From: Bacteroidales bacterium
GTDB taxonomy: Bacteria; Bacteroidota; Bacteroidia; Bacteroidales; F082
Reading direction: 5' to 3'
Assembly: GCA_017381865.1 (NCBI GenBank)
Contig: JAFOBJ010000041.1
Location: 1-43,762 of the forward strand
DNA: 43,762 nucleotides
In this document: positions 1 through 43,762 of the stretch, piece after piece
Layout of the letters: each line of letters starts with the position of its first letter
Numbering within the stretch: position 1 is the first letter of the stretch
Program-made: the position numbers and the translations under genes
The notes under the pieces: generated by a model
Told to the model about the DNA's origin: nothing
The model's input: only the letters and a program-made list of their open reading frames with translations
Databases searched by the model: none

Positions 1-51
1 ATATCTTTGCTCGCTCCATTTCCGTCTCGCTTACCAAAAATCAGACCTCGG

Positions 52-73
52 CACTTCGACAAGCTCAGTGACC
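52..73. repeat. Dispersed motif CTTCGACAAGCTCAGTG
   Basis: The bases here match, from memory, a short repeat (reverse complement CACTGAGCTTGTCGAAG) that recurs in intergenic DNA of many unrelated bacteria. Only one copy is seen in the window, so its repeat status rests on recall rather than on the sequence itself. Confidence 0.4.
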
Positions 74-202
74 TCGCCCCGTCCCCGAAACTCGTTCCCG
101 TTCCCGCTCGCAAAGGATGCCGCTCCAATCCCTAACGCATTGGCAGCGATTAAAACCAAACAAAACCCTAGAAATCCATAATTCCGTTAATTCCAGAAAT
201 CC

Positions 203-232
203 GTAGAGACGCCATAGGGGTGACGTCTCTAC
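203..232. repeat. GTAGAGACG inverted repeat (MITE-like)
   Basis: GTAGAGACG at 203-211 is matched exactly by CGTCTCTAC at 224-232, giving a 30-bp hairpin unit with a 12-nt centre. Related copies occur at 17951-18002 (longer arms, inside the apbE 3' end) and 38624-38643 (degenerate right half). Units with these ends are, from general knowledge, common small dispersed palindromes in several bacterial phyla; no transposase is attached. Confidence 0.6.
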
Positions 233-233
233 A

Positions 234-258
234 ACTCCTAACTCCTAACTCCTAACTA
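234..258. repeat. ACTCCTA heptamer array
   Basis: Three and a half copies of the 7-nt unit ACTCCTA run in phase directly after the GTAGAGACG hairpin. It is one member of the 7-nt-period family described in the findings. Confidence 0.8.
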
Positions 259-432
259 ATATAGCGTCGTCTTATCTTACATTTATTTCTCTCTTTAAAA
301 GAACACCATAAGGGCAAAACAGCCGTTTCTAAGACATATTCATACCAATCCAAAGATTTTATACAAATACGAACAAAACGCCTCTCATACGATTTAAAAC
401 TGCTTTATCGACAATTTCAAACAATCAATAAA

Positions 433-512
433 GTCAATGGTCAACAGTCAATGGTCAATAGCCAATAGCCAATGGTCAATAGCCAATGGTCAATAGCCAA
501 TGGTCAATAGTC
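433..512. repeat. 11-copy heptamer array, unit G(T/C)CAA(T/C)(A/G)
   Basis: Eleven units of exactly 7 nt follow one another from 433 to 509: gtcaatg, gtcaaca, gtcaatg, gtcaata, gccaata, gccaatg, gtcaata, gccaatg, gtcaata, gccaatg, gtcaata, then a partial gtc. Variation is limited to positions 2, 6 and 7 of the unit. The array ends at the A-tract of the terminator of the next gene. The same unit occurs inside coding sequence at 27380-27435, 15318-15354 and 17798-17825. Confidence 0.95.
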
Positions 513-550
513 AAAAAAAAAGAGCGATCCAAAGACCGCTCTTTTTTTTT
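513..550. terminator. Bidirectional intrinsic terminator after the T9SS cargo gene
   Basis: AGAGCG (521-526) pairs with CGCTCT (537-542), flanked by an A-tract (513-521) and a T-tract (542-550), so both strands have a hairpin followed by a U-run. It lies 22 nt beyond the stop of the minus-strand gene ending at 573. Confidence 0.85.
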
Positions 551-572
551 ATAAAGGAAGTGTTATCTTCTA

Positions 573-2828
573 TTATTTAACAACAACTTTTGATGTGTGG
601 CTGAAGCCATTAGCTGTTACTGTGCAGAAGTAAACACCGCTGTTAAGATCGTTGATAACGATTGAGTTGTTACCTGTTGTTAAGTTTGTGTTAACAACTT
701 TAACTGTTTGACCAGCGATATTTGTGAATGTAACTGTTGCGTTAGCGTCATTTGAAGAGCTGATGCATACATATTCTGAAGCTGGGTTAGGGAAGATATT
801 GTAAACAACATCAATTGTTTCACCTACGCCAATTTCTTCTTCTTCTTCTGTTAAACCAACAGCTGTGTTAACTTTGAATACGTTAACAATACTTGTTGAG
901 ATGTTAGCTTGTGATGTTGTAGTACCTGTGTAGAAACCTGGAGTATCATCTGATAAGCATGAGAACCAGAATTCGTTTTCATTAACTGGAGTACTTACAG
1001 CTGAGATATATGTAGCTTCGTCACCTGAGTGTACGAAATCTTCATAGAGGCTTTGGTAGAATACATCGCTACCTTGCCACCAGTAAGCTGAGTCAACTGG
1101 TTTGTAGTTAACGAAGATAGATCTCATGTAGTAAGCGTTGTTCCACATAGCGCGGTTCAAGTCTGGTGATGAGTAAGCAACTGCTAAGTTACCAGCTGGG
1201 TCAACAGCGATTGAAGGATAAGCTGTAAGACCGTGTGATACTAAATAGTCACCAGCTGTACCAGCGTCAGAACCTGTATATTGGTTTTTATAGTCGAATT
1301 CGTTGTAACCATTTTCATTGTGTGGAGGCATCCATGCGCAGAAGTTTCTTGGGTCCATTGTGATAGCGTCTGGGTTAGTTTCGCTTGGCCACCATAATCT
1401 CAAAGCGTGTTTGAGGCTATCGTCTTGTAATGAACGGATTGGGCTTAATACAGCAACTGTATCAACTGTGAATGTTGTGTCGTAAACGATTTCGTCAACT
1501 TTTACAATTGTTGTGTCAACAACAACTTGGATTGTGTCGTATGTATAAGTCATTTCGCCTTCAACTTCTGTTGAATCAACAACGATAATTGAGTCAGCGT
1601 ATACTAATTCTTCTTTTTCAACTTCTACTGTATCAACTGCTGTGAGAATCATGTTTTCTTCGAGACCTAATTCCCATGCTGTTGTGTCGTTCCAGTAAGC
1701 AACACCGTCAGTCATGATACCCATGTATAAGCTGTATGACCAGCCTAATTCATCGTGGTCGTAGAGACCAACGCCGAGAGCAACGTGAGAAACGCCGTCT
1801 TGACCGATAGCTACAGAAGCGTGTGTAGGAGCATAGATTTTAGAAACTAATGTTGTTGAATCTGTTGCCCAGTCTTTACCGTGAAGTGGGCTTTCCCATA
1901 CGATTCTGCTTGTCCAGTTGTCACCACCGTCGTTTGATTCATAGAGCATAACGTGTGATGCCATACCTGTGCTATAAACAACAGCGATATTTTCACCGTT
2001 TGCTGATACTGCATAGTCGTCAGCTGCATAAACGTCGATGTGGAGAGAATCCATTGCAAGTGGAGAGAATTGGATGTCCCATTCGTTGAGGTCAGATGTG
2101 CGGAGATAGTATTGAGCTACGCTTGAGTCACCTGAAACAGCTGCGAAGATGTGGAGAACTTCATTGTTTTCACCTGTTGTAACGATTCTTGGCCATGCTA
2201 ATTTCTTATCTTTACCATAAACGATTTCGTCAACGCCTTCTGGATTTGGAATAGCGTGAGGACCGTCCCAGAGGCCTTCACCAGCTTTTTCTCTAACCCA
2301 ATAGTTGAGACCGTCAGCGTGGTTAACGAGGATTTCGCCTTCTGCACCGTAAGGAGCGATTGTTGGCCAACCTGTTCTCATGTCAGCTTCAGCGCCAGCT
2401 TCTGTTTTAGCTTCAACGCGAATGCCAGAGATACCACCCCATTTACCTACTTTACCGCGATCTGCAAAGTTGTAACCTGTACCACGATCTAAGAATTCTG
2501 CATCGAATTCACTTCTTGACATAGTTGCTGTAACTGCTACAGAACCGTCTTTAAGTTGGTACATACGGTTTGCTACAATACTGTTTGATTGTAAGTCATA
2601 AGTTGTGTACATTGTTTCAGCGTCCATGTATAAATCGCCTTCATTTGTAACAACGCTTTGAACGCCTGTTGCTACGAATGTTGCTGTACCTTCTACAACT
2701 TCTTTACCGAGATTTTTTTTCTCGTAAGTTGCTTTAACTGGAGCAGATAATGACTTAACTGCTGTTTGTTGTGCGAATGCACCAAGTCCCATAACGAGAC
2801 CTAAAGAAAGTAAAAGAACTTTTTTCAT
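573..2828 (-). CDS. Secreted Asp-box (BNR-like) protein with T9SS type A sorting domain
   Basis: A 751-aa exported protein. It opens with a Sec signal peptide (residues 1 to about 19, cleavage near AFA-Q). Its last 75-80 residues have the T9SS type A C-terminal domain pattern: the FPNPAS motif near 675, then beta strands ending in VVVK. This predicts export through the outer membrane by T9SS. Around residue 300 SNDGGDNW fits an Asp-box (S-x-D-x-G-x-x-W), as in sialidase-like propellers. Residues about 396-463 form an insertion rich in Asp, Thr and Val. No catalytic set is recognisable, so the substrate is unknown. The -7 box at 2880-2887 and terminator at 513-550 make it a single-gene unit, divergent from the GH92 gene. 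Confidence 0.8.
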   Translation of the reverse strand: MKKVLLLSLGLVMGLGAFAQQTAVKSLSAPVKATYEKKNLGKEVVEGTATFVATGVQSVVTNEGDLYMDAETMYTTYDLQSNSIVANRMYQLKDGSVAVTATMSRSEFDAEFLDRGTGYNFADRGKVGKWGGISGIRVEAKTEAGAEADMRTGWPTIAPYGAEGEILVNHADGLNYWVREKAGEGLWDGPHAIPNPEGVDEIVYGKDKKLAWPRIVTTGENNEVLHIFAAVSGDSSVAQYYLRTSDLNEWDIQFSPLAMDSLHIDVYAADDYAVSANGENIAVVYSTGMASHVMLYESNDGGDNWTSRIVWESPLHGKDWATDSTTLVSKIYAPTHASVAIGQDGVSHVALGVGLYDHDELGWSYSLYMGIMTDGVAYWNDTTAWELGLEENMILTAVDTVEVEKEELVYADSIIVVDSTEVEGEMTYTYDTIQVVVDTTIVKVDEIVYDTTFTVDTVAVLSPIRSLQDDSLKHALRLWWPSETNPDAITMDPRNFCAWMPPHNENGYNEFDYKNQYTGSDAGTAGDYLVSHGLTAYPSIAVDPAGNLAVAYSSPDLNRAMWNNAYYMRSIFVNYKPVDSAYWWQGSDVFYQSLYEDFVHSGDEATYISAVSTPVNENEFWFSCLSDDTPGFYTGTTTSQANISTSIVNVFKVNTAVGLTEEEEEIGVGETIDVVYNIFPNPASEYVCISSSNDANATVTFTNIAGQTVKVVNTNLTTGNNSIVINDLNSGVYFCTVTANGFSHTSKVVVK

Positions 2829-2879
2829 TTGATAAATTATTAAATTAAGTGATTAAATAAATTTCTACTTTTCAGCCTG

Positions 2880-2887
2880 CAAATATA
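2880..2887 (-). promoter_or_regulatory. Bacteroidota -7 box TATATTTG for the T9SS cargo gene
   Basis: Reads TATATTTG on the minus strand, matching TAnnTTTG, about 50 nt before the ATG at 2828. A matching -33 TTTG is not evident. Confidence 0.55.
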
Positions 2888-3031
2888 ATAAAAATAAAAG
2901 TCATAAGGTAAAAAAAATAGTTTTTTTAAAATTAATTTTATGTTAAAGTAAACCTTGCACCATAACGAATTATTAAGTATTTTTACCGAATATTTATTGA
3001 AAACAAATTACACCATAATTAATTACTTAAA

Positions 3032-5977
3032 ATGAAAAGAATCACCTTATTAATTATCGCGATTAGTTTCTTATTTTTCTCATGTTCTACACAAAAAAAT
3101 GAGAAACAAGATTTGGCTCAGTATGTAAATCCGTTCGTCGGAACTGGCGGTCATGGCCACACCTACCCTGGTGCTATTGCTCCTTTCGGTATGATACAAA
3201 ATAGTCCCGACACTCGTATGGACTCATGGGACGGTTGCTCTGGTTACCACATTTCCGATACCACAATATTAGGTTTCAGCCTCACTCACCTCACTGGCAC
3301 AGGCTGCAACGACTATGGCGATTTCCGCTTTGCTCCTGTCACAGGAAAGCCTTCTTTCGATTCTAAAGAATATAGTTCTTCATTCAAACATGAAAACGAA
3401 GTTGCAAAAGCAGCTTATTATTCTGTTATTCTCGATGACTATAATATTAAGGTAGAACTCACAGCTGGCGAACGCGTAGCAATGCAACGTTACACATTCC
3501 CACAAACAAACGATGCTCATATCATCGTTGAACTTCAGGAATCAAACACTTCAGCTGAAACAATATACGAATCTTTCATCACTATAGAAAGCGACAACGC
3601 CATCAGCGGATTCCGTCGTACAGGTCAGTGGGCTAAAGATCAATATCTTTATTTTTATGCTGAATTCTCAAAACCTTTCACTGGATATGGAATTTGTTCC
3701 GACAATATTGAAAATCCTAATATGAAACACGCTGAGGGCAAAGACCTTCAAGCTTGGCTCGACTTCGACGCTACAGACGGCAATCCTATCGTGATGCGCG
3801 TCGCTACTTCTGCAGTAGACGTTGAAGGCGCAAAGAAAAACCTCGCTTCTGAACTCAACGACTTCGACTTCGACGCTTTGACAGCAAAGACTTACCAACA
3901 ATGGAACGACGAATTAAACCGCATACAAATCAACACTGTCGTTAATGAAGAAGACAAAGATATTTTCTACACTTCTTTATATCACTGTTTCGTAGTGCCA
4001 AACCTTTTCTCTGACGTCGACGGTCGCTACCGCGCTCACGACAAGAAAGTCTATCAAAGCGACAAACCTCGTTACACTGTTTTCTCTTTATGGGACACTT
4101 TCAGAACAGAACATCCTTTGCTCACTCTCATCCAAAGAGAACGTAGTATCGACATCATTAACACCTTTATTAATAACTACGAGACCGGCGGTCTTCTTCC
4201 TGTATGGGAACTCGCCGCTAATGAGACAAACTGTATGATTGGTTACCACGCTATTCCTGTCATCGCCGACGCTTATTTCTGCGGACTCGAAGGCATCGAC
4301 TACGAAAAAGCGTTGGAAGCTATGGTAAAAACAGCTCGCGAAGACCAATTCGGCTTGAGTTGCTACAAAGAATACGGTTTCATTCCTGCTAACTGCGAAG
4401 GCGAATCTGTATCAAAAACCCTCGAATATGCTTACGACGACTGGTGCATCGCTCGTCTCGCTGAAGCTCTCGGCAAAAAAGAACTCGCTGACGAATTCTA
4501 TCAAAGAGCTCAATATTACAAAAACTTATACGAACCTACAGATAAATTCTTCCGCGGAAAAAGAAACGGTTGCTTCGTAACACCTTTCGACCCAACACAA
4601 GTCAACTTCATGCTCACAGAAGCTAACACTTGGCAATATAATTTCTTCGTTCCTCAAGACATCAACACTCACATCGAGATGATGGGCGGAACAACAGCTT
4701 ACACAAGAAAACTCAACGAACTCTTCAATTCTTCATCTGAGTTGACAGGTCGCGTACAATCTGACATCACCGGTCTCATCGGTCAATACGCTCACGGCAA
4801 CGAACCTAGCCATCATATGGCTTACCTTTATAATTATTTAGGCAAACCTTCTCAAACACAGAAGTTCGTCAACAAAATAATGTACGAATTATACACAGAC
4901 CAAGCTGATGGCTTATGTGGCAACGAAGACTGCGGACAAATGTCAGCTTGGTATGTCATGAGCGCAATGGGCTTCTACCCTGTCACACCAGCAAGCGGTT
5001 ATTATGTAATAGGCGTGCCTCACTTCGACGAAATGACTGTCAACCTTGAAAACGGCAAGACTTTCACCGTCACAGCAAAGAATCTATCAAGAGAAAATCG
5101 TTATATCGAATCTGTAAAACTTAACGGAAAACCTTTGAACCGCAGTTACATCTACTTTGACGAAGTTCATAACGGCGGAAAGTTAGAATTCATAATGACA
5201 AACAGCCGCAAATCGACATGGGCTACAGAAGCTGAAAATTGTCCAACACAAAAGATTGAAGGTCCTATCATCGTGACTGCTCCTATCATCAAAGTGGCTT
5301 CTGATGTTTTCTTTGAAACATTAAACGTTGAGTTAAGTCATTTAGACTCTGACGTCAAGATGTATTACACAACAGACGGCAGCACTCCTGATGAAAACAG
5401 CACATTATACACAGAACCATTCGTAATCGACCAAAGTTCTGACGTGATGGTCGTGGCAGTGAAAGACGGCAAGAAGAGCAATGTCGTTGAAGGCAACTTC
5501 AAGAAAATCGCTGCTGGAAGAACAATAAAAATCGAGAACAGATACAACTCACAATATGAAGCCGGCGGTGACATCGCGCTCATCGACTACCAAAGAGGCA
5601 GCAATAACTTCCGCGTCGGCACATGGCAAGGTTATCACGGCGTCGACTTGGTCGCTACTGTCGACTTAAGCGAAGTTCAAGAAATCAACAGATTGGCTGG
5701 TAGTTTCTTGCAAGACCAAAAATCATGGATTTTTATGCCAAAACAAGTCGAGTTCTTCGTATCTAACGACGGTAAAAACTTCAAGTCGATTGGTGTTATG
5801 AATAACACAATCTCACAAGAGACAGAAGACCCTGTTCTTCACGAGTTCTCTTTCGACAAGAAATTATCCGCAAGATATATCAAAATGGTTGCAAAGAAAA
5901 TCGACGCTTGTCCTGATTGGCACGTCGGTGCTGGCGAACCAGGCTGGATATTCTGCGACGAAATCGTGATAGAATAA
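3032..5977 (+). CDS. GH92 family glycosidase lipoprotein (alpha-mannosidase-like)
   Basis: Family GH92 enzymes are calcium-dependent exo-alpha-mannosidases that trim mannose from N-glycans or mannans. The 981-aa product starts with a lipoprotein signal (FFSC, lipidated Cys18). The GH92 region fills about 27-740, with YVNPFVGTGGHGHTYPG near the start, GFSLTHLTGTGC near 100, and GNEDCGQMSAW around 630-640, where the family places catalytic acidic residues. A chitobiase/hexosaminidase-type C-terminal beta domain (about 750-830) and an F5/8 type C (discoidin-like) domain (about 840-981) follow, which suggests glycan binding. It is probably surface or periplasmic. A 32-bp perfect palindrome terminates it. 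No SusC/SusD pair is adjacent. The exact linkage specificity cannot be told. Confidence 0.9.
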   Translation: MKRITLLIIAISFLFFSCSTQKNEKQDLAQYVNPFVGTGGHGHTYPGAIAPFGMIQNSPDTRMDSWDGCSGYHISDTTILGFSLTHLTGTGCNDYGDFRFAPVTGKPSFDSKEYSSSFKHENEVAKAAYYSVILDDYNIKVELTAGERVAMQRYTFPQTNDAHIIVELQESNTSAETIYESFITIESDNAISGFRRTGQWAKDQYLYFYAEFSKPFTGYGICSDNIENPNMKHAEGKDLQAWLDFDATDGNPIVMRVATSAVDVEGAKKNLASELNDFDFDALTAKTYQQWNDELNRIQINTVVNEEDKDIFYTSLYHCFVVPNLFSDVDGRYRAHDKKVYQSDKPRYTVFSLWDTFRTEHPLLTLIQRERSIDIINTFINNYETGGLLPVWELAANETNCMIGYHAIPVIADAYFCGLEGIDYEKALEAMVKTAREDQFGLSCYKEYGFIPANCEGESVSKTLEYAYDDWCIARLAEALGKKELADEFYQRAQYYKNLYEPTDKFFRGKRNGCFVTPFDPTQVNFMLTEANTWQYNFFVPQDINTHIEMMGGTTAYTRKLNELFNSSSELTGRVQSDITGLIGQYAHGNEPSHHMAYLYNYLGKPSQTQKFVNKIMYELYTDQADGLCGNEDCGQMSAWYVMSAMGFYPVTPASGYYVIGVPHFDEMTVNLENGKTFTVTAKNLSRENRYIESVKLNGKPLNRSYIYFDEVHNGGKLEFIMTNSRKSTWATEAENCPTQKIEGPIIVTAPIIKVASDVFFETLNVELSHLDSDVKMYYTTDGSTPDENSTLYTEPFVIDQSSDVMVVAVKDGKKSNVVEGNFKKIAAGRTIKIENRYNSQYEAGGDIALIDYQRGSNNFRVGTWQGYHGVDLVATVDLSEVQEINRLAGSFLQDQKSWIFMPKQVEFFVSNDGKNFKSIGVMNNTISQETEDPVLHEFSFDKKLSARYIKMVAKKIDACPDWHVGAGEPGWIFCDEIVIE

Positions 5978-5983
5978 TCCACA

Positions 5984-6003
5984 AATCAACACGAATCAAC
6001 ACG
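5984..6003. repeat. Two direct copies of AATCAACACG
   Basis: Perfect 10-nt tandem duplicate between the GH92 stop and its terminator. Similar TTTCGTG-type words recur at 28089-28168. Confidence 0.7.
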
Positions 6004-6035
6004 AAAAGAGGACATCAAATTTGATGTCCTCTTTT
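6004..6035. terminator. 32-bp loopless perfect palindrome, bidirectional terminator
   Basis: Two 16-nt arms meet at 6019/6020 with no spacer (left arm AAAAGAGGACATCAAA). It sits between converging genes (plus-strand GH92 stop at 5977, minus-strand TonB receptor stop at 6083), and the arms end in A and T tracts, so it can terminate both transcripts. Confidence 0.8.
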
Positions 6036-6082
6036 ATTTATCGCTAAGATGCAAAGAAACGCAAGACGCTGAAGATTAGCTC

Positions 6083-8596
6083 TTAATACATCTCCATTCC
6101 TTCGCCGCCTTCATAAGCGTCGTCGCCGCCTGATGATTGTGGCATTCTTCTCTTCTGTTGTTGGTTGATGCGATAGTTGAAGTTGAGTGTCACTGATGTT
6201 GTACTCCAAGTGCTTTCGCTGTATTGCCAGAAGTTGTCGCCCCATGACTCACCGCCGTGTTGTCTGCTGCCGAAGACGTCGCGTATGTTAAGAGAAATTG
6301 TAGCATTCTTATTTAAGATATCGCGTGATGCTGCGAAGTCGCACCAATAGTTGGCATCGCGGTAGCCGAGAGGTTCTTCTCGAGGTCCCATATAACGTCC
6401 TGTAAGTTGGAAGTCACACACTTTCTTCACTCTGAATTTAGCAACAAGACGCGCAAATGTGTTATATGAATCTGTCACATAATGTCTTCCATTCCAGTCA
6501 CCGACGGTGTTCGATTTGAAGAAATTGATACTTCCGTTGATATTAAACCATTTTACAATATCCAATGAACCTACGAGCTCGAGACCGTAATCATCGCTGA
6601 TACCGAAGTTCTCTGGACGGCTGTAAGAAACATCACCTATAACTGTAGTGAAATGACGTGTCACGTCGGTGCTGTGACGATAATATGCTGTGAAGTTGAC
6701 ATTACCTTTATCCCAGAAACGAAGATATGAAATCTCGTAACTATCTGTAAATGTAGGTTTCAAGGCTGGGTTACCAGTTCTGATGTTACGGTCGTCATTG
6801 AAAGAATGGAAAGGCGCCATCTGATGATACCAAGGACGACGGATACGACGTGCGTAACTTGCCTGAATCTGATCCACTTCTGTCAATGAATAATTCAAGT
6901 GACCTGTTGGGAAGATGTTGAGATATTTCTGATCGTTTCTTTCGTCTTTATCTTTAAAATATGTATCAATGAGTGTAAACTCAGAACGAAGACCGAGTTG
7001 TCCTGAGAAACGTCCGAATTCTCTTCCGTAGATAGCATAAAGAGCTGCAACTTGTTGATTATAATCGAAATCGTGAGTATAATCTGGAAGGATTATTCCA
7101 TTTTCCTTCACTTCCAAATTATTATTGATGAGTTGGTTTGTATATTTTCCTCCGAATTCTACAACTGAAAGTCCGTAATGATGAACAAAGTCTACTGTAG
7201 CTTGAAGGTTCTGTTGATTTTCTTGAGCATGAGTATTCTGATTTAAAGATAAAGAAGGAATATTAAAATCCATATCTTCTTGTGTCAAAAATTCTGCATC
7301 GACGATGTCTGACCATTCTGTATCAGAATTTGTGAAATAACGCACAGAAGCTTTAAGCGAATTATCTTTAGTTCCAAAATATTTATCATAAGAAAGAGTA
7401 TATTCCATCATTGGTCTATCGTTAAACCAATCTTCAGTACGTCTAGAGAAATTCTGCAAGTCTTTAAAAGGGAAATTATCGATATAAGTAACGCTTGGAG
7501 TGTTATGACCTTTAGATTGGCGATACATTGCGCTTAACGTAATGATGTCATTATCCGTGATATAATAGTCGAAGCCGCCGCGAATGTTATGACCTTTTCT
7601 ATTTCTGTTACGATAAGAAAACTGTTCTGTTATCTGTGTTGCGTCGTCATGATTTTTGAGTGCTGGGTCATAGAGACAATCTTCGAAATATTCTGTCATA
7701 GTGTAGCCATCGCTGATGTCGTCGCGATAGTTGAATCCGTAGTTAGCAAAGACGTTGAATTTTTTGAATCTATAGTTAAGACTTGCGCCCACGCCTGTCT
7801 GGAATGGGAAGTCTTCTTTGAAGAATTTCTCGCCCCATTGTACTGGGAATCCGCCACGGAGGTCAACGGAAGCGTTGAAGCCCCTACGTTTATCTTTTTT
7901 AAGAACGATATTAATGATACCAGCTGTACCTTCTGCGTCGTAACGCACCGATGGGTTTGTCACGACTTCGATTTTTTCAATCATATCAGCCTGGAGGCTA
8001 CGAAGAGCATCTTGAGTGCTGACGCCAGCGAGACCAGACACTTTGCCATCGACGAGGATTTGCACGCCGCTGTCGCCACGAAGGCTGACATTACCTTCCA
8101 CGTCAACATTGACCGAAGGAATATTGTCAAGAACTTCAATAGCATTGCCAGCAGTGCTACTTACATCTTTTCCAACATTAAAAACGCGTTTGTCGAGAGT
8201 CATCGTCATCGTACTTTTTTCGGCCACGACTTCAACTTCCTCAAGCAATGCAGAGTCGGGATGCATTACAATATTTCCAAGAGAAACATTTTCTTTAAGA
8301 TTTATATTTATGGTCTTAGGTTCATAGCCCATAAATTGTATCACGACATAATATTTACCAGGCTTTGTCTTGAGCGAAAACGCACCTTTCATATCTGTGA
8401 TAACGCCAGTTACAAGTGTCGAGTCTTGAGAATTAAAAAGACTAACAGTAGCATATTCCAGCGGTCCATTAGTCTCTATATCAATAACTTTACCTTTAAT
8501 TTCAGGTTCTGAAGGCATTTCTACTTCTGTAGCAAAAACATTATATGATATAATTAATAAGGTAAGAAGTAAAAACAATGATGTTATTTTTTTCAT
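6083..8596 (-). CDS. TonB-dependent receptor, outer-membrane beta-barrel family (non-SusC)
   Basis: An 837-aa outer-membrane protein if started at MKKITSLF. An in-frame extension to 8653 adds 19 residues that do not resemble a signal peptide, so I rejected it. After the signal peptide (cleavage near VFA-T), residues about 35-115 form a carboxypeptidase-regulatory-like beta domain and about 115-230 a plug domain (VLDNIPSVNVDVEG, SLRGDSG, ILVDG). The rest matches the beta-barrel type found in Bacteroidota TonB receptors that lack a SusD partner. The C-terminus is a Gly/Asp/Glu-rich tail instead of the usual terminal aromatic strand, so the final barrel strand probably ends near NFNYRIN. The ligand is unknown. 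Confidence 0.8.
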   Translation of the reverse strand: MKKITSLFLLLTLLIISYNVFATEVEMPSEPEIKGKVIDIETNGPLEYATVSLFNSQDSTLVTGVITDMKGAFSLKTKPGKYYVVIQFMGYEPKTININLKENVSLGNIVMHPDSALLEEVEVVAEKSTMTMTLDKRVFNVGKDVSSTAGNAIEVLDNIPSVNVDVEGNVSLRGDSGVQILVDGKVSGLAGVSTQDALRSLQADMIEKIEVVTNPSVRYDAEGTAGIINIVLKKDKRRGFNASVDLRGGFPVQWGEKFFKEDFPFQTGVGASLNYRFKKFNVFANYGFNYRDDISDGYTMTEYFEDCLYDPALKNHDDATQITEQFSYRNRNRKGHNIRGGFDYYITDNDIITLSAMYRQSKGHNTPSVTYIDNFPFKDLQNFSRRTEDWFNDRPMMEYTLSYDKYFGTKDNSLKASVRYFTNSDTEWSDIVDAEFLTQEDMDFNIPSLSLNQNTHAQENQQNLQATVDFVHHYGLSVVEFGGKYTNQLINNNLEVKENGIILPDYTHDFDYNQQVAALYAIYGREFGRFSGQLGLRSEFTLIDTYFKDKDERNDQKYLNIFPTGHLNYSLTEVDQIQASYARRIRRPWYHQMAPFHSFNDDRNIRTGNPALKPTFTDSYEISYLRFWDKGNVNFTAYYRHSTDVTRHFTTVIGDVSYSRPENFGISDDYGLELVGSLDIVKWFNINGSINFFKSNTVGDWNGRHYVTDSYNTFARLVAKFRVKKVCDFQLTGRYMGPREEPLGYRDANYWCDFAASRDILNKNATISLNIRDVFGSRQHGGESWGDNFWQYSESTWSTTSVTLNFNYRINQQQKRRMPQSSGGDDAYEGGEGMEMY

Positions 8597-8670
8597 AAAA
8601 ATGTGATAAATTTCTATTAATAATTTTTTATTAGAGGGTTGAGGAAAATACAAAATTTATGCCACTTATT

Positions 8671-8719
8671 GAGCTAAAAACTAAGAACTAAGAGCTCAGA
8701 ACTAAGAACTAAGAACTTT
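8671..8719. repeat. Seven-copy heptamer array, unit GAACTAA
   Basis: Seven consecutive 7-nt units: gagctaa, aaactaa, gaactaa, gagctca, gaactaa, gaactaa, gaacttt. It lies between the metF stop and the TonB receptor start. The reverse-complement family reappears at 25067-25115. Confidence 0.9.
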
Positions 8720-8740
8720 TCCGTTATGAGCTCATTGCCA

Positions 8741-9703
8741 TTAAAATATCTTCGGCAAATTCTCTGCTAAGTCGTGCATTCTTCCCATTGTGAAATAATG
8801 AATGAGAGGAAAACCTTGTCGCAGCAAGTCTTCCGACTGTTTCAAACACCATTCCATTCCGACTTTTTTGACGGCGTCTTTATCGTCAGAAATTTTCGAT
8901 ATCGCTTGTTCCAATTCTTTTGGCATAGTGATGCTGAATGTATTAGGCAACGACACGAGATGCGACGCCAACGACAAAGGTTTAAGTGCAGGAATGATAG
9001 GCACGTTGATTCCTATTTTATTACATTTATCGATGAAAGAATAAAACTTCTCGTTATCGAAAAACATCTGCGTCACTATGTATGATGCGCCTTTATCGAC
9101 TTTTTGTTTAAGATATTTTATGTCTTCTTCCAATGATGTCGCTTCCTGATGTTTTTCAGGATAAGCCGCCACGCCGAGACAGAAATTCAATGGCGTAGGG
9201 TCTTTGACGAATTTGTCGTGATATATTCCTTTTGAAAGATTAGCGATTTGCTCAACCAAGCCTTCTGCGTTGCTATGACCGAAAGGATTAACTCTGAATC
9301 TGGAATCGAGCGGGTCTTTATCGGAACGTATCACAAATATATTATCAAGGTCTTCGTATGAGAAGTCGATGACGAAGTCTTCAAGTTGTAATTTAGTGTA
9401 AGCTGCTGATGCTAAATGAGGTACCACTTCTATACCAGTTCTTCTTTTGAGTGCACCTGCCACGGCAGCCGTCGCTGTTCTTGGATGCGACTCCACCAAA
9501 GTAGTCACATTATCATTATTAACGAACTTCCTTACCGGAGCATGAAAGGTGATGTTTATAAACTGCGGATTCAATGGTATGATAGGAAGAAGCGACTTCT
9601 CAATATCGTCGAGACTCGTGCCTTTTACTGGAGGCAATATCTCTATCGAAAAGCCTTTTTTTCCTGTGTTTTGCAAAGAATTATAAATATCAATGACTTT
9701 CAT
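8741..9703 (-). CDS. metF: Methylenetetrahydrofolate reductase
   Basis: Reduces 5,10-methylene-THF to 5-methyl-THF with FAD, supplying the methyl donor for MetH, encoded just upstream. The 320-aa product has the usual single-domain length and the N-terminal motif GFSIEILPP, whose Glu21 aligns with the acid residue conserved in the family. The TIM barrel continues to the end. I chose the ATG at 9703: the upstream in-frame TTG at 9715 overlaps the metH stop and adds four residues not seen in the family. Only 8 nt separate the metH stop (9712-9714) from this ATG, so the two genes are almost certainly cotranscribed and translationally coupled. Confidence 0.95.
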   Translation of the reverse strand: MKVIDIYNSLQNTGKKGFSIEILPPVKGTSLDDIEKSLLPIIPLNPQFINITFHAPVRKFVNNDNVTTLVESHPRTATAAVAGALKRRTGIEVVPHLASAAYTKLQLEDFVIDFSYEDLDNIFVIRSDKDPLDSRFRVNPFGHSNAEGLVEQIANLSKGIYHDKFVKDPTPLNFCLGVAAYPEKHQEATSLEEDIKYLKQKVDKGASYIVTQMFFDNEKFYSFIDKCNKIGINVPIIPALKPLSLASHLVSLPNTFSITMPKELEQAISKISDDKDAVKKVGMEWCLKQSEDLLRQGFPLIHYFTMGRMHDLAENLPKIF

Positions 9704-9711
9704 CTTAAATA

Positions 9712-12700
9712 TCAAATATTGTTAGGTAATAACTCTTTTAATTTTTCTACAGACAATCCAGCGTATTTTGAATAATGCTCGAGTTGTTTTTCATCGATGC
9801 GACCTACTGAGAAGTAGCCTCCTCTTGAAGTGAACAATCCACACAATGATTCTTCTGGAGTAATCATGTAACTATCTGTAAGTTTCATATTTGTATGATT
9901 CTCAACTTCCAAGAATTCAAACACGCGTTTCTTCAAGGAATGGTCAGGGCATGCTGGATAACCGAAACACATTCTTCTTCCTTGGTATTGTTTCTCATCG
10001 AATGAGAATGGCGACTTATCGAATCCCCAATAATCGGAACGTATCTTATAATGTAGATATTCTCCGGTAGCTTCAGTGAGTCGGTCTGCAAGAAGTTTGA
10101 TAATCAAGGCGTCGTATGGAGTCGCTGCCTCCGACATCAGTTTCGACAAGCCAATGCCAGCCGACAAAGCAAACACTCCCAGATAATCGTCACGACCAAC
10201 AGTGTCGGCAATAGAAACACTGTCTTGCATCTTAGTCTGACGTCTCAACATCGGAAGGTCAACGCTCTTTGAACCATCTGATAATCTGACGACATCGTCA
10301 CCGATATTAGCCGCCTTAACAACACCGAATCTTGCTTCGATGGTAAGAAGTTTATTTGTTATTATATTTGCCAATACGCTATTTGCATGTTCAAAAACCT
10401 GATTTGCTTCAGTGTTATCCTTCAATATCTCAGGATATTTTCCATAAAATTGTAATGAGAAGAAGAAATAATTCCAGTCGATAAATGGCAACACTTCTTC
10501 AATCATAGGATTGATTGTGAAAATTCCTTCTGTATTTGGTCTGTATGGTTCGTAATTTGGAACCACTATATCTAATGTAGAATAATCTACAAGTGACAGA
10601 TTCTCTGTCTTTTGACGACGTATTGCTTCTTGTTCTTCATACAAGCTCAAACATGCCTGATGGTCGCTGAGTTTGTTGACAAGGTTGACGGTGTCTATCG
10701 CTGTCGTTGCTTTTGCCACTGGTCCGTTATATACTGGAGCCATTTTCAATGCGGTGTGAAGTTTTGATGTCGCTGCTCCACCCACGATGACTGGTATCGA
10801 CAAGCCAGCTTCGTTAAGTTGTTCTAGCACTTTTATCATCTGAGTGAGTGATGGTGTGATGAGTCCGCTTAAACAAACAGCCTGCGATGTCTTTGCCGAC
10901 TCGACGATTTTCTCTGCTGGCACCTGAATGCCAAGGTCTTCCACCTCAAAACCGGAACTCTTCAACACTGTTCCGACAATATTTTTACCTATATCATGAA
11001 CGTCGCCATATACTGTAGCGAGCGTAACTTTTTTCTTTGATGAATCTGAGAATGTGACGGTTTCATTTAAGACATCCATCGCTGCGTTCATAGCAGAAGC
11101 TGCTTTTACCAATGATGGAAGGAACACTTTTCCTTCTTCAAAACGTTGTCCTAACGATGTCATCGCTGGCATCAAGATGTCGTTGACGATGCCTTGGAAT
11201 GTTCCGCCTTCCGACAAGACTAGTTTTGTAAGCTCAGCAGCTTTCACCGAGTTACCGCTAGCAACAGCGTCAGAAAGTTTCTCTTCTGTCGTCAATTCTT
11301 TCTTCTCTTTTTTGACTTCTACTTCTTTCGATACAAATCTTATCAAATCCGAGCCGTCACTTTCGCCTTCGATGGCTAATCTTGCAGCTTCAAATGCTTC
11401 TGGTTCAATATTTTCTTCAGCAATTATAGCATTAGGATTTATGATTACATAATCCAATCCTTCTCTTTTTGCAAGATGTACAAAGACTGAATTCAAGAGG
11501 TTTCTCACGGCGGTGTTGCCTCTAAAAGCGAATGAAAGATTACTTACGCCACCTGTGACGTGTGTTCCTAAATTCTGGTTTATCCAACGTGTTGCAAGGA
11601 TATAATCTCTGCCGTAATATCTGTGTGTCTCGATTCCAGTGCAGATTGTCAATACGTTAGGGTCGATGAGAATATCGTCGATATCAAAACCGACAGATTT
11701 TGCCAGCTTAACGATTCTATCTGCTATCTCTATTTTTCTTTCATAAGTATCAGCTTGTCCTTTTTCATCGGCGAGCATCAAAATGATTTTGGTTCCGAGT
11801 CGGAAGAATTCCGTTGCTCTTCTGAGAAATTCTGTCTCGCCTTCTTTCAAAGAAATTGAGTTGACGATAGGTTTCACCATCGAGCTTTTCACGCCGAGCA
11901 CCAAAGTGTCGAAGTCAGATGAGTCAATCATCGTTGGAGTGAAAGCCACCGAAGAAGCCGACAACAGTTCGATGAAGTCTTTCATCATTGAAGCGTCAAT
12001 GTCTGGATGGTCGAAGCAAACGTCGAGAACATCAGCTTTCGATTCCACTTGTGAAATTGCGACCGACACTGCGTCTTGTAAATTTTCATTAACAAGTTCT
12101 CTAAATTTCTTAGAGCCAGCGACATTACATCTCTCGCCGATTACGCTGAATTTCTTATTTATTTCTTGTTGAGGGATAGGTCTTGGGGCTATTCCTTCGA
12201 CTGCATTTTTTATTGTCTGAATATGTTCTGGCGTTGTGCCGCAGCAACCGCCGATGAGGTTTATGCGACCTTCTGTTGCGAGGCGATTAGCTTTCTTGTT
12301 GAAGTCGGCACACGACTCAGTATATCTTCCGTCAAGGTCAGGAAGTCCGGCATTAGGATAAAGCGACACATTTGTTGGAATGTCTTGAAGTTTCATCACC
12401 AACTCGGCTGCTCTCTCGAAACCGAATCCGCAGTTCAAGCCGAACGACAATGGCTTAGCGTGTTTTATCATCTGCCATACGATATCGACGGTATGTCCCG
12501 ACAAGAGATTGCCTTGTTCTGTGAGTGTGACAGAAACCATCAACGGAACGTCGTCTGTGGTGAGATTCAAGTCTGAAAGTGAAGCAAGATAAGCGTAGAC
12601 AGCAGCTCTTATGTTCTTCGCATCGAAGCATGTCTCGACTAAAACCAAGTCGACGCCGCCTTTGATGAGTGACGAGATTTGTGCTTTGTAAGAATCTGCC

Positions 12701-13098
12701 ATCTCATCGAACTCTATGGTTTTCAACGATAACGACTGCGATGTTGGACCAACGGAGCCAGCAACAAAAATGTCGCGATTGAATTCAGCAGCGACTTCCT
12801 TAGCATTCTTGGCTGCCAACACATTGAAGCGGTAGATTTCTTCTTTTGAAAAACCATGTTTCAAAAGTTCAAGATAAGAACAGTTGAAAGAATTTGTTGA
12901 AATGATGTCTGAACCGGCTTCCACATACGAGCGATGCACCCTCTTGACGAGTTCGCTGTTTGTCGCGTTTAAAGGTTCGTAAGGCGACAACAATGTGTTG
13001 TCCATTCTCTGAATCTCAGTGCCGAAAGCACCATCTAAAACCACTATCTTTTCTGAAAGAATCGTTTCGAGCTGTTTTCTTCTTGACATTTGTCCCAT
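9712..13098 (-). CDS. metH: Cobalamin-dependent methionine synthase
   Basis: Transfers methyl from 5-methyl-THF to homocysteine through cob(I)alamin. All four modules are visible in 1128 aa: the homocysteine domain with zinc ligands Cys223, Cys285 and Cys286 (GGCCGTTP); the pterin-binding domain about 320-580; the cap and cobalamin domain with GDVHDIGKN, where His701 is the lower axial cobalt ligand; and the C-terminal AdoMet activation domain with GYPACPDH near 1065. It is about 100 residues shorter than E. coli MetH but lacks no module. A second ATG three codons in (13089) is an equally possible start. No cobalamin riboswitch is recognisable in the roughly 75-nt leader. metF follows in the operon. 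Confidence 0.97.
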   Translation of the reverse strand: MGQMSRRKQLETILSEKIVVLDGAFGTEIQRMDNTLLSPYEPLNATNSELVKRVHRSYVEAGSDIISTNSFNCSYLELLKHGFSKEEIYRFNVLAAKNAKEVAAEFNRDIFVAGSVGPTSQSLSLKTIEFDEMADSYKAQISSLIKGGVDLVLVETCFDAKNIRAAVYAYLASLSDLNLTTDDVPLMVSVTLTEQGNLLSGHTVDIVWQMIKHAKPLSFGLNCGFGFERAAELVMKLQDIPTNVSLYPNAGLPDLDGRYTESCADFNKKANRLATEGRINLIGGCCGTTPEHIQTIKNAVEGIAPRPIPQQEINKKFSVIGERCNVAGSKKFRELVNENLQDAVSVAISQVESKADVLDVCFDHPDIDASMMKDFIELLSASSVAFTPTMIDSSDFDTLVLGVKSSMVKPIVNSISLKEGETEFLRRATEFFRLGTKIILMLADEKGQADTYERKIEIADRIVKLAKSVGFDIDDILIDPNVLTICTGIETHRYYGRDYILATRWINQNLGTHVTGGVSNLSFAFRGNTAVRNLLNSVFVHLAKREGLDYVIINPNAIIAEENIEPEAFEAARLAIEGESDGSDLIRFVSKEVEVKKEKKELTTEEKLSDAVASGNSVKAAELTKLVLSEGGTFQGIVNDILMPAMTSLGQRFEEGKVFLPSLVKAASAMNAAMDVLNETVTFSDSSKKKVTLATVYGDVHDIGKNIVGTVLKSSGFEVEDLGIQVPAEKIVESAKTSQAVCLSGLITPSLTQMIKVLEQLNEAGLSIPVIVGGAATSKLHTALKMAPVYNGPVAKATTAIDTVNLVNKLSDHQACLSLYEEQEAIRRQKTENLSLVDYSTLDIVVPNYEPYRPNTEGIFTINPMIEEVLPFIDWNYFFFSLQFYGKYPEILKDNTEANQVFEHANSVLANIITNKLLTIEARFGVVKAANIGDDVVRLSDGSKSVDLPMLRRQTKMQDSVSIADTVGRDDYLGVFALSAGIGLSKLMSEAATPYDALIIKLLADRLTEATGEYLHYKIRSDYWGFDKSPFSFDEKQYQGRRMCFGYPACPDHSLKKRVFEFLEVENHTNMKLTDSYMITPEESLCGLFTSRGGYFSVGRIDEKQLEHYSKYAGLSVEKLKELLPNNI

Positions 13099-13177
13099 AG
13101 AGTATATTTCAAAAACATAGTAAGATATTGATAAACACTATGTTTTAAGTTCATATTTATATATAAAAATAAATATG

Positions 13178-13185
13178 CAAAATTA
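13178..13185 (-). promoter_or_regulatory. -7 box TAATTTTG for metH-metF
   Basis: TAATTTTG on the minus strand matches TAnnTTTG. A CTTG resembling the -33 TTTG lies 20 nt upstream (13206-13209). The predicted leader to the metH ATG is roughly 75 nt. Confidence 0.5.
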
Positions 13186-13266
13186 TGATTTTAAAGGGAA
13201 TTTTACAAGAAAAAAAATAGTGACCAACCTTAGAAGAATCCGAACAAAAAGTTTATTTTTGCAACA

Positions 13267-13326
13267 GCACCGTAGGTGCGAAAGAATATAGGCAGGCGAT
13301 GAAGTGCGGAGCACGAAATCCCTGTA
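13267..13326 (+). repeat. Left REP arm with two hairpins
   Basis: First hairpin GCACC-gta-GGTGC (13267-13279), followed by GCGAAAGAATATAG. Second hairpin GTGC-gga-GCAC (13304-13314). The whole arm is inverted at 13883-13942. Confidence 0.8.
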
Positions 13327-13349
13327 AAAATGAGAACCAAATAAAAATC

Positions 13350-13374
13350 AAAGCGCTGTAGGCGCGACAGAGAA
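13350..13374 (+). repeat. Inner left REP unit
   Basis: AAGCGCTGTAGGCGCGACAG: hairpin GCGC/GCGC around a tgtag centre. Its inverted partner at 13838-13862 reads AAGCTCCGTAGGAGCGACAG on the minus strand, so stem bases differ in compensating pairs while the flanks are identical. Confidence 0.8.
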
Positions 13375-13383
13375 ACCAAAATT

Positions 13384-13836
13384 ATGGCAAACACATTTAC
13401 AAGTATCAATATCCACATTGTATTCCATGTCAAAAGCACAGGAATTAAAATATTAAACAAAGATTTAGAAAGAACATTCTCGTATATTGGAGGAATAATC
13501 AACGGAATCGGAGGTATTCCTATAGAAATTGGCGGCATTGATAATCATATTCATATCCTTACATCTTTACCCAAAAACAAATCACTTTCAGACTTTGTCA
13601 GAATTATCAAATCCGACAGTAGCCGTTGGATTAAAACAATAGATAAATATTACAACAAATTTTCTTGGCAAGAAGGATACGGAGCTTTTTCTGTAAGTAC
13701 AACATCCGTAGTTAAAACGATAAATTACATACGTAATCAAAACGAACATCATAAAACAATGACATTCCGCGAAGAATATAAATCACTTCTAGATGCTCAC
13801 GGAATAAAATATGACGAGAAATATGCATTTGATTGA
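13384..13836 (+). CDS. REP-associated / IS200-family Y1 transposase
   Basis: A 150-aa single-strand-DNA transposase of the HUH class. The HUH motif is H55-I-H57 (DNHIHIL). The catalytic tyrosine is most likely Tyr115 in the helix INYIRNQNEHH, and the conserved WQEGYGAFSVS segment precedes it. The length is that of single-domain IS200/RAYT proteins, and no TnpB/IscB accessory gene is present. The gene is complete, with all catalytic residues in place, so it may be active. A possible -7 box TATTTTTG lies at 13254-13261, just outside the left REP arm, so the transcript would carry the REP hairpins. Family members excise or copy REP units by cutting at hairpin-guided sites. Confidence 0.9.
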   Translation: MANTFTSINIHIVFHVKSTGIKILNKDLERTFSYIGGIINGIGGIPIEIGGIDNHIHILTSLPKNKSLSDFVRIIKSDSSRWIKTIDKYYNKFSWQEGYGAFSVSTTSVVKTINYIRNQNEHHKTMTFREEYKSLLDAHGIKYDEKYAFD

Positions 13837-13837
13837 T

Positions 13838-13862
13838 TATCTGTCGCTCCTACGGAGCTTTA
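13838..13862 (-). repeat. Inner right REP unit
   Basis: Hairpin GCTCC-tac-GGAGC (13846-13858), inverted relative to 13350-13374. It begins directly after the transposase stop codon. Confidence 0.8.
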
Positions 13863-13882
13863 AAGACCATCTGGATGTAGTG

Positions 13883-13942
13883 TACAGGCGTTCCGTGCTT
13901 CGCACTGCACACCTGCCTATATTCTGCCGTCCCTATCGGGAC
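13883..13942 (-). repeat. Right REP arm with two hairpins
   Basis: Hairpins GTGC-ttc-GCAC (13895-13905) and GTCCC-tatc-GGGAC (13929-13942). It is an inverted copy of the left arm 13267-13326, including the exact 14-nt core at 13912-13925. Confidence 0.8.
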
Positions 13943-13957
13943 TTATAGTTCAAAATC

Positions 13958-16507
13958 CTACATCGGGTCCACATCAATCTGTATCTTCACCGACTTGAAA
14001 TCGTTGTTATGCTTGAAGTCTTCTATGGTCTTATTGATAAACTCCTTGACTTTCGTCGAGTTAAGGTCTTTATGAATTTTTATCAGCATCTGTTTGATAT
14101 ACTGATTCTTCACTCTCGAAACGACAGGATATTCCGGTCCGAGGAGGTTTTCCTTAAACACCTGACGGAAAATCTTGGCGAGTTCGTTAGCCGCTTTATT
14201 GAGTTTTTGCTCATCAACATCTTTCATGCGTATCATTACGAGTCGCGAGTATGGCGGATAGTTGAACTGACGTCGTATCGGCATCTGTTCTTCGTAAAAC
14301 TTCACATAATCGTGAGTCATCACGTTGAGTATCACAGGATGTTGAGGTTGGTATGTCTGTATTATGACCTTGCCTTTGTCGCCTTTTCTTCCGGCGCGAC
14401 CGCTCACTTGTTCCATCAGCTGGAAGCTGCGTTCGTAAGCGCGAAAGTCGGGGAATGTCAGCATGTTATCAGCGTTGAGGATTCCGACGACCTTTACCGA
14501 GTCGAAGTCGAGGCCTTTTGTCACCATCTGTGTTCCGACGAGGATATTGGTTTCTTTATTTTGAAATTGTTCCAGAATAAACTGATAGCTGTTTTTCGTG
14601 CGTGTCGTATCGAGGTCGAGGCGTGCGCTGTTAGCGTCAGGGAAGATTACCTTCAGGTCGTCTTCGATGCGTTCTGTTCCGAAGCCGTACATCTTGAGGT
14701 CTGTGCTGCGGCATGACGGGCATTCTGTCGGCACGCTGGTCGTATAGCCGCAGTAGTGGCACTTCAGTATGTTCTGGTTTTTATGGTATATCAGACTGAC
14801 GTCGCAGTTGATACACTGAGGGATATAGTTACAATGTTCACATTCTATTCTTAAAGAAAATCCGCGGCGGTTCTGGAACAAGATGACTTGGTTTTTCTCC
14901 CCGAGCGTCTTATTCATCGCCTCGATGAGTGCGCTACCGAAGTTGGCTTGCAGCGTCTTACGACGCGTCTCGACTCTGAGGTCGTTGACGATGATTTCTG
15001 GCATCTCGACACCACCGTAACGTTCCGACAATGTGACGAGATGGTATTTATTCTGGCGTGCGTTGTAATATGATTCGAATGACGGCGTAGCCGAGCCCAA
15101 CAGGAGGCGAGCGTGGAACATCTTCGACATAAGAGCGGCGAGGTCGCGAGCCGAATAACGCGGCGCCGGGTCTATCTGCTTGAACGAGCTGTCGTGTTCC
15201 TCGTCAACGATAATCAATCCTAAGTCAGTAAACGGCAAAAACACAGCCGAACGCGAGCCGATGATAATCTGGTATTTTGAACTAAGGCTTTGGGCTTTTG
15301 GCTTTTGAACCTCTGAAGTCAATAACTGTTGGCCGTTGGCCGTTGGCTGTTGACTTCTAAAGTTCATCACCTGTTGCCATATCTCGACACGTTCATTGTT
15401 GTCGTAACGTGAGTGATATACTCCTACTATATCGCCGAAATATTTCTTTAACCTATTGATAATCTGTTCTGTCAAAGCAATTTCCGGAAGCAGATACAAG
15501 ACTTGCTTTCCTTCGTCAATGGCTTCTTGAATCAGTTTTATATAGATTTCCGTCTTGCCACTCGCTGTTACGCCATGCAACAAAACAGGTTTCTCTTCTT
15601 CAAAGCCTTTATGTATATTATCAAAGGCTTCTTGTTGTTTCTCAGTAAGATTGATAGTCGAAACATCTGTCAGAGCATCATATTTTTTCAGACGACTGAC
15701 TCTTTTTTGATAAGACTCAAAGACGCCCTTATCGACCAAAGTCGCTAATATTGACGATGTCGCATTAGCTTTTTTTAACAAATCAGAAGCAAGCACATCA
15801 TTATCTGCCGAACCGCCGAGTACAAAAAACGCCATCAGAAGCTCGAGCTGCTTGTAGGCTCGTTTTGAAAGAGTGTCCATCAGCTCTCGCATCGCATCGT
15901 CGCTACGATAAGTGTTCGAAAGTCGCACATATCGCTCATATTTAGCCTTATATTTCTGCTGTAATTCTTCCTGCATCACGACGATTTTCTTCTCTATCAT
16001 CGTCTTGATGAGAGGCATGATTTTCTTGTAACCTATTATCTTACTTACCTCAGTGATAGTGAGTTGCGGCTGTATCTGAAGAGCTTCCACGATAAGAAAT
16101 TCATTATCGCTCAGCGTCATAGTATCGAGTTGGAAGTCTTCCGACAACATAATCTTCGACTCGCTTGAAAGCTTCAATGCAGAAGGAAGAGCGACCTGCA
16201 TAACATCGCCGAGATAACAGAGATAATACGATGAAATCCAACGCCATAATTTAAGTTGGTTTTCATTCACGACAGGGTCATCGTCAAGTATGTCGAGGAG
16301 ATATTTTATACTTGTGCAATCTGGCACTTCTTCTGTGAGAGATATTATCAGTCCCGACATAATCTTCGTCTTACCGAACTGTACCACAGCACGTTGTCCT
16401 ACCCTCGCCTTCTGGTTTAACTCAAAAGGAACTCGATAGGTGTAAGTGCCAGGTATCGGCAATGGCAGCAAAATCTCTGCAAATAAAGTGACTCTCTCTT
16501 CCGACAT
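13958..16507 (-). CDS. priA: Primosomal replication-restart helicase PriA
   Basis: A 3'-5' DNA helicase that reloads the replisome at stalled forks. The 849-aa product has the N-terminal DNA-binding domain (1 to about 200), Walker A GVTASGKT with Lys318, Walker B DEEH at 435-438, a zinc-binding region of paired Cys residues (CEHCNY, CINCD, CHYCGY, CPSCRS, about 555-605) and the C-terminal helicase lobe with QVSGRAGRKG. One oddity: residues about 383-410, between IWQQV and YQIIIGSRSA, are Gln/Ser-rich and encoded by eleven 7-nt repeats (15278-15354). Typical PriA has only a few residues at this point. The reading frame stays open, so function is probably kept. The plug-protein gene ends 10 nt upstream, implying cotranscription. 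Confidence 0.97.
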   Translation of the reverse strand: MSEERVTLFAEILLPLPIPGTYTYRVPFELNQKARVGQRAVVQFGKTKIMSGLIISLTEEVPDCTSIKYLLDILDDDPVVNENQLKLWRWISSYYLCYLGDVMQVALPSALKLSSESKIMLSEDFQLDTMTLSDNEFLIVEALQIQPQLTITEVSKIIGYKKIMPLIKTMIEKKIVVMQEELQQKYKAKYERYVRLSNTYRSDDAMRELMDTLSKRAYKQLELLMAFFVLGGSADNDVLASDLLKKANATSSILATLVDKGVFESYQKRVSRLKKYDALTDVSTINLTEKQQEAFDNIHKGFEEEKPVLLHGVTASGKTEIYIKLIQEAIDEGKQVLYLLPEIALTEQIINRLKKYFGDIVGVYHSRYDNNERVEIWQQVMNFRSQQPTANGQQLLTSEVQKPKAQSLSSKYQIIIGSRSAVFLPFTDLGLIIVDEEHDSSFKQIDPAPRYSARDLAALMSKMFHARLLLGSATPSFESYYNARQNKYHLVTLSERYGGVEMPEIIVNDLRVETRRKTLQANFGSALIEAMNKTLGEKNQVILFQNRRGFSLRIECEHCNYIPQCINCDVSLIYHKNQNILKCHYCGYTTSVPTECPSCRSTDLKMYGFGTERIEDDLKVIFPDANSARLDLDTTRTKNSYQFILEQFQNKETNILVGTQMVTKGLDFDSVKVVGILNADNMLTFPDFRAYERSFQLMEQVSGRAGRKGDKGKVIIQTYQPQHPVILNVMTHDYVKFYEEQMPIRRQFNYPPYSRLVMIRMKDVDEQKLNKAANELAKIFRQVFKENLLGPEYPVVSRVKNQYIKQMLIKIHKDLNSTKVKEFINKTIEDFKHNNDFKSVKIQIDVDPM
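15278..15354 (-). repeat. 11-unit heptamer array inside priA
   Basis: On the coding strand: gtcaaca, gccaacg, gccaacg, gccaaca, gttattg, acttcag, aggttca, aaagcca, aaagccc, aaagcct, tagttca. Seventy-seven nt encode an in-frame insertion in PriA. Confidence 0.85.
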
Positions 16508-16517
16508 ATTTTAAAAA

Positions 16518-17837
16518 TTAATGTGATAAAACCGTCTTCACTCCTATCAGCTGGTCGTAATTCTGCGTTGGGTCGAAGATATATAAATATATCGTATATT
16601 CGTTTTTCGTCTCCCAGAAATTACCTGCAACAACACCGACATCTGCCGTCGCCTGTCCTCTTTCTTTCACTGCATAGATATAATCATAATATCCTTGCTT
16701 CAGTAACAGATTGAGTGCGTAGCCCTTACGTTCATAATCGTAAGTCATCTTATTTTTCTCGTCGAGATTCCAATCTGTTATCGCTCCCATGATATAAACA
16801 TCTTGGTCGGTCATCACTGGAAACCAATCTAGGAAGAATTCTACCATTACATAATCTGCTTCCGTTGCCGCATTTCTATCGTCACGTTCAAGATAAATAA
16901 CCTTCTCGCCGAACAAATCTTCGTCGTCGATATAAGCATACAAATTACGTTTCTGGTCGTTATATAATGTAACTACATAATAATCTTTCGACATCTCGAC
17001 GGTCTTCGTCTGTTCAGGACGATTGTTCAAATTACTTGTATTGAATCTTCTATATTGATTACCAGAGTTAAAGACAGTCTTAACATTATTTTCATAAGAA
17101 AGATAATCTGGATAGACATATGTCGGCTTCAATCCCGTCACAGCATTATCCCAACGGCCGTTTTGCTGAATTGTAACATTTGAATATTGCTCAGCCAAAG
17201 AATTAAAAATATTAGGATAAGAAACAGTCATATTAATTTGCTGCTTGTTCGTACCGAGACTTAAATCAAAAGGATAACGAGGAATGTTTACATTGAAATT
17301 AGCCTTTTCGTCAACAATCATAAAACGGCGTGTGAAATAAATATTTTCTGGCGTGAGTTCGTTTTCAAAAACTATGAGAAGATAATTACCTGAGATTTTC
17401 GGAATCATATCTTCTGTAGGAAAGACGAGGTCGAAGTGAACATAATCGACCATAGTATTTAAAGAAAATGAATAATTCTCGATGTCGTCGGATTCAAATC
17501 CGTTAAGATATTCTATCTGCTGAATGTCAGACTGTTGTGTCCAGTCGTTATTACAATGAATAAAAGTGTAATACATATAAGGAGCGTCGTTGGCAAAGAC
17601 GTCGAACTGCAGATGCAGTTTTCCCATCATATCATTGAGAGGAATGATTGGCTTTGCGAGAGAATCGCCGACAGGATGAAGAAGCACTGTTTGAACGTCA
17701 TCGTTATAGTTGGTATCTGTGTAAGATTGAAGCTGCTGAGCGTTAGCAGATGTTATCATGACTAAAGACAAAAGGCTAAAGACTAATGTCCTAAGACCAT
17801 TGACCATTGTCCGTTGTCTGTTGACTTTATTATTCAT
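16518..17837 (-). CDS. Type IX secretion system plug protein (DUF5103 family)
   Basis: DUF5103 proteins include the periplasm-side Plug that closes the SprA translocon of T9SS. The 439-aa product matches the family in layout: mature N-terminus near NAQQLQSYTD, a first beta domain with YYTFIHCNNDW, RRFMIVDEKANF near 195, and a C-terminal immunoglobulin-like domain (VEFFLDWFP, IYLYIFDP). I started it at the ATG at 17837, because the -7 box at 17853-17860 lies inside the longer frame (17885). The ATG at 17807 gives a cleaner signal peptide. The signal-peptide core is encoded entirely by heptamer repeats, which is very unusual. priA follows after 10 nt. It serves the secretion route used by the 573-2828 product. 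Confidence 0.85.
   Translation of the reverse strand: MNNKVNRQRTMVNGLRTLVFSLLSLVMITSANAQQLQSYTDTNYNDDVQTVLLHPVGDSLAKPIIPLNDMMGKLHLQFDVFANDAPYMYYTFIHCNNDWTQQSDIQQIEYLNGFESDDIENYSFSLNTMVDYVHFDLVFPTEDMIPKISGNYLLIVFENELTPENIYFTRRFMIVDEKANFNVNIPRYPFDLSLGTNKQQINMTVSYPNIFNSLAEQYSNVTIQQNGRWDNAVTGLKPTYVYPDYLSYENNVKTVFNSGNQYRRFNTSNLNNRPEQTKTVEMSKDYYVVTLYNDQKRNLYAYIDDEDLFGEKVIYLERDDRNAATEADYVMVEFFLDWFPVMTDQDVYIMGAITDWNLDEKNKMTYDYERKGYALNLLLKQGYYDYIYAVKERGQATADVGVVAGNFWETKNEYTIYLYIFDPTQNYDQLIGVKTVLSH
17756..17825 (-). repeat. Ten-unit heptamer array encoding the plug protein signal peptide
   Basis: Ten in-phase units on the coding strand: gtcaaca, gacaacg, gacaatg, gtcaatg, gtcttag, gacatta, gtcttta, gcctttt, gtcttta, gtcatga. 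Each starts G-n-C or G-A-C, and the translated peptide shows a Val every seven residues. Confidence 0.95.
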
Positions 17838-17852
17838 TGTTGTTTGTTTTTT

Positions 17853-17860
17853 CAAAAATA
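17853..17860 (-). promoter_or_regulatory. -7 box TATTTTTG for plug-priA
   Basis: A match to TAnnTTTG 16 nt before the ATG at 17837. It argues against the longer reading frame starting at 17885. Confidence 0.5.
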
Positions 17861-17871
17861 ACACTTTTTTC

Positions 17872-17895
17872 AATGCATAATGCATAATGCATAAT
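17872..17895. repeat. CATAATG heptamer array
   Basis: About three units of the 7-nt word CATAATG upstream of the plug gene. The same class occurs at 19071-19102 and 26697-26724. Confidence 0.8.
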
Positions 17896-17950
17896 TATAA
17901 CGAGAAATAATAGAAATTGTTTTTAACAATCATTCCTAACTCCTAATTGA

Positions 17951-18002
17951 TTAGACGCTTCAATGTGTGTTTATATTTTAGGAAACATTGAAACGTCTCT
18001 AC
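17951..18002. repeat. GTAGAGACG-type inverted repeat overlapping the apbE 3' end
   Basis: Left arm TAGACGCTTCAATGT (17952-17966) and right arm ACATTGAAACGTCT (17985-17998) pair with one mismatch; the outer end is TGTAGAGACG on the minus strand. The apbE stop codon (17971-17973) lies in the loop and the arm encodes its last residues. Confidence 0.75.
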
Positions 18003-18978
18003 AATCACTTCTAACTTCTAATTCCTTAACCTCATTATTTTCATCGACATATATAAAATAAGCATCGATGGCATCGTCGCTCAATTCGATTATTTCTCTT
18101 GCTTTTTCCAATCCTACCACCATACAAATCGAGGCGAGGCAGTCGGCCCATGCTGTGTTATCACATATTATCGTCGCGCTCAGCAACTTGTTTTCCGCAG
18201 GATAACCTGTCTTAGGATTCAAGCTGTGAGAATAACGTTTGCCGCCTCGTTCCACATATTTTCTGTAATTGCCAGAAGTCACGATGCTTCGGTTTTCCAA
18301 CTCAACGATTTCTTGTACTATTCTCTCGGAGCCTTTGTTCTCGGCGGGTTTTTCAATTCCAACTTTCCAGAGTTCGCCATTAGGTTTGCGTCCTCTTGCG
18401 AGAATCTCACCACCCACATCGACTAAAAAATTATTAACGTTTTTTGAAAGAAGAAAATCGCCAATCATATCTGTTGTGTAACCTTGCGCCACAGCATTGA
18501 AATCTAATGTCATATTAGGATTTTCTTTTATGACTTTACCGTTTTCAATCTTAACTTTACGATAATCGACGAGTTGTTTTAAAGAATCTACTATTTCTGG
18601 CGTCATCTCCATTCCTTCCTTAAAGTGGAATCCCCAAGCCTGGACAAGCGGCCCGACAGTCGGGTCGAAGTAGCCATCTGAGAGTTCAGCGGCTTTCATC
18701 GCATAATTGAAATTGTCTATGAAAATTTTATTCAAAACGACAGTAGTGTCATTACGATTCACTCTTCTTATGATGGAATTCTCGTCCCACAGAGAAAGCG
18801 TATTTTCTATTTCTTTAAAGATAGAATCGAACTCACTGCTGAAGTCGCGGTTTTGCTCATCGAAATATATTATTGAATAATACGAACCTTGTGTGCTTCC
18901 CAAAAAATGTTGTTTTTCAACATGATTACAATTTGTCAGCAAACAACATAAAACGATAATATAAATTATTTTTTTCAT
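17971..18978 (-). CDS. apbE: FAD:protein FMN transferase (lipoprotein)
   Basis: ApbE enzymes attach FMN covalently to threonine in flavoproteins such as Rnf and Nqr subunits. The 335-aa product, started at MKKIIYI (an ATG five codons upstream is possible), is a lipoprotein with lipobox LTNC. It carries family signatures: GSYYSI, TVGPLVQAWGF, LDFNAVAQGY, VDVGGEILARG and HSLNPKTGYPA, the last close to the Mg2+ site. The final residues, ELEVRSDCRDVSMFPKI, do not look like an ApbE tail: they are encoded by CTTCTAA-type heptamers and then by an arm of a dispersed inverted repeat that also supplies the stop. The catalytic core appears intact. A small Cys-rich membrane protein is next door; no rnf or nqr genes are in view. 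Confidence 0.93.
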   Translation of the reverse strand: MKKIIYIIVLCCLLTNCNHVEKQHFLGSTQGSYYSIIYFDEQNRDFSSEFDSIFKEIENTLSLWDENSIIRRVNRNDTTVVLNKIFIDNFNYAMKAAELSDGYFDPTVGPLVQAWGFHFKEGMEMTPEIVDSLKQLVDYRKVKIENGKVIKENPNMTLDFNAVAQGYTTDMIGDFLLSKNVNNFLVDVGGEILARGRKPNGELWKVGIEKPAENKGSERIVQEIVELENRSIVTSGNYRKYVERGGKRYSHSLNPKTGYPAENKLLSATIICDNTAWADCLASICMVVGLEKAREIIELSDDAIDAYFIYVDENNEVKELEVRSDCRDVSMFPKI

Positions 18979-19002
18979 TTTATTTTTCAACATTTAACTT
19001 TA

Positions 19003-19010
19003 CAAAGTTA
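19003..19010 (-). promoter_or_regulatory. -7 box TAACTTTG for apbE
   Basis: A match to TAnnTTTG 25 nt before the ATG at 18978, downstream of the terminator at 19027-19067, so apbE is transcribed separately from the tyrS operon. Confidence 0.55.
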
Positions 19011-19026
19011 ACATTTAAATGTCAAT

Positions 19027-19067
19027 AAAAAAAAGTGCTCCGAAAAAAAATCTCGAAACACTTTTTT
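19027..19067 (-). terminator. Terminator of the tyrS operon
   Basis: CACTTTTTT (19059-19067) and AAAAAAAAGTG (19027-19037) form the outer stem, with a weaker inner CGA/TCG pairing. The minus-strand transcript ends in a U-run, 20 nt past the small membrane protein stop. Confidence 0.7.
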
Positions 19068-19070
19068 AAT

Positions 19071-19102
19071 AATTATGCATTATGAATTATGAATTATGAA
19101 TT
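19071..19102. repeat. AATTATG heptamer array carrying a stop codon
   Basis: About four in-phase units of AATTATG/CATTATG. On the minus strand they encode the last residues (IHNS) and the TAA of the 76-aa membrane protein. Confidence 0.85.
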
Positions 19103-19317
19103 GCGTCTTGTTGACCTGTAGTTTTGTTGTCTTTATTCTTCCTACAGCTTCCGTCGCCTTTGCCGCCGCATGTGCATTTAGCGTCAGGGTCGAGGGAGTG
19201 AGCGCACTTGCGTTCAAATTGTCCGTCTTTTTTTACTAGCATTTTAATTCCAATACCAGCGAAAACCACCGCCATAATGACGAGTGCAGGAATCAAGATA
19301 AGAAGGAATGTGCTCAT
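19087..19317 (-). CDS. Small single-pass membrane protein with Cys-rich tail
   Basis: A 76-aa protein with one N-terminal transmembrane helix (about residues 4-27), a Lys-rich cytoplasmic-side edge (KMLVKKDG) and a hydrophilic tail with four cysteines (CAHSLDPDAKCTCGG...GSC). The spacing could bind a metal or form disulfides, but I know of no demonstrated function. Similar small proteins occur beside apbE in Bacteroidota, to my recollection. The start is 2 nt after the tyrS stop, so it is cotranscribed with tyrS. The final residues (about IHNS) and stop come from a 7-nt repeat array, so the native end has probably been replaced. Confidence 0.75.
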   Translation of the reverse strand: MSTFLLILIPALVIMAVVFAGIGIKMLVKKDGQFERKCAHSLDPDAKCTCGGKGDGSCRKNKDNKTTGQQDAIHNS

Positions 19318-19319
19318 AA

Positions 19320-20615
19320 TTATTCAGCTATGATGAGATAATAGTTTTTCTTACCTTTTTGAACGAGGATATATTTATCGTTGAGCAAGTCTTCTTTAGT
19401 AATAACTTTTGTATCAGCGACTTTTTCCTTGTTGACTGCCACTCCGTTGCCTTGTAACATTTTACGAGCTTCACCTTTTGATGGGAACACTGCTGTTTGT
19501 GTAAGGAAGTCAATGATTGGCATTCCAGCTTCGATGTCAGCCTTAGCGACATTAGCTTGAGGCACACCTTCGAAGATGCTTAACAAAGTAGCTTCGTCAA
19601 ATTTGTGAAGAGCTTCTGAAGTTCCTTTACCGAAAAGGATTTGTGTTGCTTCTTCTGCCATTTCGAGGTCTTCTTTTGAGTGAACGATGATAGTAAGTTC
19701 ACGAGCGAGAGTACGTTGAAGTTCACGGAGATGTGGCTCAGCAGCATGACGTTCGATGAGAGCGTCGATTTCTTCTTTGCTTAATAATGTGAAAATCTTG
19801 ATATATTTAGCAGCATCGTCGTCAGAACAGTTCATCCAGAATTGGTAGAATGCGTAAGGTGATGTCTTAGCTGGGTCGAGCCAGATGTTACCTTTTTCTG
19901 TCTTACCGAATTTACCGCCGTCGGCTTTAGTGATAAGCGGACATGTGAGAGCGAATGCTGTCTCTTCTGCGCCGAGTTTACGACGAATCAACTCTGTGCC
20001 TGTTGTGATGTTGCCCCATTGGTCAGAGCCGCCGAGTTGAAGTTTACAGTTTTTATTTTGATATAAGTATAAGAAGTCGTAACCTTGAACGAGTTGGTAG
20101 CTGAATTCTGTGAATGACATTCCTTCGCCTTCGCCGTTGAAACGTTTTTTCACACTGTCTTTTGCCATCATGTAATTGACAGTAATATGCTTGCCGATGT
20201 CGCGGATGAAATGAAGGAAAGAGTAATTTTTCATCCAGTCGTAGTTATTGACGAGTTCAGCTTTATTAGGAGCGTCGCTTTCAAAGTCTAAGAACTTAGC
20301 GAGTTGTTTCTTGATACAAGCTTGGTTATGGTTCAAGATCTCGTCGTTGAGCAAGTTACGTTCTGCTGATTTCCCTGAAGGGTCGCCGATCATACCTGTT
20401 GCGCCGCCAAGGAGAGCGAGTGGTTTGTGGCCTGCATGTTGAAGATGACGAAGCATCATAATACCACAAAGGTGTCCTATATGGAGAGAGTCGGCTGTTG
20501 GGTCGATACCGAGATAAGCTGTTGTCAATTCTTTATTCAATTGTTCTTCAGTGCCCGGTGTCATGCTGTGAAGCATACCACGCCAACGTAATTCTTCTAC
20601 AAAATTTTTATTCAT
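19320..20615 (-). CDS. tyrS: Tyrosyl-tRNA synthetase
   Basis: Class I synthetase charging tRNA-Tyr. The 431-aa length is normal. HIGH is exact at 45-48 (SLHIGH), the KMSKS counterpart is KFGKT at 235-239, tyrosine-pocket segments YDFLYLYQ and GGSDQWGNI are present, and a C-terminal S4 RNA-binding domain spans about 360-420. The gene leads a two-gene operon with the small membrane protein. No T-box leader would be expected in this phylum and none is seen. A -7 box lies at 20648-20655. Confidence 0.97.
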
Positions 20616-20647
20616 TGATGTAAGATTTTAATTCTAAATTAGAAACG

Positions 20648-20655
20648 CAAAGATA
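20648..20655 (-). promoter_or_regulatory. -7 box TATCTTTG for tyrS
   Basis: A match to TAnnTTTG 33 nt before the tyrS ATG, just beyond the hairpin at 20683-20717 that ends the preceding transcript. Confidence 0.6.
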
Positions 20656-20682
20656 ATTAAAAAACTTTGAACTAAGAACCAA

Positions 20683-20717
20683 GAACCCTGAACTTTTTCA
20701 ATTAAAGTTCAGGGTTC
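20683..20717 (-). terminator. Strong hairpin after the SUMF1-domain gene
   Basis: GAACCCTGAACTTT (20683-20696) is perfectly complementary to 20704-20717 around a 7-nt loop. It sits 13 nt past the stop at 20730 on the minus strand and before the tyrS promoter. There is no strong U-run, so it may stop transcription weakly or protect the mRNA 3' end. Confidence 0.6.
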
Positions 20718-20729
20718 AAAGTTAAAAAT

Positions 20730-21830
20730 TTAAGGTTCCATAGCCAAACGGAATCCGATGCCGTAGCTGGCGCCGCCTGGATTGAAGAAACTGCGAACTG
20801 TCATGCGACAGTAAGTAGCGTTGCTAAGGCAACAGCCTCCACGAACGATATTGTCTGTACCTGATGAACTTCCTGTTGGATCTGTTTGTGGTTCGCTAGT
20901 GTAATCAGCGAACAAATCACCGCACCATTCCATAACATTGCCACACATATCGTAAATTCCTAATTCATTAGGAAGCTTATTCTTCACAATACGAGTTTCC
21001 TTGCCATCAAAAGAATACCAAGCCACATCGTCAATATTATTGCTGCCGCTATATTTATAACCTTGAGATTCATTGCCTCCTTTTGCAGCAAATTCCCATT
21101 CTGCTTCTGTTGGAAATCTGAAGTTCTTGCCTGTCAATTGATTTAATTTATTTATAAAATTTTTACATTCATACCAAGAAACTTGTTCAACAGGTTTCTG
21201 CTCGCCATTGAAATGACTTTGATTATAACCCATCACTGCTCGCCAAAGTTCTTGTGTTACTTCTGTCTCGCCGATATAATAATCTGAAAGTGTTACCAAA
21301 TGCACTGGGCCTTCTCTATCCCAAGCTTCTTCGTCATAATTAGGTTTGTTTGGATCTGAATTCTGAGCTCCCATTTCAAAGATGCCGCCTTCCACAAATA
21401 TCATTGTAAAAGTAACTCCATTTACGTCTATTGTTTCTGTCACAATCTCAACTTCTTCTTCAATCTCATCAGCCAATGTCACGAAACTAATTTCTTCTCC
21501 GTAAGAAACACCCACACTATTAACAGCATAAGCTCTAACATAATAAGTGGTCTGAGACGCCAAATCGATGAGTTCTGAAGTGAATGTTCCAATTCCAACA
21601 CCTTCATTTGTATTGTTATCGTCTATCGTTGGATTTTGTATCGTATCCCAACAAACGCCTCTTGATGTCACTTCTGCTCCGCCATCATCAACAATATTAT
21701 AGATAATTTTCGCAGTATTTGTTGTAACATCTGTAACTTCTTGTGTAACAACTGTAGGATTTTCTACTTCTGGTTTGCATCCTACAAAAAACAAACTCAA
21801 TAAAATAATCGCAAAATAAAATCTTTTCAT
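20730..21830 (-). CDS. Lipoprotein with fibronectin-like and SUMF1/FGE-sulfatase domains
   Basis: A 366-aa lipoprotein (lipobox FVGC; ATG at 21830, since the -7 box at 21851-21858 lies inside the longer frame to 21872). Residues about 20-115 resemble a fibronectin type III-like fold (VTQEVTDVTTNTAKI, TYYVRAYAVNSVG). Residues about 135-366 form a formylglycine-generating-enzyme (SUMF1) fold: GGIFEMG, ETEVTQELWRAVMG, RFPTEAEWEFAAKGG, CGNVMEWC, YGIGFRLA. True FGEs have a Cys pair in GGSYMCHRSYC; here the aligned segment is GGCCLSNATYC, which keeps only the second Cys in register. It is therefore probably not a sulfatase activator; a structural or binding role is more likely, as for GldK-type relatives. 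Confidence 0.85.
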   Translation of the reverse strand: MKRFYFAIILLSLFFVGCKPEVENPTVVTQEVTDVTTNTAKIIYNIVDDGGAEVTSRGVCWDTIQNPTIDDNNTNEGVGIGTFTSELIDLASQTTYYVRAYAVNSVGVSYGEEISFVTLADEIEEEVEIVTETIDVNGVTFTMIFVEGGIFEMGAQNSDPNKPNYDEEAWDREGPVHLVTLSDYYIGETEVTQELWRAVMGYNQSHFNGEQKPVEQVSWYECKNFINKLNQLTGKNFRFPTEAEWEFAAKGGNESQGYKYSGSNNIDDVAWYSFDGKETRIVKNKLPNELGIYDMCGNVMEWCGDLFADYTSEPQTDPTGSSSGTDNIVRGGCCLSNATYCRMTVRSFFNPGGASYGIGFRLAMEP

Positions 21831-21850
21831 AACAATAAAATTTAGGATTG

Positions 21851-21858
21851 CAAAGATA
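21851..21858 (-). promoter_or_regulatory. -7 box TATCTTTG for the SUMF1 lipoprotein
   Basis: TATCTTTG with a CTTG-like -33 element exactly 19 nt upstream (21878-21881). It decides the start codon at 21830. Confidence 0.6.
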
Positions 21859-21939
21859 ATAATTATCAGCATATTGCCAAGATTTTTTTATCTATGAACC
21901 ACGAGCAGTGTGCAATGAGAATTGTAAAACTAAATTATG

Positions 21940-21947
21940 TATATTTG
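21940..21947 (+). promoter_or_regulatory. -7 box TATATTTG for the SDR epimerase
   Basis: A match to TAnnTTTG on the plus strand, 70 nt before the ATG at 22018. Confidence 0.5.
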
Positions 21948-22017
21948 TACAGGAAATAACAAGTATTATCAATAGTTCTGAGCCCATAGCTCACTGCTCA
22001 AATCATAAATAAAAATC

Positions 22018-23088
22018 ATGATTTTCATCACAGGATGCACCGGATTAGTAGGATCACATCTAGTAGCAACATTAATTTGTAAACAACAGTTAGAATCTGA
22101 GTCAATAAGTCTATCTGTCAATAAGTCTATAAGTTCTGAGTCAGAGTCAATAGTCAGAGTCAAATTGTTATGTCGCAAAAACAGTGATTTATCGTTGTTG
22201 AATGACGTATTGAAGCGTTATGGTTTTAATGAAATTCCTAGTAACATCGAGTTTGTTTATGGTGATGTTTTGGATTATGATATTCTTGAAGCTGAGATGA
22301 AAGATGTCGATGAGGTCTATCATTGTGCTGCTGTCGTTTCTTTCGACCCAAGCGACAAAGGCAGTCTGATGCGTGTCAATGTGGAAGGAACGCGAAACAT
22401 GGTCAATGCGGCTTTGCATTGCGGAGTGAAGAAATTCTGTCACGTCAGTTCCATCGCTGCTCTTGGCCGCGCCCTCGAGGGCGAACCTATCGACGAAAAT
22501 TCGCCATGGTCGCTCTCAAAGAACAACAGCATATATTCAATCTCGAAACACGAAGCCGAAATGGAAGTCTGGCGCGGCATAGCCGAAGGCCTCAACGCTA
22601 CCATCGTAAATCCTTCACTGATACTCGGCGCAGGCCGATGGAATTCTAGCAGCTGCGAACTTTTTAACGTCATCGCCAAAGGATTTCCTTTCTACACAAC
22701 CGGCATCAATGGCTTCGTCGACGTAAAAGACGTGGCTCGCGCCATGATAATGTTAATGGAAAATAACAAATTCGGCCAACGATACTGCCTCAACGGAGCT
22801 CTTATCTCTTACCAATATCTGTTCAATTTGATGGCTCAAAACTTCAATGTAAAAGCTCCTTACATAAAAGTCGGGAAAGGCCTGAGCGAAATAGCTTGGC
22901 GCATCTTCTGGCTCATCGGAAAAATACAAGGTAAAAAACCTCTCATCACAAAAGAAACGGCTCGCACCGCAACAAGAAAATATTCTTATTCCTCAGAAAA
23001 AATAATACGCGAACTGAACTTCAAATTCACTCCTATCGAAGAAAGCATCAAGGAAATATGCTGTATTTATAAAACTCAAAACTCCTGA
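22018..23088 (+). CDS. NAD(P)-dependent epimerase/dehydratase (extended SDR)
   Basis: A 356-aa oxidoreductase of the extended short-chain dehydrogenase type, closest in feel to dihydroflavonol-reductase-like and sterol-dehydrogenase-like members. The Rossmann motif TGCTGLVGS is at residues 5-13, the catalytic Tyr-Lys pair is in YSISKHEAE, and VYHCAAVVSF and NPSLILGAG are typical. The substrate is unknown. Between helix 1 and strand 2 (about residues 26-48) there is a Ser/Glu-rich insertion that the family lacks, encoded by a low-complexity stretch built of GTCAATA- and AGTCTAT-like words (22093-22165). The gene converges on the GH16-like gene with only 12 nt between stops and no clear terminator. 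Confidence 0.85.
   Translation: MIFITGCTGLVGSHLVATLICKQQLESESISLSVNKSISSESESIVRVKLLCRKNSDLSLLNDVLKRYGFNEIPSNIEFVYGDVLDYDILEAEMKDVDEVYHCAAVVSFDPSDKGSLMRVNVEGTRNMVNAALHCGVKKFCHVSSIAALGRALEGEPIDENSPWSLSKNNSIYSISKHEAEMEVWRGIAEGLNATIVNPSLILGAGRWNSSSCELFNVIAKGFPFYTTGINGFVDVKDVARAMIMLMENNKFGQRYCLNGALISYQYLFNLMAQNFNVKAPYIKVGKGLSEIAWRIFWLIGKIQGKKPLITKETARTATRKYSYSSEKIIRELNFKFTPIEESIKEICCIYKTQNS
22093..22165 (+). repeat. Low-complexity repeat words inside the SDR gene
   Basis: The words gtcaataagtctat (22101-22114), gtcaataagtctat (22117-22130) and several gagtca/agtcaa copies alternate. They resemble the heptamer arrays, but the phase is not kept as strictly. Confidence 0.6.
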
Positions 23089-23100
23089 ATTCCAGAAATC

Positions 23101-25047
23101 CTACTCTACAACAATCTCATAAACTCGTCCTTCGATGTCGTTTTTGTTGTACGGTATCAAGCCTTGTTCAAAGACAATCGGTGGCCACCATTCTGAATAG
23201 TGATATTCTTGCGTTACAATGCACAGCATCTGGTTGTTAGGTATCGCCGTGTATTTGTCGTTCATATAACCAACCACGACCATCTCGTCTGGCGACGGAC
23301 CAACACGCCAAATAATTTCCTTAGGACGCCATTCTATTTCGTAATAATAATAATCTTCCTTAAAAATATCATTATTTATCGGCGATTTGATTGTCAAGGC
23401 TTTATACAAATCTGTCCAACGCATGGTTTCAAATTGCTTGCCTTGATATGAAATCTCATTTCTGCCATAAGAAAACTTCGACGGTTCTTTTGTTGCCAAA
23501 TCCCAATTCGTACAGCAATACATTATCTCATTGTTAAACATCGGATTCTCGTCTTGGAATCTAGTGTCGTTTTTTGAATAATAAGCCTGTGGCCAATGAC
23601 GCGACGCCTTAACTATCTCAATATCAATCTCAGAATAATGATATTCCGAATGTCGAACCGGATTTTCAGTGTCATCATTTTTATCAATATATCCGCCTTC
23701 CGTCGCTCTTCTGTTGTTCCACGCATGATTATCTTGATATATCAGCCAAAAAGCATAAGTCAAACCATTCCAAATATTTTCGTCGTTCAACATGACCGGA
23801 AACTTAATCTTGCCACGAAACTTTCCGTAAGTAAAACCGACTCTCGTTATAATTCCCGTCGATTCTTTCTTCAAATTACTCAAATCGTCATTACCTGGAT
23901 TTATCAAGGAAATGCTGTTATCTTCATTGATTTTCACAGTCTTGCCAAGACATTCTGTCACAACAGGATAATTATATTGAAGCTGAGAACTGTCGTATTT
24001 TGTCTTCGCTTCTTCATATTCCTTCATGGTGTAAGGGTCTTCATCAGAAACGACATCTTTAATCAACGGAATATTTCTTAAAGTGTATTGTCTGCTCACA
24101 TCACTCAGAAATTGTTTGTATAAAGCATTGGAATACATTTCCTCCGAATCGCTACATCTCGGATTTGAATTGTTAATTTCATAATCGTCAGTCTTGACTG
24201 TCGTCTCATCTAAAAACAAGCCATATTCTGGAGTAATGACAGCGCATGTTTTCAATCTTTTCGGACTTATCACAACATTGACAGACTTATCTTTATTTTT
24301 TGAGAAATAAGCATACGGATTGACATAATTTCCGCTTTCATCAGTAAGACTGATATTTTTGATATAATCAGGAATATCTTTTAACGATTTCTCGTTACAG
24401 ACAACAAGCATGAATGAATATTCACCGACGCGAGGATTGCGCTTGAATCTATTGTTAACATCGCCGATGTTTTTATTGTCGTTGATAATCCATATCGCAT
24501 CCAGATAAAGCTGTCTATCCAAGGTAAAGTTATTATTTACAGCCTTTTGTCGCACCGATTCAAGCCATTCTGGAGTGTTGCGAATTGCATTGATAACATT
24601 ATCGACAGCTTCCTGACTAAAAGTATTTTTTGTCAAGTCAGCACCATAATATTTCTTCTCATCACGAGGATTTCCAACAATTCTGAACGAATCTGTAACA
24701 AGTCCGCTTTTTTCAACTTTCTTAAATCCGATATTGACATCTTCCCAACTTCCGTAAAAGTTTTCATTATTCAAATTATTGTCATTATCGAATTTATATG
24801 ATTCATTCTGATAAAATATCTTGTAATATTGACCAGCTTTGGCATTGAAATTAAAGACAAACATTCCATCTTCGCATTGATTTACAGAAGGAATGACGAT
24901 ACCATCATTAACAACGCCTCTCAAATCCATGTCAAGAACAACGATGCTATCTCCTGGAAAATTAACCATCGGATTAAATTGAACATCTTCATGAACACAC
25001 GACATGAAAGAAAAAGCAAACACTATTATCAAGAATATTTTTTTCAT
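23101..25047 (-). CDS. Lipoprotein with GH16-like (laminarinase/licheninase fold) C-terminal domain
   Basis: A 648-aa lipoprotein (FMSC, lipidated Cys17). The N-terminal part (about 25-370) is not recognised. From about 395 the sequence fits a GH16 jelly roll: GFTYGKFRGKIKFPV, WNGLTYAFWLIY, then HYSEIDIEIV, where E-I-D-I-E corresponds to the GH16 catalytic pattern ExDxE (nucleophile and acid/base glutamates), and later YYYEIEWRPKEIIWRV, the usual strand before the C-terminus. Intact catalytic residues suggest a working endo-beta-glucanase or galactanase, but the domain is divergent and the substrate cannot be told. It is expressed alone from the -7 box at 25059-25066. Confidence 0.7.
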   Translation of the reverse strand: MKKIFLIIVFAFSFMSCVHEDVQFNPMVNFPGDSIVVLDMDLRGVVNDGIVIPSVNQCEDGMFVFNFNAKAGQYYKIFYQNESYKFDNDNNLNNENFYGSWEDVNIGFKKVEKSGLVTDSFRIVGNPRDEKKYYGADLTKNTFSQEAVDNVINAIRNTPEWLESVRQKAVNNNFTLDRQLYLDAIWIINDNKNIGDVNNRFKRNPRVGEYSFMLVVCNEKSLKDIPDYIKNISLTDESGNYVNPYAYFSKNKDKSVNVVISPKRLKTCAVITPEYGLFLDETTVKTDDYEINNSNPRCSDSEEMYSNALYKQFLSDVSRQYTLRNIPLIKDVVSDEDPYTMKEYEEAKTKYDSSQLQYNYPVVTECLGKTVKINEDNSISLINPGNDDLSNLKKESTGIITRVGFTYGKFRGKIKFPVMLNDENIWNGLTYAFWLIYQDNHAWNNRRATEGGYIDKNDDTENPVRHSEYHYSEIDIEIVKASRHWPQAYYSKNDTRFQDENPMFNNEIMYCCTNWDLATKEPSKFSYGRNEISYQGKQFETMRWTDLYKALTIKSPINNDIFKEDYYYYEIEWRPKEIIWRVGPSPDEMVVVGYMNDKYTAIPNNQMLCIVTQEYHYSEWWPPIVFEQGLIPYNKNDIEGRVYEIVVE

Positions 25048-25058
25048 CTTTTAAACTA

Positions 25059-25066
25059 CAAATATA
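25059..25066 (-). promoter_or_regulatory. -7 box TATATTTG for the GH16-like gene
   Basis: A match to TAnnTTTG 12 nt before the ATG at 25047. The heptamer array 25067-25115 begins at the very next base, so the -33 region lies inside the repeat. Confidence 0.55.
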
Positions 25067-25115
25067 GTTCTTCGTTCTTAGCACTTAGTTCTTCGTTCTT
25101 AGCTCTTCGTTCTTT
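25067..25115. repeat. Seven-copy heptamer array at the rlmL-like 3' end
   Basis: Seven units in phase on the plus strand: gttcttc, gttctta, gcactta, gttcttc, gttctta, gctcttc, gttcttt. On the coding strand this is the GAACTAA class of 8671-8719. It encodes KNEELRTKN plus the TAA of the upstream gene. Confidence 0.95.
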
Positions 25116-26263
25116 TTCATATCTTTATAAGAACCATCAAAGATGTCGAACTTCACGAAACGACAATCTAACGAGCCATTATAGACTTCTATTTTCTTTG
25201 AAGGTTTTAAGCCGATGAGTTTCAAGACTTCTTTGTTACTGCTTATCACCCAAGCTTCGTAGCCTTTGAAATTATGTTTCAAGGCATTGCCAATGTTTTT
25301 GTATAAATTGACGAGGTCTTTTTCTTCGAGGCGTTCGCCGTAAGGAGGATTGATGAGCAAGATGCCTGGACCTTCTGGTGGCGTCATCTCGAACATATCT
25401 TGTTGGCTCAAATTGATATCGTGAGAAAGGTGTGCTCCTTTGATATTCGACATCGCAATTTGAACTGCTTTTGCAGAATGGTCTGAAGCCATGATTTCGT
25501 AGTCGAAGTCGCGTATTTCTTCATCAGCCGCATTTCTGACTTCTTTCCAAAGTTTTTCATCGAAATCGTGCCAAGTCATGAATCCGTATTTCTCTCTGAA
25601 ATAACCTGCTGGGATATTCATCGCTGCCATCGCTGCCTCAATAGGAATTGTAGCTGAACCGCACATGCAATCGACGAAATTCTTGTCATAGTTCCAGCCA
25701 GTAAGTTTGATGAGACCAGCTGCGAGCACTTCATTCATAGGAGCCTTGTCGACAGCTTTACGATAGCCTCTTTTATGCAATGAATCGCCTGAGCTGTCGA
25801 ATGAAAGCGTAACTTTTTCGTTATCAATATGAATATTTATTCTCAAATCAGGATTTTCTGTATCTACAGAAGGACGTGCGCCGTATTTGTTGCGGAATTC
25901 GTCCGCAATGGCATCTTTTACTTTAAGTGCTGCATATTGAGAATGAGTGAAATAATTGCCGTTCACAACAGCGTCGATAGCAAAAGTCTCCTCAATACCG
26001 AAAATTTCATGCCACTTAATCTCAAAAATCTTCTTATATAACATCAACTCATTACGAGCAACAAAAGTCTGTATTGGCTTCAAGATTCTCAATGCTGTAC
26101 GAAGACAGTAATTCGCTTTGTACATCAAGGCTTTGTCTGCTTCAAAACTGACAGCACGATATAAAATATTGATATTTTCTGCGCCTAAAGCTTTCAATTC
26201 TTCAGCAAGAATTTCTTCGAAGCCTGGCAATGTCTTTGCGACTAAAGTAAAAGTATTTTCCAC
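25085..26263 (-). CDS. THUMP-domain class I RNA guanine-N2 methyltransferase (RlmL/Trm11-like)
   Basis: A 392-aa enzyme with an N-terminal ferredoxin-like/THUMP region (about 1-155) and a C-terminal Rossmann methyltransferase. Motifs are NFVDCMCGSATIPIEAA (AdoMet site, about 202-218) and the catalytic NPPYGERL near 312 that marks base-amino methylation. It fits bacterial RlmL (23S rRNA m2G2445) without the fused RlmK half. The natural C-terminus probably ends near FDIFDGSYKDM. The last nine or so residues (KNEELRTKN) and the stop are written by a 7-nt repeat array. Promoter box at 26280-26287. Confidence 0.88.
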   Translation of the reverse strand: MENTFTLVAKTLPGFEEILAEELKALGAENINILYRAVSFEADKALMYKANYCLRTALRILKPIQTFVARNELMLYKKIFEIKWHEIFGIEETFAIDAVVNGNYFTHSQYAALKVKDAIADEFRNKYGARPSVDTENPDLRINIHIDNEKVTLSFDSSGDSLHKRGYRKAVDKAPMNEVLAAGLIKLTGWNYDKNFVDCMCGSATIPIEAAMAAMNIPAGYFREKYGFMTWHDFDEKLWKEVRNAADEEIRDFDYEIMASDHSAKAVQIAMSNIKGAHLSHDINLSQQDMFEMTPPEGPGILLINPPYGERLEEKDLVNLYKNIGNALKHNFKGYEAWVISSNKEVLKLIGLKPSKKIEVYNGSLDCRFVKFDIFDGSYKDMKKNEELRTKN

Positions 26264-26279
26264 TGTTATTATTTTTTTG

Positions 26280-26287
26280 CAAATTTA
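26280..26287 (-). promoter_or_regulatory. -7 box TAAATTTG for the rlmL-like gene
   Basis: A match to TAnnTTTG 17 nt before the ATG at 26263. It is divergent from the box at 26340-26347. Confidence 0.5.
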
Positions 26288-26339
26288 TAAAAAATACTCA
26301 TCAACTTATTGCCTTATTGACTCATAGTCTTAAAAAATG

Positions 26340-26347
26340 TATTTTTG
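26340..26347 (+). promoter_or_regulatory. -7 box TATTTTTG for the MazG-type gene
   Basis: A match to TAnnTTTG 15 nt before the ATG at 26362. It lies inside the longer frame beginning at 26317, so it supports the internal ATG. Confidence 0.55.
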
Positions 26348-26361
26348 TAAAAAATAATTTT

Positions 26362-26697
26362 ATGACAATAGATGAAGCTCAGAAAATCGTCGACAACTGG
26401 ATTAAAACTCACGGGGTTCGTTACTTTAACGAATTGACAAACATGACTTTATTAACTGAAGAAGTGGGTGAACTAGCTCGTATTATGGCTCGCACTTATG
26501 GCGAACAATCGTTCAAGAATTCCGATAAAGAATATAACATGGCCGACGAAATGGCCGATATCCTCTGGGTCCTGATTTGCCTAGCCAACCAAACTGGCAT
26601 CGATTTGACTGACGCATTCAAAAAAAATCTAGAAAAAAAGACAAACCGCGACAAGGATAGACATATAAATAATGAAAAACTAAAAATTGAAAATTAA
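26362..26697 (+). CDS. MazG-type nucleotide pyrophosphohydrolase
   Basis: A 111-aa all-helical NTP pyrophosphohydrolase of the MazG/RS21-C6 group, which hydrolyses (often non-canonical) NTPs to NMP and PPi with Mg2+. The two metal-binding motifs are present: EEVGEL (E-E-x-x-E type) near 31-36 and DEMADIL (D-E-x-x-D) near 67-73. Length and the ending RDKDRH are typical of Bacteroidota members. The ATG at 26362 is preferred to the one at 26317 because of the promoter position. An ATTATGC/ATTATGA heptamer array starts at the stop codon's last base and separates it from the next gene. Confidence 0.9.
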   Translation: MTIDEAQKIVDNWIKTHGVRYFNELTNMTLLTEEVGELARIMARTYGEQSFKNSDKEYNMADEMADILWVLICLANQTGIDLTDAFKKNLEKKTNRDKDRHINNEKLKIEN

Positions 26698-26724
26698 TTA
26701 TGCATTATGAATTATGCATTATGA
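26697..26724. repeat. ATTATGC/ATTATGA heptamer array
   Basis: Four exact-length 7-nt units alternate attatgc and attatga between the MazG-type stop and the next gene. The array also offers a spurious upstream ATG (26714) for that gene. Confidence 0.9.
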
Positions 26725-26737
26725 ATTGTTTCAAACC

Positions 26738-28084
26738 ATGAACAAACTGATATTGACATTATTCTTCTTGATATTTAATTTCTGTTTAATCGGACAGAAT
26801 AATGTCAGCGTAACTTCAAATGACACAATAATTTCATATAGTTACCAAAAACTCAGCGACGAACAACTCGACTCTACATATAAAATTATAGACTCTATTT
26901 ATTCCGTAAATAACATCAACCTTGACCAATTAACTTCTTATTTGTCTTCAATGTTTATAAAAGGAATCCCTATCGGATTCATCAATTTGAAAATTGACAA
27001 CATCGCTGGTTATAACATTGGAAATGGTTTAATGTTCGGTATGGGATTGGAGACAAACGATCGTTTATCGAAAATCTTTTCCATAGAATGTTTTGGCAAT
27101 TATTGGACAAAGGCAAAAGAATTCAATTATGCTACCGACCTAACGTTCAAGATTTTACGTTCTAAAGACATGAAATTAAAATTCGGGTTATACCATAAAT
27201 TCGAAAGATTTGGAAATTATGGCTTCAAAGAAAACGAAATTCTGCTAAATCATGAAAATTTCAAGTATTTTTATACGAAATCGACTTCATTAAATGATTA
27301 CATATATGTCAATTATTCAACATATTTAAACAAAAACGTCAAAGCATTCGCTAGATTTGAAGTATCAGACAAAACTACAGTCAATGGTCAATGGTCAACA
27401 GTCAATGGCCAACAGCCAATAGTCAACAGCCATCGCCTGAGCACTTTGGAATTTAAATTAAGGATAGCTTTCGGAGAAAAGTTTGTCAATTCTAAAGACG
27501 GATTCAAAGTTGAAGGTGATGCCAATCCTATGATTTGGCTTTCTTATAAAAAGAATTTAAAAAATGTTTTCCGCAGTCCTTACGACTTCGACAAATTTGA
27601 ATTTTTATTTAGAGGAAAAAAATACACACGATGTTTAGGAGAAACATCTTTGGCTGCACAATATGGCTACATAAACGGTTTCGCTCCTGCAACTGAATTA
27701 TTCAATATTTATGGAACTGGAGAGAATAAATTTGATATTTATTGTATGGAAAGTTTCAGCACCATGAGTCCTGACGAGTTTTTCTGCAACGAATTTGCTG
27801 CTTTATATTTATCACACAACTTCAAGAATCTCTTAATAGATTTTAAGAAATTCCATCCTGAACTGATAATTTTAACCAACATCGCTTGGTTTGATGGAAC
27901 TCAACAACTCAGCAACTCAGCAACTCAGCAACTCTATTATGAAAGCGGACTCATTGTCGACAACATTTTAAATATCGGCATCATTAAATTTGGATTGGGA
28001 GCTTTTTATCGCTACGGACCTTATTCATACGATAAAACATGGGACAATTTCGTCTTTAAAATTTGTATCGAATTTGATATATAA
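26738..28084 (+). CDS. Outer-membrane barrel protein, DUF5686-like
   Basis: A 448-aa exported protein with signal peptide MNKLILTLFFLIFNFCLIG. I reject the ATG at 26714 because it lies in a repeat. The C-terminal half looks like the barrel part of DUF5686 proteins (SPYDFDKFEFLFRGKKY, LAAQYGYINGFAP, the ending FYRYGPYSYDKTWDNF and a final FDI). Full DUF5686 proteins are about twice as long and begin with a carboxypeptidase-regulatory domain, absent here, so this is a short or divergent relative. Residues about 215-233 are a 7-aa-periodic insertion (VNGQWST, VNGQQPI, VNSHRLS) written by eight heptamers, and residues about 390-399 come from an 8-nt repeat. Both probably sit in barrel loops. Function unknown. 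Confidence 0.65.
   Translation: MNKLILTLFFLIFNFCLIGQNNVSVTSNDTIISYSYQKLSDEQLDSTYKIIDSIYSVNNINLDQLTSYLSSMFIKGIPIGFINLKIDNIAGYNIGNGLMFGMGLETNDRLSKIFSIECFGNYWTKAKEFNYATDLTFKILRSKDMKLKFGLYHKFERFGNYGFKENEILLNHENFKYFYTKSTSLNDYIYVNYSTYLNKNVKAFARFEVSDKTTVNGQWSTVNGQQPIVNSHRLSTLEFKLRIAFGEKFVNSKDGFKVEGDANPMIWLSYKKNLKNVFRSPYDFDKFEFLFRGKKYTRCLGETSLAAQYGYINGFAPATELFNIYGTGENKFDIYCMESFSTMSPDEFFCNEFAALYLSHNFKNLLIDFKKFHPELIILTNIAWFDGTQQLSNSATQQLYYESGLIVDNILNIGIIKFGLGAFYRYGPYSYDKTWDNFVFKICIEFDI
27380..27435 (+). repeat. Eight-unit heptamer array inside the DUF5686-like gene
   Basis: Units: gtcaatg, gtcaatg, gtcaaca, gtcaatg, gccaaca, gccaata, gtcaaca, gccatcg. These are the same words as the intergenic array 433-509, 27 kb away. 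Confidence 0.95.
27905..27934 (+). repeat. CAACTCAG 8-nt tandem repeat inside the DUF5686-like gene
   Basis: Three full copies and a partial one of CAACTCAG, translated in frame as QQLSNSATQQL. This array has period 8, not 7. Confidence 0.9.
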
Positions 28085-28088
28085 GAAA

Positions 28089-28168
28089 TTTCGTGGTTGA
28101 TTCTAACAAACAACAATCAAAAACCTTTCGTGTTTTTTCGTGACATTTCGTGGATGATTAATTTCGTG
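28089..28168. repeat. Five scattered TTTCGTG copies
   Basis: TTTCGTG occurs at 28089, 28126, 28136, 28146 and 28162 between the barrel gene and the terminator. The spacing is irregular. Related AATCAACACG words lie at 5984-6003. Confidence 0.65.
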
Positions 28169-28172
28169 GAAT

Positions 28173-28211
28173 AAAAAAACTCAGAAATCTGGAATGACTT
28201 TCTGAGTTTTT
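28173..28211. terminator. Bidirectional terminator between converging genes
   Basis: AAAAACTCAGAAA (28175-28187) pairs perfectly with 28199-28211 around an 11-nt loop, with A and T tracts outside. It serves the plus-strand barrel gene and the minus-strand HIT gene. Confidence 0.85.
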
Positions 28212-28226
28212 AGTTTTGAGTTTTAT

Positions 28227-28613
28227 TTAAAAAGCAATTTTCTTTTGGATTTCCAAGAACTCTTCTTGAGAAAGTTGGAGTTTTGGACGTTTAAAATCGA
28301 GGTCGCCTTCTTTTTGCATTGGTACGAGGTGAATGTGAGCATGAGGCACTTCAAGACCAATAACAGCTACACCGACTTTTGTACAAGGAATAGCTTCTTT
28401 GATTTTAACAGCTATTTGTTTAGCGAACACCATCATTTCTGCGAGATCATTATCTTCAATATCGAAGATATAATCTGTTTCTTTCTTAGGAATGACAAGA
28501 GTATGACCTTTCATCAAAGGATTGATATCTAAGAAAGCGAAGAATTTATCATTCTCAGCTATTTTATAGCATGGAATTTCGCCATTGATGATTCTTGTGA
28601 AAATTGTTGCCAT
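28227..28613 (-). CDS. HIT family nucleotide hydrolase (HinT-like)
   Basis: A 128-aa histidine-triad protein. The triad is VPHAHIHLVP with His91, His93 and His95. The N-terminal IFTRIINGEIPCYKI and GHTLVIPKKE are characteristic of the HinT branch, which hydrolyses adenosine phosphoramidates and acyl-adenylates. It starts 3 nt after the greA stop, so it is cotranscribed with greA, and the operon ends at 28173-28211. Confidence 0.95.
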   Translation of the reverse strand: MATIFTRIINGEIPCYKIAENDKFFAFLDINPLMKGHTLVIPKKETDYIFDIEDNDLAEMMVFAKQIAVKIKEAIPCTKVGVAVIGLEVPHAHIHLVPMQKEGDLDFKRPKLQLSQEEFLEIQKKIAF

Positions 28614-28616
28614 AAC

Positions 28617-29090
28617 TTAACGTGTTATTTCAATTATTTCAAACATCACCTTACCAGCTGGCACTTGTATTTCCACTTGATCGCCGACAGATTTACCGAG
28701 CAAACCTTTAGCGATTGGAGAAGTGACAGATATTTTATGGTTTTTAAGGTCAGCTTCTTTTTCAGGAACGAGAGTATAAGCCATGATGGCATTAGTTTTC
28801 AAGTTCTTAATTTTCACTGTTGAAAGCAACAAAGCCTTTGAAGTATCTATTTTAGACTCATCAATTATGCGAGCACTCATAATGAGTTGTTGAAGTTCAA
28901 CTATTTTCATTTCGAGGTGTTGTTGAGCTTCTTTAGCAGCATCATATTCGGCATTTTCTGAAAGATCTCCCTTATCACGAGCTTCAGCAATTGCCTGAAC
29001 GATTTTTGGACGTTCCTCTAGAATAAGACGATCCAATTCATCTTTTAATTTCTGAAGTCCAGCCTGTGTAAAATATTCAATTTCAGCCAT
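28617..29090 (-). CDS. greA: Transcription elongation factor GreA
   Basis: Stimulates transcript cleavage by backtracked RNA polymerase. The 157-aa length is standard. It has an N-terminal antiparallel coiled coil (about 1-75) with the acidic tip segment GDLSENAEYDAAKE, and a C-terminal FKBP-like domain (SVTSPIAKGLLGKSVGDQVEI). First gene of an operon with the HIT gene. Its leader, from the -7 box at 29170-29177, would include a terminator-like hairpin (29113-29153), which suggests attenuation. Confidence 0.97.
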   Translation of the reverse strand: MAEIEYFTQAGLQKLKDELDRLILEERPKIVQAIAEARDKGDLSENAEYDAAKEAQQHLEMKIVELQQLIMSARIIDESKIDTSKALLLSTVKIKNLKTNAIMAYTLVPEKEADLKNHKISVTSPIAKGLLGKSVGDQVEIQVPAGKVMFEIIEITR

Positions 29091-29112
29091 AATATATGAT
29101 TTATTTAAGTTA

Positions 29113-29153
29113 AGAAAAAAAGAAAGAGACCCTTACCGAGATAAGGGCCCTTT
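29113..29153 (-). terminator. Terminator-like hairpin between the surface operon and greA
   Basis: On the minus strand CCCTTA (29142-29147 side) pairs with TAAGGG (29130-29135 side) around a 6-nt loop, extended by G-U and A-U pairs, and is followed by a U-rich run. It lies past the PorV/PorQ-like stop (29207) but also downstream of the greA -7 box, so it may both end the surface operon and act in the greA leader. Confidence 0.7.
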
Positions 29154-29169
29154 CGTTTAATAATGTATG

Positions 29170-29177
29170 CAAAGATA
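29170..29177 (-). promoter_or_regulatory. -7 box TATCTTTG for greA-HIT
   Basis: A match to TAnnTTTG 80 nt before the greA ATG, upstream of the hairpin at 29113-29153. Confidence 0.55.
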
Positions 29178-29206
29178 CGAATTATTTTTTAATCAGATGC
29201 TATCTT

Positions 29207-30271
29207 TTAGAAAATAATTCTTGCACCTACTGTATGTGTGCCATTCCAGTGAGCTGTTTGTTGGAATGAGTAGTCAATAGCGACTTTCATATTTTCGCTG
29301 AGAGGAGCTTGTACTGAAGCACCGACTGCGAGGCCTCTATTAACGTTTGTACATTCGTCCAATTCGATGTCACTCCAGATGCCTTGTTCTAATGTATAAG
29401 AAGCACGGAGTACTAAGTAATCTTTCAAAGATCCTTCAAGACCTAATGTTACTTGGTCTTTTGAGAAAGAGTTTGAAGTGAAGTTACCAGCTGCTGTAAG
29501 ACGATAACCATTTGCAAAGTTAAAGTCGTAAGCTGCAGCGATATTTAATTGTGTTGGTAATTCGAATTGGTCTGCACGGTGAATAACAGTGAGTGATGAT
29601 CCCCAGAATGAACCTGGTTGTGCTTTGAATGTAAGACCGTCGCCACTATATTTCATGGTAGGTCCAATGTTTTTCAAAGTGATACCGAAGTGAATGTTAT
29701 CTGTGATACCTGTTACATATTGGATACCTGCGTCTAAAGCAACACCTGTACCTATCATATCAGAAATAGATTCGCTTATGATTTTCAAAACGAAACCTGC
29801 GTGAATACTATTTGAGAATGATTTAGCAACTGCCACATTGATATTCATCAAACTAGGTTTGAATGTACCTAATGTAAGGTCTGGGTTATCTTCTGTTGTT
29901 CTGTAGATTTCGCCTGGGCTGAATGACATAACATAAAGACCAGCTACCACTGTTTCAGAAACGCGTGCTAAGAAACCGAATGAGTATGCATTAACTTCTG
30001 AACCTTTCAACCAATTTGTATATGAGAAGTTCAAGTCGATGGAGTTAGTTGCAGTGATACCTGCAACGTTACCCCACATAGCTTCAACACCATGTATTTT
30101 TGACATACCAGCATTAGCCCAACCAGCTGATGCAGCCCATGGATTTATTAACAATTCTGTAGCGCCTGCTTGACCAGACCTATCCTTATTACCTGCGAAT
30201 GCTGTATGGCTATATCCTAATACTAAGATAGTCAAGCTTACTATAACGATAGATTTAAATAACTTTTTCAT
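29207..30271 (-). CDS. PorV/PorQ family outer-membrane beta-barrel
   Basis: A 354-aa FadL-like barrel. The signal peptide follows MKKLFKSIVIV (ATG at 30271; nine extra codons to 30298 are possible). The mature N-terminus has GQAGATELLINPWAASAGWANAG, a stretch typical of this family, and VEAMWGNVAGI; alternating strands lead to an ending in RIIF with a terminal aromatic. PorV is the T9SS shuttle that carries cargo from the SprA channel to PorU; PorQ is a related barrel. It is last in the three-gene surface operon, which suggests it acts with the 1451-aa protein upstream. Whether it is PorV proper cannot be decided without a tree. Confidence 0.82.
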   Translation of the reverse strand: MKKLFKSIVIVSLTILVLGYSHTAFAGNKDRSGQAGATELLINPWAASAGWANAGMSKIHGVEAMWGNVAGITATNSIDLNFSYTNWLKGSEVNAYSFGFLARVSETVVAGLYVMSFSPGEIYRTTEDNPDLTLGTFKPSLMNINVAVAKSFSNSIHAGFVLKIISESISDMIGTGVALDAGIQYVTGITDNIHFGITLKNIGPTMKYSGDGLTFKAQPGSFWGSSLTVIHRADQFELPTQLNIAAAYDFNFANGYRLTAAGNFTSNSFSKDQVTLGLEGSLKDYLVLRASYTLEQGIWSDIELDECTNVNRGLAVGASVQAPLSENMKVAIDYSFQQTAHWNGTHTVGARIIF

Positions 30272-30303
30272 GATCGTACTTTTTAATTTTGTTCGCATAA
30301 TAA

Positions 30304-33300
30304 TTAGAATGTATTTAAGTCAACTTGACGCATAGCTGCATAGAACTTAACTGTTGTTTCATTGCCTGTTTTATTATCCTTAACGTGAATGATATAGAAA
30401 CCACTTGCGATAGGAGTATTAGCAAAGTTTGTTAAATCCCAGTCAATTGATGTAACACTAGAGTCTTTCTTGAACTGACGAATCTTAGCTCCATTAACTG
30501 TGTAGATTGTAACAACACATTTTTCTGGAACGTTAGCAATCTTAACTTTGTGTGTAAGAGCATTTTCTTCATATGTTGAGAATGCGTAATATGGATTAGG
30601 TATTACTGTTACCATATTAAGATCTTCCTCTGCCTTTTCAAGATCATTCATAACAGGACCACAGCCTTTTGTTGAGAATGTATAGTAAGGTTTGTAACCT
30701 TCGTGGTTAATTGTATCAAACAATTCTGTGTCATTTTCAAGTGCAAAGTTGCCATAGCCTTCTCTATAAGGTGTTGCAATGCGAACTGAAATTTTCACAG
30801 GGTTGCCTTCTTGTAACCATTCTCTTCCTTCTACTGGCATTGGCATACCAGTCCAAAGTGGTTGTCCCCACAATGATGTATAGAATACACCCTTGAGTGA
30901 TGATGATGGAGCATTTTCAATAGCTGTCATTGTATTGTATAAGTATGCACCAGCGTCATATGCAGGAGATTTGACAGAAATCTTGTAACTATTATTACCT
31001 AAGTTACCTGCGTCATTCATTGGGAAAATGTATACAAAGTGTTTACCACCCATAACAGCTGTATTATCAACGCCATCAAACAATGCTGGATCTGAAAGCT
31101 GAGCTATAGGAGCTGACAATACTGTTGTCTCTTTCAATGCTGGTGGGTTGAACATCATATCACGGCCATTTAATTCTGGATAGTATGAGTCTTCACCATA
31201 GCACATATTGAGACGTGCACCTGTTTCAACATCGATTGCATATCCTGGGAACCAACCCATACCATTTGCTGCGATGTAGTTAGGATCTTCTGGATTGTCA
31301 CTTGCGCCCATTGTCATAGATGCACAAGGATTACCGTTTTTGTCGATAGATGGAGCTCTACGCAATGTGAATGATGGTGCATTACCTTCTGTTAAGCTTT
31401 CTTCTAAGCCCATTTCGATAACTGGACAACGTGTCCATTTTGACTTATCAGATGTCAAAACGATATCGATTGAACCTAATCTTCTGAAGATAGAGTCAAC
31501 TCTACAGTTACCTTTGTATAATGGACCTGGAACAAATTGACCTGAGTTTCTTGAGAAGTTTGTCAAAAGCAATGGAGCCCATGTACCTTCAGCGATGCTT
31601 TCATAAGCTTCATCTGGGTCGTATGGAAGTGATGAACCTTTAGCATATGGATCTGATGATACTAAGTAGTCATTATTAGCTTTTGATCCTTGGTCACCAT
31701 ACATACCTGAACGAATCCAGTTAAGAGCTGAAGCTGGCATGTTGTCATCATCTCTGATACCGCTTAACCATTGGTTTGAACTATCTGCATATGTAACTGA
31801 AGATGTAATCAAACCATTATTTGTTGCAATAACTTTTTGAACTGTCAATGGTTGTGGTGTATCACCACTTGTGTCAAGATATTTACCTACTGGTGTAGGA
31901 CCTAACAACCATGGTTGGTGAATTGTTACAGAAATACCTCTTTCTGCAAATATTTGTTCTGTCTGTAATTCTGTTGTATTGTCTGCTTCGAATACTTCAC
32001 CTGTGTTCAAGTCTTTCAAGAACCATTTGAAAACTCTCTTAGATGCAGTATCGCCCATAAGTGCGTTGTCACCTGTTACATTTGTCATAAGTTTGCGTTC
32101 AAATTCGTCAAACCATATAGCGTAATCTGTTGAAACAACGTTCAATGGGTCAACAACTTTAATGTCGATTGGGCCGTAACCAGCTTTGTATGTTGGGTGA
32201 TATGCTACTGGATATTCAGGATCACCGAAAACAACATCAGCACTTGCTGGACCTTTACTCATAATTTCATCAATTGTTTCTTGTGATAATTCGAGTTGGT
32301 TACCACCATTACCTAAACCTGTCCAACGTGTGATAGGTAATTTATCGCCATAGTTAGAATTAATAATTGTACCATCAACTGTTTTATGAGGAACTGCTGA
32401 ATACAATTGGATATTCTTACGACCAGCTAAGTAAGGTGTTTTTTGACCGAACAATCCGATTGGGTTGTTAGCGTCGACAACATAATCTTGATAATTATTA
32501 TAAGCGTAAGAAATTGCCATATAATAATATGTCTTGTGGTTAATCAAGTTAACGTCACCTGTTGTTGTGAATGCATCTTGTGTAAGAACGAATGTACTCT
32601 TAATACCATTGTCAGCACCTTCAACCATTAATGTTGGAACTGAAGCTTGTAAATCGTCATCATATACATAGTTTATGATTTCAGAAACACCGTTTTTAAC
32701 GTCACATTGATAAACAACACGAGCTTTGCTGATGTCATTCAATTCATCAACGTTAACATCTTTGTTTGCCAATTGATAAACGATATAACCTTCAAAACGA
32801 TATATTGAGTCGTTACGTTGTGTTGAGTCTGTTGCAAGAGGACCACAGATTTGTGAATCGACTTCTGTATATGACTCACCGATGTTATTTGAATCATCTG
32901 AATTAGAGATATAAACGATAAGTTTTCTATCAAGTTCACGGAATGTGAGATCTGGAGCATGAGGACCATCGAGAACGTCGAAACAGTTGTCGAACATTGC
33001 TTGACATTTATCGTCAACGCGACGTAACAATTCTACTGATGACCAAGCTGTACCAGCTGATGAACGAGCCCATGGCACACCGAAAGTGATATAGTTAACA
33101 GCACCTGGTTTCAAAGTGAAAGGACCAGCTGACTGCATAAAACGACGGTCGTATGGGTTGTTTGGAGCACCGTTGTTACCTGTTTCTTCACTCCAGTAAC
33201 CGTTGAATTCTGGAACAACACCACCTGTACCCCAGTTACATGGGTCAGAATCGAATGGGAACATGAAGTCGCAAGCCAAGTCTGTTACACCTGATGTACC

Positions 33301-34659
33301 AGGAACAGCGTTACCGCCATAGTGCATTTTGTCACCATTTTTCCAAATACCTCTAAGGAAGTTATAGTATTCAGCTGCTTTTTCAGGGTCACCATTATCT
33401 GATTGGTTATTATCGTGATAAACGAAACGACGCATACCGAAACGTTCGTCATCAATAATACCATTACCGAAGTTAACACCATTGATACTTTCGTCACAGT
33501 TTTCACCTGTAATAGGATCATATTTAGGGTTATCGATACCATCTGGATCCAAGTAAGGACCTTGGAAGAAGTCGACACCTACTGCTGGAGGATTTGCTCC
33601 GTAAGCTTCTGGTTCACCTGTACCATCGATGTTTTTACCATTATAACCATAACCTAAACCACGGCTAACGTCACAACCGACAAAGTCGTCTCTTGAGAAA
33701 CCAAGGTCAACGTCTGTCCATGGTGAGAAGTATGTGTTTGTTAAGGTATAAGTTGAACGGTTAATGATTTCGTAGCTATAGAATGTCATGTTATTGATTT
33801 CGTCGTTAGTAGCGAAAGCGAAAGCTTGAGCTCTAATTTCGAGACCGATAGCAGAACCACCTGTTTCTGTGTGAGCATTACCTTTATCATTGAAAACCCA
33901 CCAAATAGTTTGGTCACCTTTGATAACTTGGTCAGCTAAGATAGAACCTTTTATAGAACCTTCATTAACTTCATCCATTGTTGGAACTTGGCTGTGGCAA
34001 AGTTCATTGTCGACGTCATAGTATGGATAATCACCCATAGATGGATTATAGTTACCATCTTTATCTTTATCGAAGAAAGGAGCGAGATAATAACTCATAC
34101 CTCTACTAACATCGCCGTGAGCTGGCCAGTTAGCGATAGATGAAGGGATTTCATAACCTGCTACTGGAGCACCAGTTATAGGGTCACAATTTGCAATAAA
34201 ATCATCTACTTCAGCGCGAGTGATAGTATACATTTTATCGTATTCCATACATGTTACAGGGTCGATAGAAGCAGTACCATCTATAGTAAGAGGTCCTGTC
34301 CAGAAGTCGTTACCTGCTTGACGGAAACGGATAGCAGCACACTTCAACTGTTGGTTAATGTCGAGACCAGCAATCCAAAGTGAACCTGCATATAATGAAG
34401 TTGATGAGCTGTTAGCTGGGATATAATATTTAGCTCCTGTACCACCAGGAAGATCCCACCACATGTCACCACCTGCATTAACACGCACTCTCGCATTGTT
34501 GATATTCAACCATGCAAATGTAGAAGACGGTGTACAACCTGCTGTTGTACCTCTAAGAGTACGAGACTTTTTATCAGCCATTTGGACTTTCTCGGCTCTT
34601 GCTTCTGTTACATTTAAAAAGAGAAATGCAACGATTAATAAACGAACAATAGTCTTCAT
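30304..34659 (-). CDS. Large secreted protein with C-terminal sorting-like domain
   Basis: A 1451-aa exported protein with a signal peptide (cleavage near EARA-E). It belongs to a recurrent Bacteroidota family of unknown function. Recognisable pieces are the early FDKDKDGNYNP, an EF-hand-like Ca2+ loop (about residue 198), followed by DYPYYDVDNELC and DQVIKGDQTIWWVFND. A C-terminal beta-sandwich from about 1345 begins VIPNPYY, has TVNGAKIRQF and ends SGFYIIHVKD. This resembles a T9SS CTD but continues for about 20 residues (FYAAMRQVDLNTF), so it may be a retained surface domain. It lies between a TonB receptor and a PorV/PorQ-like barrel, with gaps of 23 and 32 nt, in one operon. Confidence 0.75.
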   Translation of the reverse strand: MKTIVRLLIVAFLFLNVTEARAEKVQMADKKSRTLRGTTAGCTPSSTFAWLNINNARVRVNAGGDMWWDLPGGTGAKYYIPANSSSTSLYAGSLWIAGLDINQQLKCAAIRFRQAGNDFWTGPLTIDGTASIDPVTCMEYDKMYTITRAEVDDFIANCDPITGAPVAGYEIPSSIANWPAHGDVSRGMSYYLAPFFDKDKDGNYNPSMGDYPYYDVDNELCHSQVPTMDEVNEGSIKGSILADQVIKGDQTIWWVFNDKGNAHTETGGSAIGLEIRAQAFAFATNDEINNMTFYSYEIINRSTYTLTNTYFSPWTDVDLGFSRDDFVGCDVSRGLGYGYNGKNIDGTGEPEAYGANPPAVGVDFFQGPYLDPDGIDNPKYDPITGENCDESINGVNFGNGIIDDERFGMRRFVYHDNNQSDNGDPEKAAEYYNFLRGIWKNGDKMHYGGNAVPGTSGVTDLACDFMFPFDSDPCNWGTGGVVPEFNGYWSEETGNNGAPNNPYDRRFMQSAGPFTLKPGAVNYITFGVPWARSSAGTAWSSVELLRRVDDKCQAMFDNCFDVLDGPHAPDLTFRELDRKLIVYISNSDDSNNIGESYTEVDSQICGPLATDSTQRNDSIYRFEGYIVYQLANKDVNVDELNDISKARVVYQCDVKNGVSEIINYVYDDDLQASVPTLMVEGADNGIKSTFVLTQDAFTTTGDVNLINHKTYYYMAISYAYNNYQDYVVDANNPIGLFGQKTPYLAGRKNIQLYSAVPHKTVDGTIINSNYGDKLPITRWTGLGNGGNQLELSQETIDEIMSKGPASADVVFGDPEYPVAYHPTYKAGYGPIDIKVVDPLNVVSTDYAIWFDEFERKLMTNVTGDNALMGDTASKRVFKWFLKDLNTGEVFEADNTTELQTEQIFAERGISVTIHQPWLLGPTPVGKYLDTSGDTPQPLTVQKVIATNNGLITSSVTYADSSNQWLSGIRDDDNMPASALNWIRSGMYGDQGSKANNDYLVSSDPYAKGSSLPYDPDEAYESIAEGTWAPLLLTNFSRNSGQFVPGPLYKGNCRVDSIFRRLGSIDIVLTSDKSKWTRCPVIEMGLEESLTEGNAPSFTLRRAPSIDKNGNPCASMTMGASDNPEDPNYIAANGMGWFPGYAIDVETGARLNMCYGEDSYYPELNGRDMMFNPPALKETTVLSAPIAQLSDPALFDGVDNTAVMGGKHFVYIFPMNDAGNLGNNSYKISVKSPAYDAGAYLYNTMTAIENAPSSSLKGVFYTSLWGQPLWTGMPMPVEGREWLQEGNPVKISVRIATPYREGYGNFALENDTELFDTINHEGYKPYYTFSTKGCGPVMNDLEKAEEDLNMVTVIPNPYYAFSTYEENALTHKVKIANVPEKCVVTIYTVNGAKIRQFKKDSSVTSIDWDLTNFANTPIASGFYIIHVKDNKTGNETTVKFYAAMRQVDLNTF

Positions 34660-34682
34660 ATTTTCAGTATTATTTATTCTGT

Positions 34683-37600
34683 TTAGAAGTTAAAGATTAC
34701 ACCAAATCTAATCTGACGTGGTTGTGAATAGTTATAAGGTGAATTTACATACAATTGGTAAAGATCTCTAAATGCTACAGGATCTCTTTGTGTGTTGATT
34801 TCACGTTGCCATTCTGGAGCTGACAAATAACCGTCATCGTCTGGGTTACCTGTTGCATTATAAACGCCCATAATATTCTTAGAATTCAAGAGATTCAAGA
34901 TTTGGAAGTAAACGTTCATATAAGCATTACGTCCGCCTTCACCATCTTTACCACCAAGTTTCAAGTTGATGTCTTTGTCAATACGAAGGTCAAAACGGAA
35001 TGACCATGGAAGACGTGAACCATACATTGAACCATCTAATAAGTTTGTTGATGGAGAAATTGGTGATGTAATGTTTGAAGCAGCTGTGTAAGGAGTACCA
35101 GAACCACCATTAACTGTCAAGCTAGCACCTGTGTTTGTTAACCAATTGATAGGTTTCTTACCTGATTTCTCACGTTTTGTAACAGGTCCGTTATAATCTT
35201 TTCCTTCACCAAAACGATAGTCGAGAACAATATTAAATTGGTGACGACGGTCCCATGGCATTGGGAATGTTGAACGTAAGTTTGGAACACCAGCAGCAAT
35301 CAATGATGCCATTGTTGATGTACTTGCACCTGTTGCGTTTGAGAATTGTAATGTATAACTTGCGCGTAAACGAACGTTACCTGTTCTACGTAAGTCGTAT
35401 GATGCTGTAAGACCCTTAACTGTACTAAAGTCTAAGTTACTATATGATGTGTAATCTTTAGGATATGCACCTGTGTAACGATATAACTGAATCATGTTAC
35501 GGATTTCACGGTAGTATCCTGTGATTGTCATTGATGATGAATTAGTTAACTTTTGTGTGAAACCTAATTCATAGTCGATTGTTTGTGATGGTTTCAATGA
35601 TGGATTGTTGATAGCACCACTGATTTGATCGAAATAGTAATAACTATAAATATTAGTAAAGTTATTACCTGGACGTTGTGTTAAAACATCATAGTGAGCA
35701 AAGAACAATGCTTCGTCAGAGATTGGGAATGAGAATGAAATACGAGGCATTACACTCCATTGTGGATCATAATCTTTGAAAGAAGTTGTGTTAATTCTCT
35801 TTTGTGTTGGGTCTGTTAACCATGGAGAAATACCGCTACCTTTATCTAAAGTTGTAGGGTCAGCAATTTCTCTACCGTCTGCATCGTACCATACATTGTT
35901 GTTACGATAACCGACAACTTCTTCAATATTATCTACTGCGTTTACATAGAGAGCGAAGTCATCACCGATATTATCTGGAACGTCAACCTCTGTACCATTT
36001 TGTAAAGTGATCATGCCATCCTTAGCAACATCACCAACTGTTTGGTAATCGTAAAGGATATAAGGGTCTTTGATAACTTTTTGGTTAGCGTCGAAACGGT
36101 CAACACGAACACCAACGTTGAAGATAAGATCTTTGAAAGCGAATTTATCTTGGATGTAACCAGCCATATAGATAGGTTTGAATGTACCTACAGGACGTGT
36201 ATAGTTACCATTTTCGTCAACTTCTGTGAAGAAGTCTTCAAAAGTTGGTTGACCTTTAATCTTATTACCTTTATAGTCATAACCATAGTATGATACATAT
36301 GAATTACCATCTTGTGTTAATTCATCTGGTGTGAACATGCTGATGTCAAAACCGTCAGCTAATGTTGCTGTATGCATTACACCATTCTTATCATAATATT
36401 GGATAGTGTTATCGTTAAAGTCATAAGAGTCGATGTTGATCCAATCTAAACCGTTAACATCGAGGCCTAATGCTTCACGAAGATTCTTGTCGAATTGATA
36501 TTGTGAAGCTTCGTCATATTTTCTATAGTAACGAATTGTATCGACGAAACCATCGTAGCTAACAACTTCTGGATTAGCAATGTCTAACTGTTGGATGTGG
36601 AAGTTAGCCAAGTTTCTCATCAAGTACCACATACGGTAACCATTAACACCATAAGATCTGCTGTTACGTTGTTCATATTGGAGACCGAGTTTAATTTCGT
36701 GGTTACCAATTGTCATAGCACCTGAAAGGTTAACATTGAATTTATCTGATTCGCCATAAGCATAGTTTGCTTGGAGTGAACCAGGAACTGCGTACATACC
36801 ATATATTGCAGATGGGCTGTCACCATTCAAAAGAGCACCACCGAGTTGGAGGTCTGTGAAGTTTTGGTAGTGTCCGAGTGGATCTGTATACAAATCATAA
36901 TACAAAGATGTATAGTTTGCAAGCAAAGGATTTCTGTCTGATGCTTGGAATTTTACCAATGTATCATAATCCCATGATGTAGTTGCCCATACATTGTTGT
37001 AAGATTTTGTTGCGCCTGTTGCTGGGTCTGTGACATTTATTGTTGAGTCAGCGAAACCATATGAAGGAGTTTTGTAGATGGTATATTTACCGAGGTAACC
37101 ATAATCCCATACATTATTCCAATGGTCAGGGTCGCCAGATTCGCTATTATAGCGTTCATAGTCAACTTGCAAGCTATAGTAGAAGTTTTTAATCAAAGAT
37201 GTACTTTCTTGTGGAGATGGGAATCTTTGAGTAAAACGTCCATAAACACGCCATGTTCTATATGCGCTAACAGCATTCTTGTCATAGTTAAAGTAAGCGC
37301 TGCTTCTGTTATAAGAATGGCCCTTACCAGTGTTAAATGTACCACCGAAAGTCAAGTTGATAGTTTCAGTTGTACGAACGTTGATATTACCTGCGAAGTT
37401 AGCACTCCAGCCTGATGTGTTTTGAGAGTTTTTAATATACTCCATTGAACCCATTCTGGTGTACTCTCCATTGAGGTAAGTACCAGCGCCTGATCCTGAT
37501 ACACGGATAGGATTTGCTTTGAGGTATTCCAACCATTCATCTGTTGCTTTGTAGTGACCTACAGCTGATAAAGCACCGTCGCGGTTGTAGTTAACTTCTC

Positions 37601-38420
37601 CTGACAAGAAGAAACCGAGCAAAGCTGTTTCGCTGTGTTTGCCTTTAATCAACGGACCTTGTACGTTGAGGCCAGCTCTGCTATGGCCGTAGCCATCTAA
37701 CAATTCAGATGTTTCCATTTCGATACCTGCACCGAATGTTCTTGAAGGGCCTTTTGTTGTCATGTTGATGATACCGCCAGTAGCGTCACCATACATAGCT
37801 GGAAGACCTGAGAGGAGAACTTCGACTTGGTCGATAGCGGATTGTGGAACAGATGCAGAACCGATAACACGAACACCGTCAACATAGTAAGTAGCACCAT
37901 CACGGGCACCACGCATGTTGCCAGCTTCACCGTCGCTTGAGAAAACACCACCAACACTAGCTGCAACAGCTGATGCAGAACGTTGAGGCATCTTCGCAAT
38001 TTCTTCTGCAGTAATAGTAGCACCACCAGATGTGTTATCCTTTGAAATCAAAGGCACCTTGTAGTCTACAATTTCAACAGCATCCAACATTTCTGTTTGC
38101 ATGCTCATAGGCACATCTTGGAAAGTAATTTTGTTAGCAGGAATAACAATACCTTTCATAACAAAAGTATTGTAACCAACAAAAGTTGCTTTCAAGTCGT
38201 AGGTTCCCGGAGGAATCGGGTTGATATCATAGTTGCCATCAAAGTCAGAACTAGTACCACCCACCTGTGTACCACCGTTTTCCAAAACGATGTTAGCAAA
38301 TGGAATTGGTTCACCAGTGTCTTTGTCGACAACTGTACCTTGAAGTCGTCCGACTTGTGCAAGTGCTAACGACCACGATGTCAGCACTATACAAAGGGTA
38401 AATAGTAATTTTCTTAACAT
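34683..38420 (-). CDS. TonB-dependent receptor with carboxypeptidase-like N-terminal domain
   Basis: A 1245-aa outer-membrane receptor: signal peptide (cleavage near LALA-Q), a beta-sandwich regulatory domain at about 24-105 (GRLQGTVVDKDTGEPIPFANI), a plug at about 125-230 (GVFSSDGEAGNMRGARDGA, YYVDGVRV, GLPAMYGDATGGIINMTTKG), then a large barrel ending in the aromatic strand QIRFGVIFNF. It is not SusC-like and has no SusD partner. It is the first gene of the operon with the 1451-aa secreted protein and the PorV/PorQ-like barrel; this trio seems conserved in the phylum, which suggests a joint surface complex. The promoter box is at 38469-38476. Confidence 0.88.
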   Translation of the reverse strand: MLRKLLFTLCIVLTSWSLALAQVGRLQGTVVDKDTGEPIPFANIVLENGGTQVGGTSSDFDGNYDINPIPPGTYDLKATFVGYNTFVMKGIVIPANKITFQDVPMSMQTEMLDAVEIVDYKVPLISKDNTSGGATITAEEIAKMPQRSASAVAASVGGVFSSDGEAGNMRGARDGATYYVDGVRVIGSASVPQSAIDQVEVLLSGLPAMYGDATGGIINMTTKGPSRTFGAGIEMETSELLDGYGHSRAGLNVQGPLIKGKHSETALLGFFLSGEVNYNRDGALSAVGHYKATDEWLEYLKANPIRVSGSGAGTYLNGEYTRMGSMEYIKNSQNTSGWSANFAGNINVRTTETINLTFGGTFNTGKGHSYNRSSAYFNYDKNAVSAYRTWRVYGRFTQRFPSPQESTSLIKNFYYSLQVDYERYNSESGDPDHWNNVWDYGYLGKYTIYKTPSYGFADSTINVTDPATGATKSYNNVWATTSWDYDTLVKFQASDRNPLLANYTSLYYDLYTDPLGHYQNFTDLQLGGALLNGDSPSAIYGMYAVPGSLQANYAYGESDKFNVNLSGAMTIGNHEIKLGLQYEQRNSRSYGVNGYRMWYLMRNLANFHIQQLDIANPEVVSYDGFVDTIRYYRKYDEASQYQFDKNLREALGLDVNGLDWINIDSYDFNDNTIQYYDKNGVMHTATLADGFDISMFTPDELTQDGNSYVSYYGYDYKGNKIKGQPTFEDFFTEVDENGNYTRPVGTFKPIYMAGYIQDKFAFKDLIFNVGVRVDRFDANQKVIKDPYILYDYQTVGDVAKDGMITLQNGTEVDVPDNIGDDFALYVNAVDNIEEVVGYRNNNVWYDADGREIADPTTLDKGSGISPWLTDPTQKRINTTSFKDYDPQWSVMPRISFSFPISDEALFFAHYDVLTQRPGNNFTNIYSYYYFDQISGAINNPSLKPSQTIDYELGFTQKLTNSSSMTITGYYREIRNMIQLYRYTGAYPKDYTSYSNLDFSTVKGLTASYDLRRTGNVRLRASYTLQFSNATGASTSTMASLIAAGVPNLRSTFPMPWDRRHQFNIVLDYRFGEGKDYNGPVTKREKSGKKPINWLTNTGASLTVNGGSGTPYTAASNITSPISPSTNLLDGSMYGSRLPWSFRFDLRIDKDINLKLGGKDGEGGRNAYMNVYFQILNLLNSKNIMGVYNATGNPDDDGYLSAPEWQREINTQRDPVAFRDLYQLYVNSPYNYSQPRQIRFGVIFNF

Positions 38421-38468
38421 ACCTTAAAATTTTATGTTATACTACTCAATTGTTCGTTAAAAGGAGTT

Positions 38469-38476
38469 CAAAGATA
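38469..38476 (-). promoter_or_regulatory. -7 box TATCTTTG for the surface operon
   Basis: A match to TAnnTTTG 49 nt before the ATG at 38420. Confidence 0.6.
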
Positions 38477-38623
38477 CGATAAAAATCTAAATAAATAGAA
38501 GATTTTTTTCAATTTCAAAAAATATTTTTCAACATACTAAAACAAATGTCATCAACTGTCTGTTTTAAGCATTTACAAACTGATGATGACTAACGACTAA
38601 CAACATGATTTTTTTGAAAACAC

Positions 38624-38643
38624 CACATAGGTGACATCTCTAC
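38624..38643. repeat. Degenerate half of the GTAGAGACG repeat
   Basis: CCACATAGGTGACATCTCTA matches the right half of the unit at 203-232 (CCATAGGGGTGACGTCTCTA) with few changes. The left arm is missing. Confidence 0.55.
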
Positions 38644-38701
38644 ATATTTTATATCTGAAATTGCGTATTTATTAATTAATAATGTATAATAATTCTTGAA
38701 T

Positions 38702-38740
38702 AAAAAAAAGGAACGGAAGGCATACTCTATGGTAACTTCC
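38702..38740 (-). terminator. Terminator of the two-component operon
   Basis: On the minus strand GGAAG (38736-38740 side) and CTTCC (38715-38719 side) plus an inner TAC/GTA pairing form a hairpin, followed five bases later by a run of eight U (38702-38709). It lies 28 nt past the stop at 38768. Confidence 0.65.
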
Positions 38741-38767
38741 CCCCGCACTGCAAAAATACAAAAAAAA

Positions 38768-39514
38768 CTAAAGGTTATTGATAACCTCCAAAATTCTCTC
38801 TTTTTTACGTTTAGAAACAGGCACTTTAGTACCGTCTGTCATAACAACCATCATTTCATCTTTTATAAAATTCATTATACATCTCATATTAACAAGATGC
38901 GACTTATGAGTTCTAACGAAATCATATTCTTCCAATTTCTGTTCCATATCCTTTAAAGTTTTGCTAACCATCAGGCTTGTTCCGTCTTTGAAGAAAATTA
39001 TCGTATAGTAATTATCTGACTCACATCTTATTATATCATCTACATCGATTAAATGTATTTTATCTGCAGTAGAGAGACTTATCTTTCTGACAACCAATTG
39101 TTCTGGATCAAGGTTTTTCAGGAGGCTGTCGTATTGTTTTTTCAATGTCTTTTTATACTTAGCTTCCTTGACTTTTTCAACTGCTGCCACCAGTTCTTTA
39201 GGATCGATAGGTTTCAGAATATAATCCAAAGCATCATGACGTATCGCCTTGATAGCGAATTGCTCATACGCTGTGATGAAAACCACTTCAAAATCTTTAT
39301 TCTCTATGGAAGTCAACAACTTAAAGCCACTACCACCAGGCATTTCTATATCAAGAAAGACTAAATCTGGACGAAATGTTTCTATCATATTTTTTCCAGA
39401 AACAACATCATCGGCTTCTGCGCATACCATCACATCTTGACAATATTGCGCTAACAGCGATTTCAAAACTTTGCGAGCCACTTCCTCGTCTTCAACAATA
39501 ACACATCTTATCAT
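38768..39514 (-). CDS. LytTR-family response regulator
   Basis: A 248-aa regulator. Receiver domain (1 to about 120): acidic pocket Glu8-Asp9, phosphoacceptor Asp55 in VFLDIEMPGG, conserved Thr in FITAYEQ and Lys in ILKPIDP. C-terminal LytTR DNA-binding domain (about 145-245): LIDVDDIIRCESDNYYTIIFF, FVRTHKSHLVN, KVPVSKRKKERI. It is encoded 15 nt after the LytS-like kinase, its evident partner. Target genes cannot be told; proteins of this type bind pairs of direct repeats upstream of targets. Confidence 0.95.
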   Translation of the reverse strand: MIRCVIVEDEEVARKVLKSLLAQYCQDVMVCAEADDVVSGKNMIETFRPDLVFLDIEMPGGSGFKLLTSIENKDFEVVFITAYEQFAIKAIRHDALDYILKPIDPKELVAAVEKVKEAKYKKTLKKQYDSLLKNLDPEQLVVRKISLSTADKIHLIDVDDIIRCESDNYYTIIFFKDGTSLMVSKTLKDMEQKLEEYDFVRTHKSHLVNMRCIMNFIKDEMMVVMTDGTKVPVSKRKKERILEVINNL

Positions 39515-39529
39515 AATATTTCTATTTTT

Positions 39530-42500
39530 TTAATCATAAAAACTAATGATGATATTTACTCTCGTTCCCGATGCTACGCCTTTATCATCATACAAATCAA
39601 CGACTTCAACGCTAAAATCGTCATTTGATATTTTAGTCAAGGTTTCAAGACGTCTTTTAGTGATACTCATTCCATAAGACTTATGAGAAGCGCCTCTCTC
39701 CTGTTTCATTTTTTCAGAATGCTTACGTCCCACCCCATTATCTTCTACAACGCACAATAGTTTATCTTCAGAAAGCTTTGAAAATCTGATACTTAAAACA
39801 CAATTATCTTTTTTAGGCACGAGACCGTGAATTATAGCATTCTCAACGAAAGGCTGCACAATCAAAGGTGCGATTTCTATATTTGTGGCATCCACTTCAG
39901 GAGCAATATCGATTTTGTAACTAAACCTATTTCCCAAACGCATAGATTCCAATTGCAGATAAAGGCTAACTGCCTCTATTTCATCAGCCAATGTAACATA
40001 ACGTTCATTTGAATTATTCAAAATACGTCTCATCAACTTTGAAAAACTCGACAAATAACTGACTGCATTTTCAACGTCGTTGTCCAATATGTATTGCTGA
40101 ATGCTATTCAAAGTATTGAAAATCACATGCGGATTCATTTGCAACTGAAGTGTTTTCTGTTTCAACTGCAACATTTGCGTTTCTAGTTCCGTTATGATAC
40201 GTTTCTGTTCCCTCTTCTGATTTGCAAGCTTATTTCTTTGTCTAACAACAACATATATTGCAAAAGCCAATAATAATATCACTAATATATTGAACGAAGT
40301 TCTTTGGTACCACGCTGGATGAATTATTATTGTCAATTCCACGGGTTCTTCCATCCATTCATTAACTTCATTTGCTGCCTTGACCTTAAACACATATGTT
40401 CCTGGACGTATTTTATTATAATCAACATAACGATGGTTTGAATTATAAAATTCCCATCCTCTATCGTAATTATCAAGCATATATGAATATTTCACCATAT
40501 TCTTTCTCAACAGATTCAAAGTAGCGAATTCTATTTCAAAAGAATTGTATTTATACGACAAATGAATAGTATCGCCATGCGAAAGGTAACGATATTTTTT
40601 ACCATCACTAGTCATCAATTTTGTTATCACGACTTTAGGTTCTGTTGTTTCCAACTGAATTTCATCAGGTTTGAAATAATTAAAGCCACTGAATCCACCG
40701 AAGAACACATAACCGTCTTCGCTTTTCAAAAAAGCATTTGGAGAGAACTCATTACCTTGCAAACCATCGCTGACATCGTAATTAGTTGTTTCTCTTGTCG
40801 CCAAGCTATATTTCATAATACCTTTACTTGTACTTGCCCAGAGAGAACCATTATTATCAGGAATGATTGCATAAACCATGGTTCCAATGTCACCTATTAT
40901 TTTAGATGTCTTAAACTGTTTTTTATCTGGCGAAAACGACAACATACCATTAGAATACGAGCCAATATAATAACGTCCGTTCTCGCCATCCACAATATCG
41001 AAGAAACCATTGTTCTTAACAACATCATTTTGCGTCAAAGAGTCAGGCAAGTAATAAGTCGTAAAATTATCAGAATCAGAATTATATACAGCCAATCCAT
41101 TTCCTGTTGTTACATATAAGGCTTCATCGTCAAGCAACAAATCGAATATATCATAGTTTGGTATTGCACTTTTATCATTTCTTTGCGGAACATAAAACAT
41201 ATGTGTTTCATCGTTCAGATTTATACGGCACAAGCCCATATTTGTCGCGACCCACATATTATCGCATTCATCTTTGACTGTTCCTCTAACAACGGCATGT
41301 TTAAGTTTGCTTATGTTATATTTTTCAGAAACATCAACAACTTCATCTGCTTCAATATCATATATATACAAACCATCATTACGAGTTCCTACCCAAATAC
41401 AATTATTTTCATCCAGATAAAAATTGTATACATATAACGACTCGAAATAATTTTCTTTAGACTTGAAAAAAGATTTGAAATCGGTTATAGATTTATCATT
41501 GATATTAAACACTTTAATGCCTGATTCTGTGCCGACAAGAATATTATTATCTTCCATTTCAAGAAAACAGTTTATTGAAAGCATCGCACCGTTTTCATAG
41601 ATACTTACAGTCGAGAATTTGGCAAGATTATTTTCAAAACGATTCAAACCTGTGAAAGTCGCAATCCAAACAGAACCTTGCTCATCTTTATATATGTCAT
41701 AAATATAATTCTCTGACAGAGCATTTATCTTATTGAACTTTGATATATGTATCGCCGTATTATCCTGATAATTATACACATACAACCCATTAGTATATGT
41801 ACTTATCATCACTTCCTTATCGGTAAATGGAATTATTTTTGAAACATCCAATTTCAGAGACTTATTGCTAGTCAATGCATTAAGGTCTATCCTTTTAATA
41901 TTTACATTTTTTGCATCCAGCACACAAACTCCATTAGACGTTCCGACAAACAACATTTCATCGGACACTTTGCATATACATTTCAAGTCATTACTTGGCA
42001 ATGTATTTTCATAATTTCCAAAATAATTTAAATGTCTTAACGACTGATTTTCATCTTGATATATCACCAAACCATTAGATGTAGCCACGACCCATGAATC
42101 GTTGCTATCGACATGTTCTATGCCACGCACCTCATAATCAGGAAGATAATTATTGATTTTAGAAATCTTGAACTCTTTTGTTTTAAGATTATATACAGAT
42201 GTTCCGCCTTTTGTACAAATCACGACCTTTCCATTGATAGGCTGACTAATGTAAAATATGTGATTATCAGGAAGTTCAAGAGAATCTGTTTCTGCAAAGA
42301 AATTTGTTGTCTTTTTCTTTTTTATATCATAGACACAAAGTCCTTTTTCAGTTCCGACGAACAAAGTATCGCCAACGGAACGAATATCGGTTATCGTTGC
42401 ATTTATGATTCCCTCAATTTGATTATATTCTTCAAAGTTATAGCTATCGTATGAGTTCAATCCACGTTTCGTGCCGAACCACATCATGCCATTTTTATCC

Positions 42501-42670
42501 TGATCAATAGCTGTAACGACATTTGTACTGAGATAACTTTGTGAAACATTGTTTGTTGCGATGTCTTTATTAAGGATATAAGACGACAAACTATTATTCT
42601 GTCCCGACGATTCATTTACAAACATCAGGACCAGAATAACAAAAACAATATGTTTCACATTGTCAATCAT
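39530..42670 (-). CDS. Propeller-sensor histidine kinase (Reg_prop/Y_Y_Y, LytS-type)
   Basis: A 1046-aa inner-membrane sensor. The signal peptide (1 to about 23) is followed by a periplasmic double beta-propeller made of two-component-regulator repeats (about 45-700; examples GMMWFGTKRGLNSYD, GSVWIATFTGLNRF, NCIWVGTRNDGLYIYD), a Y_Y_Y domain (about 715-775), one transmembrane helix (about 780-800), a short coiled coil and a LytS-type kinase. The phosphoacceptor is His848 in LQMNPHVIFNTLNSIQ. The ATP-binding N-box PFVENAIIHG and VEDNGVGR follow. Unlike hybrid two-component systems of Bacteroides polysaccharide loci, the receiver and DNA-binding domain are on a separate LytTR protein. Its ATG overlaps the stop of the upstream lipoprotein gene (4 nt), so the three genes form one operon. 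Confidence 0.93.
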   Translation of the reverse strand: MIDNVKHIVFVILVLMFVNESSGQNNSLSSYILNKDIATNNVSQSYLSTNVVTAIDQDKNGMMWFGTKRGLNSYDSYNFEEYNQIEGIINATITDIRSVGDTLFVGTEKGLCVYDIKKKKTTNFFAETDSLELPDNHIFYISQPINGKVVICTKGGTSVYNLKTKEFKISKINNYLPDYEVRGIEHVDSNDSWVVATSNGLVIYQDENQSLRHLNYFGNYENTLPSNDLKCICKVSDEMLFVGTSNGVCVLDAKNVNIKRIDLNALTSNKSLKLDVSKIIPFTDKEVMISTYTNGLYVYNYQDNTAIHISKFNKINALSENYIYDIYKDEQGSVWIATFTGLNRFENNLAKFSTVSIYENGAMLSINCFLEMEDNNILVGTESGIKVFNINDKSITDFKSFFKSKENYFESLYVYNFYLDENNCIWVGTRNDGLYIYDIEADEVVDVSEKYNISKLKHAVVRGTVKDECDNMWVATNMGLCRINLNDETHMFYVPQRNDKSAIPNYDIFDLLLDDEALYVTTGNGLAVYNSDSDNFTTYYLPDSLTQNDVVKNNGFFDIVDGENGRYYIGSYSNGMLSFSPDKKQFKTSKIIGDIGTMVYAIIPDNNGSLWASTSKGIMKYSLATRETTNYDVSDGLQGNEFSPNAFLKSEDGYVFFGGFSGFNYFKPDEIQLETTEPKVVITKLMTSDGKKYRYLSHGDTIHLSYKYNSFEIEFATLNLLRKNMVKYSYMLDNYDRGWEFYNSNHRYVDYNKIRPGTYVFKVKAANEVNEWMEEPVELTIIIHPAWYQRTSFNILVILLLAFAIYVVVRQRNKLANQKREQKRIITELETQMLQLKQKTLQLQMNPHVIFNTLNSIQQYILDNDVENAVSYLSSFSKLMRRILNNSNERYVTLADEIEAVSLYLQLESMRLGNRFSYKIDIAPEVDATNIEIAPLIVQPFVENAIIHGLVPKKDNCVLSIRFSKLSEDKLLCVVEDNGVGRKHSEKMKQERGASHKSYGMSITKRRLETLTKISNDDFSVEVVDLYDDKGVASGTRVNIIISFYD

Positions 42671-43059
42671 GGTCTTACATCGCTAACGCCATCCATAATC
42701 ATTACATTATCCACTTTATTTGGACAATAATCATTTTTTTTCTTGAACAATGAACGCTTTGTTTTTCTTTCTTTTACAGGAGTATTTTTCAAGCTGATTT
42801 TCTCATTTTTCTTCATTTCTGCCTGTACTTCCTTTGTTTGGCGTTTGAAATGTTCTTTTTTCAGTCTTTCATACTCTCTTTCATTCACCTCGGCGTTCTT
42901 TTCATTTTTATCATCCTTCAAAGTTTCGTCCATATCATTCGAATACACAGGCACAACGACCTCTAAAGATTCGTCTTCTGTTGTTTCTTTAGTTGTTGAA
43001 CATGAATAAAAAAATACATTTAACAACAACAAAACCAATAAGATAATACGTTTTTTCAT
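42667..43059 (-). CDS. Small lipoprotein leading the two-component operon
   Basis: A 130-aa lipoprotein (lipobox FYSC, lipidated Cys20) followed by an acidic Thr/Glu-rich segment, then a strongly charged Lys/Glu-rich region (about 50-110) that probably forms a helix or coiled coil, and a short C-terminus with one Cys (YCPNKVDNVMIMDGVSDVRP). No family is recognised. Its stop overlaps the kinase ATG (ATGA-type overlap), so it is translated with the sensor and may be an accessory to it, for example an envelope tether or signal modulator; that role is inference. It is transcribed from the box at 43101-43108. Confidence 0.8.
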   Translation of the reverse strand: MKKRIILLVLLLLNVFFYSCSTTKETTEDESLEVVVPVYSNDMDETLKDDKNEKNAEVNEREYERLKKEHFKRQTKEVQAEMKKNEKISLKNTPVKERKTKRSLFKKKNDYCPNKVDNVMIMDGVSDVRP

Positions 43060-43100
43060 AGCAATAAATGTTATACTTTTCTTTTTTTCTAAAAATTAAA

Positions 43101-43108
43101 CAAATATA
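43101..43108 (-). promoter_or_regulatory. -7 box TATATTTG for the two-component operon
   Basis: TATATTTG on the minus strand, 42 nt before the lipoprotein ATG. Only 3 nt separate it from the divergent plus-strand box at 43112-43119. Confidence 0.55.
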
Positions 43109-43111
43109 TTG

Positions 43112-43119
43112 TATTTTTG
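43112..43119 (+). promoter_or_regulatory. -7 box TATTTTTG for the Rieske-like lipoprotein
   Basis: TATTTTTG, 10 nt before the ATG at 43130, implying a leader of only a few bases. Confidence 0.55.
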
Positions 43120-43129
43120 TTTTCAAGTT

Positions 43130-43558
43130 ATGAAAAAATTTTTGGTCATATTAGTATTTTTTTTAGGCTTCAATTCATGTATTGACACGCCTTACAATCC
43201 GAACACGCCAGATGTCTACATCAATTTCGAGATTTATCCTAATTCCACATTTTATCCTGAATTAAATACAGTAAGCGGATGTCTTGAATTCTATGCTCCT
43301 TGGCCAAGTCGAGGCATCATCATTTATCGCTACTCACAAGACGAATTCAAGGCTTACGAACGACAATCGCCAAACGAGCCTAATTATTGCGGCGAAAACT
43401 CCAAACTTATAGTCGAATTTCCTTTCGTCGTCGACACTTGTCTTGACATAAAATACAGTATATTAGACGGTTCCATATTCACACCTAATTATATGGGTTA
43501 TCCTCTGATTGAATACAGAACTCAATATGACGGACACACTCTTAGGGTTTTTAATTAG
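43130..43558 (+). CDS. Small lipoprotein, Rieske-like fold without cluster ligands
   Basis: A 142-aa lipoprotein (lipobox FNSC, lipidated Cys17). The pattern YINFEIYPNS, RGIIIYRYSQDEFKAYERQSP, then CLDIKYSILDGSIFTPNYMG and PLIEYRTQYDGHTLRVFN follows the Rieske domain layout: strand, first ligand loop, second ligand loop, then G-PL and a closing strand. However, the CxH and CxxH motifs that hold a [2Fe-2S] cluster are absent: SPNEP replaces the first, and CLDIKY keeps one Cys but no His in the second. It is probably a cluster-less relative, common among small Bacteroidota lipoproteins. The start is set at the internal ATG; the frame upstream begins with TTG inside the promoter. The stop overlaps an AGGAACTA repeat. 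Confidence 0.6.
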   Translation: MKKFLVILVFFLGFNSCIDTPYNPNTPDVYINFEIYPNSTFYPELNTVSGCLEFYAPWPSRGIIIYRYSQDEFKAYERQSPNEPNYCGENSKLIVEFPFVVDTCLDIKYSILDGSIFTPNYMGYPLIEYRTQYDGHTLRVFN

Positions 43559-43596
43559 GAACTAAGGAATTGAGGAACTAAGGAACTAAGGGGATG
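43557..43596. repeat. AGGAACTA 8-nt tandem repeat
   Basis: Units of 8 nt: aggaacta, aggaattg, aggaacta, aggaacta, aggggatg. The array begins at the stop codon of the preceding lipoprotein gene. Confidence 0.8.
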
Positions 43597-43677
43597 AAGG
43601 TATGAGGAATTGGAGATTTTAGGTATAATTGCCAAAAATGGTTGGTAAAATCAATATAACCCATTAGTACATAGATA

Positions 43678-43723
43678 AATATAATAACTTTGATGAAAAC
43701 GTTTTCATCAAAGTTATTATATT
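43678..43723. repeat. 46-bp perfect loopless palindrome
   Basis: Two 23-nt arms meet at AAC/GTT (43700/43701); the right arm from the centre begins GTTTTCATCAAAGTTATTAT. It lies about 120 nt past the lipoprotein stop and 14 nt before a REP-like hairpin. It may be a terminator or part of a mobile palindromic unit; the U-run is weak. Confidence 0.9.
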
Positions 43724-43737
43724 ATGTCAGAATCACA

Positions 43738-43762
43738 GCCCTGTAAGGGCGTCAGATTATAG
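43738..43762 (+). repeat. REP-like unit at the window edge
   Basis: Hairpin GCCCT-gta-AGGGC (43738-43750), followed by GTCAGATTATAG. Same plan as the RAYT-flanking units (stem, gta loop, stem, then G-n-C/A-AGA-n-TATAG), 30 kb from the transposase. The unit may continue past the window end. Confidence 0.75.

What the first reader, a model, noticed from the sequence alone, without database searches (positions are those of the whole stretch)
433..512. A family of strict 7-nt-period arrays with changing words, spread over the whole window
At least eight arrays share a heptamer period while their words differ: G(T/C)CAA(T/C)(A/G) at 433-512, 15318-15354, 17798-17825 and 27380-27435; GAACTAA at 8671-8719 and 25067-25115; ATTATGA/CATAATG at 17872-17895, 19071-19102 and 26697-26724; ACTCCTA at 234-258. 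Substitutions are frequent, but insertions or deletions that would break phase are rare, which simple slippage of one ancestral unit does not predict. Heptanucleotide repeats are known from some cyanobacteria; I do not know of a described system like this in Bacteroidota. A dedicated copying or templating mechanism, or a selected 7-nt spacing, is possible.
Basis: seen in the sequence. Interest (0 to 1): 0.8.

Follow-up and report, generated by a model that had tools for sequence, protein, structure and literature searches.

The report
Drifting seven- and eight-letter DNA arrays
This bacterium carries many short DNA stutters with seven- or eight-letter units, between and even inside genes, and their 'words' seem to change together across the genome from one species to the next; such stutters are known in other bacteria, but local copying slips alone do not explain the coordinated change.

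Summary
The arrays are real: all 10 listed spans are period-7 repeats, and period 7 gives 87 runs in 438 kb of this genome against about 1 in Markov copies. They are not strictly 7: period 8 gives 50 runs, while 6 and 9 give 9 and 4. The two best-sampled relatives show the same two periods. Heptamer arrays are already described in Cyanobacteria, Xanthomonas, Beggiatoaceae and five Bacteroidetes, so the kind is known. What looks new is how they evolve. In one loop of the PriA helicase gene, 8 of 11 related species carry arrays, mostly with different words and either period. Words at unlinked loci are shared far above chance, and more within than between three genomes (0 of 2000 permutations), with no fall over distance. 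This genome has 171 GTCAAYR against 27 GACAAYR doublets; ten of ten relatives have the reverse excess. Best explanation: mostly neutral, self-spreading arrays kept periodic by slippage in 7-8-nt steps and homogenised between loci by ectopic copying. That last step is inferred. A dedicated templating machine was not searched for and is not excluded.

The parts
233..257 (+). AACTCCT array (period 7), preceded at 207-232 by a dispersed palindrome
   Evidence: exact-repeat islands
432..514 (+). GYCAAYR array, 11.9 units, beside a terminator-like hairpin past the stop of a gene with a T9SS sorting domain
   Evidence: in G009 the matching gene end lies 29 nt from priA, with no room for the array; G027 and G066 have other heptamer arrays mapped near here
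8671..8719 (+). GARCTAA array; G079 has GAGCTAT/GAGTTGT at the same site
15286..15307 (-). GCCAAAA array inside priA (loop); octamer arrays at this place in G079, G067, G066, G075, G074
15325..15355 (-). GCCAACG/GTCAACA array inside priA (loop); GACAACR in G079, GTCAACGA (8) in G067
17795..17825 (-). GACAACG-GACAATG-GTCAATG array at the 5' part of the T9SS plug ORF; GACAACA in G079, octamers in G067
17872..17895 (-). MATTATG array; aligned but less regular sequence in G009, similar arrays in G066, G079, G083
19071..19105 (+). MATTATG array upstream of apbE; octamers mapped near here in G067 and G066
22100..22163 (+). mixed 8- and 13-nt AGTCAATA-type array (phase breaks); G079 has GACAACG here
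25065..25114 (-). mixed GAACTAA/GAACGAA/GAGCTAA array, 21-nt higher-order period
26696..26727 (+). MATTATG array upstream of the DUF5686-like gene; AATTAGG in G009 and AATTAGG/AGTTAGG in G079 at this place
27380..27435 (+). GYCAAYR array inside the DUF5686-like gene; 39 nt longer than the G079 counterpart, which has a single GACAACA
27897..27936 (+). AACTCAGC octamer array inside the DUF5686-like gene; AATCTCAG at the same place and phase in G079
43553..43591 (+). AGGAACTA octamer array

Best explanation
The arrays are mostly neutral tandem repeats that persist and spread as DNA. Step 1 (shown for some sites): a site, in a gap or in a protein loop, can keep an array through several speciations, while many other sites gain or lose one. 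Step 2 (pattern shown, mechanism inferred): within an array units are gained, lost and replaced in 7- or 8-nt steps, so a base change is copied to the other units and phase is kept; replication slippage or unequal exchange does this. Step 3 (pattern shown, mechanism inferred): variants also pass between unlinked arrays of one genome, by template switching or gene conversion over their 20-80 nt of likeness, so each species drifts to its own vocabulary. Step 4 (shown in part): selection only removes arrays that break genes or promoters, which leaves stop-free words inside genes and fewer arrays in divergent gaps.
For: Period peaks at 7 and 8 in own, G009 and G079 samples. At the PriA loop 8 of 11 species have arrays, mostly with different words; by mapped position 12 of 25 array clusters are shared by two or more species. 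Array pairs in one genome have the same main word in 4.4-7.0% of cases, pairs from different species in 2.3-3.3%, random intergenic words in 0.1-0.6% (G000, G009, G079); 0 of 2000 label permutations reach the excess; no fall with distance. Whole-genome doublets GTCAAYR:GACAAYR are 171:27 here and 75:222, 16:32, 2:9, 14:22, 30:78, 7:16, 113:194, 103:207, 9:112, 31:94 in ten relatives. Unit GTCAATG is in 3 of 6 comparable orthologous arrays here and in 0 of 6 in the relative. Arrays lie inside 20 ORFs, all with Pfam matches. Word strand is indifferent to transcription in tandem gaps for GNCAAYR (6:6) and MATTATG (9:9).
Against: No exchange event was seen; parallel mutation cannot be excluded in single cases (GACAACG to GACAATG is one step). 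Only six orthologous GNCAAYR arrays were comparable; 8 of the 14 own arrays with a mapped counterpart had no such array in the relative, and 15 of 19 own arrays had none in G009, so shared words may come from births by copying as much as from rewriting in place. Words are shared between species too, and GTCAATR exists in other phyla. The word AAYTCCT is not strand-indifferent (13:4). Why 7 and 8 but not 6 or 9 is not explained. Recombination over so short a likeness is usually inefficient in bacteria (recalled).
Confidence: 0.6

Rival explanations
1. Purely local slippage: the polymerase re-anneals preferentially after 7 (or 8) nt, and each array arises and evolves alone (the proposal of Mrazek 2007 as cited in PMC4679880 and PMC4692102; the paper itself not seen).
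For: Accounts for in-phase change inside an array, for 14- and 21-nt higher-order periods and for in-gene arrays. A MutS domain is present in 11 of 11 clade genomes, and mismatch repair weakens with loop length (PMC4060949, passage).
Against: Does not predict the same words at unlinked loci, the genome-wide GAC-to-GTC difference, or that close relatives differ in the 7:8 ratio (G067 6:14, G027 11:1 in small samples; p 0.001).
Confidence: 0.25
2. Selected sites: the arrays are terminators, promoter parts or binding sites of a protein that reads 7-8-nt steps.
For: Arrays are fewer in divergent gaps (1.16 per kb against 2.5-2.6 in other gaps; 0.40 against 2.0-2.2 in G009). Inverted array pairs are enriched, 18 of 137 against 4.3 expected, G009 14 of 92 against 4.0; one hairpin with a T tract keeps its form with different words in two species. 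In G009, 9 of 69 intergenic arrays lie by a -7 promoter box, above the maximum of 20 random draws (8).
Against: 27 of 137 arrays are inside ORFs, many in enzymes; strand is indifferent for the two commonest classes; in own and G079 the -7 box is within the random range (10 of 96, mean 7.3, maximum 14; 6 of 41, mean 3.5, maximum 8); inverted pairs are a minority, and direct pairs are as enriched in G009 (15 against 3.3); words change freely.
Confidence: 0.07
3. A dedicated templating system (an RNA-templated polymerase or similar) writes heptamer and octamer words at many sites.
For: Sharp 7-8 window, genome-biased vocabulary, no distance effect, word change along an array without loss of phase.
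Against: No gene was searched for; one locus holds different words and both periods in different species; many words coexist in one genome, which would need many templates.
Confidence: 0.05
4. Horizontally spread heptamer DNA shared among Bacteroidota, Cyanobacteria and others, or an assembly artefact.
Against: Only 8 of 98 other genus members held have a GTCAATR doublet; arrays at shared sites differ in phase-preserving ways; words of cyanobacterial arrays match own words only about 3-fold above chance (21 against 6.8 of 3741 pairs). Arrays are short (the longest in the window about 83 nt) and recur in 11 separate assemblies, whose read types are unknown.
Confidence: 0.03

Closest known systems
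TAACTGA heptamer direct repeats (MacGregor 2015, PMC4679880)
   Same: Heptamer tandem arrays, mostly intergenic, some in ORFs, in Cyanobacteria, Beggiatoaceae and five Bacteroidetes; the same gap in a close relative may lack them
   Different: One favoured word, single-base variants rarely repeated, in one species mostly just upstream of start codons; here many words, variants common, no such position, and period 8 as well
GGGAATC / GGGGAYT heptamer arrays of Xanthomonas and Nostoc (Rehm 2015, PMC4692102)
   Same: Degenerate heptamer arrays spread over the genome, under-represented between divergent ORFs, mostly between the same genes in two species with extensive length and sequence variation
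   Different: G-rich and quadruplex-forming; one word; here A+T-rich in the main, many words
Cyanobacterial STRR heptanucleotides (Mazel 1990; name recalled, three Calothrix heptanucleotides mentioned in PMC4692102)
   Same: 7-nt tandem arrays, several words in one genome
   Different: Defined in Cyanobacteria; octamers and word turnover between congeners are not part of the description as recalled
Constant-size, variable-sequence satellites of Bacillus (Subirana and Messeguer 2021, PMC8161180)
   Same: Repeat length conserved while sequence is not
   Different: Units of 52 or 20-21 nt in Firmicutes; no vocabulary comparison of orthologous arrays in the abstract and discussion read
Rickettsia palindromic elements (Ogata 2000; recalled)
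   Same: Repeated DNA inserted in frame inside conserved genes
   Different: Palindromic, about 100-150 nt, not tandem (recalled)

Membership tests
Long heptanucleotide simple-sequence repeats of prokaryotes | Tandem 7-nt units beyond chance | tested here: met
Long heptanucleotide simple-sequence repeats of prokaryotes | Period 7 is the dominant long period | tested here: inconclusive
   7 leads but 8 reaches 50 against 87; 8 leads in the small G067 sample, 14 to 6
Cyanobacterial STRR | Several dispersed heptamer families in one genome | tested here: met
Cyanobacterial STRR | Cyanobacterial host | tested here: not met
   Por_Secre_tail and T9SS plug domains; that these mark Bacteroidota is recalled
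TAACTGA repeats | TAACTGA word favoured | tested here: not met
   The backward control GRTAACTGRTAACTG, which holds TAACTG, has 0 places in this genome and 1 to 12 in some relatives; TAACTGA itself was not searched
TAACTGA repeats | Placed just upstream of start codons in one orientation | tested here: not met
   32 of 52 tandem-gap arrays lie nearer the upstream stop (rough gene calls); orientation indifferent for the two commonest classes
G4-forming heptamers | Repeated G runs | tested here: not met
   words listed; by eye, no folding test
Dedicated templated-copying system | A template RNA and a polymerase gene linked to array presence | not tested
   no gene search made
Repeats homogenised between loci | More likeness within than between genomes at unlinked loci | tested here: met
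   three genomes:
Repeats homogenised between loci | Conversion tracts observed | not testable with these tools
   needs population reads

The most novel reading that the evidence does not exclude
A trans-acting copying process works on these arrays: it acts on any 7- or 8-nt tandem array in the genome and rewrites it towards a genome-wide vocabulary, in genes and gaps alike, so that a new word can sweep through a bacterial chromosome in the time that separates sister species. As far as the searches made here show, this would be the first bacterial case of concerted evolution among dispersed arrays of only 20-80 nt.
Probability: 0.2. Interest if true: 0.85.

Novelty: new variant of a known kind. 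Interest (0 to 1): 0.55.

Why it matters
Why heptamers are the commonest long-unit repeats in many bacteria was raised by 2007 (as cited in PMC4679880) and is still open. This genus, with 99 genomes held here and dense arrays in at least two sampled subgroups, lets word, period and site be followed across species. That makes two things testable: whether the 7-8-nt step is a property of the polymerase, and whether short dispersed arrays in bacteria exchange sequence. The arrays also put variable loops, rich in Q, N, S and T, into enzymes such as PriA and a Mur ligase-alanine racemase fusion, so they are a source of protein variation.

Tried and rejected
Promoter role: arrays seemed to sit beside TAnnTTTGC boxes (10, 11 and 7 cases in three genomes, 4- to 9-fold over the genome average). 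Against random intergenic places own (10, mean 7.3) and G079 (6, mean 3.5) are within range; G009 (9, mean 4.0, maximum 8) is just above. Dropped as a general explanation.

Terminator or hairpin role as a general explanation: inverted pairs are enriched, but only 18 of 137 and 14 of 92 arrays have one, and direct pairs are also enriched in G009.

Hot-spot sites: 4 of 19 own arrays had an array in the G009 counterpart; I judged, without computing it, that the density of arrays in gaps would give as much.

Mismatch-repair loss: a MutS domain is present in 11 of 11 genomes.

Local duplication as the source of shared words: sharing does not fall with distance.

Common vocabulary with Cyanobacteria: 21 of 3741 pairs against 6.8 by chance; weak, and the loci were chosen for GTCAATR.

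The first PriA alignment used wrong strands and was redone.

Full report
Observation. A lag scan gives 10 period-7 runs in the window, two of period 8 and at most one at every other period from 2 to 13. I then took 20 stretches (394 kb) from the same genome, 2.12 Mb in 99 contigs, 79% complete. With the window that makes 437,608 bases: 87 runs at period 7, 50 at period 8, 9 at 6, 4 at 9, 12 at 10; Markov copies give 1.0 and 0.0 runs at 7 and 8. The excess is real and not confined to the window, but it is an excess of 7 and 8.

Words. The main 7-mers are MATTATG, GYCAAYR, GARCTAA and AAYTCCT; the main 8-mers AACTYAGY, ACTYATAG and AAGACWAC. Variation falls on the same few positions at many loci: of 34 own GYCAA arrays, 25 have a unit ending in CA, 18 TG, 16 AA, 13 TA, 8 CG and 3 AG. 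Positions 6 and 7 are linked (42 TG, 22 TA, 10 CG, 50 CA units; odds ratio 9.5; units inside an array are not independent).

Relatives. Of 98 other genomes of the genus, 8 have the GTCAATR doublet, once or twice each; this genome has 46. By PriA protein the nearest are G079 (92%), G067 and G066 (88%), then G009, G081, G083, G068, G075, G074 and G027 (85-80%). The G009 and G079 samples show the same peaks, 56 and 42 runs at period 7, 36 and 14 at period 8; the other eight samples are small (11-116 kb). In single 20-kb samples of 20 further members, 6 of 7 from the subgroup with PriA identity 72-73% have period-7 runs, and 4 of the other 13.

Same site, different word. In PriA, 27 of 30 species first compared have a short loop of constant length; the three of this clade have a longer one. 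Eleven clade members could be aligned there, and 8 have a 7- or 8-nt array: GCCAACG/GTCAACA here, GACAACR then GGCGACTC in G079, GTCAACGA then AGACTCAG in G067, a short octamer array in G066, GAGACTCG in G075, AGAACTTC then GGCGACTC in G074, AGGAGTTC in G083, GTCAACA/GACAACA in G068. G009, G027 and G081 show no clear array there. Periods 7 and 8 thus replace one another in all units. In the solved PriA chain 6dcr_A the place is a turn: query residues 382 and 411 align to chain residues 256 and 258. In the DUF5686-like gene AACTCAGC stands here where G079 has AATCTCAG, at the same phase. By mapped position 12 of 25 clusters hold arrays of two or more species, and 7 of these 12 hold both periods (relaxed threshold; clusters merge arrays within 60 nt, so not every pair is strictly orthologous). 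On the other side, 15 of 19 own arrays have no array in the G009 counterpart.

Vocabulary follows the genome. Pairs of arrays at least 2 kb apart have the same main word in 5.8% (own), 7.0% (G009) and 4.4% (G079) of cases, against 2.3-3.3% between these genomes and 0.1-0.6% for random intergenic words. None of 2000 permutations of genome labels reached the difference. Sharing does not fall with distance: own 4.1% at 0.3-2 kb and 5.9% on other contigs. Counted in whole genomes, GTCAAYR and GACAAYR doublets are 171 and 27 here; in ten of ten relatives GACAAYR prevails (overlapping places, not arrays; the backward control of the second pattern also matches, since that pattern reads nearly the same backwards). 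The octamer doublet CAACGAGTCAACGAGT, found at two sites near priA in G067, occurs 9 times in G067, 7 in G066, 4 in G074, once in G027 and not in the other seven. Of 14 own GNCAA arrays with a mapped counterpart, 6 have such an array there too; GTCAATG is in 3 of these 6 here and in none of the relative's.

Inside genes. 27 of the 137 own arrays lie at least 90 nt inside ORFs of 150 aa or more, in 20 ORFs. All 20 have a Pfam match (18 at 1e-5; PriA and the DUF5686-like one, the latter just under its curated cut-off). By my reading of those tables 13 arrays in 12 genes lie within or between matched domains, among them a Mur ligase-alanine racemase fusion, a biotin carboxylase, an RNase H, an alpha-amylase-type branching enzyme (that name is my inference) and two T9SS sorting domains. 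In-gene arrays of three or more units must be free of stops on that strand, since 7 and 8 are prime to 3; stop-bearing variants such as AACTTAGC are found mainly in gaps.

Function. Arrays are thinner in divergent gaps (rough gene calls), and inverted pairs are enriched about four-fold but are a minority. Strand is indifferent for GNCAAYR and MATTATG; AAYTCCT leans one way, 13 to 4, in tandem gaps. The promoter association mostly vanished against an intergenic control, G009 staying just above it. I conclude that most arrays are tolerated, not used.

Mechanism. Slippage or unequal exchange explains periodicity and in-array uniformity. The genome-biased vocabulary needs exchange between loci, births by copying, or a mutational or templating bias that changes between sister species. 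I favour copying between loci, at 0.6 for the whole account. The 7-8 window stays unexplained; polymerase contact length has been proposed (Mrazek 2007, as cited).

Literature. MacGregor 2015: abstract, passages, sections 8 and 12. Rehm 2015: passages. Subirana and Messeguer 2021: abstract and discussion. Mrazek and Huang 2014: passages. A 2025 survey of short tandem repeats, which notes high repeat density in Bacteroidota: passages. Seven searches, read as listings, showed no report of genome-wide word turnover in bacterial heptamer arrays; the library lacks most subscription journals.

Noticed in passing
window 105-159: Tail of a dispersed element of about 100 bp (up to 8 copies in 438 kb); a 33-nt piece is identical in G009
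   Followed up: partly
window 207-232: Dispersed palindrome of the GAGACGTCAC..GTGGCGTCTC type, up to 9 copies in 438 kb, placed before AACTCCT arrays at two loci at least
   Followed up: partly
window 17950-18002: 53-nt dispersed sequence with inverted ends, 3 copies in the sample
   Followed up: no
window 5980-6005 and L050 about 10695: Period-10 CACGAA / TTAGTG arrays, a further repeat language, 12 runs in 438 kb
   Followed up: no
window 43678-43723 and 6004-6035: Perfect palindromes of 46 and 32 nt
   Followed up: no
L049 9940-10210: Two inverted octamer arrays form a hairpin with a T tract; G009 has the same form with other words on both arms
   Followed up: partly
G010, G014, G030, G057, G107: The backward control pattern holds TAACTG and matches several relatives, so TAACTG-type heptamer arrays exist in the genus and order
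   Followed up: no
L041 4215-6719: Mur ligase and alanine racemase domains fused in one ORF, with an octamer array in the Mur ligase part
   Followed up: no
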